IMG/VR virus record: IMGVR_UViG_3300020401_000004
Span: 1 to 43,564 of that record
Length of the DNA stretch: 43,564 nucleotides
Strand: one strand, 5' to 3'
Source of the DNA: a virus
The translations under genes were made by a program, and so were the position numbers. How positions within the stretch are numbered: position 1 is the first letter of the stretch; each line of letters starts with the position of its first letter. A model generated the notes under the pieces. That model worked only from the letters and a program-made list of their open reading frames with translations. It was not told the origin of the DNA and ran no database searches. Of the stretch, positions 1 to 43,564 are shown piece by piece.

Positions 1-27
1 AGTCAGAACAAAAGAGAAAGATTTCTG
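1..27. repeat. 27-base terminal overlap (left copy)
   Basis: The first 27 bases are identical to 43538-43564. A gene reading off the right end continues in the same frame from this copy, so the repeat marks an assembly circle or permuted ends, not a biological repeat. It is too short for the terminal repeat of a T7-like phage. Confidence 0.95.
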
Positions 28-1285
28 GCTAGAGGGTAACAACGTAGACTCTCAACTTTTTGGGCAAAATTTATTCCCAGACACAGGCACACGCCTAACC
101 ATATACGAAGGTGAGCTTGATGCCGCCTCTGGTTGGGAAGCATTGCCTAAATGGCCCCACGTATCTATACCCACAGGTGCTAAGGGTGCCAAAAAATCCC
201 TGCAAAAAGTTTTACCACTATTACAAGGCTATGAAGAAGTCGTACTATTTTTCGACAACGATAAAGATGGTATCGAAGCAGCACAAGAATGTGCTGAACT
301 TCTACCAGCGGGCAAAGCAAAAATTGCTCGTATGGAAAAATACAAAGATGCCTCTGATGCCTTACAACAGGGGGACTCGGAAGCGGTACGTCGAGCTATC
401 TGGGACGCAAAAACTTACCGTCCTGACGGCATTGTTGACGCAAAATCGCTTCTTGAATTAGTAACCACACCTACACCACCAGCTGACCATGACTATCCCT
501 TCAAAGGACTCCAAGAAAAACTACACGGCATCCGCTATGGAGAGCTTACGACGATTACTGCGGGATCTGGAACGGGAAAATCATCCTTCTGCAGAGCCAT
601 TGCAAGTGACCTTCTATCTAAAGGCGAACGGGTCGGTTACTTGGCGTTGGAAGAATCGAACAGGAGATCTGCCCTTGGATTGATGTCAGCCGCACTAGGT
701 AAATCATTCCATCTAGGTGAACATGACAAATCAGAACTTGAAAACGCTTTTAGTCGTACTCTATCAAATTGGAATCTATACTTGTTTGATGGCTTTGGGA
801 GTTACGATCCTGACACAATTTACTCTCGCATCGAATACCTTGCCTGTGGATTGGAGTGTCGTGTTGTATTCCTAGACCACCTTAGTATATTATTGAGTGG
901 ACTTGATGGCGATGAACGACGTATGATTGACGTTACCATGACTAAGCTACGTTCATTAGTTGAGCGTACAGGCATCGCTCTATTCCTTGTATCGCACCTC
1001 AGACGTACTCAGACAGACAAGAACCATGAGGAAGGTGCACGTGTTACACTTGGACAACTTAGAGGATCTGCAGCGATTGGTCAGCTTAGTGACGGAGTTA
1101 TCGGGCTCGAAAGGGATCAGCAGAACTCAAGCAAACGAGATCATACGATTGTTAGAGTCCTCAAGAACCGCTATTCTGGTGAAGTTGGCGTCGCCACTGA
1201 GCTAGTTTACAATTTAGACACCTGTAGTTTCACCGAACATGCAATTACCGAACAACACTTTGACCCGACGACAGACTTCGGGTGA
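2..1285 (+). CDS. DNA primase/helicase, C-terminal part (continues from 43218)
   Basis: This is the larger part of a T7 gp4-type primase-helicase, which unwinds the fork and makes primers. Joined to 43218-43537 it gives about 534 residues, near the 566 of T7 gp4. Visible here are the Toprim motifs EGE (codons 107-115) and FFDNDKDG (about 250-273), a helicase Walker A TAGSGTGKSS (about 557-586), a Walker B VVFLDHLSI (about 862-888) and the helicase motif GQLRGSAAIGQLSD. The frame is open from base 2 and has no start here because the contig was cut inside the gene. It ends 47 bases inside the next gene. Family assignment is secure. Confidence 0.95.
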   Translation, partial: VRTKEKDFWLEGNNVDSQLFGQNLFPDTGTRLTIYEGELDAASGWEALPKWPHVSIPTGAKGAKKSLQKVLPLLQGYEEVVLFFDNDKDGIEAAQECAELLPAGKAKIARMEKYKDASDALQQGDSEAVRRAIWDAKTYRPDGIVDAKSLLELVTTPTPPADHDYPFKGLQEKLHGIRYGELTTITAGSGTGKSSFCRAIASDLLSKGERVGYLALEESNRRSALGLMSAALGKSFHLGEHDKSELENAFSRTLSNWNLYLFDGFGSYDPDTIYSRIEYLACGLECRVVFLDHLSILLSGLDGDERRMIDVTMTKLRSLVERTGIALFLVSHLRRTQTDKNHEEGARVTLGQLRGSAAIGQLSDGVIGLERDQQNSSKRDHTIVRVLKNRYSGEVGVATELVYNLDTCSFTEHAITEQHFDPTTDFG

Positions 1286-1802
1286 CTTGGACGTAGCATT
1301 TGACATAGAAACAAACGGTATCGACTCAACTGAAATACATTGTATGGTTTTACAAGACCTAAACAACGGTATAGTTGAATCATTCAATGACCAAACACTT
1401 ACCAACTCAGTTGTAAATGGCGTTTGTACTCTTGATATTTGCACAAACATTGTATCTCATAACGGTGTGATGTTTGATGTACCACAGCTACAAAAACATT
1501 TTCCATTTTTTAATTGTAATCCTACACACTGGGACACATTGATTCTCAGTCGTTACTTTTACTCTGACCTAATGGACATTGATCTCAGACGTAGGTGGCC
1601 TATGATGCCAGCTAAGTTGTATGGATCACACAGTCTCGAGGCTTATGGTTTCCGTTTAAACTTACATAAAGGAGACTATGGTAAGACCTCTGATTGGAAA
1701 GAATGGACTCCTGAAATGGAGGACTACTGTAAACAAGACGTTGCTATTGTCGCAAAATTATGGACGCATTTCCGCAAAAAGTTGTTGCTAGCGTCAGACT
1801 AG
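1239..1802 (+). CDS. DNA polymerase, 3'-5' exonuclease domain (split gene, N-terminal part)
   Basis: This is the proofreading domain of a T7 gp5-type family A DNA polymerase, here 187 residues in its own frame. The three exonuclease motifs are present: ExoI DIETNG, ExoII HNGVMFDVP and ExoIII YCKQDV. T7 gp5 carries the same domain fused to its polymerase, whereas here the frame stops at 1800-1802 after running into the polymerase ORF. The ATG at 1239 overlaps the helicase gene. A TTG at 1287 would start the protein right at the exonuclease fold, as in T7. The polymerase frame is at -1 relative to this one, and C AAA AAG (1775-1781) lies in the overlap. Either the two parts are fused by frameshifting, they work as two chains, or one base is missing from the assembly. 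Confidence 0.9.
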   Translation: MQLPNNTLTRRQTSGDLDVAFDIETNGIDSTEIHCMVLQDLNNGIVESFNDQTLTNSVVNGVCTLDICTNIVSHNGVMFDVPQLQKHFPFFNCNPTHWDTLILSRYFYSDLMDIDLRRRWPMMPAKLYGSHSLEAYGFRLNLHKGDYGKTSDWKEWTPEMEDYCKQDVAIVAKLWTHFRKKLLLASD

Positions 1803-3025
1803 AACATGACATAGCAGAGCTTATGGCTAATCAAAAGACTACAGGATGGCCTTTTGACATATCCAAAGCACAACAACTAGAAAACACTTTACTAAAAAGA
1901 CTGGAAGAACTCAGGCACAGTGCTGAAAGTATGTGCTGGTGTGTCCCAGGAAATTTGTTTACGCCAAGGCGTGACAACAAGAAACAAGGCTACATAGCTG
2001 GTGCAGAAATGCAACGGTTAAAGGAGTTCAATCCTAGTAGCAGAGAGCATATTGCTTGGTGGTTCAAGACTAATCAGAATTGGAAACCAAACAAACTCAC
2101 ACCGACTGGTAAAGCAGTTATTGATGAGACTGTTCTCAAAGAAATTGGTACAAAAGAAGCGTTGGTCTTTCTCGAGATTCTTGAAACACAAAAGAAACTT
2201 GGAATGTTATCACAAGGAACTAACGCATGGTTGAAGTTGGTCAAGGATGGCAGACTTCACCACTCCTGTTTTATAGGGGCTGCCACGCACCGTATGGCAC
2301 ACTCACATCCAAATCTGGCACAAGTTAGTTCAGACAAGGATTGCCGTGAGCTATTTATTACAAAACCTACATGGAAACTGGTTGACAGTGACCTTGCAGG
2401 GATTGAACTTAGGCTGTTTGCACACTACCTTGCCCGTTACGACGGTGGGAGGTACGCTAAAATATTACTTGAGGATGACATCCATCAGGTAAACGCTGAC
2501 AAGATAGGTATTAGCCGTCGTCAGGTCAAGACTATTACATATTGTTTTCTCTACGGAGGGGGCAACCAAAAACTAGGCTTGTCATACGACAACATGCTGT
2601 CCCCAGATGCTGCTGCAAAGAAAGGAGCAGAGATCAGAAAGGCATACATGGAGGCAATTCCTGGGCTGGAAAGCCTTGTCAACGCTACTCGGAAGGTTGC
2701 TGAGAAGGGTACAATCCGTGCCATTGACAGACGCAACATTAGAGTGGACAAAGAACACAAAGCCCTTAACTTTCTGTTACAGGGATCCGCTGCAGTCTTA
2801 GCGAAGCGGTGGCTAGTGATAACTGATGCCAACTTAAAAGATTTAGAGCATGAAAGATACGCATTTGTACATGATGAACAGGTACTTGGGGCACCCCCTG
2901 AAGTGGCTGAACAAGTGGGCGAGGTGTGTAAACTATCTGCAATGCTAGCTGGAGAGTTTTACAATTTACGTATTCCCATTGAAGCCGATGCAAACATTGG
3001 TAACAACTGGGCCGAGGTACACTAA
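1760..3025 (+). CDS. DNA polymerase, polymerase domain (split gene, C-terminal part)
   Basis: This is the palm-fingers-thumb part of a T7-like family A replicative DNA polymerase, 421 residues from the first ATG. Motif A DLAGIELR is near residue 212, the O-helix motif RRQVKTITYCFLYGG near 252-266, and motif C VHDEQ near 372. Homology to T7 gp5 (the LEHDIAELMANQ segment) begins right at the overlap, so the two frames together make one about 600-residue enzyme. The ATG at 1760 has no Shine-Dalgarno-like sequence upstream, which argues against efficient independent starts. The gene ends in TAATG shared with the next gene. Confidence 0.92.
   Translation: MDAFPQKVVASVRLEHDIAELMANQKTTGWPFDISKAQQLENTLLKRLEELRHSAESMCWCVPGNLFTPRRDNKKQGYIAGAEMQRLKEFNPSSREHIAWWFKTNQNWKPNKLTPTGKAVIDETVLKEIGTKEALVFLEILETQKKLGMLSQGTNAWLKLVKDGRLHHSCFIGAATHRMAHSHPNLAQVSSDKDCRELFITKPTWKLVDSDLAGIELRLFAHYLARYDGGRYAKILLEDDIHQVNADKIGISRRQVKTITYCFLYGGGNQKLGLSYDNMLSPDAAAKKGAEIRKAYMEAIPGLESLVNATRKVAEKGTIRAIDRRNIRVDKEHKALNFLLQGSAAVLAKRWLVITDANLKDLEHERYAFVHDEQVLGAPPEVAEQVGEVCKLSAMLAGEFYNLRIPIEADANIGNNWAEVH
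1775..1781 (+). promoter_or_regulatory. possible -1 ribosomal frameshift site in the split DNA polymerase
   Basis: The bases C AAA AAG are in phase with the exonuclease frame. Sliding back one base on A AAG enters the polymerase frame at GTT (1781) without a stop. A-runs read by tRNA-Lys are the usual bacterial -1 slippery sites, but this one is not a full X XXY YYZ heptamer. I see no strong downstream stem and no upstream stimulating Shine-Dalgarno. The same five-A run is also where a lost base would create this arrangement artificially. Confidence 0.4.
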
Positions 3026-3744
3026 TGCTACTAATTGACTGCGACTTCTTGGCTTACAAAGCCTCGCAAGTATGCGAAACTGGTATAGATTTTGGAGAGG
3101 ATGTTATAGTAGCCCAGTCACAGTTCAGTGACGTACTACAAGTCTTTCAGACAGAGCTGGATAAAGTTACTTCAGCAATGATGGATGACGACATCATCTT
3201 ATATTTTTCAGACCACAAGAATTTTAGGAAGAAAATTTTTCCTGACTACAAAGGGCATAGACAGAAACGTAAACCACTAGGTTACAAACGTCTAGTAAAC
3301 TATTGTAGTGAAAACTATAGATTTGTTATGATGGAGGATCTTGAAGCTGACGATGCCATAGGTATTGAAGCAACTAAATATCCTGACCCTAGTAACATTA
3401 TTGTTAGTCCAGACAAAGACATGAAGCAAATCCCCTGTGTTCTATGGAACATGGCTGACGAAGTGGAGGAGATTACACTAGAGCAAGCCGATGATTGGCA
3501 CCTTATTCAAAGCCTTGCTGGCGACCCCACAGATGGGTACTCTGGTTGCCCAGGAATAGGAGTCAAGCGAGCTACAGCTCTGTTAAACAAGTCCGAATCT
3601 AAATGGGATGCAGTGTGTCAAGCATATAGAGATAGAGGGTTATCAGACGATGACGCTTTGCTCAATGCACGTTTGGCTAGAATTTTACGTACAGAAGACT
3701 ACGACCATGATCTTCAACAACCTATTCTTTGGACACCTAAATGA
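3025..3744 (+). CDS. 5'-3' exonuclease (T7 gp6-like, FEN/PIN family)
   Basis: This is a 239-residue nuclease of the flap-endonuclease type. In T7 the homologue gp6 removes RNA primers and degrades host DNA to nucleotides. Acidic metal-binding clusters run in the expected order: LLIDCDFLAYK at the start, SDHKNFRKKIFPDYKGHR, LEADDAIG, VSPDKDMKQ, and GDPTDGYSGCPGIGVKRA with the helix-3-turn-helix DNA-binding element. It starts in a TAATG overlap with the polymerase and ends in an ATGA overlap with the reductase, so translation is probably coupled. Feeding nucleotides to the reductase encoded next fits the order. Confidence 0.92.
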   Translation: MLLIDCDFLAYKASQVCETGIDFGEDVIVAQSQFSDVLQVFQTELDKVTSAMMDDDIILYFSDHKNFRKKIFPDYKGHRQKRKPLGYKRLVNYCSENYRFVMMEDLEADDAIGIEATKYPDPSNIIVSPDKDMKQIPCVLWNMADEVEEITLEQADDWHLIQSLAGDPTDGYSGCPGIGVKRATALLNKSESKWDAVCQAYRDRGLSDDDALLNARLARILRTEDYDHDLQQPILWTPK

Positions 3745-5114
3745 CCGACTCACCTTTGATAGCCAGAACTGGCAGAGTAGAAAACTGGATTAAGAATCCT
3801 GATGGCCGTTTACCTGTATCCTGCACTGTCTTTGTTGTCGAAGATAGTATGGAAGGCCCTAACGGTATAGAAGCATCTTGGAGATTTGTCTCCCATGCTT
3901 TAAGATATGGAGCTGGTGTAGCAGTACACCTCTCAAACATAAGACCCAACGGACATGAAAATGGGAAGGGTCTAGTAGCTAGTGGCCCAGTGTCATTTGC
4001 TAAGGTATATTCTGCACTCAACGAAACCATACGTAGAGGCGGGGTATATAAAAACGGAGCTTGTGTGTGTCACCTTGACTTAGATCACGCTGACGTACTC
4101 GAGTTCATACAAACACCCAGACACCAACTACCTTGGATTAAAAGGTGTGTTGATCTTACAACTGATATGTGGGACAAGACTCCTTACAAAAAAGAATTAC
4201 TCGAAGGTATAAAAGCGGGTGACATTTGGTTAAACAAAATTAAACATGATCGCTATGGAAACAGAATCTACTCCAACGTCTGTCTTGAGGTTTACTTGCC
4301 CTCACGTGGAACTTGCTTGTTACAGCATGTCTCTCTCGGTGCCTGTACTATCAGCGACATATCAAAGGGTTTCAGTGAAGGTATGTCCGACTTGTGTAAT
4401 CTCCATAGCAGGACAGGTATTGGAGAATCTGGAGAATACCTTACCCCAGAAAATGACAGACAAGTGGGGCTCGGTATGCTCGGTCTTGCCAACCTCCTCA
4501 GACGTTACAAAGTTACCTACGAAGAATTTGGAGAAGCCTTAGATCAAGTTATACATGGCAATTCTGCTCACGGAAATGCAGGAAAGATAGCAGAGGAAAT
4601 ACAAACAGGAGTATATAGAGCTGCTGAGATAGCACGTCTTCACCATATGGTACGTGCCTTCGCAATAGCTCCTACGGCTAGCTGCAGTTATAACACAAAA
4701 GACTTGGACGGATACACCTCTTGTCCCGAGATAGCACCACCAATAGCTCGAAGCGTTGACCGTGATAGCGGTACCTTCGGAGTTACATCTTATGATTATG
4801 GCGATGTAGAGATCGCCTCAGAAGTTGGCTGGACTGCATACAAAAAAGTTGCAGACGGTATAATGACACTTCTAGGAAAGACGGGACTTCTTCACGGATA
4901 CAGCTTTAACTCATGGAGTGACGTTGTAACCTACGACAATGCGTTCGTTGAAGAGTGGCTTGGAAGCCCCCAGACATCACTCTATTATTCCTTACAGGTA
5001 ATGGGCGATGTTCAGGACAAGTCGAGTGCATATGCAGCCTTAGATGAATCTGAAGTCGACAGTTACTTGGATGGGATCTTAAACAATGAACCCACATGTG
5101 ATTGCCAAGAATGA
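3741..5114 (+). CDS. nrdA: ribonucleotide reductase, catalytic alpha subunit (compact cyanophage type)
   Basis: This enzyme makes deoxyribonucleotides for phage DNA synthesis. At 457 residues it is far shorter than E. coli NrdA (761) and has no N-terminal ATP-cone. Catalytic residues can be placed: C28 (the C225 role), N179-x-C181-x-E183 in SNVCLE, C192 as the partner cysteine, and a C-terminal thiol pair CDC at 453-455. The 11-residue spacing from C181 to C192 resembles monomeric class II enzymes. The tandem tyrosines Y415-Y416 (SLYYS) are those class I enzymes use to receive a radical from a beta subunit, and a beta gene follows directly. I therefore call it class I of class II-like build. 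Both ends are translationally coupled (ATGA). Confidence 0.93.
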   Translation: MTDSPLIARTGRVENWIKNPDGRLPVSCTVFVVEDSMEGPNGIEASWRFVSHALRYGAGVAVHLSNIRPNGHENGKGLVASGPVSFAKVYSALNETIRRGGVYKNGACVCHLDLDHADVLEFIQTPRHQLPWIKRCVDLTTDMWDKTPYKKELLEGIKAGDIWLNKIKHDRYGNRIYSNVCLEVYLPSRGTCLLQHVSLGACTISDISKGFSEGMSDLCNLHSRTGIGESGEYLTPENDRQVGLGMLGLANLLRRYKVTYEEFGEALDQVIHGNSAHGNAGKIAEEIQTGVYRAAEIARLHHMVRAFAIAPTASCSYNTKDLDGYTSCPEIAPPIARSVDRDSGTFGVTSYDYGDVEIASEVGWTAYKKVADGIMTLLGKTGLLHGYSFNSWSDVVTYDNAFVEEWLGSPQTSLYYSLQVMGDVQDKSSAYAALDESEVDSYLDGILNNEPTCDCQE

Positions 5115-5830
5115 AAACACCTTATGATAAACTACTACTCCGCAAAAGAAAGTGGACTCCCGTACAAACGACGGCTGGGAAACTACGTGATGGCTCAGAA
5201 GAAACCATCTTCCGTGCTCTTGCAGTACGCCATATGGAGCTTCCTGTGGGTGCCTTTATCGAGGAAGCTCTTACTAAGGAGGTTCCCAAAGATGCGAGAG
5301 TACTTTTACAGTCGAATGTAAACGACGAAATAAACCATGACCTAGCGTTAGGTTACATAGTAAACGCAATGGGTGTAGATGAGAAAGCGGAAGCAGAGGC
5401 ATTACGCCTCCGCACCGCATGGGAAGAACACCCAGACCACACACTAACTAAAGCCTTGGTAGCTGAACGTGCAATATTTTTTGTACTACTACCTTTCTTT
5501 AGATTCAATGGTGATGCTGGTCTACGTACAGTCAGTGCAGATATTAGCCGTGACGAACAAATCCATGTTGCTACTAACTCTCTCGTATGTGCTAGCATGG
5601 GCTTACGTCCAAGCCCTTCTTTAGACAAACTAAGAAAGGCTACAATAAACTGGATACTACAACCCTTGAAAGCGAACAACGAAGATAAGTACTTAAATAA
5701 AAATTTCTGGTTAGAAACCAGTGACCGTTTGATGTATGAAGGCAAAGCTCCTGAGTTAGCCGATACCAAACGTGCCCGTATGCCTGCGTTTTTTGAACAT
5801 GCAAACACCAATTTACCCCAGTACTCTTGA
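5111..5830 (+). CDS. nrdB: ribonucleotide reductase, radical-generating beta subunit
   Basis: This is a ferritin-like helical protein of about 239 residues with the metal-ligand pattern of class I beta subunits. Numbering from the ATG at 5111, ExxH is at E73-H76 (NDEINH), a Glu at 119 (LVAERAIFF) and DEQxH with E149 and H152; E43 is a candidate for the first ligand. The residue four after the first histidine, Tyr122 in E. coli, is Leu80 here. The stable tyrosyl radical of class Ia/Ib is thus not possible at that site. I chose ATG 5111 for its ATGA overlap with nrdA; an in-frame TTG at 5102 adds three residues. Such beta genes in cyanophages are easily left as hypothetical. Confidence 0.85.
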   Translation: MKTPYDKLLLRKRKWTPVQTTAGKLRDGSEETIFRALAVRHMELPVGAFIEEALTKEVPKDARVLLQSNVNDEINHDLALGYIVNAMGVDEKAEAEALRLRTAWEEHPDHTLTKALVAERAIFFVLLPFFRFNGDAGLRTVSADISRDEQIHVATNSLVCASMGLRPSPSLDKLRKATINWILQPLKANNEDKYLNKNFWLETSDRLMYEGKAPELADTKRARMPAFFEHANTNLPQYS

Positions 5831-5981
5831 TTGGGGACGTATCGAAAAGATACTTGACGAACTTGACAAGCAGTTTCCTGACAAGTTTCCTGACCACAAC
5901 CTATCGGAGAAAGCAATATCTTATAGGGCTGGTCAGCTGTCAATAATAAGATTACTTAAACATAAACTCAAAGGAGAATAA
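5799..5981 (+). CDS. small hypothetical protein
   Basis: This 60-residue protein has a charged middle (RIEKILDELDKQFPDKF) and a basic tail (LLKHKLKGE). It is predicted to be helical, with no motif I recognise. The ATG at 5799 lies 32 bases inside the reductase beta gene; an in-frame GTG at 5772 would lengthen it by nine codons of beta-gene overlap and is less likely. The last codons GGA GAA form part of the ribosome-binding site of the next gene, so the two are probably co-translated. Confidence 0.6.
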   Translation: MQTPIYPSTLDWGRIEKILDELDKQFPDKFPDHNLSEKAISYRAGQLSIIRLLKHKLKGE

Positions 5982-5983
5982 TT

Positions 5984-6322
5984 ATGTGTGTCGGCCCAAT
6001 CGCTAATCTATTCGGAGGCGGACGATCAACCCCAGCTGCCCCACCAACACCAGCCCCACCAACTACCCCACCACCCCCAATGCCTGTACAGACAGCCCCA
6101 GTTGAGGCTCCTACAGCTCCTACTCCAGCTCCTGTAGAACAGGATGAGACAAAGAGAAAGGCAAAGGTTAAAGCAAAGAGAGTTCAAAAAAGATCTCGAG
6201 CTAGAGGCACTACACAGCTACAAACCAAGAAACCAGCGTCAGGCGGATTGAAAGGTATTAACACTTCTCAAGGCGTCAACACTGGCGGAGGCGGTAGCGG
6301 TGGCGGAGGAGGCACCTACTAA
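5984..6322 (+). CDS. Pro/Ala- and Gly-rich protein, possible T7 gp7.3-like tail assembly protein
   Basis: This protein has 112 residues: a short MCVGP start, a Pro/Ala/Thr-rich linker (about 15-55), a Lys/Arg-rich segment (about 57-85) and a glycine-rich tail. T7 gp7.3, a small virion/tail assembly protein encoded in the same place before the portal, also has a basic segment followed by a Gly-rich end, so I infer that role. It has a good Shine-Dalgarno, AAGGAG at 5971-5976, seven bases before the ATG. It ends in TAATG with the portal gene. Low-complexity sequence limits certainty. Confidence 0.65.
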   Translation: MCVGPIANLFGGGRSTPAAPPTPAPPTTPPPPMPVQTAPVEAPTAPTPAPVEQDETKRKAKVKAKRVQKRSRARGTTQLQTKKPASGGLKGINTSQGVNTGGGGSGGGGGTY

Positions 6323-7896
6323 TGGCCTTCGCACGGAAGCGGTACCATGAACTATCGTCCCACCGTGAACAATTTTTAAACGTAGCATATCAATGTGCAG
6401 AGTTGACCATACCTACTCTTTTGATGAGGAATGAAAACAACTCAACATACACTGATTTTCAAACACCATTCCAGTCGGTTGGAGCAAAAGGAGTTAGCAC
6501 TTTGTCAGCAAAGTTGATGCTATCTCTTTTACCTCCATCGACTTCTTTTTTTAAGTTACAACTAGATGACTCTAAACTAGGTACGGAGTTACCTCCAAAT
6601 GCAAAGAGTGAATTAGACTTAAGTTTTGCAAAGATAGAACGTATGATTATGGAGAGCATTGCTGCCTCCACAGATCGAGTTCAAATTTTTGCAGCTTTAA
6701 AACATCTTGTTGTCACTGGCAACGCTCTTTTATATATGGCTAAAGATGGTATGAAAGTATATCCATTAAATAGGTATGTAGTTGAAAGAGATGGTAATGG
6801 TCACGTAATGGAAATCATAACCAAAGAACGTGTAAGTAAAAAATTACTTGGCATGGACGAGGAGTATGATGGCCCCAACGATGATGAAAAGTCAGAGTAT
6901 GGCGGTAAAGATTGTGATGTCTACACGTGTGTAAAACGTGATGACAATGGATGGATGTGGTTTCAAGAAGTACATGATAGAATATTACCAGACAGTTATG
7001 GCAAAGCACCTTTAGATAAAACTCCTTGGCTACCATTGCGTTTTGTAACTGTAGACGGAGAAGATTACGGACGTTCTAGAGTAGAAGAGTTCCTCGGGGA
7101 TTTAAAATCTTTGGAGGCACTAATGCAAGCTCTTGTTGAGGGCAGTGCAGCTGCAGCTAAAGTAATATTTACGGTATCTCCTTCTTCAGTAACTAAACCA
7201 AGTTCACTAGCAAACGCTGGTAATGGTGCTATTATACAAGGACGTCCAGATGATGTGGGAGTTGTACAGGTAGGTAAAACTGCTGATTTCCAAACCTCAT
7301 TTCAATTAGTCAATGTTTTAGAAAGACGTTTGGCAGAGGCTTTTCTTGTTTTAAATGTAAGGCAATCAGAAAGAACTACAGCCGAAGAAGTCAGAATGAC
7401 CCAGATGGAGTTAGAACGTCAGCTTGGCGGACTCTTCAGCTTGCTAACAACTGAGTTTCTAATACCCTACCTAAAACGTAAGATGCACATGCTAACTAAA
7501 TCCAAAGAGATACCTAGTATCCCTAGTGGTTTAGTCAAACCTACTATAGTAGCTGGTATAAATGCTTTAGGAAGAGGACAGGATAGAGAATCATTAATAA
7601 CATTTATAACTACTATTGCTCAGACAATGGGCCCTCAAGCATTGCAACAGTTTGTTAATGCTGACGAAGCTATCAAACGTCTTGCTGCTGCTCAGGGTAT
7701 AGACATACTTAACTTAGTTAAGAGTATGGATGAACGACAAGCAGAACAAGAACAAGCTATGCAAGCACAGCAAATGCAATCTTTAACAGATCAAGCTGGT
7801 AAACTTGCTGGAACTCCTTTAATGGATCCTAGTAAAAACCCTGAAATTATAGACGCACTTAACGGTGCTGCAACCGCTCAACAACCACCACAGTAA
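6322..7896 (+). CDS. portal (head-to-tail connector) protein, T7 gp8-like
   Basis: This 524-residue protein is close to T7 gp8 (536) in size, position and character. The connector ring sits at one capsid vertex, nucleates head assembly and is the channel for DNA packaging. Recognisable family segments include KGVSTLSAKLMLSLLPPS near residue 53, VEGSAAAAKVIF near 273 and the RQSERTTAEEVRMTQME stretch near 348. The C-terminus is rich in Gln and Ala. The scaffold gene starts two bases after its stop. Confidence 0.93.
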   Translation: MAFARKRYHELSSHREQFLNVAYQCAELTIPTLLMRNENNSTYTDFQTPFQSVGAKGVSTLSAKLMLSLLPPSTSFFKLQLDDSKLGTELPPNAKSELDLSFAKIERMIMESIAASTDRVQIFAALKHLVVTGNALLYMAKDGMKVYPLNRYVVERDGNGHVMEIITKERVSKKLLGMDEEYDGPNDDEKSEYGGKDCDVYTCVKRDDNGWMWFQEVHDRILPDSYGKAPLDKTPWLPLRFVTVDGEDYGRSRVEEFLGDLKSLEALMQALVEGSAAAAKVIFTVSPSSVTKPSSLANAGNGAIIQGRPDDVGVVQVGKTADFQTSFQLVNVLERRLAEAFLVLNVRQSERTTAEEVRMTQMELERQLGGLFSLLTTEFLIPYLKRKMHMLTKSKEIPSIPSGLVKPTIVAGINALGRGQDRESLITFITTIAQTMGPQALQQFVNADEAIKRLAAAQGIDILNLVKSMDERQAEQEQAMQAQQMQSLTDQAGKLAGTPLMDPSKNPEIIDALNGAATAQQPPQ

Positions 7897-7898
7897 CT

Positions 7899-8744
7899 AT
7901 GGCTGAAACATTCACCTATGACCCTTCAAATGACCCAGAAGCTATCGCAGCTGCTGAGGCTAGAGATGCAGAATCTTTAAAAGTTGGTGAGGATCTTGTT
8001 GAAAAACAGGAGAACCTACTAGCTGGTAAATATAAAAACCCTGAAGAGTTAGAAAAAGCATACCTTGAGCTACAGAAAAAACAAGGAAAACAACCTGAGT
8101 CTGAACCTCAATCCGAGGAGGCACCTAACTACGAAGATAGGATGTACACAGAGGAAGGTAATGTCAACTATGACACAGCTAACGAACTGTATGGTGATAA
8201 TTTAGGAGAGCTTTTCAAAGCAAATGAGATTGACCCGTTTGAGATGAATAAACATTTTGCTGAAAATAATGGCACACTATCGGAAGATATGTACGATCAA
8301 TTAGAATCAGCAGGATTAAATAGAACTTTAGTCGATTCCTATTTAGAGGGATTACGTACTCAGATGGGAGGAGAACCACAACAGGTTTTATCTGAATCAG
8401 ATGTTGAAGACATAAAAGCCATATCAGGTGGTGACAAAGCCTATGACAATTTGATGGAGTGGGCTGGTTCAAAGTTGTCTAAACAAGATGCAAAAGACTA
8501 TGATGATGTTTTAGCTACAGGTAATAAAACAGCAATCACATTCGCAGTAAAAGCACTTATGGCTCAATACGAAAATGCAAATGGGCGTGACCCCAAGTTA
8601 GTCACAGGCAAACAGTCTGCTCCTGAACGATACAGGAGTATGGCTGAGGTAACTAGGGATATGGCTAAACCCGAATACCGCACAGACGAGGCATACAGAG
8701 ATGATGTCCTCAGAAAACTAGCCGCTTCAAATCTAAACGTATAG
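7899..8744 (+). CDS. capsid assembly scaffolding protein, T7 gp9-like
   Basis: This is an acidic, Glu/Gln-rich 281-residue protein with long predicted helices (for example EKQENLLAGKYKNPEELEKA). It lies between portal and capsid genes, where T7 gp9 is encoded. Scaffolds guide procapsid assembly and leave before maturation. No enzymatic motif is seen, as expected. Unlike T7, eight very short genes lie between it and the capsid gene. Confidence 0.88.
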   Translation: MAETFTYDPSNDPEAIAAAEARDAESLKVGEDLVEKQENLLAGKYKNPEELEKAYLELQKKQGKQPESEPQSEEAPNYEDRMYTEEGNVNYDTANELYGDNLGELFKANEIDPFEMNKHFAENNGTLSEDMYDQLESAGLNRTLVDSYLEGLRTQMGGEPQQVLSESDVEDIKAISGGDKAYDNLMEWAGSKLSKQDAKDYDDVLATGNKTAITFAVKALMAQYENANGRDPKLVTGKQSAPERYRSMAEVTRDMAKPEYRTDEAYRDDVLRKLAASNLNV

Positions 8745-8755
8745 GAGTTGATCCC

Positions 8756-8821
8756 ATGAAAATGCCAAAGAAAAAAATGATGAAAGGTGGAAAGAAAGGT
8801 AAGGGGGGTAAGAAGTATTAA
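8756..8821 (+). CDS. 21-residue Lys/Gly-rich micro-protein
   Basis: This tiny ORF is almost entirely Lys, Gly and Met (MKMPKKKMMKGG...). It follows TAGGAGTTGATCCC, a good Shine-Dalgarno with seven bases of spacing. The stop overlaps the next start as TAATG. Its size leaves room for chance, but the ribosome site, coupling and likeness to its basic neighbours support a real gene. Function is unknown; nucleic-acid contact is likely from charge alone. Confidence 0.6.
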   Translation: MKMPKKKMMKGGKKGKGGKKY

Positions 8822-8982
8822 TGCCATACTCTAGCTATTCACCAAAGCAGAAAAAGTTAGCTGCGTTAGCTGGTAACAAAAAGAAAATAGATCGGGCTGA
8901 CCTGATCGCATTACGGACTAAGAAAGGTGGCAAAAAGAAAGGGCGTAAGCCTGTCTCTCGGAAGAGGGGAAAAATCTCGTAA
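8821..8982 (+). CDS. 53-residue basic hypothetical protein
   Basis: It starts in a TAATG overlap (MPYSSYSPKQKKLAAL...) and ends with a Lys/Arg-rich tail (KKGGKKKGRKPVSRKRG). The end overlaps the next gene by 56 bases in another frame. The tail could bind DNA or RNA. Short basic proteins beginning this way are familiar to me from marine phages near the capsid gene, but I cannot name a function. Confidence 0.62.
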   Translation: MPYSSYSPKQKKLAALAGNKKKIDRADLIALRTKKGGKKKGRKPVSRKRGKIS

Positions 8983-9175
8983 AGGCGGCCTAACAGCTAA
9001 AGGTAGAGCCAAGTACAATCGTGCTACAGGCTCTAACCTAAAGGCCCCACAGCCAGGGGGAGGTGCTAGGAAGCGTTCTTTCTGTGCTAGAATGAAGGGT
9101 GTAAAAGGCCCTATGAAAAAACCAAACGGTAAGCCAACCCGTAAGGCGTTGGCACTCAGGAGATGGAAGTGCTAA
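8927..9175 (+). CDS. 82-residue basic protein, probably DUF6321-like
   Basis: The segment GRAKYNRATGSNLKAP followed by RKRSFCARM, and the RRWKC end, match a conserved small protein of cyanophages that I recall as DUF6321. The start is a GTG giving MAKRKGVSLSLGRG. No in-frame ATG precedes the conserved part, and GTG 8927 yields the N-terminus I expect for the family. It overlaps the previous gene by 56 bases and ends in TAATG. The many Arg/Lys residues suggest a nucleic-acid or capsid-interior role; none is established. Confidence 0.8.
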   Translation: MAKRKGVSLSLGRGEKSRKGGLTAKGRAKYNRATGSNLKAPQPGGGARKRSFCARMKGVKGPMKKPNGKPTRKALALRRWKC

Positions 9176-9240
9176 TGGCCTATAAAAAGAAAAAGAAAAA
9201 AGGAAACAGCAAATGCGGCTGCAAACACGGAGGTAAATAA
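9175..9240 (+). CDS. 21-residue Lys-rich micro-protein with a Cys pair
   Basis: It reads MAYKKKKKKGNSKCGCKHGG plus K, set between two TAATG overlaps. The CGC and a nearby His could bind a metal, but the peptide is too short to be sure. Perfect stop/start coupling on both sides is the main support. Confidence 0.6.
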   Translation: MAYKKKKKKGNSKCGCKHGGK

Positions 9241-9407
9241 TGGGTAAACTATGTGCTAGAGGTAAGGCCGCAGCTAAACGTAAGTTTAAGGTCTACCCAT
9301 CTGCATACGCTAACGGCTATGCCGTACAGGTATGTAAAGGTAAAATTAAAGGTAGTGACGGTAAACGTAGAACTGCCAAAGGTTACTCTAAAAAGAAAAA
9401 AAGGTAA
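9240..9407 (+). CDS. 55-residue conserved cyanophage basic protein
   Basis: The motif CARGKAAAKRKFKVYPSAYA followed by QVCKG is one I recognise from small proteins encoded by many cyanophages. The tail is a run of Lys/Arg. It has TAATG overlaps at both ends. Function is unknown; conservation of two cysteines and a YPS-AYANGY core suggests a small fold rather than a disordered tail. Confidence 0.75.
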   Translation: MGKLCARGKAAAKRKFKVYPSAYANGYAVQVCKGKIKGSDGKRRTAKGYSKKKKR

Positions 9408-9559
9408 TGGCTAAATTAACACCCAGACAGGAAGCCACTCTAAAAAAACATCAGAAACATCACACTGCTAAACACATGGCTATGATGAAAAAGATGATGA
9501 GAGACGGGTCTACTTTTACAGCTGCACATAAGGCAGCTATGAAGAAAGTAGGAAAATGA
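9407..9559 (+). CDS. 50-residue His/Met/Lys-rich hypothetical protein
   Basis: It begins MAKLTPRQEATLKKHQKHH and continues with Met/Lys repeats, probably one or two amphipathic helices. It starts in TAATG with the previous gene and ends in an ATGA overlap with the next. The helical TPRQE start resembles small cyanophage proteins of this cluster. No function can be given. Confidence 0.68.
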   Translation: MAKLTPRQEATLKKHQKHHTAKHMAMMKKMMRDGSTFTAAHKAAMKKVGK

Positions 9560-9792
9560 GTCTTAAAAGATGGTTTAAGGAGAAGTGGGTAGACGTTAAG
9601 ACTGGTAAGCCATGTGGAAGACAGAAAGGCGAAACCCGTAAAGGCTACCCTGCCTGTAGACCATCAAGGCGAGTCTCGTCTAAAACCCCTAAGACCTCCT
9701 CGGAGATGTCTAGTAAAGAACGTACTAGATTTCGTAAATCCAAAACAAGTTCAAAACGAATTAACTACAACCACAAACGAAGAAAGAGATGA
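9556..9792 (+). CDS. 78-residue basic protein, probably DUF5872-like
   Basis: The WFKEKWVDVKTGKPCGR start, the KGYPACRPSRR segment and the SSKTPKTSSEMSS segment are those of a small conserved protein found in phages and bacteria, which I recall as DUF5872. Two cysteines (CGR, ACRP) are retained. It is coupled by ATGA at both ends, and its stop lies inside the hli start. Function is unknown. Confidence 0.78.
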   Translation: MSLKRWFKEKWVDVKTGKPCGRQKGETRKGYPACRPSRRVSSKTPKTSSEMSSKERTRFRKSKTSSKRINYNHKRRKR

Positions 9793-9923
9793 CACATCAC
9801 AACCATGAAGGTGACAGATGGCATGTAGCAGAGGAGGTAAATGGCCGACTCGCAATGCTAGGTATATTAGCAGCTATAGGTGCCTACGCTTGTACAGGGC
9901 AGATTATACCAGGAATTTTTTAA
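9789..9923 (+). CDS. hli: high-light-inducible protein (Hli, chlorophyll-binding)
   Basis: This is a 44-residue one-helix protein. Residues 14-25 read AEEVNGRLAMLG, the chlorophyll a/b-binding motif ExxNGRxAMxG of the Hli/LHC family, followed by the membrane segment ILAAIGAYACTGQIIPGIF. Hli proteins sit in the thylakoid membrane near photosystem II and protect it under excess light. Cyanophages carry them to keep photosynthesis running during infection. It starts by ATGA overlap with the previous gene and lies just before the capsid gene, so it is probably expressed with late genes. No psbA accompanies it. This is the clearest host signal in the window. Confidence 0.92.
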   Translation: MTHHNHEGDRWHVAEEVNGRLAMLGILAAIGAYACTGQIIPGIF

Positions 9924-9998
9924 GCCACGTCCGTTCATCCCTAACGGGACGCATGCAACCTAATCATGGAACGGGGGTTAGGGTATATGGAGATTACA

Positions 9999-10055
9999 AT
10001 GACTGTAACTTACGTATATCGTGGCATTGAGTACACAAGAGTAGTCAAGAAATAG
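9999..10055 (+). CDS. 18-residue micro-ORF, DUF4278-like
   Basis: It encodes MTVTYVYRGIEYTRVVKK behind a GGAG at 9989-9992, with good spacing; an in-frame ATG at 9987 adds four residues. The TYxYRGxxY pattern is the core of a short domain (DUF4278, from memory) seen in cyanobacteria and their phages, often near hli. It may be a real micro-protein or the leader peptide of the structured element right after it. Confidence 0.5.
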   Translation: MTVTYVYRGIEYTRVVKK

Positions 10056-10140
10056 TTGACTTGGGAGGTGCAACTCCTCCCTACTCTATTGGCTTCTGGC
10101 CCCTACGGGGATACCCATAAGCCGTCTAGACGGTGGGATA
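10056..10140 (+). ncRNA. structured RNA element in the capsid gene leader
   Basis: Three helices can be drawn. GGGAGG (10063-10068) pairs with CCTCCC (10076-10081). GGCTT (10091-10095) pairs with AAGCC (10119-10123), enclosing CCCC-TAC-GGGG (10100-10110). CCGTCTAGACGG (10122-10133) is a perfect palindrome, flanked by CCCA/TGGG that could pair in an alternative fold. The first hairpin hides a perfect GGAGG Shine-Dalgarno. Such density in about 80 bases with no ORF suggests a transcribed regulatory RNA of the capsid mRNA. Whether it belongs to a known family (for instance the cyanophage wcaG or PhotoRC motifs) cannot be told by eye. Confidence 0.55.
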
Positions 10141-10171
10141 GACCACAAAAACATAGTGAGTCGCATAAGAC

Positions 10172-10201
10172 TTGCAACTTTTCACGTGATAAGACGATAA
10201 T
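10172..10201 (+). promoter_or_regulatory. possible sigma-70-like promoter before the capsid gene
   Basis: TTGCAA (10172-10177) and GATAAT (10196-10201) are 18 bases apart, followed by an AT-rich stretch up to the capsid ATG. Each box has at most two mismatches to the bacterial consensus. A late gene in a T7-like phage would usually be read by the phage polymerase, so this is only a candidate. Confidence 0.35.
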
Positions 10202-10226
10202 TTATACCTAAATTTTTTTTAGAAAA

Positions 10227-11396
10227 ATGGCACAACAGTCAACAAATGATCCAGCTTCACAATTAAATCTGGGTCGCATTAACGGTGCTGGTAACGCTAC
10301 TAACAATAGGGATTTATACCTAAAATTGTTCAGTGGAGAAATGTTTACTGGCTTCCAAAGAGAGACAATCGCTAGAGATTTAGTTCAAAAAAGAACACTC
10401 ACAAACGGTAGGAGTTTACAGTTCATCTATACTGGACGCACAACAGCCGAGTATCATACTCCAGGAAATTCCATCCTAGGTAATGACCAGAAGGCACCTC
10501 CAGTAGCTGAGAAAACAATTACAGTCGATGATCTCCTTATTTCTAGTGCGTTCGTATATGAGCTAGATGAAACACTCTCACATTACGAATTGAGGGGAGA
10601 GATTTCCAGAAAGATTGGATATGCTCTTGCTCAAAAGTATGATAGACTAATTTTTAGAGCTATCGCTAAAGGTGCTAGACAGGCTTCTCCAGTTAGTATG
10701 ACTAACTTTGTAGAGCCAGGTGGTACTCAAATTCAAGTTGGTGGCGGATCTGACGCAGACGACGCTTACAACTCAACTCACCTAATCAATGCGTTCTACG
10801 ACGCAGCTGCAGCTCTTGACGAAAAAGGAGTCAGTGAGGACGGTAGAGTGGCTGTATTGACACCTCGCCAATACTACGCTTTGATACAGAACATTGAATC
10901 AAATGGTCTAATCAACCGTAACGAAAGAGGCGACGCATTGCAGTCTGGTAACGGCATCATCGAGATAGCTGGTATCCAGATCTTCAAGTCTATGAATATT
11001 CCATTCTTTAGTAAGTATGGTACTAAGTATGCTCCTGCTTCAGGTGCTTCTGCTGGTACTGACCTTGCTACAGTAGATCCAGGAAATACTGGTTCATGGG
11101 TTTCAGAGGGTATTGAAACAGCAAACACCGCAACAGGTAACAACTACGGTGCACGTCAGAACTACGGTGCTGCAAGTAACTTTGCAAACTCATGTGGATT
11201 AATCTTCCAACGTGAGGCCGCTGGTGTAGTCGAGACAATCGGCCCACAGGTTCAAGTAACAAGTGGAGATGTGTCTGTTGTCTACCAAGGTGACGTGATA
11301 TTGGGACGTATGGCTATGGGAGCAGATTTCTTAAATCCTGCTGCCTCAGTAGAATTGTTCGCAGGAACAACTACAAAGCCTGCAGCTTTCAACTAA
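10227..11396 (+). CDS. major capsid protein, T7 gp10-like
   Basis: This 389-residue protein follows the scaffold and small-gene cluster and precedes the tail tube genes, as in T7. It has family-like segments: DLYLKLFSGEMFTGFQRETI near residue 28, LQFIYTGRTTAEYHTPG near 65, and ALAQKYDRLIFRAIAKGAR near 136. The coat folds as HK97-type shells. No Shine-Dalgarno precedes the ATG; the leader there is T-rich (TTTTTTTTAG). A structured leader and a strong terminator bracket the gene, consistent with its own abundant transcript. Confidence 0.95.
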   Translation: MAQQSTNDPASQLNLGRINGAGNATNNRDLYLKLFSGEMFTGFQRETIARDLVQKRTLTNGRSLQFIYTGRTTAEYHTPGNSILGNDQKAPPVAEKTITVDDLLISSAFVYELDETLSHYELRGEISRKIGYALAQKYDRLIFRAIAKGARQASPVSMTNFVEPGGTQIQVGGGSDADDAYNSTHLINAFYDAAAALDEKGVSEDGRVAVLTPRQYYALIQNIESNGLINRNERGDALQSGNGIIEIAGIQIFKSMNIPFFSKYGTKYAPASGASAGTDLATVDPGNTGSWVSEGIETANTATGNNYGARQNYGAASNFANSCGLIFQREAAGVVETIGPQVQVTSGDVSVVYQGDVILGRMAMGADFLNPAASVELFAGTTTKPAAFN

Positions 11397-11408
11397 TACA
11401 TTTTATAC

Positions 11409-11429
11409 GGGGGCACACGCCCCCCTTTT
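11409..11429 (+). terminator. Rho-independent terminator after the capsid gene
   Basis: GGGGGC (11409-11414), loop ACAC, then GCCCCC (11419-11424) and C-TTTT make a textbook terminator 12 bases after the capsid stop. T7 also has its main terminator right after gene 10. The next gene begins four bases downstream, so partial read-through must feed the tail genes. Confidence 0.85.
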
Positions 11430-11432
11430 CTT

Positions 11433-12077
11433 ATGGCAGCAATAACATATGGTGTGTCCACCGAACTGGATGCAGTAAACGCAATTCTTATGAGTGTTGG
11501 AGAGTCACCCGTCAACACCCTCACAGTGCAGAGCCCAGATGTGGCTATTGCTCAGGCAACTCTTCGACAAGTCTGCCGTGAGATACAAACACAGGGCTGG
11601 GTGTATAATACAGAAAATGACTATCCTATTCAATTAGATAGTAACAACCACTGTGTTATCCCAAACAACATCCTTCAACTAGACCTAAACCATTTTAGGC
11701 ATGGTAATGATTTCGATGTTGTTAGAAGAAGTGACAACGGTATAATGAAAGTCTATGATAAGATAGGACATTCATTTGAATTTAAAAATGTCACAGGTGG
11801 TAAATTATATTTTGATGTAATCTGGATGCTAGATTTTGAAGATCTACCACAGGCATTTAAGGACTACATTACTACCAGAGCGTCGAGGATTGCCTCTAAC
11901 CGCATGGTAAACAACCCACAGGCTGCTAAGTTACTCGAGTCAGACGAGGCTCTTGCAAGGGCAGCAGCGTTGGAGTATGACACTTCACAGGCTGACTATA
12001 ATATCTTCACAGATACTAAGTATCAGCATAATCCCAACAGCACCTATCGTCCATCGCAAGTTATTAGAAGAATGTAA
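11433..12077 (+). CDS. tail tubular protein A, T7 gp11-like
   Basis: This 214-residue protein (T7 gp11 has 196) forms the upper ring of the short tail between portal and nozzle. The family-like start DAVNAILMSVGESPVNTL and the WVYNTENDYPI stretch are present, as are the helical EALARAAALEYDTSQADYN repeats typical of its C-terminus. It begins just beyond the capsid terminator and ends in TAATG with tail tubular protein B. Confidence 0.92.
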   Translation: MAAITYGVSTELDAVNAILMSVGESPVNTLTVQSPDVAIAQATLRQVCREIQTQGWVYNTENDYPIQLDSNNHCVIPNNILQLDLNHFRHGNDFDVVRRSDNGIMKVYDKIGHSFEFKNVTGGKLYFDVIWMLDFEDLPQAFKDYITTRASRIASNRMVNNPQAAKLLESDEALARAAALEYDTSQADYNIFTDTKYQHNPNSTYRPSQVIRRM

Positions 12078-15000
12078 TGGCAAGTATTAACCAACGTATT
12101 CCTAACTTTCTCGGAGGAGTTTCACAACAGCCAGATAAAATAAAATTTCCTGGGCAGTTACGAGTATGTGACAATGCTGTGCCTGACATAACTTTTGGCC
12201 TAAAAAAACGTCCTCCTGCAGAGTTTATAGGTAAACTAACAAACGCCAATACCACAGGTCATTGGTATGACATATTAAGAGACGGTGACGAGAAATATAT
12301 TGTACAGATCACACCGTCCCTTACAGGATCTATGCCTATAAGAGTATGGGACATAGCAGATGGGACTGAAAAATCTCTGACAAATTCTTCTGGAGATTCT
12401 ATATTTAGTTATTTATCAGGAGCAACATCTCCATATTCTGTACAGACAATTCAAGATTACACCTTGATAGCTAACCCTAACAAGACTATAGGAACTACAG
12501 GAACAACTGATGCACCAATATTAAATGGAGACTACTCGTTTGCAAGGTTAGACACTATTGCATACAATACAGAATATGTATTATACACAGGATCAGCCCC
12601 AACACCAAATACATACTATCGTGTAACCTCAATCAAAGTCGACGTTGTACAAAGTGGTAGTCTTAACGGTGCTACATTTGATGACAGTAACGAAGACGGA
12701 AGGTTCGCTGGAAGTATTGTTTGGTCATTCACAGGTGGTCAAAATGTAACTACAACTGGAGCTCAGGTTGGTGGTACTAATATCACTGAGGGTATTGAGG
12801 GTAGCTTACAGGTAAACGCTCAAAGTTTTATAAAAGACAATATAGCTACATATCAAGCTAGTGGATCTACTGGAACTCCATCAAACTCTGGTTCAGGAGC
12901 TGACTTTATTGGGTACACACAAGACTATGATACTAGATATACTGCAACAGTTACCTTAAAAAATGGTGGTATAATTAAAACAAGTAATACAAATACAGCT
13001 CAGGGTTTATTCATTGATGTAGCTTTAGAAGGGCAAACATACCGTATATCCGTTGAAGCTGTTGAGGAAGTTACCACATATGATGGGGTATCTAATATAG
13101 CATACCATAAAACTCCACGTAACCCATCTGAGGGTTATCTCAGTATGGCTACTATTCTTAAAGGTTTAGCATCTTCTGTAAATAGCTCACTTCCTAACGT
13201 CTCTGCTGAGGTTATTGGTAGTGGTTTATTTCTAAATGGTACAGGTGCTGACGGTGTAAACTTTCTTGGAGGTGCCGTAAACGAAAACATGAGTGTCATA
13301 GGTCAGAAAGCACAGGATATTAGTAGGCTACCAGCTATGTGTAAACAAGGTTATGTGGCTCAAATTTCAAATACTGCTGACTTGGAGACTGATGATTATT
13401 ATGTAAAATTTTTTGCAGATAATGGTAGTTCTGGTGTAGGTAGCTGGGAGGAAACTGTAAGGCCACATAACTTCGATGGTTCTGGAAACGACCCAATGGT
13501 AAAGGGTTTAGACCCCGCAACCATGCCACATGCACTTATAAACAACCGTAATGGTACGTTTACTTTTGTTAAGCTAGACTTATCAACAGCAAACTCACAG
13601 GGTAATGAAAATTATTGGAAAGATAGACAGGTAGGAGACGATGTATCTAACCCATTTCCTAGTTTTAACGGTCAAACTATACAAGAATTGTTCTTTCACA
13701 GAAACAGATTTGGGATTATATCTAACGAACAGGTAGTTTTAAGCCAGCCAGGGGGGTACTTCAACTTCTTTATTGTGTCTGCTATAGCTGCTAGTGATGA
13801 TAATCCTATAGATATTACTGTATCTGACATCAAACCAGCGTTTGTAAACCACACACTACCCATACAAAAGGGTCTTATGTTGTTTAGTGATAATGCTCAG
13901 TTTATATTATTTACAGAATCTGACATATTTAGCCCTAAAACAGCTAGATTAAAGAAGATAGCTAGTTATGAATGTGATGCTTCTATTGATCCTGTAGATC
14001 TAGGAACCAGTGTATTGTTTACTTCTAATGTCTCAGCATATGCTAGGGCGTTCGAGGCTACTGTGGTAGATGACGATGTACCTCCTAGTATAATAGAACA
14101 GACAAGGGTAGTACCAGAGTTCTTACCTAAAGATATAACCAAATCAACTAACTCAGCTGCTATAGGTATAACTTCCTATGGTAAAAAAGGAGATGACCAA
14201 GTTTATCATTATAAATACTATAATGCAGGACAAAAACGTGAGCAATCAGCATGGTATAGCTGGACTCTTACAGGTACAATGCAACACATGCTGTACACAG
14301 CTGGTAGTTTCTTTACAGTAACAAAACAAGGATCTGACTATATATTGTCTAGACATGAGTATGTTGCTGATGCTAACGCTAATAGAACTTATGTACTAGG
14401 TGGTGTGGCATCTGATGTAGGAGAGGCAACCAAGACTGCAAGGTGGTTTGAACCATGCTTAGATAGTATGGCTATACCAAGTAGTTTTACCTATACTGCT
14501 CAGGGTGGGTCTAATCTTACAGAAAAAACTGTAGTTACTATAGGCTACACACCTACAAGTGCTGACAACTTTTTCTTAGTTGGTTTGTCTGGTAATGATG
14601 GGTCAGGTAACTCTATAGCTGGTATGGTACGTAAAGCTGATGCTGTAGGAACTAACAGTGCTACATTTAATAATTTACATCTTGCTGCGGGTGCTAAGGT
14701 CGCAGTTGGGTATAAATACACAACACTGATTGAGCTACCTACATACTACTTTACTCCTAGTGCTAACGTCTATGACATGGATGGTGAGCTAAGAATATCT
14801 GGTATAAACTTTGAGCTAGGTGTAAGTGGCCCTATGGAGTTTCATATATCATCTACATTTAATGACATGGCTGACTTTGTACAGTTTGAGTCAGGAATGA
14901 TAACTAACGCTACAAGTTTTAACACACCACCCTCGGAGTTGACAAAACAAGTAAGAGTACCATTGTATAAGAAGACAGATAAATATAGGTTACAAATACA

Positions 15001-15082
15001 AATACCAGACCCCTTTTCCACTGCCCTACTCTCAGCTAGCTGGGATGGCAACTATAATCCAAAACGACATGTACGTAGGTAA
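12077..15082 (+). CDS. tail tubular protein B (nozzle), T7 gp12-like
   Basis: This 1001-residue protein is longer than T7 gp12 (794), as is usual in cyanophages. It starts INQRIPNFLGGVSQQPD, the classic N-terminus of this family, followed by long beta-rich repeats of a propeller nozzle. FHRNRFGIISNEQVVLSQPG lies near residue 537. It builds the tail tip that opens for DNA exit. The end overlaps the next gene by 38 bases in another frame. Confidence 0.94.
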   Translation: MASINQRIPNFLGGVSQQPDKIKFPGQLRVCDNAVPDITFGLKKRPPAEFIGKLTNANTTGHWYDILRDGDEKYIVQITPSLTGSMPIRVWDIADGTEKSLTNSSGDSIFSYLSGATSPYSVQTIQDYTLIANPNKTIGTTGTTDAPILNGDYSFARLDTIAYNTEYVLYTGSAPTPNTYYRVTSIKVDVVQSGSLNGATFDDSNEDGRFAGSIVWSFTGGQNVTTTGAQVGGTNITEGIEGSLQVNAQSFIKDNIATYQASGSTGTPSNSGSGADFIGYTQDYDTRYTATVTLKNGGIIKTSNTNTAQGLFIDVALEGQTYRISVEAVEEVTTYDGVSNIAYHKTPRNPSEGYLSMATILKGLASSVNSSLPNVSAEVIGSGLFLNGTGADGVNFLGGAVNENMSVIGQKAQDISRLPAMCKQGYVAQISNTADLETDDYYVKFFADNGSSGVGSWEETVRPHNFDGSGNDPMVKGLDPATMPHALINNRNGTFTFVKLDLSTANSQGNENYWKDRQVGDDVSNPFPSFNGQTIQELFFHRNRFGIISNEQVVLSQPGGYFNFFIVSAIAASDDNPIDITVSDIKPAFVNHTLPIQKGLMLFSDNAQFILFTESDIFSPKTARLKKIASYECDASIDPVDLGTSVLFTSNVSAYARAFEATVVDDDVPPSIIEQTRVVPEFLPKDITKSTNSAAIGITSYGKKGDDQVYHYKYYNAGQKREQSAWYSWTLTGTMQHMLYTAGSFFTVTKQGSDYILSRHEYVADANANRTYVLGGVASDVGEATKTARWFEPCLDSMAIPSSFTYTAQGGSNLTEKTVVTIGYTPTSADNFFLVGLSGNDGSGNSIAGMVRKADAVGTNSATFNNLHLAAGAKVAVGYKYTTLIELPTYYFTPSANVYDMDGELRISGINFELGVSGPMEFHISSTFNDMADFVQFESGMITNATSFNTPPSELTKQVRVPLYKKTDKYRLQIQIPDPFSTALLSASWDGNYNPKRHVRR

Positions 15083-15521
15083 GTATATACAGCCTTGCAC
15101 TCCTGAGCTTGCTCTAAGTGTAGGGCTAAACTTACGCTGGGAAGACAGACGTGAGGCAGAACAAACAACAGGTTTAGCTGCAGAGGCTTCTATAATAGAG
15201 TCACATTTCAAATCTGCATATTCAGTATATTTTAAGGTTCCCAACGGCAAGGCTGCTGGAGTGGCGGGAGTAACTTCCCAAAATATAATATGGATGTTAT
15301 GTACTGATGCAAGCACAGAATACCCACATACATTTGTAAGGGAAGCAAAACGCTGGGTAAATAGTTTACCTAATCCTTATTTATGCAATGTAGCAGATAT
15401 GAGAAATGAAGCACATATAAAACTGTTAAAGATGTTAGGTTTTACGTTTATCAATTATTATGTCTACAATAAAGTCCCACTTATCGAATTTATAAAACCA
15501 TGTGTACCCCCCTTGCTTTAG
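15045..15521 (+). CDS. T7 gp13-like internal virion protein
   Basis: This 158-residue protein lies between the nozzle and the gp14-like core protein, where T7 gp13 (138) is encoded. The WVNSLPNPYLCNVADMRNEA and KLLKMLGFTFINYYV stretch parallels the end of gp13, which has an acetyltransferase-like fold without known catalysis (DUF2833 from memory). The ATG at 15045 sits inside the previous gene; a second ATG at 15060 is possible. Its role in the virion is not clear even in T7. Confidence 0.75.
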   Translation: MATIIQNDMYVGKYIQPCTPELALSVGLNLRWEDRREAEQTTGLAAEASIIESHFKSAYSVYFKVPNGKAAGVAGVTSQNIIWMLCTDASTEYPHTFVREAKRWVNSLPNPYLCNVADMRNEAHIKLLKMLGFTFINYYVYNKVPLIEFIKPCVPPLL

Positions 15522-16216
15522 GAATTGCGGCAGGAGGAGCCTCGGCTGTTACTGGTATTATGCAACAAAACCGAGCACATAGAGCTCAGGTTGATGCTGT
15601 TAATAGATCCAATCAGATAGCTAGGCAAAAATATCTAAATGATATTACAATATCCGCATTTAATGATAGGCAGAAAGGACAGGTCTTTACAGCACAGTTA
15701 CAGGCTGACGCTGCATCTAGAGCTGCCTTCTATAAACAAAAAGAATTTAATCAGATTGAAGCTAACAGAGCTAGCGAATCTGCACAACAAGAATTAAGAG
15801 AAAAAATTACTGAGTCTTTATTTTCTAGCCAAGCTAATTTAGCTAAGGCAATACAAGCTCAAGGTACTATATTAGCAAGCGGACAGGCTGCTGGTCAGTC
15901 AACTATGCTTTCACTAGATCAAGCTGAAAGAGAATTAGGTTATGCTCAAGCTCAGTTAGATGCTTCTGTATTTGATGCTACTAAAGCATATGGTATCAAA
16001 CAATTTGGAGTAAACTTAGATCAATTCTCAAGTGATGTAAGTGCATATAACAGAATTACAACTACCGCACCAATGGCCCCAGCTGCGTCATTTATGACAA
16101 TGCGACCCATTGAACAAGCTCCACCACCTAAGCCATCCATATTGACACCTATACTTGGTGGATTTGTGACTGGTGTACAGACTGGATATGGCGTAAAAGC
16201 CGCATTAAGAAACTAA
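15500..16216 (+). CDS. internal virion protein B, T7 gp14-like
   Basis: This is a 238-residue, Ala/Gln-rich, mostly helical protein (T7 gp14 has 196). The start MCTPLALGIAAGGASAVTG is a hydrophobic small-residue segment able to enter membranes, fitting the gp14 role of forming an outer-membrane pore on ejection. Long heptad-like Gln/Ala helices follow, then a Pro-rich end and a final hydrophobic segment (ILTPILGGFVTGV). It overlaps the previous gene by 22 bases. Confidence 0.87.
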   Translation: MCTPLALGIAAGGASAVTGIMQQNRAHRAQVDAVNRSNQIARQKYLNDITISAFNDRQKGQVFTAQLQADAASRAAFYKQKEFNQIEANRASESAQQELREKITESLFSSQANLAKAIQAQGTILASGQAAGQSTMLSLDQAERELGYAQAQLDASVFDATKAYGIKQFGVNLDQFSSDVSAYNRITTTAPMAPAASFMTMRPIEQAPPPKPSILTPILGGFVTGVQTGYGVKAALRN

Positions 16217-16220
16217 AACT

Positions 16221-19200
16221 ATGGCATACAAAAGAAGTACCTCGTTTAGTGGATACCGTCAAAGAATTACTCCTGATAAGTCAAGAGAATTAGCTGATAG
16301 AGCCAAGGCCCTAGAAAAACAGCGTAAGGAATCCGTTAAAGGTATGGAGAGAGCAAGCTCTCAACAACTAACAGAATTAAATCGTCTGTCTAATTTAGAG
16401 GCACGATCAGATCAGTATGAACTTGAAAATCTTAGTAAATTTAGTAAAGCTATAAATGATGCTGTACAAGTTAGTGCTAAGACGTTTGGAGTTGATTATA
16501 TTGAAAGAAAACGTCAAGAAGCTATAGATGATTATAGAGCTGGTTTAGCTGGAGACAAAGATGCACTAGCTAAAACTGACCTTAACTTATCTCAAGTTCA
16601 AGAGATAGAATCAAGAATTAATGAACTTGATGAAGAAAGAGAAGTAAAGTTTACAGAGATAGAAAAAAAGTTAAAATTTAGTGATTTAGAAACTAAGTAT
16701 AGATTATTAAACGCTCGTAAACTTGGTTCAAACTATGCCTATGGATATAGTAAAGCTCACTTGTTGGAATCAGCTAAAGGCTTTATGCCTTGGTTTATGA
16801 ACTCAACACAAGAAAATAATACTGTTATTGGTGAAAGGTTAGATGGCACTGAACTAAAGGTTAATGATTATGATGCTTTATTTGAGTCTGAAGATAGAAA
16901 ACAAGTAGAAGATTTCTTAATACGAGAGTATGAGAAAAAAAGTAACATAGCTTCACTTAACCCTAAGATTGTAAATGCTTATTTAACTCAAAGCGTAGTT
17001 AAACAAGTACAAGAATTTAGAACTAAAAAGTTAAATGATGAAATACAGGCCGATGCTGCAGAAAAGATTAGATTACAAAATGTTAATCTAGATACAGCTA
17101 TAAATCTATTTGAGTTAAAAACAAACGACAAAGGAGAGGTTATAGAGGTTGGTAATTTTTCCGATGCAGTAAACAACATCTTAGTAACAGGAAGAGGTTT
17201 ACATTTTAAAGCTGGTACTACAGGTGCATCTGGAGAGGCTAACAAAGATAACTTACGAGCAGTTTTTGTTGATAGCACATCTCAATTAGATGAGGACGTA
17301 AAAATTCTTAAGCTAATAGATTATATACAAAACAAAAAGTTTAATATACCAAATTTAGGAAATAAAACTTTAGTAGAGGCTTTTCCAATAAAATTTGATG
17401 TTGATAAACTAAAGGCAGATATTTTTGCTAAAAGAGAAGACAATCTTACTAAACTTACAAGAGCTAAAACTAAGGAATTAAATATAAAAATAGCTACACT
17501 TAAATTTCAGTATGATACAGAAAAAATTGACAAAGTAACATATTTAGGAACAGTAAAAGAATATCAAAAAGATGCAAATTATGCAGCTGTTACTAATAGG
17601 ACACAAATATTTACTGATGCTTTAAAGTACTCTCCACAGTACCAAAACACTGAAAATGGTTTAGCACAAGCACGTAAAGAAATAAACAACTTTGGCACAG
17701 TATCTGCAGAAACATACACATCTTTAAAATTAGAGGATCAAAAATTAATTAAAGAAGATCAAATTTCTACAGGTTTAAGGTGGGATCAAACTTTAGAAGG
17801 TAAAAAATTACTTAAAGAGTATATAGGTGACGGAGGTAAGATCAAAGATGCTCTTACAACATCATTTTTGGGTGCTGGTAAAGCATTAAATGTTTCAGGA
17901 TCTAAAGACGTTACACTACAAAATGCCATCGAGTTTGCAGAAACAAAGTATGTATATGAAGTCTATAGAAACTTTAAAAATACTTATAAAGGTGAAATAC
18001 CTGAAAATATGGATCCAGATATGTTTTTCTGGAAGATGGCGGCTGAGTCAGTTGTTTTACAAGCACAACAAGCTAAAGGAGCTGATCTTGGAAGTAACCC
18101 TTTTGCAATGACGTTTGCATCTGATAGTATCCAAGGTGTTTTTGCAAACCCTAAATTTGCAGAAGTACAAAAGGGAAGTTTTGCTTATAGTGCTATAAAC
18201 GATTTACAAGAATCTAAAGATGAGCTAAATAGAATATCAAGTATGTTAAATGAGTCAGTAAGTAACGATGCACTTCTTGATCTTGCAGAAAAAATATTTG
18301 ATACTGACCTTAGAAAAACACGTCTTAATTTCTTACAAAACGATGGAGTCTATTCAGGAGAAAGTCAATTTGTTATTAATTTAGCTCAACGTGACCCTCT
18401 CAAACGTGACCCATTTACATTAGCTAATGCTTTACGTGAAAAACTTAATTTACCTATAGTTGATATTAATGTGATTCCAGAAGAATCTCGTAATTTAATT
18501 AACTTTTATAAAACTCTTAGTGTAGAAACTAGAAATTTATTACAAAGTAGATATTCTGTTGAACGAGAAAGAGGCATTAATATGGCTGGTTTAATTAGTG
18601 TTAATGATTTACACAGAGCTATAGTCAGTACTGGTATAAACTATGATGACCTAGATGACGGTGAAATAGCAGCTGCACTTACTATATTTAATGAAAGAGA
18701 TCCAGAAAACAAAGTTACTAGGATTCAATACGATAATGATGACACTATAAAAGAAAAAATATTTAAGATACATGTTAATAGTCTTTTAAAAGAAGCTATA
18801 GCAGCAACAGATAACAAAGAGATAGCTATACAAATGGTTGCAGCTTCATTTGGTTCTGGTAATATGAACGAGTATGCAACTCAACAAAATCGTAGAATTA
18901 CAAGAAGTTTACTAAACTCATACTATAGAGGTTGGAACCCCGACACTAAAAAAGATCTATGGAATGTTGTCGAAAGAGATGATGGTTCTATTATTAAGGT
19001 GTCTGCTGATTTAAGTTTAGACACAGTAGATATGACCTCTGGGGGTGTTCAATTAGCTTTAGATAACCTTGAAGAAAATGTACCATCTCAATTTACTATA
19101 GGTAAAAACAACCGTAAACAAGTTAATCCTGCATACCGTAAGTACGAGCAGACTAAAGAAAAACTTTTAGCACAAAAACGTGTGTTACAGTATCTAGAAG

Positions 19201-19499
19201 GTAATTATAGCAGTAAAAGTGTCGCTTATGACATTAACAGTGATGATATATTCTGGGGTTTATTAGGTGTAAATATACCCAGTAAAGACATGTACTATGA
19301 TGTACGTGCAGTTTTAGGGCCAAAAAACTTTAAAGAGTTTCTTGCCGAGGTCGATAAAAAGTTTTTTGAAGAGACTGTGTACACTGAACGTCCAAGAGGT
19401 TTGTTAGGTAATCGAAAACAACAAAGAATGTACTCTGACATAGTTCTTAGAGAGCTAAAAAAACTAGATCAATTTTTTATAACATCAAACAATGAATGA
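16221..19499 (+). CDS. internal virion protein C, T7 gp15-like
   Basis: This 1092-residue, Lys/Glu-rich helical protein without membrane segments is larger than T7 gp15 (747). Position between gp14- and gp16-like proteins and overall character make it the inner core protein that, with gp16, builds the periplasmic DNA-ejection conduit. The first 120 residues are coiled-coil-like (ELADRAKALEKQRKESVKGM). Base composition is visibly AT-rich. It overlaps gp16 by eight bases. Confidence 0.88.
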   Translation: MAYKRSTSFSGYRQRITPDKSRELADRAKALEKQRKESVKGMERASSQQLTELNRLSNLEARSDQYELENLSKFSKAINDAVQVSAKTFGVDYIERKRQEAIDDYRAGLAGDKDALAKTDLNLSQVQEIESRINELDEEREVKFTEIEKKLKFSDLETKYRLLNARKLGSNYAYGYSKAHLLESAKGFMPWFMNSTQENNTVIGERLDGTELKVNDYDALFESEDRKQVEDFLIREYEKKSNIASLNPKIVNAYLTQSVVKQVQEFRTKKLNDEIQADAAEKIRLQNVNLDTAINLFELKTNDKGEVIEVGNFSDAVNNILVTGRGLHFKAGTTGASGEANKDNLRAVFVDSTSQLDEDVKILKLIDYIQNKKFNIPNLGNKTLVEAFPIKFDVDKLKADIFAKREDNLTKLTRAKTKELNIKIATLKFQYDTEKIDKVTYLGTVKEYQKDANYAAVTNRTQIFTDALKYSPQYQNTENGLAQARKEINNFGTVSAETYTSLKLEDQKLIKEDQISTGLRWDQTLEGKKLLKEYIGDGGKIKDALTTSFLGAGKALNVSGSKDVTLQNAIEFAETKYVYEVYRNFKNTYKGEIPENMDPDMFFWKMAAESVVLQAQQAKGADLGSNPFAMTFASDSIQGVFANPKFAEVQKGSFAYSAINDLQESKDELNRISSMLNESVSNDALLDLAEKIFDTDLRKTRLNFLQNDGVYSGESQFVINLAQRDPLKRDPFTLANALREKLNLPIVDINVIPEESRNLINFYKTLSVETRNLLQSRYSVERERGINMAGLISVNDLHRAIVSTGINYDDLDDGEIAAALTIFNERDPENKVTRIQYDNDDTIKEKIFKIHVNSLLKEAIAATDNKEIAIQMVAASFGSGNMNEYATQQNRRITRSLLNSYYRGWNPDTKKDLWNVVERDDGSIIKVSADLSLDTVDMTSGGVQLALDNLEENVPSQFTIGKNNRKQVNPAYRKYEQTKEKLLAQKRVLQYLEGNYSSKSVAYDINSDDIFWGLLGVNIPSKDMYYDVRAVLGPKNFKEFLAEVDKKFFEETVYTERPRGLLGNRKQQRMYSDIVLRELKKLDQFFITSNNE

Positions 19500-22400
19500 A
19501 GAAATAGTAAATGAGGGGTATCAATATGATGCGTTAGATACCATCATAGACAACTCTAACTCTCTAGAAACACCTGTTCAGAAGCCTAATGAGCCTGAAG
19601 TAAATACTGGTATTGACCCCTCCTTAAGTCAAGGGTTTTTACCAGATGGCCCTGGAGAGGCCCTTAAAGAAGCTGGTAAAGCTCTTGTGGGTGGTGCGGC
19701 AGATGCTGTAGACAGTGTAGGTAGTTTCTTGGATCTTTCAGGAGATACAATACTAACAGGTATGAATAAATTATTTGGTACTAATTTACAAGAATCAAAT
19801 GATATTACAAGTTCAGAATATAAGTCTGGAGCTTGGTGGGATATACCCGACGAATATGTACCAGAAAACCATTCAGGTTTAGGTAATTTAGTTAGAGGAC
19901 TAACAGAGTTTGGTGTCTTATCAGTAGCTACAGGAGGTTTTGGAGCTGGAACTGGTGTTGCTATGAAAGCTAGTAAAGTTGCATACAAGGCTGCAAGATT
20001 AGCTGGATATGGTAAAAAAGGTTCTAAATTTATAGCATTTATACCTAGAGGTGCACAGATAGCTAGTGAAGGTGCTGTAGCAGATCTAATATCAAATAGC
20101 TCTGAGTCAGCAAATATAGCAAATTTAGTAGCAGACTTTGCTCCTTTTATGCCTTTTACTGAAGCATTAGCAGTTGATCCTGAAAAGGACAGTTCTTGGA
20201 CAGCACGTTTAAAAACAGTAGCTGCAGGAGCAGGGGTTAATCTAGCTGGTCACTTCTTAGCTGGTTATGTTAAGGCAGCATATAGAGCTGTTAAAGAGGT
20301 TAGAGCAGGAAAGACTATTGACCAAGCCAATCTCATTGCTAACAAACAACTAGCAGAAGATATTGAAAAAGGCTTTGAACTTGACGAAAAAAATTTTAAC
20401 GAGATTGAGGCATATAGAAACGGTAAAGGTTATGGTCTATCAAATAAAAATAGACGTCTAGAATATGTTAAGAAACATTTAGAAGAAGAAGACGGTATTG
20501 AGTACGAAAATTTGTTAAAAGGTGAAGAACCTAGTGACATTATACGTCAACAAGTTATAAATAAAAACCCAGAACTTGACCCAGATATTTACCCAGTCGA
20601 TCTTATAAGAGAGTTAGCAATAAAAGATATAGATGAATTAGCTGAACGTGTGGGTAAAAGTGTTGGTGATCCTTGGATAAAAGAACAAGGTGCTAGTTTA
20701 GAACAACTCTCTGATAATGCTTTAAAAGGTAAAGACCCATTCGTAGATGCACCTTCTTTCTCATCTAGTGAAAAAGCTAGTATTAGACCTGATGCTGACA
20801 CAGTTAAAGAAGCAACAGGTAAAAATTTAGAAGAATCTTTATTTAATTCACAAAGAGGAGATACCCCATCTAGTGCATCACCTATATACACAGAAACTGC
20901 TTTAAAAAAATTAACGGGTAATAACAAAGGTATTAGAACACTTTTAAATGAAGTAGCTGATGAAATATCAGAAAAATTATTTAGAGAACAAGATTCTTTA
21001 ACAGGAATAAAAAGAAGACTTGCTCCAGCTCAGTTTAAAAGGTTAATACTAGATCAAGCTGAAGAAATACAAAATTTAATTGTTGAAGGTAAAGATGCTT
21101 TTGCAAAAGGCATGGCTGACTTTACTAATGGTAAGTCATCTACATTTATACATTATATGTATGACCCAAACCCTAATTCAAAAGGTTTGTATGTAGCTAC
21201 TCCTGCAACTCGTCATGCAATGAATTTAGTAATATTAAATTTAGCTAAACAAATTGAATCATTTGCAATAGCTGGTGCAGATTTACCTAAAAACTTTAAC
21301 AAGTTTAGGCAAGCAGATGAGATGTACGATTTAATAAAAGTCTTAATGATTGAGCAGAAAAAATCTGCTTATGTTGCTGGTTTAACCTTATTACAAAATA
21401 AAAATTATGTTATTGATAGTTTTTTAAAAGAATCTATTGATAATAAAATTGCTGATATTGTTAAGGAAGTAACAAACTATACAGACGAATTAAAACGTGT
21501 TAAAAATCAGCTTGGACAAGAAGCTGCTGACACTTTAATGGACATACATCGTTTGTCTGGAGGAGTTGTTAGACATTATGAAAGTATCCATAATTACTTA
21601 CTTGCTAAGAAAACTTTAAATCCATACAGAATGATTGCTGGTACTAACATTGATGGTAACAGAGTCAGACCACGTATTAATGAAGAATTAGCGTCAGTAT
21701 ATTATAACTCACTTTTAAGTGCTCCGAAAACATTTGTTAAAGCTGTTGTTAGTACTAATATGATTGCAGTAGGACGTCCTATAGCAGCGTATGTTGGTGC
21801 AATTATGAGAGGAAACCATCAAGAAGCTGTTATCGCAGCTTCTATGTTAGACTCTACCATGAGAGCAGCTAAAGAAGGTTTACAAGCATTTGGCCACAAC
21901 TGGGATTTAGCAGTTAATAAAGGTAAGAAACAAACCTATGCTGGTAAGTTTGATGTTGCTAAAGATCTTAATGACTGGAACTCACTTAATTCTTACTATA
22001 GTGAGTTTGCAAATGCTCCAGAGTCTATGGCACATCGTTTTGTAAATATGGTAGTTAAATTTAATACAAGTCCATTTTCTAGGTACAGTACTACTATTAT
22101 GGGGTCTGGTGATGCTCTTGCAAGAACCATAATAGGTAGACATGAAATGAGAATGAGAGCTGCCAGAAAAGCGATTGACGATGGTGTTGATATAAAAGAT
22201 ATTAGACGGACTGCAGCACAGATAGAGGAAAATTTTAGAGACGAAATTTTTACTAAAGTTGATAATCAGTGGGTAGTTACAGACCAAGCCGCATCGTTAG
22301 CAGGAAATGAAGCTGCACTTACAACAGCTTTACCTAACAATGTTGCAGTATTTCAACGTCTACAAGAACTACCAGTTATAGGTCAACTATTCTTTCCATT

Positions 22401-23634
22401 TATGAGAACTGGATACAATGCTTTACGTTTAACTTTTAGTCATACTTTCTTAGAAGCATTTACTAAAAAATATGATGATATTGTAAGAATATCCAAAGAA
22501 AATCCCTCAGTGTTACGTCAATATGGTATAAGACCAGAAGATGCGGCTAATGCTAGAGCTATGATGGAGGGTCGTATTGCTGCTGGTACTTTACTTACAA
22601 CTATTGTGGGTGGTTTAGCTTTAACAGGTGGAGTCACGGGTAGTTTACCAGAGGATAGAGAAACCAGAGAATTATGGAGAGCAAATAAGATACAACCCAA
22701 CTCCTTTAAAATTGGGGATACTTATGTTTCATATCGAGAATTAGAACCATTTAACACATTATTTGCTTTAGCCGCAGATATAGTAGCAAGTTCTCATACT
22801 TTAGGTGAAGATAGACTTGACGATGCTTTTCAAAAACTTATATTTATGTTTGGATCAGTGTTAGTTGACAAGTCTATGTTAGCTGGAGCTGATGATCTAG
22901 TTAGTGTATTTGACCAATCGACCTCTCCTAGACAGCTGCAAAATACTATTGCTAGATTTGCTAGAGGTGTTCTTCCTTATTCTGGTTTATCACGTAGTTT
23001 AGCTGAAGTTGTACAGGCCAATAAGACAGAAGCTAATAACATAAAAGAAATGTTATTTCAAAATGACGTTGTATTTAAAGCAACTAACTACACTAAGTAC
23101 GACATTCTTAACAAAGATAGGTCTGGTAAACCGTACATTGTTTCTCCTACCAATCCTTTACTAAGATTGTTAAACTTTGTTAGTCCTATTGCTATAGGAT
23201 ACGCTGACGGAGATCCAGTTAAGGAAGCATTGTTAGATATAGGCTACAACATTCCCCAGGAACTCAGTTATTACAACGGAGAACCACTAACTTCAAGAGA
23301 AAAGTCAGAATTACAAAGATTAATGTCTACTGATGTTCAATTTAGAAAAAATCTTGAACAAATTATATCAGATCCAAGGTGGAAAGCTGGCGTAGAGGAG
23401 TATAGACGGGGTGGATTACTAAATAGAGAAGGGTATGACGTGGTAAGAGCACCTTTTTACCAAGTAATACGTGAAGAATTTATAAGAGTAAAGGCTAGAG
23501 CTATGCAAGAATTGTTAAATGACTCTAGTTTTGCTGATTTAAAAACAAGGGTACAGCTTAGAAAGGCTAGATCCTCTGCAGTATCGCAAGGATATTACGA
23601 TCAAATTAATAAATTAATTGAGTTTCCAAAATAA
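19492..23634 (+). CDS. internal virion protein D, T7 gp16-like
   Basis: The 1380-residue core/ejection protein is close to T7 gp16 (1318) in size and place. In T7 the N-terminus is a lytic transglycosylase. Here the first 150 residues show no such motif and are instead acidic and then glycine-rich (TEFGVLSVATGGFGAGTGVA). The C-terminal half has membrane-compatible segments (IAAGTLLTTIVGGLALTGGV near residue 1030) suitable for crossing the inner membrane. Wall degradation during entry must then rely on another protein or be dispensable. Confidence 0.9.
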   Translation: MNEEIVNEGYQYDALDTIIDNSNSLETPVQKPNEPEVNTGIDPSLSQGFLPDGPGEALKEAGKALVGGAADAVDSVGSFLDLSGDTILTGMNKLFGTNLQESNDITSSEYKSGAWWDIPDEYVPENHSGLGNLVRGLTEFGVLSVATGGFGAGTGVAMKASKVAYKAARLAGYGKKGSKFIAFIPRGAQIASEGAVADLISNSSESANIANLVADFAPFMPFTEALAVDPEKDSSWTARLKTVAAGAGVNLAGHFLAGYVKAAYRAVKEVRAGKTIDQANLIANKQLAEDIEKGFELDEKNFNEIEAYRNGKGYGLSNKNRRLEYVKKHLEEEDGIEYENLLKGEEPSDIIRQQVINKNPELDPDIYPVDLIRELAIKDIDELAERVGKSVGDPWIKEQGASLEQLSDNALKGKDPFVDAPSFSSSEKASIRPDADTVKEATGKNLEESLFNSQRGDTPSSASPIYTETALKKLTGNNKGIRTLLNEVADEISEKLFREQDSLTGIKRRLAPAQFKRLILDQAEEIQNLIVEGKDAFAKGMADFTNGKSSTFIHYMYDPNPNSKGLYVATPATRHAMNLVILNLAKQIESFAIAGADLPKNFNKFRQADEMYDLIKVLMIEQKKSAYVAGLTLLQNKNYVIDSFLKESIDNKIADIVKEVTNYTDELKRVKNQLGQEAADTLMDIHRLSGGVVRHYESIHNYLLAKKTLNPYRMIAGTNIDGNRVRPRINEELASVYYNSLLSAPKTFVKAVVSTNMIAVGRPIAAYVGAIMRGNHQEAVIAASMLDSTMRAAKEGLQAFGHNWDLAVNKGKKQTYAGKFDVAKDLNDWNSLNSYYSEFANAPESMAHRFVNMVVKFNTSPFSRYSTTIMGSGDALARTIIGRHEMRMRAARKAIDDGVDIKDIRRTAAQIEENFRDEIFTKVDNQWVVTDQAASLAGNEAALTTALPNNVAVFQRLQELPVIGQLFFPFMRTGYNALRLTFSHTFLEAFTKKYDDIVRISKENPSVLRQYGIRPEDAANARAMMEGRIAAGTLLTTIVGGLALTGGVTGSLPEDRETRELWRANKIQPNSFKIGDTYVSYRELEPFNTLFALAADIVASSHTLGEDRLDDAFQKLIFMFGSVLVDKSMLAGADDLVSVFDQSTSPRQLQNTIARFARGVLPYSGLSRSLAEVVQANKTEANNIKEMLFQNDVVFKATNYTKYDILNKDRSGKPYIVSPTNPLLRLLNFVSPIAIGYADGDPVKEALLDIGYNIPQELSYYNGEPLTSREKSELQRLMSTDVQFRKNLEQIISDPRWKAGVEEYRRGGLLNREGYDVVRAPFYQVIREEFIRVKARAMQELLNDSSFADLKTRVQLRKARSSAVSQGYYDQINKLIEFPK

Positions 23635-23659
23635 TACCAATCCCATACATTGATTATCA

Positions 23660-26600
23660 ATGGCAGTAACAACTAAAAAAACATTTCCTAACGCAGTGGG
23701 TACAAACGGGCAGTCTGCGACTGTCTTTACCCCCGTTGGGATCGAATTGAATAACCATGATGATCTGGATGTATATGTAACTCTGTCAGGTGGTACAAGA
23801 GTGTTACAACTACGCCAAACAAGCGGTAGTACAGCACAATCTAGCCACCCACAGGTCAATAATACTGACGGATTATACTTCCCAGCAGTTTCAGCTGGTA
23901 CAACTTTATATAACTACACACTATCCACAGATAACAATACAATTACGTTTAGCACTACGCTTCCTACAGGAGCTGTGGTGTCAGTTGAGCGTAGAACTAG
24001 AGACGCATCGAGTGATTATACCAACTTTGCGGGTGGTAGTACAATAAGATCTACTGATCTAAACAATGCGTTTGATGAGTCTAATTTTACAGGTCAAGAG
24101 GCTAGAAATAAGTCATTTGAACTGGAAGGGGCCTTGTTTGAAGGCGGTTCTATAACTAAAAACTTTGTAACATCATCACATATTGTAGATGGTACGATTG
24201 CTACAGCTGACTTAGCTAATAACTCTGTAACCACAGACAAAATAGCTGATGGAAACGTAACAACTGCTAAAGTTGCAGATAATGCTATAACAACTGCTAA
24301 AATAGCTGACGGGTCAGTTACAGGTGCAAAATTTGGATCTAATACAGTCACATCAAGTGCTATAGCTAATAACAACATTATAACTAGCAAAATAGCTGAC
24401 GGTTCGGTTACAACTGTTAAATTAGCAGATGATGCAGTTACTAATGTTAAGTTAGCTAACAGTAGTGTAAACACCAACCAAATATTAAATAATGCAGTTA
24501 CACAGGAAAAAATAGCTAATGATGCTATTACAAATTCACAGATTGCAGACGATGCTGTTAGAACAGCTCATATACAAGATAGTCAAGTTACATCTGCAAA
24601 AATAGCTGACGGAAATATAGTAACTGCTAAAATAGCAAACAACGCAGTTACAACTGACAAGATAGCTGACGGTGAGCTAACAATATTAGCTGGTATGCAA
24701 TCTGGCACAGCTTCAGTTTTAGCTGATAGCACAGCTCTTACAGCTTCTACAGCAGAGCTAAACCAGCTTGACGGTATAACACTAGAAACCTCTGTTACTC
24801 CAAACAGTGATACACGCATACCTACATCAAAGGCAGTAAACGATCTTGTATTCTCTGTAACAAACGCCCTTGGCGGTTTTGTAGCTATACCAAACGAGAC
24901 AAGTTTTCCTACAGCTAACCCTGACCCAAGTAACAATGCGGGTACAGTTGTGTCTATATCACAGCTTGCAAGCGGTCTTGCAGTCAACGGTAGCGGTGTA
25001 GCAACAATATCTAATGGTGCTGGAACTGGTAATACAGTAACCATAACTGGTTTTCCAACTAACTTACAAAGTCAAACATTACCAGCTGCTAGTGGTTTAC
25101 AGGTTCAGACAACCTCAACACTGCATACTTACACATTTCATAAACAATTAGCTAGTGCAGCTGACATACAAGCTATTAGTGCTACGGTCAACTCATTTTC
25201 TAACAGATATAGAGTATCAGCTTCTGCACCTACATCTTCACTAGATGGCGGTGACTTGTGGTTTGACACAACTAACAACAAGTTAATGGTGTACAACTCT
25301 ACTACGACAGCGTGGGAAGAGGTAACATCTACTGGTAACTTCTTTATAAACACCTTATCTAGCACTGGATCTGGTAGTGATAACCCCCCAGGTGGTAGTG
25401 CAACATTCAACGGCACGGCTCAAAAATTTGCTTTATCTAACCCTCCTCAGTTTGCAGCTCAACTCCTCGTCAGTCTTAACGGAGTCATTCAGAAACCTAA
25501 TTCTGGAACCTCAGTTCCAAGTGAGGGATTTGCTGTCAGTGGTACTAACATTATATTTAGTTCCGCTCCTCCTGCTGGTGCTGATTTTTTCATCATTACC
25601 ATCGGATCATCCGTAGGTATAGGTGTACCAAGTAACAACACAGTTACAAGTGCAATATTACAAAACGGATCAGTTACAACTGCTAAGATTGTAGACGCTA
25701 ACGTGACTACTGCCAAGATTACAGATGCAAACGTAACTACAGCCAAAATAGCTTCTAACGCAGTTACTACAGCTAAAATTGCAGATAATGCAATCACAAC
25801 TGCAAAAATTCTAGATGCAAACGTAACAACAGCTAAATTAGCTACTAACTCTATAACTAATGATAGGTTAACTACTGATTGTGTCAGTACAAATAAGATT
25901 ATAGATGCAAACGTAACTACTGCAAAAATTGCTGATGACGCAGTGACTGATGCAAAGCTCGCCAACACGTCTGTAACAGCTGGTAGCTATGGTTCATCAA
26001 CTTCTATTCCAAGCATCACTGTAGACGCTCAGGGACGTATTACAGCAGCCTCTGGCAACTCTGTTAACACAGATTTAGTCGGTGACAGTTCTCCGCAGCT
26101 AGGCGGTGAATTACAAAGTAATGGAAATGATATACATATTGCTGATAATGACAAAATAAGAATTGGTGGCACTGCTGGATCGGGCACTGATGGATACGAA
26201 CTTTACCATGATGGTTCAGCATCATACATAAAAGAAAATGGTACTGGAAATTTAAGAATATTAGGATCTAATATAAGACTTGCTGATAGTAATAATAGTC
26301 CATATGCTTTTTTCACTACTGGTGGTGCAGCGGAATTAAATTTTGGAGGGAATGTAAAGTTCCAGACTAGAGGAGATGGAGTTAGTGTATTTAATGAATT
26401 AAGTGTTGGAACGTCAGATACTCAACAAGCTTCAGTTGCAAGTTTTGTTGGTGGTCAATATAACCAAGTTAATATTGCTGACGGCAGTAATAGTGGTTGG
26501 GGTCTTTTATTAGCTCAACAACAAGGTGCAAATACAACAAATACTTATACATATTCAACTAACTCAAGCGTTAATAAACCTTGTTCAATAGTTAATGTTA

Positions 26601-26884
26601 ATAATGATGCTTTACATTTTGCCACTAACAATACTCCAAGATTTCGGATTGAACATGATGGCCATGTATTACCTTCGGCTAATAATTCTTATGACCTAGG
26701 TAGTGGAGGCTATCGTTGGAGAAACGTCTATACCAATGACCTTAACTTATCTAACGAAGGTTCATCTAATGATGTTGACGGAACGTGGGGTGACTGGACA
26801 ATACAGGAAGGAGAATCAGACTTGTTCTTAAAAAATAATCGTTCTGGTAAAAAGTACAAGTTCAACCTAACGGAGGTATCATAA
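23660..26884 (+). CDS. tail fibre protein with T7 gp17-type N-terminus
   Basis: This is a 1074-residue fibre. Residues 1 to about 150 match the T7 tail-fibre attachment domain (start FPNAVGTNGQSATVF, then STDLNNAFDESNFTGQEARN), which docks to the tail. Two blocks of about ten-residue repeats of the kind ITTAKIADGSVT occupy about 175-340 and 665-775, likely forming a trimeric beta shaft. Between and after them are beta-rich modules; the end (YRWRNVYTNDLNLSNEG, then KKYKFNLTEVS) is one common in cyanophage fibres. It sets host recognition. Its last base is shared with the next ATG. Confidence 0.92.
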   Translation: MAVTTKKTFPNAVGTNGQSATVFTPVGIELNNHDDLDVYVTLSGGTRVLQLRQTSGSTAQSSHPQVNNTDGLYFPAVSAGTTLYNYTLSTDNNTITFSTTLPTGAVVSVERRTRDASSDYTNFAGGSTIRSTDLNNAFDESNFTGQEARNKSFELEGALFEGGSITKNFVTSSHIVDGTIATADLANNSVTTDKIADGNVTTAKVADNAITTAKIADGSVTGAKFGSNTVTSSAIANNNIITSKIADGSVTTVKLADDAVTNVKLANSSVNTNQILNNAVTQEKIANDAITNSQIADDAVRTAHIQDSQVTSAKIADGNIVTAKIANNAVTTDKIADGELTILAGMQSGTASVLADSTALTASTAELNQLDGITLETSVTPNSDTRIPTSKAVNDLVFSVTNALGGFVAIPNETSFPTANPDPSNNAGTVVSISQLASGLAVNGSGVATISNGAGTGNTVTITGFPTNLQSQTLPAASGLQVQTTSTLHTYTFHKQLASAADIQAISATVNSFSNRYRVSASAPTSSLDGGDLWFDTTNNKLMVYNSTTTAWEEVTSTGNFFINTLSSTGSGSDNPPGGSATFNGTAQKFALSNPPQFAAQLLVSLNGVIQKPNSGTSVPSEGFAVSGTNIIFSSAPPAGADFFIITIGSSVGIGVPSNNTVTSAILQNGSVTTAKIVDANVTTAKITDANVTTAKIASNAVTTAKIADNAITTAKILDANVTTAKLATNSITNDRLTTDCVSTNKIIDANVTTAKIADDAVTDAKLANTSVTAGSYGSSTSIPSITVDAQGRITAASGNSVNTDLVGDSSPQLGGELQSNGNDIHIADNDKIRIGGTAGSGTDGYELYHDGSASYIKENGTGNLRILGSNIRLADSNNSPYAFFTTGGAAELNFGGNVKFQTRGDGVSVFNELSVGTSDTQQASVASFVGGQYNQVNIADGSNSGWGLLLAQQQGANTTNTYTYSTNSSVNKPCSIVNVNNDALHFATNNTPRFRIEHDGHVLPSANNSYDLGSGGYRWRNVYTNDLNLSNEGSSNDVDGTWGDWTIQEGESDLFLKNNRSGKKYKFNLTEVS

Positions 26885-27438
26885 TGGCAATTTTTACTAA
26901 TGGAGTTTTTCCCTCTGGTGGTGAAGCTGGTGATGGAGGTGGTATAATTCAAGTTGCTCATGGTAGTAACTCAGGAGAACAATATTATTATAAAATTAAT
27001 GAGGGCGTAAAAATGGCTGCTTGTTACGCTGACATTACTCCCAGAAATAGCAGCAATAAAATATTAATATTTGCATCTCTTGATGGTGTTGCACATAGGG
27101 GCGGTTCTGGCAACTCTCAAGCTGGTGAGTTTGAAGGTTGGTTAGGGTATAATGCAAGCTACAACGGAAATACGGTTACATCCTCTGGGTCAGGTGTCTC
27201 AGCTTGGACAAACATTGGAAATATAACAGGTTTGGGTGCTTGGTACAATACCTCTCAAGCTATTGGTTCTTATACTTGTTGCAGTTTACATTCACCAAAC
27301 ACAACAAATATTTGCAGATATACAATAATTGTCAATAGACGGTCTGCTGTATATTTTAATAATGAGTTTAATACTGGCCCTGACGCTGGGGGAACCGACC
27401 AAGGTACAACACTCTTACTTATGGAGGTTTCAAGTTAA
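26884..27438 (+). CDS. hypothetical fibre-associated protein
   Basis: This 184-residue, Gly/Ser/Asn-rich, probably all-beta protein overlaps both neighbours by one base (TAATG). It lies between a fibre gene and a fibre-assembly-like gene. I infer a tip, adhesin or second receptor-binding subunit. Four cysteines (ACYAD, YTCCSLH, NICRY) are unusual for a fibre. No family is recognised. Confidence 0.75.
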   Translation: MAIFTNGVFPSGGEAGDGGGIIQVAHGSNSGEQYYYKINEGVKMAACYADITPRNSSNKILIFASLDGVAHRGGSGNSQAGEFEGWLGYNASYNGNTVTSSGSGVSAWTNIGNITGLGAWYNTSQAIGSYTCCSLHSPNTTNICRYTIIVNRRSAVYFNNEFNTGPDAGGTDQGTTLLLMEVSS

Positions 27439-27803
27439 TGACACAAAATAAATTAAGATATGGACGACTAGATGCTATTGAATCTTTAAAGCCTAATTGT
27501 TTACAACATAATGATTTCTTATCTAAAGGGAATCCTATATTTCCTTTGTGGGATGAAAGTAAAGACGGGACAGCACCAACATTAGAAGAAATTGATGCTG
27601 AAGTTGTACGTTTAAATAATGAAGTTTATCCATTAGCTAATTTACGTTATATAAGAAATCAATTATTAGCAGAAACAGATTGGATGGCTAACTCTGATGT
27701 AGCAATGCCAGATGCTTGGAAAACATATAGACAAGCATTAAGAGATTTACCAGCTAACACGTCTAACCCTGCAAACCCTACATGGCCAACTAAACCAGAA
27801 TAA
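27438..27803 (+). CDS. tail fibre assembly chaperone-like protein
   Basis: It has 121 residues. The segment RYIRNQLLAETDWMANSDV and the WKTYRQALRDLP that follows is the signature of small tail-assembly chaperone domains found beside many fibre genes (Phage_tail_APC type). The N-terminal half is unlike anything I recall. Presumably it helps fold or attach one of the flanking fibres. Confidence 0.75.
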   Translation: MTQNKLRYGRLDAIESLKPNCLQHNDFLSKGNPIFPLWDESKDGTAPTLEEIDAEVVRLNNEVYPLANLRYIRNQLLAETDWMANSDVAMPDAWKTYRQALRDLPANTSNPANPTWPTKPE

Positions 27804-27805
27804 TT

Positions 27806-30199
27806 ATGGGACAAACACAAGTGAGCAATGGTGGGATACAACCTACCATTCTCGAACCAATACAAAATTTATATACTGGATCTACTATAGTCTTTACGGT
27901 AACTGTTGCATCTAAAGATTCTACTCACAGATACAACGGTCAAGGTTCTAGCAACGGTTATAAAATAGATGGTAAGTTTGCCCCATTTATTGTACTAACG
28001 CCAGGAATTACCTACAAATTTGACCAAGCAGACAGTAGTAACAGTAACCATCCATTACGTTTTTACAAAGATGCGGCTAAGGTCACAGCTTATACTACAA
28101 ACGTAACAACAAACGGCACTGCTGGTTCTAGCGGTGCTTACACACAGATTGTCACAGATGATGCTACACCTACGATTCTGTACTATCAATGCAGCCAGCA
28201 TGGTCTTATGGGTAATGCTGTGCAAACAAACGGACTTGCAAGTAGTGTACCAGATGACGGTAGTATCACTACAGCTAAGTTAGCTAATGATGCAGTTACT
28301 ACAACAAAAATAGCTGATGAGTCAGTAACTTTATCTAAATTACCTCATGGTACTAGCTCTAATAATGGTAAATTTTTAAGAGCAAACAATAATGGAGATC
28401 CTACCTTCGAGTCAGTACCTAATCAAAATTTACAGGCTCCAAATGGTCAAACTAGAATATTAGTTGATAACACAGATATAAATATAGGCTATGCTCCTTT
28501 AAAATTTGATACTGACCCAAATAACGTATTTAATATTAAAATTCAAGGGCCATCTACATTAACAAAAAATAGTTCATTTACACTTCCAGAAGACGGGTCT
28601 AATGGGCAATTTTTAAAAACAAATGGGAGTGGTGCATTAAGTTTTGAAACTGTTAATACTGATTTAAGTTCTGACAGTTCACCTCAATTAGGTGCTGATT
28701 TAGATACGAATGGTAATGATATTGATTTTGCTGATAACGATAAAGCAACTTTTGGTGCTAGTCAAGATTTAGTTGTACGTCACAGTAATAGTGACAACAA
28801 TTCTTATGTAGAAGAATCAGGTGGTGGTAGTTTAGTTGTTAAGTCAGATGATTTTTATTTACAAAATGCTGGTGCTAACCATACACAAATAAAATCTGAT
28901 TCAGATGCTGAAGTAGAACTTTCACATAATGGTACACCAAAATTCCAAACTACACAGGACGGAGCAAAAATTTTAGGTACTGGTAATCTTATATTACCTT
29001 CTGGAGATACGAGTCAAAGAGGTTTAGCTCAAGCTGGTTCTATTAGATATAACACCCAGACATCTCAATTAGAAATACATAATGGAACTACATGGGTAGG
29101 AGTTGGCAAAAGTACACCACAAATTGTAAGCGTATCCAATCAAACCACTAATGGTGCCGCTGGTACTACTATGGTTATTAAAGGCGAAGGTTTTGTTAGT
29201 GGTTGTACTGTTCACTATGTTGGAAATGATAACACTAATATCGCAGCAGGCACAGTAACGTTTAATAGTTCTACGCAACTTACTATTGTGAGTCCAGCAT
29301 TGACTGTAGATAAAGCACCTTACGCTATAAAAGTAACTAACCCAGATGGCGGTTTAATAATAGCAGCACCAGAAGTAGAAGTTACTGCGGGTAGTGCACC
29401 AAACTGGACAACAGCCCAAGGTCAATTAGGTGGCGGTGCTATACAGAAAAATGCTGCTGTAAATATAACTGTTGCAGCGTCAGACGCAGATGGGCAAGCT
29501 ATCACATACTCTGAGACAACAAGTGTTTTAACATCTAATAGCAATACGCCTGCTGCTACTATGAACTTATCGTTAAACAGTTCGACAGGTGTAATTTCTG
29601 GTACATCTCCTAACGTATCCGCAGACACAACATATAACTTTACACTTAGAGCAACTGATACTGCTACTAACTTTGCAGACAGAAACTTTTATATTATTGT
29701 ACAAGCTGCACCACCTCCTAGCTATTGGTTTAGAGGATCATCACAAGGCGGTAGTGGTTTAGCAAGTGGCGTAACTTGGAGTCATACAGGTTATTATCCT
29801 AATGCTACTGGTGGATCTAACGCTAACTCAGATAGATTGTATAACTATGGTCAAGGTAACTCAGGTACATACGCTGGCTTTAGACAAACTGGATATACAA
29901 ATGGTATTACAATACCTGTAGGACACGACAGATGCGACATCTATATAAGTTCAATCCAAAGAAATAACTATTCAAATGGTAACCAATGGACTTCAACACA
30001 ACCAAGTGGTAACTCCGCAGGTACTGCTGCGTTTGGTGATTTAATGAGCAACCCTAGTACAGGACTGCATACTTATACCATACCCTCGGCAGATCAAGGT
30101 CAAGTAAGGTATTTCACAATGACAGGATACGCTGGGCAAAATGGTTATTGGCAACAACAAGTTACTTTAGTAAAAACATACAACCAAAACAATCCATAG
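27806..30199 (+). CDS. large fibre/adhesin with cupredoxin-like, IPT/TIG and Ig-like domains
   Basis: It has 797 residues in clear modules. Residues 20-150 are a beta domain with conserved HPLRFY and YYQCSQHGLMGN, cupredoxin-like in pattern and frequent in cyanophage structural proteins. Then come a short shaft repeat (TTAKLANDAVTTTKIADES), a module DSSPQLGADLDTNGNDIDFA shared with the first fibre, an IPT/TIG-like domain (about 430-530) and an Ig-like domain (about 533-630). An aromatic, Gly-rich C-terminus ends it. It is probably a second adhesion appendage. No catalytic triad is visible. Confidence 0.82.
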   Translation: MGQTQVSNGGIQPTILEPIQNLYTGSTIVFTVTVASKDSTHRYNGQGSSNGYKIDGKFAPFIVLTPGITYKFDQADSSNSNHPLRFYKDAAKVTAYTTNVTTNGTAGSSGAYTQIVTDDATPTILYYQCSQHGLMGNAVQTNGLASSVPDDGSITTAKLANDAVTTTKIADESVTLSKLPHGTSSNNGKFLRANNNGDPTFESVPNQNLQAPNGQTRILVDNTDINIGYAPLKFDTDPNNVFNIKIQGPSTLTKNSSFTLPEDGSNGQFLKTNGSGALSFETVNTDLSSDSSPQLGADLDTNGNDIDFADNDKATFGASQDLVVRHSNSDNNSYVEESGGGSLVVKSDDFYLQNAGANHTQIKSDSDAEVELSHNGTPKFQTTQDGAKILGTGNLILPSGDTSQRGLAQAGSIRYNTQTSQLEIHNGTTWVGVGKSTPQIVSVSNQTTNGAAGTTMVIKGEGFVSGCTVHYVGNDNTNIAAGTVTFNSSTQLTIVSPALTVDKAPYAIKVTNPDGGLIIAAPEVEVTAGSAPNWTTAQGQLGGGAIQKNAAVNITVAASDADGQAITYSETTSVLTSNSNTPAATMNLSLNSSTGVISGTSPNVSADTTYNFTLRATDTATNFADRNFYIIVQAAPPPSYWFRGSSQGGSGLASGVTWSHTGYYPNATGGSNANSDRLYNYGQGNSGTYAGFRQTGYTNGITIPVGHDRCDIYISSIQRNNYSNGNQWTSTQPSGNSAGTAAFGDLMSNPSTGLHTYTIPSADQGQVRYFTMTGYAGQNGYWQQQVTLVKTYNQNNP

Positions 30200-30212
30200 A
30201 GGTAAAAGACGC

Positions 30213-30587
30213 ATGGACAACATTCCAAGCATCTCAATCCCCAACATAGATCAGATACAAACTATATCCATACCTTTACCAACAGCTGATGTACCATCTT
30301 ACAAGCCGCTTATTGTACCTCCGAGCGATCTTCGCAGACCAGAGGGGACTCAATCAACGGAAACCAAAAAAGAACAACCAGAACAAAGAAAACTAGACAT
30401 ACCTATTATAGATGTCCAGATGCCAGTTCCATCGCCTGAAGTTATGGTTACGGCTGTAACTACAGCGGTGGCAGCTGTGGCTACCACAACACTGGCTCAA
30501 CCTTTTTTTGATCTTATAAAAAAACGTGTTCAAAAATTCTTACAAGGTAAGATTGACAAATGGAAGAAAAAAAGAAAAAAGGTTTAA
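30213..30587 (+). CDS. hypothetical protein with Pro-rich N-terminus and one membrane segment
   Basis: This 124-residue protein has a Pro/Ile-rich N-terminal half, a hydrophobic Ala/Val/Thr stretch (residues about 84-105, VMVTAVTTAVAAVATTTLA) and a strongly basic tail ending KKKRKKV. A good ribosome site (AGAGG) lies about ten bases before the ATG. Position after the fibres and before the holin candidate suggests a lysis or membrane role, but the Pro-rich part would also suit a virion protein. Proteins of this type are common in cyanophages. Confidence 0.75.
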   Translation: MDNIPSISIPNIDQIQTISIPLPTADVPSYKPLIVPPSDLRRPEGTQSTETKKEQPEQRKLDIPIIDVQMPVPSPEVMVTAVTTAVAAVATTTLAQPFFDLIKKRVQKFLQGKIDKWKKKRKKV

Positions 30588-30856
30588 TGGATGGATGTGA
30601 TACACACGAAGAACGCATGGAAATTGTGTCTACAATAGTAAGACTAGGCGTTGTAGTGTGGAGCGGATTTATAATAACATTAAACTATGTAGATGTACCA
30701 ATGCTTAAAAAGTCGTCAAGTGCTGCGGATATAACTTTCGTAGCTTCGATTTTTGCGGGCGGTATTGCTAGTTTTGGTTTGTCTACATCAAACGGAAAAA
30801 ACGGTAATGGCAAAGGAGAGTTAAAATGCTCTGAATGTCAAAAAATAATCAAATGA
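30560..30856 (+). CDS. putative holin (two membrane segments)
   Basis: This 98-residue protein has two hydrophobic segments (about 29-43, VGVV-type in RLGVVVWSGFIITL, and 60-74, FVASIFAGGIASFGL) and charged ends. T7 encodes its class II holin gp17.5 at the same place after the fibre, so I call it a holin from topology and context. ATG 30560 lies inside the previous gene; ATG 30587 gives a TAATG overlap and a nine-residue shorter protein. The C-terminus carries CSEC, a possible metal pair unusual for holins. Confidence 0.65.
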   Translation: MEEKKKKGLMDGCDTHEERMEIVSTIVRLGVVVWSGFIITLNYVDVPMLKKSSSAADITFVASIFAGGIASFGLSTSNGKNGNGKGELKCSECQKIIK

Positions 30857-31206
30857 AAAAATTTCTACTACTAGCATTGTTGATACCAGCAGCTGCTAGT
30901 GCAAACACCGTGACACCGCAGTTTACACAAGGTAGTATGAACGCTACTACAACCACCACTCAGACTATAACAGAAGTGACGCAAAAACAAGTTTTTGGGG
31001 CGGCCACGAACACTTGGTCTGGATCTAACGTAACACCGTCTGCAGATATATCTGGGAGTGGTACAACATTCACAGTTACTGATACATCGTTACCTTGGAC
31101 ATTAGAAACAACAAGTCGAGCCGCAGGGTTAGTAGAGCAATGGGATACAACAACAAACTATACCATAAACTCTACTACTACCTCGCTCTCTGTATTCTCA
31201 CAGTAA
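30853..31206 (+). CDS. exported protein of unknown function (signal peptide)
   Basis: It starts MKKFLLLALLIPAAASANTV, a clear Sec signal with a cleavage site after ASA. The mature 100 residues are Thr/Ser-rich and predicted beta. I chose the ATG at 30853 because it overlaps the holin stop (ATGA) and puts the signal at the N-terminus; 30835 would add six polar residues. Related exported proteins occur in many cyanophages near lysis genes. It shares 67 bases with the next exported gene. Confidence 0.75.
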   Translation: MKKFLLLALLIPAAASANTVTPQFTQGSMNATTTTTQTITEVTQKQVFGAATNTWSGSNVTPSADISGSGTTFTVTDTSLPWTLETTSRAAGLVEQWDTTTNYTINSTTTSLSVFSQ

Positions 31207-31706
31207 CTCCAGCATACGCTGAAGGTGAGACAAACAACACTTCCAACCCCGTGGCCGCAGCTACGGGAAATGTTACCAATCAGGCAGTGCAATTTCAGAA
31301 CAATGGTGCACCGTCTAGACAGCAATACGGCCCTAGCATATCCTGTAACGGGTCAACAATGACTTTTAGCCCCTTTTATATGGGTAATGATACCTCACCA
31401 TACGACCCCGAAGGGTACGTAATTAGTGAAAACTGGGGCTTTCAAGTTAACTTTATGATACCTCTTGACAAGCGTGGTCTAGAACAATGTAGACGCATAG
31501 CTAAACGTCAGGAAGAAAAGATGCAATTAGACTTTGAGCTTGTACGTGCACTGAAATGTGCAGAATTGCAGCAAAGGGGCTTTACTATCCGCCCAGGGAC
31601 ACGTGTTTACCACATGTGCCAAGACATAGTACCAATACAATCATTATTACCAAAAGAAGATGCTAGCACTACTAAAACCAATCGTTTTAACTTTTTTAAA
31701 AAGTGA
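31140..31706 (+). CDS. exported cysteine-containing protein (signal peptide)
   Basis: This has 188 residues from ATG 31140. A signal peptide LYYYLALCILTVTPAYA ends at AYA, and four later cysteines (SISCNG, LEQCRR, LKCAEL, HMCQD) could form disulfides in the periplasm. The second half is helical and charged. It overlaps the previous exported gene by 67 bases in another frame. Two overlapping exported genes between holin and terminase recall spanin pairs, but I see neither a lipobox nor an inner-membrane anchor with coiled coil, so the role stays open. Confidence 0.72.
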   Translation: MGYNNKLYHKLYYYLALCILTVTPAYAEGETNNTSNPVAAATGNVTNQAVQFQNNGAPSRQQYGPSISCNGSTMTFSPFYMGNDTSPYDPEGYVISENWGFQVNFMIPLDKRGLEQCRRIAKRQEEKMQLDFELVRALKCAELQQRGFTIRPGTRVYHMCQDIVPIQSLLPKEDASTTKTNRFNFFKK

Positions 31707-31836
31707 GAAATTTAAGTTATTTGTAGTTGATTTGTTAGAAAGATTAGCTAAAGAAAGTGACAACGACCTAGATGATAAGGCTGTAGAGTTTATCAAACGT
31801 GGTCTATTTCCTCCAAAGGTGGTTATAAGTGAGTGA
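31660..31836 (+). CDS. small conserved hypothetical protein
   Basis: This is a 58-residue protein starting MLALLKPIVLTFLKSEKFKL and continuing FVVDLLERLAKESDND. Short phage proteins of this pattern are familiar from cyanophages near the terminase genes. The N-terminus is hydrophobic/amphipathic. The start lies 47 bases inside the previous gene, and the stop overlaps the GTG start of small terminase by eight bases, so it fills what would otherwise be a 122-base gap. Confidence 0.7.
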   Translation: MLALLKPIVLTFLKSEKFKLFVVDLLERLAKESDNDLDDKAVEFIKRGLFPPKVVISE

Positions 31837-32092
31837 TGTAAAACGCATACCCCGCAGAGCTGGCGAGGATGAGTTTAATGAACTACATAAACTAATAACC
31901 CAAGAGCTTACTGCAAGGGTACGTAGTGGCGAGGCTACTACAGCTGACCTTAAAGTTGCCGCTGACTGGTTATACAAAAACGACATTACAGGTGTGGCGT
32001 TCGATACGTCACCCTTGTCTCAGTTAGCAGACATTATGCCGACTGTCGATTTTGACACTGTACAAAATGCGATAATTAAAAATGGCTCCTAA
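31829..32092 (+). CDS. terS: terminase small subunit, T7 gp18-like
   Basis: This 87-residue acidic protein (T7 gp18 has 89) is rich in helix, with LHKLITQELTARVRSGEAT then TADLKVAADWLYKN, the pattern of T7-type small terminases that recognise DNA for packaging. It starts with GTG, preceded by AAGGTGG at good spacing. It overlaps genes on both sides. Confidence 0.82.
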   Translation: MSDVKRIPRRAGEDEFNELHKLITQELTARVRSGEATTADLKVAADWLYKNDITGVAFDTSPLSQLADIMPTVDFDTVQNAIIKNGS

Positions 32093-32351
32093 AAAACTAC
32101 CACGTAACAAACTTAAAAAAAGTGCCAGAAACTACAGGGACAACCCCGAATCACGGGCCAAGAAAAATGCCGCCCAAAGACAACGTAACAAGACTAAATC
32201 AGCGATTGCGTATAGAGTTGAGCTCAAACGAGCAAGACGAAAGGCAGGGGCGGAAGGTAAGGGCGGAAAGGATTTTTCACACACTAAGTCAGGAAGATTA
32301 GTCCGTGAAGACCCATCTAAAAACAGAGCAAGAAACCGTGGTAAAAAATGA
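32082..32351 (+). CDS. 89-residue highly basic conserved hypothetical protein
   Basis: About 40 percent of residues are Lys or Arg. The end KSGRLVREDPSKNRARNRG, preceded by GKGGKDFSHT, is a pattern I have seen in small proteins next to terminase genes of marine phages. It probably binds nucleic acid. It overlaps small terminase by 11 bases and the HNH gene by four (ATGA), which suggests a packaging-related job without proving one. Confidence 0.75.
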   Translation: MAPKKLPRNKLKKSARNYRDNPESRAKKNAAQRQRNKTKSAIAYRVELKRARRKAGAEGKGGKDFSHTKSGRLVREDPSKNRARNRGKK

Positions 32352-32677
32352 CACCAGTACTTCCTAGTTATAAACATTACACACAAAACTTAATAGCCAT
32401 GACCTCATCCGAAGCAAAACGTATGTGGAGACACGCTATCAAGGAGGCAAACAATTATGAATGTATCTATTGTGGAACAAAACATTGCGAACATGATCTT
32501 ACCATTGACCATGTACGCCCCAGATGTGCTGGCGGTAGTCACATGTCTAGGAACTGCGTACCAGCCTGCGTCAAGTGTAATCAAAACAAAGGAAGCCATG
32601 ACTGGTTAGAATGGTTTAGGGATAACTTTCCCCCAAACCCTATTCGAGAAAACTTAATACTACAGTGGATCAGATGA
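32348..32677 (+). CDS. HNH endonuclease
   Basis: This is a 109-residue protein with a complete zinc-finger HNH fold: C39-x-x-C42 (CIYC), D54-H55 (TIDHV), N69, then C74-x-x-C77 and N80 (CVKCNQN). It would nick or cut double-stranded DNA. HNH enzymes beside terminase genes assist packaging in cos phages; in a T7-like phage it may do this, aid end formation or be a free-standing homing nuclease. It is followed by hairpins and a 60-base gap. Confidence 0.85.
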   Translation: MTPVLPSYKHYTQNLIAMTSSEAKRMWRHAIKEANNYECIYCGTKHCEHDLTIDHVRPRCAGGSHMSRNCVPACVKCNQNKGSHDWLEWFRDNFPPNPIRENLILQWIR

Positions 32678-32694
32678 TCCTCTAAGGCACCTAG

Positions 32695-32714
32695 AAGGCC
32701 CTACAAGGGGCCTT
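32695..32714 (+). terminator. hairpin between HNH and endolysin genes
   Basis: AAGGCCC (32695-32701) pairs with GGGCCTT (32708-32714) around a six-base loop. Only TTAAAC follows, so it lacks a proper U-tract and may be a weak terminator or an RNA-processing site. A smaller hairpin GGATCA/TGATCC lies just upstream at about 32667-32680. Confidence 0.45.
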
Positions 32715-32738
32715 TAAACTATTTATGGTATAAACACT

Positions 32739-33308
32739 ATGACAACTCCTGCAGAGGTACTCATTGACCAAACCGTTGAATTTTTAAAACAAGTAGAAGG
32801 TTTTGAACCTGTTGCTAGAACACCTAAAGGTATAAAAGGTGGTAAATCAACATATGGATATGGATTTGAGTTTAAGAATGATAATAAAACTAGAGTAACA
32901 GACGGGGAGACAATAACAAAAGAAGAGGCAGAACCTATGTTAAGATACAAAGTTACTGAGCTTCACAATACATTTTCTGAAAGATATGAAAACTATAGAA
33001 ATCTACCTTTAAACGTAAAGTTAGGGGTATTATCTTTTGGTTTTAATGCTGGTATAAATGTATTTGAAGACCCAAGTAATCAAACTTACTTACGTCCTGC
33101 ATTGGATAGTGGTGATCCTACTAAACTAAAAGATGCTATAGGTCGTTTTGTTTATGGCCCAACACCCGAACAGGGAGCTATACTTAAATTACGTCGTATG
33201 AAAGAACGTGCTATTATGGATAATGAGGCTTACTTTGATGAGTTTTTATATAACCCATTTGATGACGGACGTAACCCTAGAGATGCTTCAAGGACAGTAG
33301 GCCCATGA
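32739..33308 (+). CDS. endolysin, phage lysozyme (GH24-like)
   Basis: It has 189 residues. The start FLKQVEGFEPVA, with catalytic Glu20, then STYGYGFEF, ITKEEAEPMLRYKV and LSFGFNAGINVF follow the order of T4-type lysozymes (E...D/Y-GYG...T). It cuts peptidoglycan once the holin lets it out; no signal peptide is seen. It sits between small and large terminase, unlike the T7 amidase, which is an early gene. It overlaps large terminase by ATGA. The short upstream gap (32715-32738) may hold a promoter. Confidence 0.85.
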   Translation: MTTPAEVLIDQTVEFLKQVEGFEPVARTPKGIKGGKSTYGYGFEFKNDNKTRVTDGETITKEEAEPMLRYKVTELHNTFSERYENYRNLPLNVKLGVLSFGFNAGINVFEDPSNQTYLRPALDSGDPTKLKDAIGRFVYGPTPEQGAILKLRRMKERAIMDNEAYFDEFLYNPFDDGRNPRDASRTVGP

Positions 33309-35035
33309 TTGACATTGAATCTCAGTTAAAAGATGACTTTAGGTTCTTTTTGACTGCTATATGGACACACTTAAACCTACCAGCTCCTACAAGAGCACAA
33401 CTATGTATTGCTGAATATTTACAACATGGCCCTAAAAGACTCCAAATACAAGCGTTTAGGGGTGTGGGTAAGTCTTGGATTACTGCTGCATTTGTTCTTT
33501 GGACTTTATTCATTGACCCTGATAGAAAAGTTATGGTCGTCTCTGCTTCTAAGGATAGAGCAGACTCATTCTCAATCTTCTGTCAAAGATTAATCCTAGA
33601 GGTGCCTTGGTTGGCACACCTAAAACCCAAAAACGACGACCAAAGATGGTCACGTATATCGTTTGATGTGGGGCCAGCAGCCCCTCACCAAGCACCTAGC
33701 GTTAAGTCTGTAGGTATTACTGGTCAGTTGACTGGTAGCCGTGCAGACCTAATGGTACTAGATGATGTAGAAGTACCTAATAACTCCATGACGGAGCTCC
33801 AACGGGGCAAACTGTTACAGCTAGTTACAGAATGTGAATCTATACTTACACCTAAGAAAGACTCACGTATTATGTTTCTAGGCACACCACAGACTACCTT
33901 TACTATCTACAACAAACTAAGAGAAAGAAGCTATAGACCGTTTGTGTGGCCCGCAAGGTACCCACGTAAGGTTGCAATGTATGATGGCTTGTTAGCACCC
34001 CAGCTAGCAGATGACCTAGATACAGATGACTTGGCGTGGAAACCTACAGACACCAGATTTAAGGAAGCGGATTTACTAGAACGTGAGTCTTCTATGGGTA
34101 GGTCAAACTTTATGCTGCAGTTTATGTTAGACACTACACTGTCAGACAGAGAAAAGTTCCCACTTAAATTTGCAGACCTAATAGTTAATCCTATTAACCC
34201 TACACATGGCCCCGAAAACATTATTTGGTGCTCAGACCCTGATAACATTCTTAAAGATCTGCCTTGCGTTGGTCTTCCTGGGGATTATTATTACAAACCT
34301 ATGCAAGTACAAGGGGAGTGGACTGAGTATTCCGAAACCATCTGCAGCGTCGATCCCAGCGGACGAGGTGCTGATGAGACAACCGCATGTTTTCTTAGCC
34401 AACTTAACGGTATAATATACCTACATGAAGTGTTTGCAACCAAAGACGGATATAGTGATAAGACTTTACTAACAATACTTAAGAAATGTAAGAAATATGG
34501 CGTGTCTACGCTGCTCATCGAGAGCAACTTTGGCGATGGTATTGTATCAGAGCTATTTAGAAAACATTGTCAAACGACAAAGACAAACATTAACATAGAG
34601 GAGACTAGAGCTAATGTCCGTAAAGAAGACCGTATTATTGACGCTCTCGAGCCTGTCTTTAATCAGCATAGGCTTGTGGTTGATCCAGCCGTCATTGAAT
34701 GGGATTATGCTTCAAATGCTGATGAGGCGTCTGAAAATAGACACCAATATATGTTGGCTTACCAAATTAGCAGGATGTGCAGAGAAAAAGGTGCCGTTAG
34801 ACATGATGATAGAATTGACTCCCTTGCCCAAGGAGTTAAATGGTTTACAGATGCCCTTGCCCTCTCAGCTGAAGTAGAGATACAAGACAGAAAAGACAAC
34901 GAGTGGTTAGACCATTTAGAGGCTTGGATGGATGACCCTCAGAGCGAGGCTAACCATCTTGTGATGGGGATGAGTTTAGACCAAAAAAGAGAAGCCCGTG
35001 GAATCTCCAAACACCAGTTGGAGAGCTGGATGTAG
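33305..35035 (+). CDS. terL: terminase large subunit, T7 gp19-like
   Basis: It has 576 residues (T7 gp19 has 586). Walker A AFRGVGKSW is at 50-58 and Walker B LMVLDDVE at about 147-154. The RNase H-like nuclease residues are in SVDPSGRGADETT near 349, IESNFGDG and RHDDRIDSLAQG near 500. It pumps DNA through the portal and cuts concatemers. A 24-base sequence that recurs in the RNA polymerase gene begins right at the stop codon. Confidence 0.95.
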   Translation: MIDIESQLKDDFRFFLTAIWTHLNLPAPTRAQLCIAEYLQHGPKRLQIQAFRGVGKSWITAAFVLWTLFIDPDRKVMVVSASKDRADSFSIFCQRLILEVPWLAHLKPKNDDQRWSRISFDVGPAAPHQAPSVKSVGITGQLTGSRADLMVLDDVEVPNNSMTELQRGKLLQLVTECESILTPKKDSRIMFLGTPQTTFTIYNKLRERSYRPFVWPARYPRKVAMYDGLLAPQLADDLDTDDLAWKPTDTRFKEADLLERESSMGRSNFMLQFMLDTTLSDREKFPLKFADLIVNPINPTHGPENIIWCSDPDNILKDLPCVGLPGDYYYKPMQVQGEWTEYSETICSVDPSGRGADETTACFLSQLNGIIYLHEVFATKDGYSDKTLLTILKKCKKYGVSTLLIESNFGDGIVSELFRKHCQTTKTNINIEETRANVRKEDRIIDALEPVFNQHRLVVDPAVIEWDYASNADEASENRHQYMLAYQISRMCREKGAVRHDDRIDSLAQGVKWFTDALALSAEVEIQDRKDNEWLDHLEAWMDDPQSEANHLVMGMSLDQKREARGISKHQLESWM

Positions 35036-35058
35036 AGCAACGTTACCATAATACACGG
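35035..35058. repeat. 24-base repeat, copy 1 (terL end)
   Basis: From the last base of the terL stop, GAGCAACGTTACCATAATAC plus four bases are identical to 40794-40817 inside the RNA polymerase gene. Copy 1 runs into CACGGGGAAG, copy 2 into CACGGAGAAA. It may be a phage promoter or a duplicated fragment. Confidence 0.9.
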
Positions 35059-35077
35059 GGAAGTGGTGCTCCCCGTG
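35054..35077 (+). terminator. hairpin after large terminase
   Basis: CACGGGGA (35054-35061) pairs perfectly with TCCCCGTG (35070-35077) around an eight-base loop, starting 19 bases after terL. No T-run follows, so the role may be termination by the phage polymerase, RNA processing, or stabilising the transcript end. GGGGC/GCCCC and CTCCAG/CTGGAG stems follow within 60 bases. Confidence 0.5.
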
Positions 35078-35360
35078 GGTGGAAACAGCGGTCAAGGGGG
35101 GGCATTAGCCCCTCCAGTCCCCCGATTGCTGGAGCCAACATCTACACCACCCTCTAAGGTACCTAGTGCAGTACGTGGGTGTCTTACAGGGGTGTCTAGA
35201 TTTTGGTAAAAATTTTTATTCGGTATTCTACGTACGCACCCTTGCTGTGCCCCCCGATACCACCCTGCGTGACATTTGCTACATACGGTAAACCGTACTT
35301 GCCAGACTGCAGTTTTTTTGGTACCTCTCGGGGGTAGTACATATGTACCACTATCGTCAT

Positions 35361-35381
35361 TGAGTATAAATACCTATTGAC
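35361..35381. repeat. 21-base repeat with TATAAATAC core, copy 1
   Basis: TGAGTATAAATACCTATTGA plus C is identical to 35434-35454, 73 bases away. The core AGTATAAATAC contains GTAT/ATAC halves and recurs at 35547-35557. Candidates are promoters or protein-binding sites. Confidence 0.85.
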
Positions 35382-35433
35382 GCCACCCCCGAAATGTGGT
35401 ATGAGGGCCGCACCTGGGGACGCTCGGGGATAA

Positions 35434-35454
35434 TGAGTATAAATACCTATTGAC
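35434..35454. repeat. 21-base repeat with TATAAATAC core, copy 2
   Basis: This is the exact second copy of the element at 35361-35381, in the same orientation. The flanks differ, so the repeated unit is sharply limited, as expected for a selected site rather than a recent duplication. Confidence 0.85.
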
Positions 35455-35546
35455 TATTCTAGTTAGTGTGTGCATCGGCATCTGTTACGCTATATCTTGA
35501 TTTATTAACAAATTGTAGACATATCTGGGGGGTGCTCTATATTAAT

Positions 35547-35557
35547 AGTATAAATAC
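35547..35557. repeat. third TATAAATAC core
   Basis: AGTATAAATAC repeats the 11-base core of the two 21-base elements, followed by TTACTATTAAA instead of CTATTGAC. It stands in a very AT-rich stretch. Confidence 0.55.
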
Positions 35558-35684
35558 TTACTATTAAATATGCTTATGAATTGAAGCCACGAAAACACTA
35601 TATATGGGGTAATACCTTTACAGCTGGAACATATAAGTTTTACTAATGTTATTGCATTTAGTATTAGGGAAACTTATGTATAAT

Positions 35685-35751
35685 TTGTAACAGTACAAAT
35701 GTACTAGCTAGTAAAAGTTTACAAATTGTAACAATAGTACAGATGTATTAG
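35685..35751. repeat. imperfect direct repeats with TTGTAACA
   Basis: TTGTAACAGTACAAATGTAC (35685-35704) recurs as TTGTAACA-ATA-GTACAGATGTA (35726-35747), with a three-base insertion. The element TGTAAC also appears at 35833 and 35924. GTAC pairs within each copy make small palindromes. They could be operator or polymerase sites. Confidence 0.5.
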
Positions 35752-35935
35752 TACAATTTATACGGTGTTTATCTTAGTTAAGAGCCACTATCACCGACGT
35801 TGCCGAGCTCTAAAGTTAAATTATTTCAAAATGTAACGAACACTTGAAAACGATTTTATCTCGGTTATATTAGGTACATATCCAAAAGGAGGCCAACAAC
35901 AACAAAAGTCAATTATTACTAAATGTAACAACAGA

Positions 35936-35964
35936 TTGACAGTAAACAAGATACCATATAATAT
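35936..35964 (+). promoter_or_regulatory. sigma-70-like early promoter
   Basis: TTGACA (35936-35941), a 17-base spacer and TAATAT (35959-35964) make a near-consensus host promoter; TATAAT at 35957 with spacer 15 overlaps it. It points toward the early genes and fits transcription by the host enzyme right after DNA entry. Confidence 0.7.
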
Positions 35965-36031
35965 AAAGGTATCAAACAAATAAGCCCAATAAAAAAGTTA
36001 TCCGAAACCTTGCGGGGGGCCCGATGACGGA

Positions 36032-36169
36032 GTGACGGGGAACATCTACGGATGGTACATAGCTAACACTGATACGCATAGCGAGGTGTTACGGGTGGGC
36101 TGGATAGACCGAAAACCAGAAAGTACGGCTAATTTTATTACTTACCATAGTCTGTTGCTAGCCAACTAG
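36032..36169 (+). CDS. possible 45-residue hypothetical protein
   Basis: This GTG-started ORF (MTGNIYGWYIANTDTHSEVL...) lies downstream of the early promoter at 35936. Its composition is protein-like and its G+C resembles the early genes that follow. There is no ATG, and the ribosome site is weak (GACGGA). It could equally be chance in a structured RNA leader. Confidence 0.35.
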   Translation: MTGNIYGWYIANTDTHSEVLRVGWIDRKPESTANFITYHSLLLAN

Positions 36170-36208
36170 CCAAATGTCAGCATTTGATAAAATACCTTGA
36201 CAGACTAT
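36147..36208. repeat. 8-base inverted repeat overlapping an early promoter
   Basis: ATAGTCTG (36147-36154) and CAGACTAT (36201-36208) are perfect inverse copies; inside lie AAATG/CATTT and two CTAGCC direct repeats. The right arm covers the last bases of the -35 box at 36197. It may form a transcript hairpin or bind a regulator. Confidence 0.45.
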
Positions 36209-36225
36209 TTCATGCGGTCTATAGT
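36197..36225 (+). promoter_or_regulatory. sigma-70-like early promoter
   Basis: TTGACA (36197-36202), exactly 17 bases, then TATAGT (36220-36225). This is close to consensus and immediately precedes the first clear early gene. With the promoter at 35936 it would drive the early block by host RNA polymerase. Confidence 0.7.
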
Positions 36226-36279
36226 TAGTTCAGGCGGGTGCAATTCCTACCAACCGCTCAAATCCACCATCATCAAATC

Positions 36280-36903
36280 GTGTCTTATTCTCAACTATCA
36301 CACAATGCACGTGAGATTGTTGCTAAGTTCACACTAGCCACCAGCCAAGAAGTTCAGCTCGGCTGTGACTGGTATCCCTCAGCACTCAAAATCTCCGCCC
36401 GCATTGGCGAAAAGTATGGGCTCTCGGCTCAGGTTGTTGCTGGCGTCATCGCTGCCCTATCACCTAACAACCGTTGGGAGCGTAACATCATCGACGCAGA
36501 GAACGTCATCAAGGCGTGGCGGCATGGCGACGACGACGACGTGCTCGCAGTCAAAGTGTGTACGTACAAACCAATGCTAGCCAAGGCCCTGCAGATTCTC
36601 AACTCAGCATCCTGCTACATCGTTGACATTCTCAACGGCCCCAAAATCACCGAGTTTTACAACTGCATCACCAACCCTGCCATGACTGACGTGTGCATCG
36701 ACGGCCACGCCTACAGTGTGTGGTTCGGCCAACGTCTCACCATGAAAGAGGTGCCACCCATCGGCAAGAAGCTACGGGCTACCATCAAGCAAGATTATCG
36801 TGACGCCACTGCGTTCATTAACGAGGAGCTATGCGAGCACTTCTACCCTGCGGACATCCAAGCTATCACATGGGTTACACACAAACGTATCTACAATGTA
36901 TAG
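36280..36903 (+). CDS. conserved phage protein, DUF7178-like (possible DNA-repair-type fold)
   Basis: This has 207 residues from GTG 36280 (MSYSQLSHNAREIVAKF). A more upstream GTG at 36238 adds 14 residues but lies only about 12 bases after the -10 box. The central GVIAALSPNNRWERNIIDAE is characteristic of a phage protein family (DUF7178 from memory) whose helical pattern recalls helix-hairpin-helix glycosylases; CIDGHAYSVWFG further on fits that. No activity is known to me. It is the first gene of the early block. Confidence 0.75.
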   Translation: MSYSQLSHNAREIVAKFTLATSQEVQLGCDWYPSALKISARIGEKYGLSAQVVAGVIAALSPNNRWERNIIDAENVIKAWRHGDDDDVLAVKVCTYKPMLAKALQILNSASCYIVDILNGPKITEFYNCITNPAMTDVCIDGHAYSVWFGQRLTMKEVPPIGKKLRATIKQDYRDATAFINEELCEHFYPADIQAITWVTHKRIYNV

Positions 36904-37096
36904 ACAACTAACCTTCGAGCCTGTAATATGTGGGGCAGTCATGTCCTACAAAGGCATCCTATCTGACCCTGCCATTGTCCTCACTCTCACATCCTTACAT
37001 GAGAAAAACTATGACCTCTGCGAATCAGCCCACACCGACAGGTGGTTCTTCGACCCCGAGCAAGGACTCTCACAAACGGAGACGCCCTACGCTTAA
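36896..37096 (+). CDS. small hypothetical early protein
   Basis: This 66-residue protein (MYRQLTFEPVICGAVMSYKG...) overlaps the preceding stop by eight bases. There is no recognised domain. The reading frame is shared with 85 overlapping bases of the next short ORF, so one of the two ends may be misread, but the N-terminal 35 residues here have no competitor. Confidence 0.55.
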   Translation: MYRQLTFEPVICGAVMSYKGILSDPAIVLTLTSLHEKNYDLCESAHTDRWFFDPEQGLSQTETPYA

Positions 37097-37193
37097 AGAG
37101 ACACAAGCCAGCCAACAGATACCGCCCGAGGTATGGAGGGCCATCCAATACCTAGAATATCGCAAACTACGCCACAAACACCCACACGTATGA
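37011..37193 (+). CDS. possible small basic protein
   Basis: It has 60 residues from ATG 37011 (an in-frame ATG at 36999 adds four). The N-terminus is Ser/Thr/Pro-rich, then RRRPTLKETQ and a convincing helix IPPEVWRAIQYLEYRKLRH. It ends in ATGA with the methylase-like gene, which supports translation. The 5' half overlaps the preceding ORF. Confidence 0.5.
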   Translation: MTSANQPTPTGGSSTPSKDSHKRRRPTLKETQASQQIPPEVWRAIQYLEYRKLRHKHPHV

Positions 37194-37777
37194 AAGTACT
37201 AATCGCCTGCGAGTTCAGCGGGGTAGTACGTGAAGCCTTCACCAAGCGAGGCCATGACGCTACCAGCTGTGACTACCTAGCTTCCGAGCAGCCATTCGGC
37301 AAGCACTATCAAGGTGATATGTTCCAGATTGCTTATGGTCACTGGGATCTTATCATCGCACACCCACCCTGCACAGATCTGGCAGTCTCAGGCTCTAAAT
37401 ACTGGGCCGAGAAAGTCAAGGACGGACGGCAAGGCCGAGCCATCGAGTTCGTCGAACGTATCTGGCAGCTACCCTGCCCCAGGATTTGTATTGAGAACCC
37501 TGTTGGTGCCTTGTCTACACGCAGTAAACTAGGCAAACCAGCCCAATACATCCACCCCTACCAGTTCGGCCACCCCGAGGCCAAGAAGACTGGCCTGTGG
37601 CTCAAGAATCTACCACCACTCATACCTACCAATGAGCTGGAGCTACCCGAGCGTGGCTACTGGGACAACCAAACACCCAGCGGTCAGAACAAACTCGGCC
37701 CATCCGAAGATCGTTGGAAGCTACGTGCTGCAACGTATCAGGGCATAGCCGACGCAATGGCTAGCCAATGGGGTTGA
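37190..37777 (+). CDS. DNA cytosine methyltransferase-like protein
   Basis: It has 195 residues from ATG 37190 (MKVLIACEFSGVVREAF). The AdoMet-binding-like N-terminus is followed by a motif IV-like PPCTDLAVSG near residue 61 and a motif VI-like IENPVG near 102, the order of C5-cytosine methylases. It is too short to hold a full target-recognition domain. It might methylate phage DNA against host restriction, alter nucleotides, or be catalytically changed. The early position fits defence avoidance. I infer activity only from motifs. Confidence 0.65.
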   Translation: MKVLIACEFSGVVREAFTKRGHDATSCDYLASEQPFGKHYQGDMFQIAYGHWDLIIAHPPCTDLAVSGSKYWAEKVKDGRQGRAIEFVERIWQLPCPRICIENPVGALSTRSKLGKPAQYIHPYQFGHPEAKKTGLWLKNLPPLIPTNELELPERGYWDNQTPSGQNKLGPSEDRWKLRAATYQGIADAMASQWG

Positions 37778-38133
37778 CGTTCTCCCAGATAGCTGCTATG
37801 CTATCTCTGAGGGCCTCACCCTCTGCTGTTTACCACACAACTATCATGCAACCAAAGAAACGCACTTCAACATGTGTCAAGTCCATCGACGTTGACCCTA
37901 TCACTGGATCAGCTACAGTTACATACTTGACTGGCTCTTCATACGAGTACACCAATGTATCACGCAGAGCTATTGCTAACCTACTCACACAACCACAGAT
38001 GAGCCTTGGCTTCTGGGTCAACAAGAACTGCAAAGCTCAGGGCGTACACGTCAAGCAGATCGCAGACGCTTACTACCACAGACGTCCAAAGGTCAGAGTA
38101 TCACTACCAGCGGAGCTAGCAGCAAATGTCTAA
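37768..38133 (+). CDS. KTSC-like domain protein
   Basis: This 121-residue protein overlaps the methylase-like gene by ten bases. The core, CVKSIDVDPITGSATVTYLT then SSYEYTNVSRRAI and GFWVNKNCK, follows the small KTSC domain pattern (short beta sheet with a Y-x-Y and a final K-N-K). The function of this domain is unknown, with a proposed nucleic-acid link. ATG 37846 (MQPKKRTSTCVKSI) would start just before the domain and is an alternative. Confidence 0.65.
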   Translation: MGLTFSQIAAMLSLRASPSAVYHTTIMQPKKRTSTCVKSIDVDPITGSATVTYLTGSSYEYTNVSRRAIANLLTQPQMSLGFWVNKNCKAQGVHVKQIADAYYHRRPKVRVSLPAELAANV

Positions 38134-38326
38134 CGTGAAACTAATCTTCGATCAATCCACAGCTCCCAGCCTACTATCTATGGGGCAGAGCTACGAGCCA
38201 TCAACCAATGGCACCATAGCTGTTACCGTTGAGGACGCAGACAGCGGCCTCCTCGAGGACATACTATCCAATGCGGGTCTATCTATGCTCGCTGATGAGG
38301 TAATTTACACAGACTTCATGCAATGA
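38126..38326 (+). CDS. small acidic hypothetical protein
   Basis: It is a 66-residue acidic protein (MSNVKLIFDQSTAPSLLSMG...) overlapping the previous gene by eight bases and the next by four (ATGA). Acidic early phage proteins often bind host enzymes as inhibitors or DNA mimics, but nothing here shows that. Confidence 0.6.
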   Translation: MSNVKLIFDQSTAPSLLSMGQSYEPSTNGTIAVTVEDADSGLLEDILSNAGLSMLADEVIYTDFMQ

Positions 38327-38661
38327 AACAGTGCAGGCAATGCGGAGAGCTCAAGCCACTTGACTCCTTCCCACTATTCTCAACTGCTGGGGCTGGACGT
38401 AAGAATACGTGCAAGTCCTGTCAAAACCATCACGTCAGAGTTCGTAACCGCCTACGCAGGATGCACAAGCCACCATCGTCGGGTGCTTGTCCTGCATGTG
38501 GGAGGCATACAACACGCTGGGTGCTCGACCATTGCCACCGCACAGATCAATTCAGGGGTTACATCTGCGACCCATGCAACACAGCATTTGGCAAGCTTGA
38601 CGATGACCCCAGGATTATGTTAAAATCTTTACAATGGCTACAATCACATGACCAATCCTAA
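38323..38661 (+). CDS. recombination endonuclease VII-like protein
   Basis: This is a 112-residue protein with an N-terminal zinc ribbon (CRQCGELKPLDSFP ... CKSC), then CPACGR, and the signature DHCHRTDQFRGYICDPCN then AFGKLDDDP of the T4 endonuclease VII family (HNH-type, resolves branched DNA). In this phage it is an early gene distinct from the T7-type endonuclease I at 42902. It could also be a homing-type nuclease or act on host DNA. Confidence 0.88.
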   Translation: MKQCRQCGELKPLDSFPLFSTAGAGRKNTCKSCQNHHVRVRNRLRRMHKPPSSGACPACGRHTTRWVLDHCHRTDQFRGYICDPCNTAFGKLDDDPRIMLKSLQWLQSHDQS

Positions 38662-38914
38662 CAATTCCATCCAAATGTGGACACTCACACGTCTATGTCC
38701 ATACCACTACGAACGCACAGTTCTTGGCGTATTCATTGATGCTGAGGCTGCACTGTACAGACTCAAAAGGCTTACAGATATGGCTGCTGATGGCGAAGAG
38801 TTCACGCTCGAGTGCCATGACGTCAAAACTATCACCGAGGAGCGTGTTGCCTTCGAGGAGTACGAGTCATCAAAAAAGTCCGATGGTTCAAAGGTAGTAG
38901 AGATAGGTGCCTAA
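38648..38914 (+). CDS. 88-residue hypothetical protein
   Basis: This is an acidic helical protein (MTNPNNSIQMWTLTRLCPYH...) with DAEAALYRLKRLTDMA and an EERVAFEEYE stretch. It overlaps the nuclease gene by 14 bases. I do not recognise it; small proteins of this shape are common in cyanophage early regions. Confidence 0.62.
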   Translation: MTNPNNSIQMWTLTRLCPYHYERTVLGVFIDAEAALYRLKRLTDMAADGEEFTLECHDVKTITEERVAFEEYESSKKSDGSKVVEIGA

Positions 38915-38915
38915 G

Positions 38916-39077
38916 ATGACTACACAAGAGTTTATCGACGAGGTATTTACTGTAGCCAAACAAGGCTCAGGGCAAAACCAGCTATCTACCTCAGAGGTTG
39001 TTGACGAGCTACGCATACTCAAAGACAAGGCTTTGAAGTGGGACATTTTACACAGATCATTTGTTGAAACATTATGA
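38916..39077 (+). CDS. 53-residue hypothetical protein
   Basis: It starts one base after the previous stop (MTTQEFIDEVFTVAKQ...) and is helical, with TSEVVDELRILKDKALKW. It ends in an ATGA overlap with the next gene. No family is recognised. Confidence 0.55.
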   Translation: MTTQEFIDEVFTVAKQGSGQNQLSTSEVVDELRILKDKALKWDILHRSFVETL

Positions 39078-39202
39078 GCACTTTACACCACGAAACCATC
39101 ATGGAGCAAATCTATGAGGAAGTACAAGAAGATCACCCCGAGCTTGACCAAGATGCTTGGGAGGCAATCGCCAAGATTAGATTCGAGGCTAGGTGCCTAT
39201 GA
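39074..39202 (+). CDS. 42-residue acidic hypothetical protein
   Basis: A single-domain helical micro-protein (MSTLHHETIMEQIYEEVQED...) with ATGA overlaps at both ends. About one residue in four is Glu or Asp. Function is unknown; coupling is the main support. Confidence 0.55.
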   Translation: MSTLHHETIMEQIYEEVQEDHPELDQDAWEAIAKIRFEARCL

Positions 39203-39411
39203 GAAAACCTGAGAAACATGAGTGGATCTACGGTGTGTTTGGTGTTCTTGTCACATGGTCATTCCTTGGTTTCTTTCTACTACTATCTCTTATACTACCC
39301 GAAACTCGACCACCAAAATACCAACATTTACGGATTATCTCATCATGGCAGGACGAATATTCAACAACCGCATCAAAGAACTTAACAAATGGAAGGCCAC
39401 TAACAAGTTGA
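39199..39411 (+). CDS. small membrane protein
   Basis: It has 70 residues: MRKPEKHEWIYG then one membrane segment of about 22 residues (VFGVLVTWSFLGFFLLLSLI) and a polar tail. Arg/Lys before the segment predicts the N-terminus inside. It may change the host membrane early in infection. The last 67 bases overlap the next gene in another frame, so the tail may be less constrained. ATG 39199 is preferred to an upstream GTG at 39193. Confidence 0.6.
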   Translation: MRKPEKHEWIYGVFGVLVTWSFLGFFLLLSLILPETRPPKYQHLRIISSWQDEYSTTASKNLTNGRPLTS

Positions 39412-39638
39412 CACAAGTGACCTTCGACATGGGTTATGAGGCAGCTCTCACATGGGAGCTACCCCCATCCTATGTATGTGTAGTCAGAGCCATGTTACCC
39501 AACGGAAAGATCAATGAAAGGTCATATCGAAATGGTATAGCTGCCAAAAGATACATGACCAAGTTACTTGAAGATGGTAATGACTACATGGTAATGACCA
39601 GCAACGAAATCCTAGACACACTTGACTTTATCCCATGA
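39345..39638 (+). CDS. 97-residue hypothetical protein
   Basis: It runs from ATG 39345 (MAGRIFNNRIKELNKWKA...). The frame is open further back to 39222, but that part would overlap the membrane protein fully and is unlikely. It has a mixed alpha/beta pattern with YVCVVRAMLPNGKINERSY. It ends in ATGA with the next gene. No family is recognised. Confidence 0.62.
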   Translation: MAGRIFNNRIKELNKWKATNKLTQVTFDMGYEAALTWELPPSYVCVVRAMLPNGKINERSYRNGIAAKRYMTKLLEDGNDYMVMTSNEILDTLDFIP

Positions 39639-39910
39639 ACCCACATGACTTAGCCAATGTCCTTGACAAAAAGGGCTATTGGATAGATGATGATACTGGG
39701 GAGGTATCTATGTCGATTGATACCACACTCGAAGAAGAGAAACCCACCGACCTTTTAGTATTACTCGCAGCTACAGGACAGCTGGAGCTAAGGTATGACA
39801 GCCTTAACGACCCCAGGTTTTTTCTAAACAACTGGAAATGCTACGAAAGCATGGAGGAATACTGCAAGGTGCATCCACATGAACCCCAATGTAAAACCTA
39901 TGATACGTAA
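39635..39910 (+). CDS. 91-residue acidic hypothetical protein
   Basis: This acidic protein (MNPHDLANVLDKKGYWIDDD...) has two cysteines near its end (YCKVHPHEPQC). ATGA coupling leads in. It overlaps the next short ORF by 32 bases. No known domain is seen. Confidence 0.6.
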   Translation: MNPHDLANVLDKKGYWIDDDTGEVSMSIDTTLEEEKPTDLLVLLAATGQLELRYDSLNDPRFFLNNWKCYESMEEYCKVHPHEPQCKTYDT

Positions 39911-40139
39911 ACTAACTCAACGGCAAATTGACCGCCTTGATGACTACGAATACTCACTATTTCTCGCCTATGGAGACTCATTCAAACCTACACCGACAGT
40001 TTCTACTGGAGCAGGAAGCTATAGCTCAAGGGAAGCAGAGGCTTCACGACTCATTAAAGCAGCTAGAATCGAAGTCATACGCAAGTGCAAGCGTTTACGG
40101 AGTGTCCTCAATAAGAGAGGCATTACCCTACCTAGTTGA
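39879..40139 (+). CDS. possible 86-residue protein overlapping the RNA polymerase start
   Basis: The first part (from ATG 39900, MIRKLTQRQIDRLDDYEY) looks coding and fills the gap before the polymerase. The remaining 170-200 bases are shared, in another frame, with the polymerase N-terminus. The basic end KAARIEVIRKCKRLRSVLNK may be real or a by-product of that frame. It could regulate polymerase translation by coupling. Confidence 0.4.
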   Translation: MNPNVKPMIRKLTQRQIDRLDDYEYSLFLAYGDSFKPTPTVSTGAGSYSSREAEASRLIKAARIEVIRKCKRLRSVLNKRGITLPS

Positions 40140-42318
40140 GCACATACAGACACAGTTCTGGAAACTTCAGAATGGTCAAGCTGGTAAATATTACCAACCA
40201 ATCAAGCAGTACCTTGACGAGCTGGAGCCACTAGCCATTGCTACCATACTGTTGAAAGTTACCTTTGACAAAGTGTTCAGTACACGCACTAACCAAAATA
40301 CATTGGTTCCCGTGCTGGCTGCCATTGGCTCTGCATTGGAGGCAGAAGCTAAGTTTAGATGGTACAAACAAGAGCATCCTAACCTTATGTCCTACATCGA
40401 GAAGACATACTATCACAGCTCATGTGGTACGCAGCAACGTGAAGCAATCGCTAGCCAAAAGTTTGGTTCTCATGGAATTAAATGGGATTCCTGGGGGACA
40501 AAGACTAGGCTGACACTAGGAAGATGGGGATTAGATGCAGTCATCCAGACTACTCAATGGTTCACTGTTGACAAACATAACCACAGAAAAAGGTATTTTT
40601 ACAAGGTAGTTCCTACCGAGTTGTTTGACACCAAACGCCATGAACTAATCAAATCTGCTGAGTTATTTAGCGGTATTCCTTGGCCTATGTTAGTGACTCC
40701 TGATGACTGGGGGTATGATGAAAATGGTGAGATTATTTATGGAGGTTATCTAACCAACCGAATGATGAAAGGCCATGAAATGACTAGGGTTAGGAGCAAC
40801 GTTACCATAATACACGGAGAAACGCCTTTAAACTTTTTAAATAAGTTACAAAAGGTGCAGTATCGTGTTAATCGTCACGTGCTAGATGTGGCTGAGGAGC
40901 TAGTTGAAAGAGGGTATGTAGTGGGTAAATTTATACCCATATCTCCTTCATTCAAACCACCTAGACCACCAGCTGCAGATGATGATGAGCAAGTAAACAA
41001 GTCTTGGCGAAGACAAGTTGCCGAAGCTCATAATGCTGACCGTATAAATTTTAAAAGATCGGTTAGAACTAGGACACAGATGGAGGCGGCTAGAAAGTTC
41101 AAAGACGAGGACTTCTATCTTTGTTGGTCTTTTGATTACAGAGGTAGAGCATATCCCATTCCAGCCTTCCTCACCCCACAAGATACAGACTTTGGTAAGT
41201 CATTGTTAAGATTTGCTAATGAGTGTAGTGTAAATACTGAGTCTGAGTTGTGGTTGTCTTTTCAAGTAGCTACCAGCTACGGGTTGGACAAGGCCACGTT
41301 GGATGACCGACACGAATGGGTCAAACAAAACAAAGACTTAATTTCAAGGGTTGCAACCAACCCCATCGAGAACCTAAGCGAATGGGAAGAGGTTGAGGAA
41401 CCTTGGCAGTTTATGGCTGCCTGCCATGAGTATTATCATTGCTGTATCAAAGGTGATAAACACACCACAGGTCTTATGGTCGCTGTTGATGCAACATGCT
41501 CTGGTCTGCAAATTTTAGCAGGACTGGCCCGAGACAAGTCTACCGCTGAATTAGTCAATGTCTGTCCCAGCCAGAAACCAAGCGACGCCTACCTTGCAGT
41601 TGCCGACGAAGCCAAAAGGTTCCTACCGTCATACATGCACCGATGGATGACACGTAAGACCACTAAACGAACCGTTATGACTATACCCTACAACGCTACT
41701 AAAGACAGCAGTAGGAAGTACATAAGGGAATCATTACAAGAGCAAGGGTTTGAAGTGGACAAAGATGAGTTAACAACCATCGTAAATGCAGTCTATCAAA
41801 GCATGGACAGCATAGTTCCTGGGCCCATGAAGGTAATGAGATGGATTAAAAAACATGTAGGCCAGTACATCAGAGATGGTGCTACTGCAGTAGAATGGAC
41901 TACTCCCTCTGGATTCCATGTATATCAAAAAAGAGATGACATTGAAACAGAGAGGATGAGATTACAGTTACTAGGGAGTGTCTCTATTAGGATACCCAAC
42001 GGTAACTCAAAGCCCAGCCCTACCAAACACAAATCAAGTACGGCTCCAAACTACATCCATTCATTTGACGCTTCGCTCTTACACAGATCTTTTACTGAGT
42101 TCAATGAGCCATTCACAGTTATTCACGACTCCGTTCTTTGTAGAGCAGGAGACATGGGAACACTCAATTCGCTTGTGCGAGAAACCTACACCAATATATT
42201 CACAGAAGAATGTTGGCTTACACGTTTTGCACAGGACATCAATGCCACTGAACCACCACCAATCGTAGGTACATTAGACCCTACAGTTGTTTCAAATTCC
42301 ACCTATTTTTTCTGCTAA
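39940..42318 (+). CDS. single-subunit phage RNA polymerase, T7 gp1-like
   Basis: It is 792 residues from ATG 39940 (T7 has 883); ATG 39970 and TTG 39928 are alternatives and none has a clear ribosome site. It holds the catalytic set: DYRGRAY near 399, metal-binding D517 in AVDATCSG, K576 and Y584 in TKRTVMTIPYN, and D730 in VIHDSVL. The K-Y spacing of eight equals that of T7 (631, 639). It transcribes the later phage genes from its own promoters. Codons 286-293 contain copy 2 of the 24-base repeat. The end gives TAATG with the SSB gene. Confidence 0.95.
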   Translation: MTTNTHYFSPMETHSNLHRQFLLEQEAIAQGKQRLHDSLKQLESKSYASASVYGVSSIREALPYLVEHIQTQFWKLQNGQAGKYYQPIKQYLDELEPLAIATILLKVTFDKVFSTRTNQNTLVPVLAAIGSALEAEAKFRWYKQEHPNLMSYIEKTYYHSSCGTQQREAIASQKFGSHGIKWDSWGTKTRLTLGRWGLDAVIQTTQWFTVDKHNHRKRYFYKVVPTELFDTKRHELIKSAELFSGIPWPMLVTPDDWGYDENGEIIYGGYLTNRMMKGHEMTRVRSNVTIIHGETPLNFLNKLQKVQYRVNRHVLDVAEELVERGYVVGKFIPISPSFKPPRPPAADDDEQVNKSWRRQVAEAHNADRINFKRSVRTRTQMEAARKFKDEDFYLCWSFDYRGRAYPIPAFLTPQDTDFGKSLLRFANECSVNTESELWLSFQVATSYGLDKATLDDRHEWVKQNKDLISRVATNPIENLSEWEEVEEPWQFMAACHEYYHCCIKGDKHTTGLMVAVDATCSGLQILAGLARDKSTAELVNVCPSQKPSDAYLAVADEAKRFLPSYMHRWMTRKTTKRTVMTIPYNATKDSSRKYIRESLQEQGFEVDKDELTTIVNAVYQSMDSIVPGPMKVMRWIKKHVGQYIRDGATAVEWTTPSGFHVYQKRDDIETERMRLQLLGSVSIRIPNGNSKPSPTKHKSSTAPNYIHSFDASLLHRSFTEFNEPFTVIHDSVLCRAGDMGTLNSLVRETYTNIFTEECWLTRFAQDINATEPPPIVGTLDPTVVSNSTYFFC
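40794..40817. repeat. 24-base repeat, copy 2 (inside RNA polymerase gene)
   Basis: Identical to 35035-35058. In frame it encodes part of VRSNVTIIHG. Followed by AGAAACG where copy 1 has GGAAGTG. The chance of a 24-base identity in a genome this size is on the order of 1 in 100,000 or less. Confidence 0.9.
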
Positions 42319-42902
42319 TGCCAACAACACACGTAACACCAAAACCAGTTGTACTCGACGGATTCCAAGCTATACTAAAAGCTGGAGAGTGGGGGTACAA
42401 ACTATCTGCTCTAATTACAGACAAAGAGCTTCTTCAAACACTAGAAGAGGAGAGAGAGTCTGCATTGGAGTGGGCAAGAGGCAGAGCTAAGAACCCTAAA
42501 AGGGTGACAGTAAAGCCTGAACCTTGGGAAGAGCTAGAGAACAAAGCTGGCTCATACCATATCAGATTCAGCTGGAAAGATGGAGATAAGATATTTCCAG
42601 TTGTAGTTGACACAGAGGGGACAATCATAGAGGACAAAGAGACACCTATCTACAGCGGTAGTCAGGTTAAACTAGCTTTCTTCCAAAAGCCATATGTTCT
42701 ACCAAGCGGTGACATTGGCACATCACTAAAACTAAAGGCAGTCCAAGTTGTTAGTCTTAACAGCGGAGCTGGTGTCGTTGACAGTGGCGACATGTCAGCC
42801 GAAGATGCTCAAGCATTGTTTGGTGCTACAAAAGGTTTCAAGACTGAACAACCTAAAGTAGATGCAGCACCCAGCTCTATTGACCCTGACGATGACTTCT
42901 AA
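42318..42902 (+). CDS. single-stranded DNA-binding protein, T7 gp2.5-like
   Basis: This 194-residue protein has a beta-rich OB-like core (VKLAFFQKPYVLPSGDIGTS) and a very acidic tail ending SSIDPDDDF. The acidic tail with a terminal Phe is the hallmark of T7 gp2.5 (232), used to contact polymerase and helicase. It is linked by TAATG to both neighbours. Confidence 0.92.
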   Translation: MPTTHVTPKPVVLDGFQAILKAGEWGYKLSALITDKELLQTLEEERESALEWARGRAKNPKRVTVKPEPWEELENKAGSYHIRFSWKDGDKIFPVVVDTEGTIIEDKETPIYSGSQVKLAFFQKPYVLPSGDIGTSLKLKAVQVVSLNSGAGVVDSGDMSAEDAQALFGATKGFKTEQPKVDAAPSSIDPDDDF

Positions 42903-43246
42903 TGCGAAGTAACCTTGAAACAGATGTAGCAGATCTGCTTTCTCAAATGAAGCTAGACTGGGAGTATGAGGGTGAGTCATTCAAATATACTATTGACCAC
43001 AAATATACTCCCGACTTCAAGGTAAACAACATATATCTTGAATGTAAGGGCTACTTCAAACCAGCTGACCGCAGGAAGATGCTGGCTGTAAAACGTGACA
43101 ATCCTGACTTAGACATCCGCTTTGTATTCCAAGCACCACACAACAAGATTTCAAAAAAATCTAAAACCACGTACGCTGTGTGGGCCGAGAAACATGGCTT
43201 TCCTTGGTGTGCCTATTATGCAATCCCAGTCAACTGGCTTAAATGA
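42902..43246 (+). CDS. endonuclease I, T7 gp3-like Holliday junction resolvase
   Basis: It has 114 residues (T7 has 149). The active-site set E6, D38 (YTPDF), E47 and K49 (LECKG) matches E20, D55, E65 and K67 of T7. It debranches DNA before packaging and helps degrade host DNA. It overlaps the primase/helicase start by 29 bases. Confidence 0.93.
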   Translation: MRSNLETDVADLLSQMKLDWEYEGESFKYTIDHKYTPDFKVNNIYLECKGYFKPADRRKMLAVKRDNPDLDIRFVFQAPHNKISKKSKTTYAVWAEKHGFPWCAYYAIPVNWLK

Positions 43247-43564
43247 ATCAACCTTCTTACATCACGCCCCTTGTTCTCAGTGTGGCTCGTCAGATGGCAG
43301 TTCCGTATATTCTGATGGACATACTTATTGTTTTGTATGTAACCACTTTAATAGTGGGGAGTTATCTTCCACCATCGTCAAACCAAAATGGTCTAAAGCC
43401 ATGCTAAAGGGCGATCCAATAAAATTACGCAAAAGAGGTTTAACAGAGGAAACCTGTCGTAAATATCGTATTCACAAAGACGGTGATACGCTACGTATGC
43501 ACTATTTTGACAAAAACGGTCAAGTATGTGCAGCAAAAGTCAGAACAAAAGAGAAAGATTTCTG
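43218..43564 (+). CDS. DNA primase/helicase, N-terminal part (continues at 2)
   Basis: From ATG 43218, residues 1-106 up to the junction form the T7 gp4 zinc-binding primase domain: HHAPCSQCGSSDGSS then SDGHTYCFVC gives the four zinc cysteines. LTEETCRKYRI and QVCAAKVRTKEKDF then run directly into base 28 of the contig in the same frame. The ATG at 43243 is in another frame and was discarded. Without the overlap bases the whole gene is 1605 bases including the stop. Confidence 0.93.
   Translation, partial: MQSQSTGLNESTFLHHAPCSQCGSSDGSSVYSDGHTYCFVCNHFNSGELSSTIVKPKWSKAMLKGDPIKLRKRGLTEETCRKYRIHKDGDTLRMHYFDKNGQVCAAKVRTKEKDF
43538..43564. repeat. 27-base terminal overlap (right copy)
   Basis: Exact copy of bases 1-27, lying within the primase/helicase gene. 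See the left copy. Confidence 0.95.

Follow-up and report, generated by a model that had tools for sequence, protein, structure and literature searches.

The window analysed here, a stretch of 43,564 nucleotides, is a cyanopodovirus genome whose closest named relatives are Tangaroavirus phages. It carries the same 24-nucleotide sequence twice, once inside the gene for its own single-subunit RNA polymerase (RNAP) and once after terL, and comparative sequence analysis indicates that this repeat is almost certainly the promoter of that polymerase, present in two copies per genome. We infer promoter activity in this phage, and likewise where exactly transcription starts and what the right-end transcript does. 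A two-promoter layout with one promoter in the RNAP gene has been known since phage Syn5, and the window phage is a further member of this group. What is new here is the generality of the layout, a code relating promoter bases to polymerase residues, and promoter predictions for many polymerases not yet characterised, among them those of P-SSP7, S-CBP42 and P60. We found no published statement of this generality in a search of openly readable papers, and claim no priority.

Identity and placement of the repeat

Bases 35035–35058 and 40794–40817, both on the plus strand, are identical at 24 of 24 positions in the same orientation, and extending the repeat gives a match of 27 in 28 (CACGGGGAA and CACGGAGAA). 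The right-end copy starts on the last base of the TAG stop codon of terL, the terminase large subunit gene (33305–35035, plus strand; Pfam Terminase-T7_RNaseH-like, 72% nucleotide identity to P-SSP10 terL). The other copy occupies codons ~290–297 of the open reading frame at 39928–42318 (plus strand, start codon uncertain), whose product contains the catalytic domain of single-subunit, T7-like RNAPs (PF00940, E = 2e-68) and is 62% identical to the Tangaroavirus RNAP. The sequence of this copy is also coding, which is a point against the promoter reading.

An exact, same-orientation repeat at these two places had been reported in a preliminary description of this DNA, and both its identity and its placement are borne out. 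A scan allowing mismatches, proposed in the same description, returned exactly two sites on the two strands of the window and no third, with the next best sequence differing at 8 of 24 positions. In 100 dinucleotide-Markov genomes of the window's length, the longest direct repeat measured 14–20 nt, with 20 reached once, so a repeat of 24 nt is unlikely to arise by chance. The decisive argument that the repeat is real comes from relatives, which carry a pair at both of these places although its sequence is a different one.

Correspondence with the Syn5 promoters

The promoters of the Syn5 RNAP were reportedly described by Zhu, Tabor, Richardson and colleagues in 2013 (JBC). This enzyme has only two known promoters, of the 15-bp sequence ATTGGGCACCCGTAA, one of which lies in the RNAP gene, and uses them in vitro; the first transcribed base is the one that follows ATTGGGCACCCGTAA, and one promoter has been argued to serve >37 kb in long transcripts (PMC3950665). 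In the Syn5 genome (NC_009531), we found the 15-mer exactly twice, at 4929 (RNAP codon 270) and at 44797 (6 nt past the terL stop), and in the protein alignment the Syn5 RNAP-gene promoter coincides with the RNAP copy of the window. The window has the same arrangement: a near-exact pair in the same orientation, only two per genome, with one copy in the RNAP gene at homologous codons and the other directly past terL, near the putative right genome end. In both phages, the start base, which in the window is a predicted one, directly precedes a conserved H/Q codon, and a hairpin with the same loop, AGTGGTGC, follows the right-end copy. The promoter sequences differ, however, ending in ACGTTACCATAAT before ACACGG in the window and in TTGGGCACCCGTAA before GCAAGG in Syn5, and the two RNAPs are only 37% identical, with promoter function tested in Syn5 only. 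Phage records searched with the doubled Syn5 15-mer gave chance matches only.

From this homology, we assign predicted promoters spanning ~−18 to +6 to 35035–35058, the counterpart of the Syn5 site at 44797 and found after terL in relatives, and to 40794–40817, whose codons align with those that hold the proven Syn5 promoter. Transcription is predicted to start at an A in each case, at 35053 and 40812 on the plus strand (uncertain by 1–2 bases), just before CACGG and not at the G run, which the preliminary description had likened to the end of the T7 promoter. The proposal made there of a self-recognised promoter in the polymerase gene and another at the genome end is supported by the Syn5 homology and by the residue–base covariation described below. 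The layout, at first held to be unusual, had a precedent in Syn5 and seems to be general among cyanopodoviruses.

Matched pairs in related phages

We compared 48 RNAP–terL pairs drawn from the window, isolates and IMG/VR contigs. Each of the 48 had a pair of its own at these two sites, in a few cases a weak one or one less closely positioned, and the copy after terL is present in relatives. Automatic search found the repeat in 46 of the 48, the weakest being L020, which is poorly paired and may be a mixed contig, and the near-identical L169/L170; in L162 and L188 the second copy is less exact, with 4 of 18 positions mismatched, and lies ~71 nt beyond the called stop of terL. Core sequences vary among phages and agree within one, with 529 identities observed against at most 372 in 5000 shuffles (0 of 5000 reaching the observed value), and in 33 of the 37 distinct cases no other tail matched the RNAP core better than the phage's own. 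Each of 11 complete genomes had two sites with ≤3 mismatches and no more.

The terL-end and RNAP copies of P-SSP10, NATL2A-133 and P-SCSP-R27W share AAAGTGTACACTAACACACGGGGAA, 25 nt in length, and those of 9515-10a share 21 nt; the conserved pairs of P-SSP7, P60 and S-CBP42 are AACCCCTACGTATACAGGGG, AATTGGTGACAGTAAGCAGGG and CATCTGGCCCATGTAAGCAGGGAGA, respectively. The base predicted as +1 is a purine in all lineages, immediately 5′ of the conserved H/Q codon, and the bounds of the within-genome match are nearly constant, running from ~−17 to +9 with no further extension. The pelagiphage HTVC019P, taken as an outgroup, had no pair >11 nt, and the layout is thus shown for cyanopodoviruses only. 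Among these, the two-promoter layout appears to be common, with each phage carrying its own version of the promoter matched to its own enzyme. What was a curiosity of Syn5 would then become a general rule of two copies of a private promoter per phage, one embedded in the polymerase gene.

Covariation of promoter bases with polymerase contact residues

The three promoter-contact elements of T7 RNAP are reviewed in PMC4496689. We calculated mutual information, APC-corrected and sequence-weighted, between the 18 bases upstream of +1 and 758 RNAP alignment columns, leaving out the residues encoded by the promoter site itself. For the contact elements we used residues 93–101, 232–242 and 739–770, which we take to be their extent in the T7 structure. 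Eight of the top 15 columns fell in these elements (hypergeometric p = 5.6e-7), a value that is indicative because the effective number of RNAP sequences was ~13 and phylogeny is incompletely removed, the better control being 15 decoy stretches of the RNAP gene, which gave 0–3 top columns each. When only the non-coding right-end copies were used, contact elements supplied 6 of the top 15 columns (p = 1.2e-4).

The contact-element columns among the top 15 are the homologues of T7 residues 240, 748, 756, 233, 739, 96, 759 and 754; high-scoring columns were also found outside the elements, at T7 206, 777 and 790. The homologues of 240 and 233, in the intercalating hairpin, covary with −5, that of 96, in the AT-rich loop, with −15, that of 748 with −10 and that of 756 with −8. 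At the 748 homologue, E accompanies C at −10, K accompanies G and Q accompanies A; where the 756 homologue is S or K, the base at −8 is A, and Q is found with T, R with C and E with G, with some exceptions. A natural variant, L015/L016, combines C>G at −12 with Q680R (T7 750) in the specificity loop, and L088, a contig with near-identical terL, has the same C>G at −12 in its right-end copy, together giving a snapshot of promoter–polymerase co-evolution. Because promoter bases covary with residues of the RNAP contact elements, we take the repeat to be read by the window polymerase, with sequence-specific recognition by the specificity loop, the AT-rich loop and the intercalating hairpin indicated indirectly. 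Such a natural base–residue recognition code would make promoter specificity predictable and testable.

These observations also bear on other readings of the pair. The sites could be bound by another protein, as a terminase or pac site, a replication initiator site or a homing-endonuclease target, and one copy does lie at the packaging end beside terL, with HNH genes nearby in relatives. The covariation, however, is with the polymerase's own contact elements, and the Syn5 homologue is a proven promoter, making this account very improbable; the right-end site may nonetheless have a second role besides that of a promoter. We give still less credence to a fragment of the RNAP gene recombined to the genome end as a relic, or to copies kept alike by gene conversion. 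Either would fit a pair of which one member is coding and the other is not, both matching within each genome, but the bounds of the match are nearly the same in all lineages and of the size of a phage promoter, and the pair persists across deeply diverged phages while its sequence changes. Those changes track promoter-contact residues far off in the protein, and the Syn5 pair consists of working promoters. It is just as improbable that transcription of the right-end copy yields an RNA decoy, antisense RNA or guide acting on RNAP mRNA: a conserved structured RNA lies directly downstream and its 5′ end shares ~9 nt with that mRNA, but with the start set by Syn5 homology the greater part of the shared sequence (−18 to −1) precedes the start and is absent from the right-end RNA, the two copies are in the same sense and so allow no antisense pairing, and an RNA guide gives no reason to expect covariation with the residues by which the polymerase contacts DNA. 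Recombination and a decoy of the polymerase mRNA had both been raised in the preliminary description; neither gained support, and the contact-residue covariation and the Syn5 promoters speak against them.

Comparison with T7 and with published predictions

Taking the repeat as a predicted promoter, the window resembles T7 in having a single-subunit RNAP, T/A-rich bases at −4 to −1 and a promoter near the right end, and the residues homologous to T7 N748 and R756 are among those that covary with promoter bases. The 756 contact falls at −8 here, with the Syn5-based start, whereas it is at −9 in T7. T7 has many promoters, and we know of none inside its gene 1. Fifteen promoters are needed to transcribe T7 (PMC3950665). 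The window departs from a T7-type genome, with many copies ahead of middle and late genes, in having two copies only. A relaxed-mismatch scan of the window and 11 complete genomes revealed no extra copies ahead of late genes; further sites had been expected there, but all 11 of the complete genomes scanned had only two.

Promoters of the P-SSP7 and S-CBP42 RNAPs have been predicted with a tool (PMC11475235, Table 1), and these predictions disagree with the conserved pairs that we found for the same polymerases, AACCCCTACGTATACAGGGG and CATCTGGCCCATGTAAGCAGGGAGA. In that study, 16 of 16 tested RNAPs with a DNA-binding domain <30% identical to that of T7 were inactive, wrong promoters being suspected, and its text does not name the P-SSP7 and S-CBP42 RNAPs as active (PMC11475235). 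The conserved pairs suggest that cognate promoters can be read straight from genomes where prediction tools fail, a bottleneck named in the same paper.

A predicted structured RNA at the right end

The right-end promoter may mainly make a short structured RNA, comprising a 5′ hairpin (invariant loop AGUGGUGC or AAGGGUGGA), a linker and a second hairpin. We tentatively propose, at rather less than even odds, that marine cyanopodoviruses thereby produce a new non-coding RNA, with a role in packaging, in RNA stability or in replication of the genome end. The predicted transcript, begun at +1 or +2, folds into hairpin I (35054–35077, plus strand), with a stem of 35054–35061 and 35070–35077 and the invariant loop AGTGGTGC at 35062–35069, as seen from the fold and from 87 class I loci. 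An alignment of relatives reveals a conserved linker, GGTGGAAACAGCGGTCAA, at 35078–35095 (plus strand), followed by a second, G+C-rich hairpin at 35096–35115 (plus strand), which is terminator-like, with a U-run, in about half of the relatives and not in the window.

The class I loop, AGUGGUGC, occurs in 87 loci, including the window, Syn5, P60, S-CBP42 and Tangaroavirus, and the other loop class, which contains GGGUGGA, in 22 loci (P-SSP7, S-CBP4 and others). Because MAFFT misaligned the hairpin arms, we counted stem pairs starting at the loop and moving outward. In class I hairpin I stems, 86/87 pairs were canonical, with 12 distinct arm pairs and paired changes; shuffling the 3′ arms still left 90% pairing on average, compared with 99% for the arms as they are, which makes base-pair covariation by itself modest evidence for hairpin I. 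A second stem of at least 7 pairs was present in 66 of 69 distinct tails against 24 in control coding segments, and a T-rich stretch followed it in 31 tails against 1 in the controls. Homologous post-terL tails (compare 35053–35115) occur in L009, L010, L018–L112 and others, with the loop AGTGGTGC or AAGGGTGGA.

Neither the terL-end region nor the right-end hairpin RNA matched Rfam above gathering score, the terL-end region had no tRNA, and the openly readable literature yielded no published work on the right-end RNA. The comparison across phages draws attention to this conserved, predicted RNA at the end of the genome. The long non-coding stretch past terL also holds a 21-nt exact direct repeat, TGAGTATAAATACCTATTGAC, at 35361–35381 and 35434–35454, 73 nt apart.

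Proposed transcription programme and genome context

Most probably, host RNAP first transcribes the phage RNAP gene from an early promoter upstream, and the phage RNAP would then bring its own gene and the later ones under the control of its own promoter. From the RNAP-internal promoter, with its start near 40812, transcription would run rightward across what remains of the RNAP gene and then over all genes downstream, those for replication, virion and packaging, as far as terL. In T7, phiOR serves the genome end; the right-end promoter, with its start near 35053, would similarly serve the right end of the linear genome, and its transcript, with a stable hairpin at its start, may assist genome-end replication or packaging. 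Relatives have thyX or talC past terL (PMC4646655), and in these the right-end promoter may express the genes so placed.

The window has 27-nt identical ends, at 1–27 and 43538–43564, and the contig is probably a complete genome assembled circularly. A sigma-70-like site lies at 36197–36225, as a consensus match only. Genes for small, very basic proteins (DUF6321, DUF5872) are clustered at 8927–9789, between a scaffold-like gene and the capsid gene, and a Glutamine-II riboswitch (RF01704, 52.5 bits) is found between them and the capsid gene, at 9929–9983 on the plus strand.
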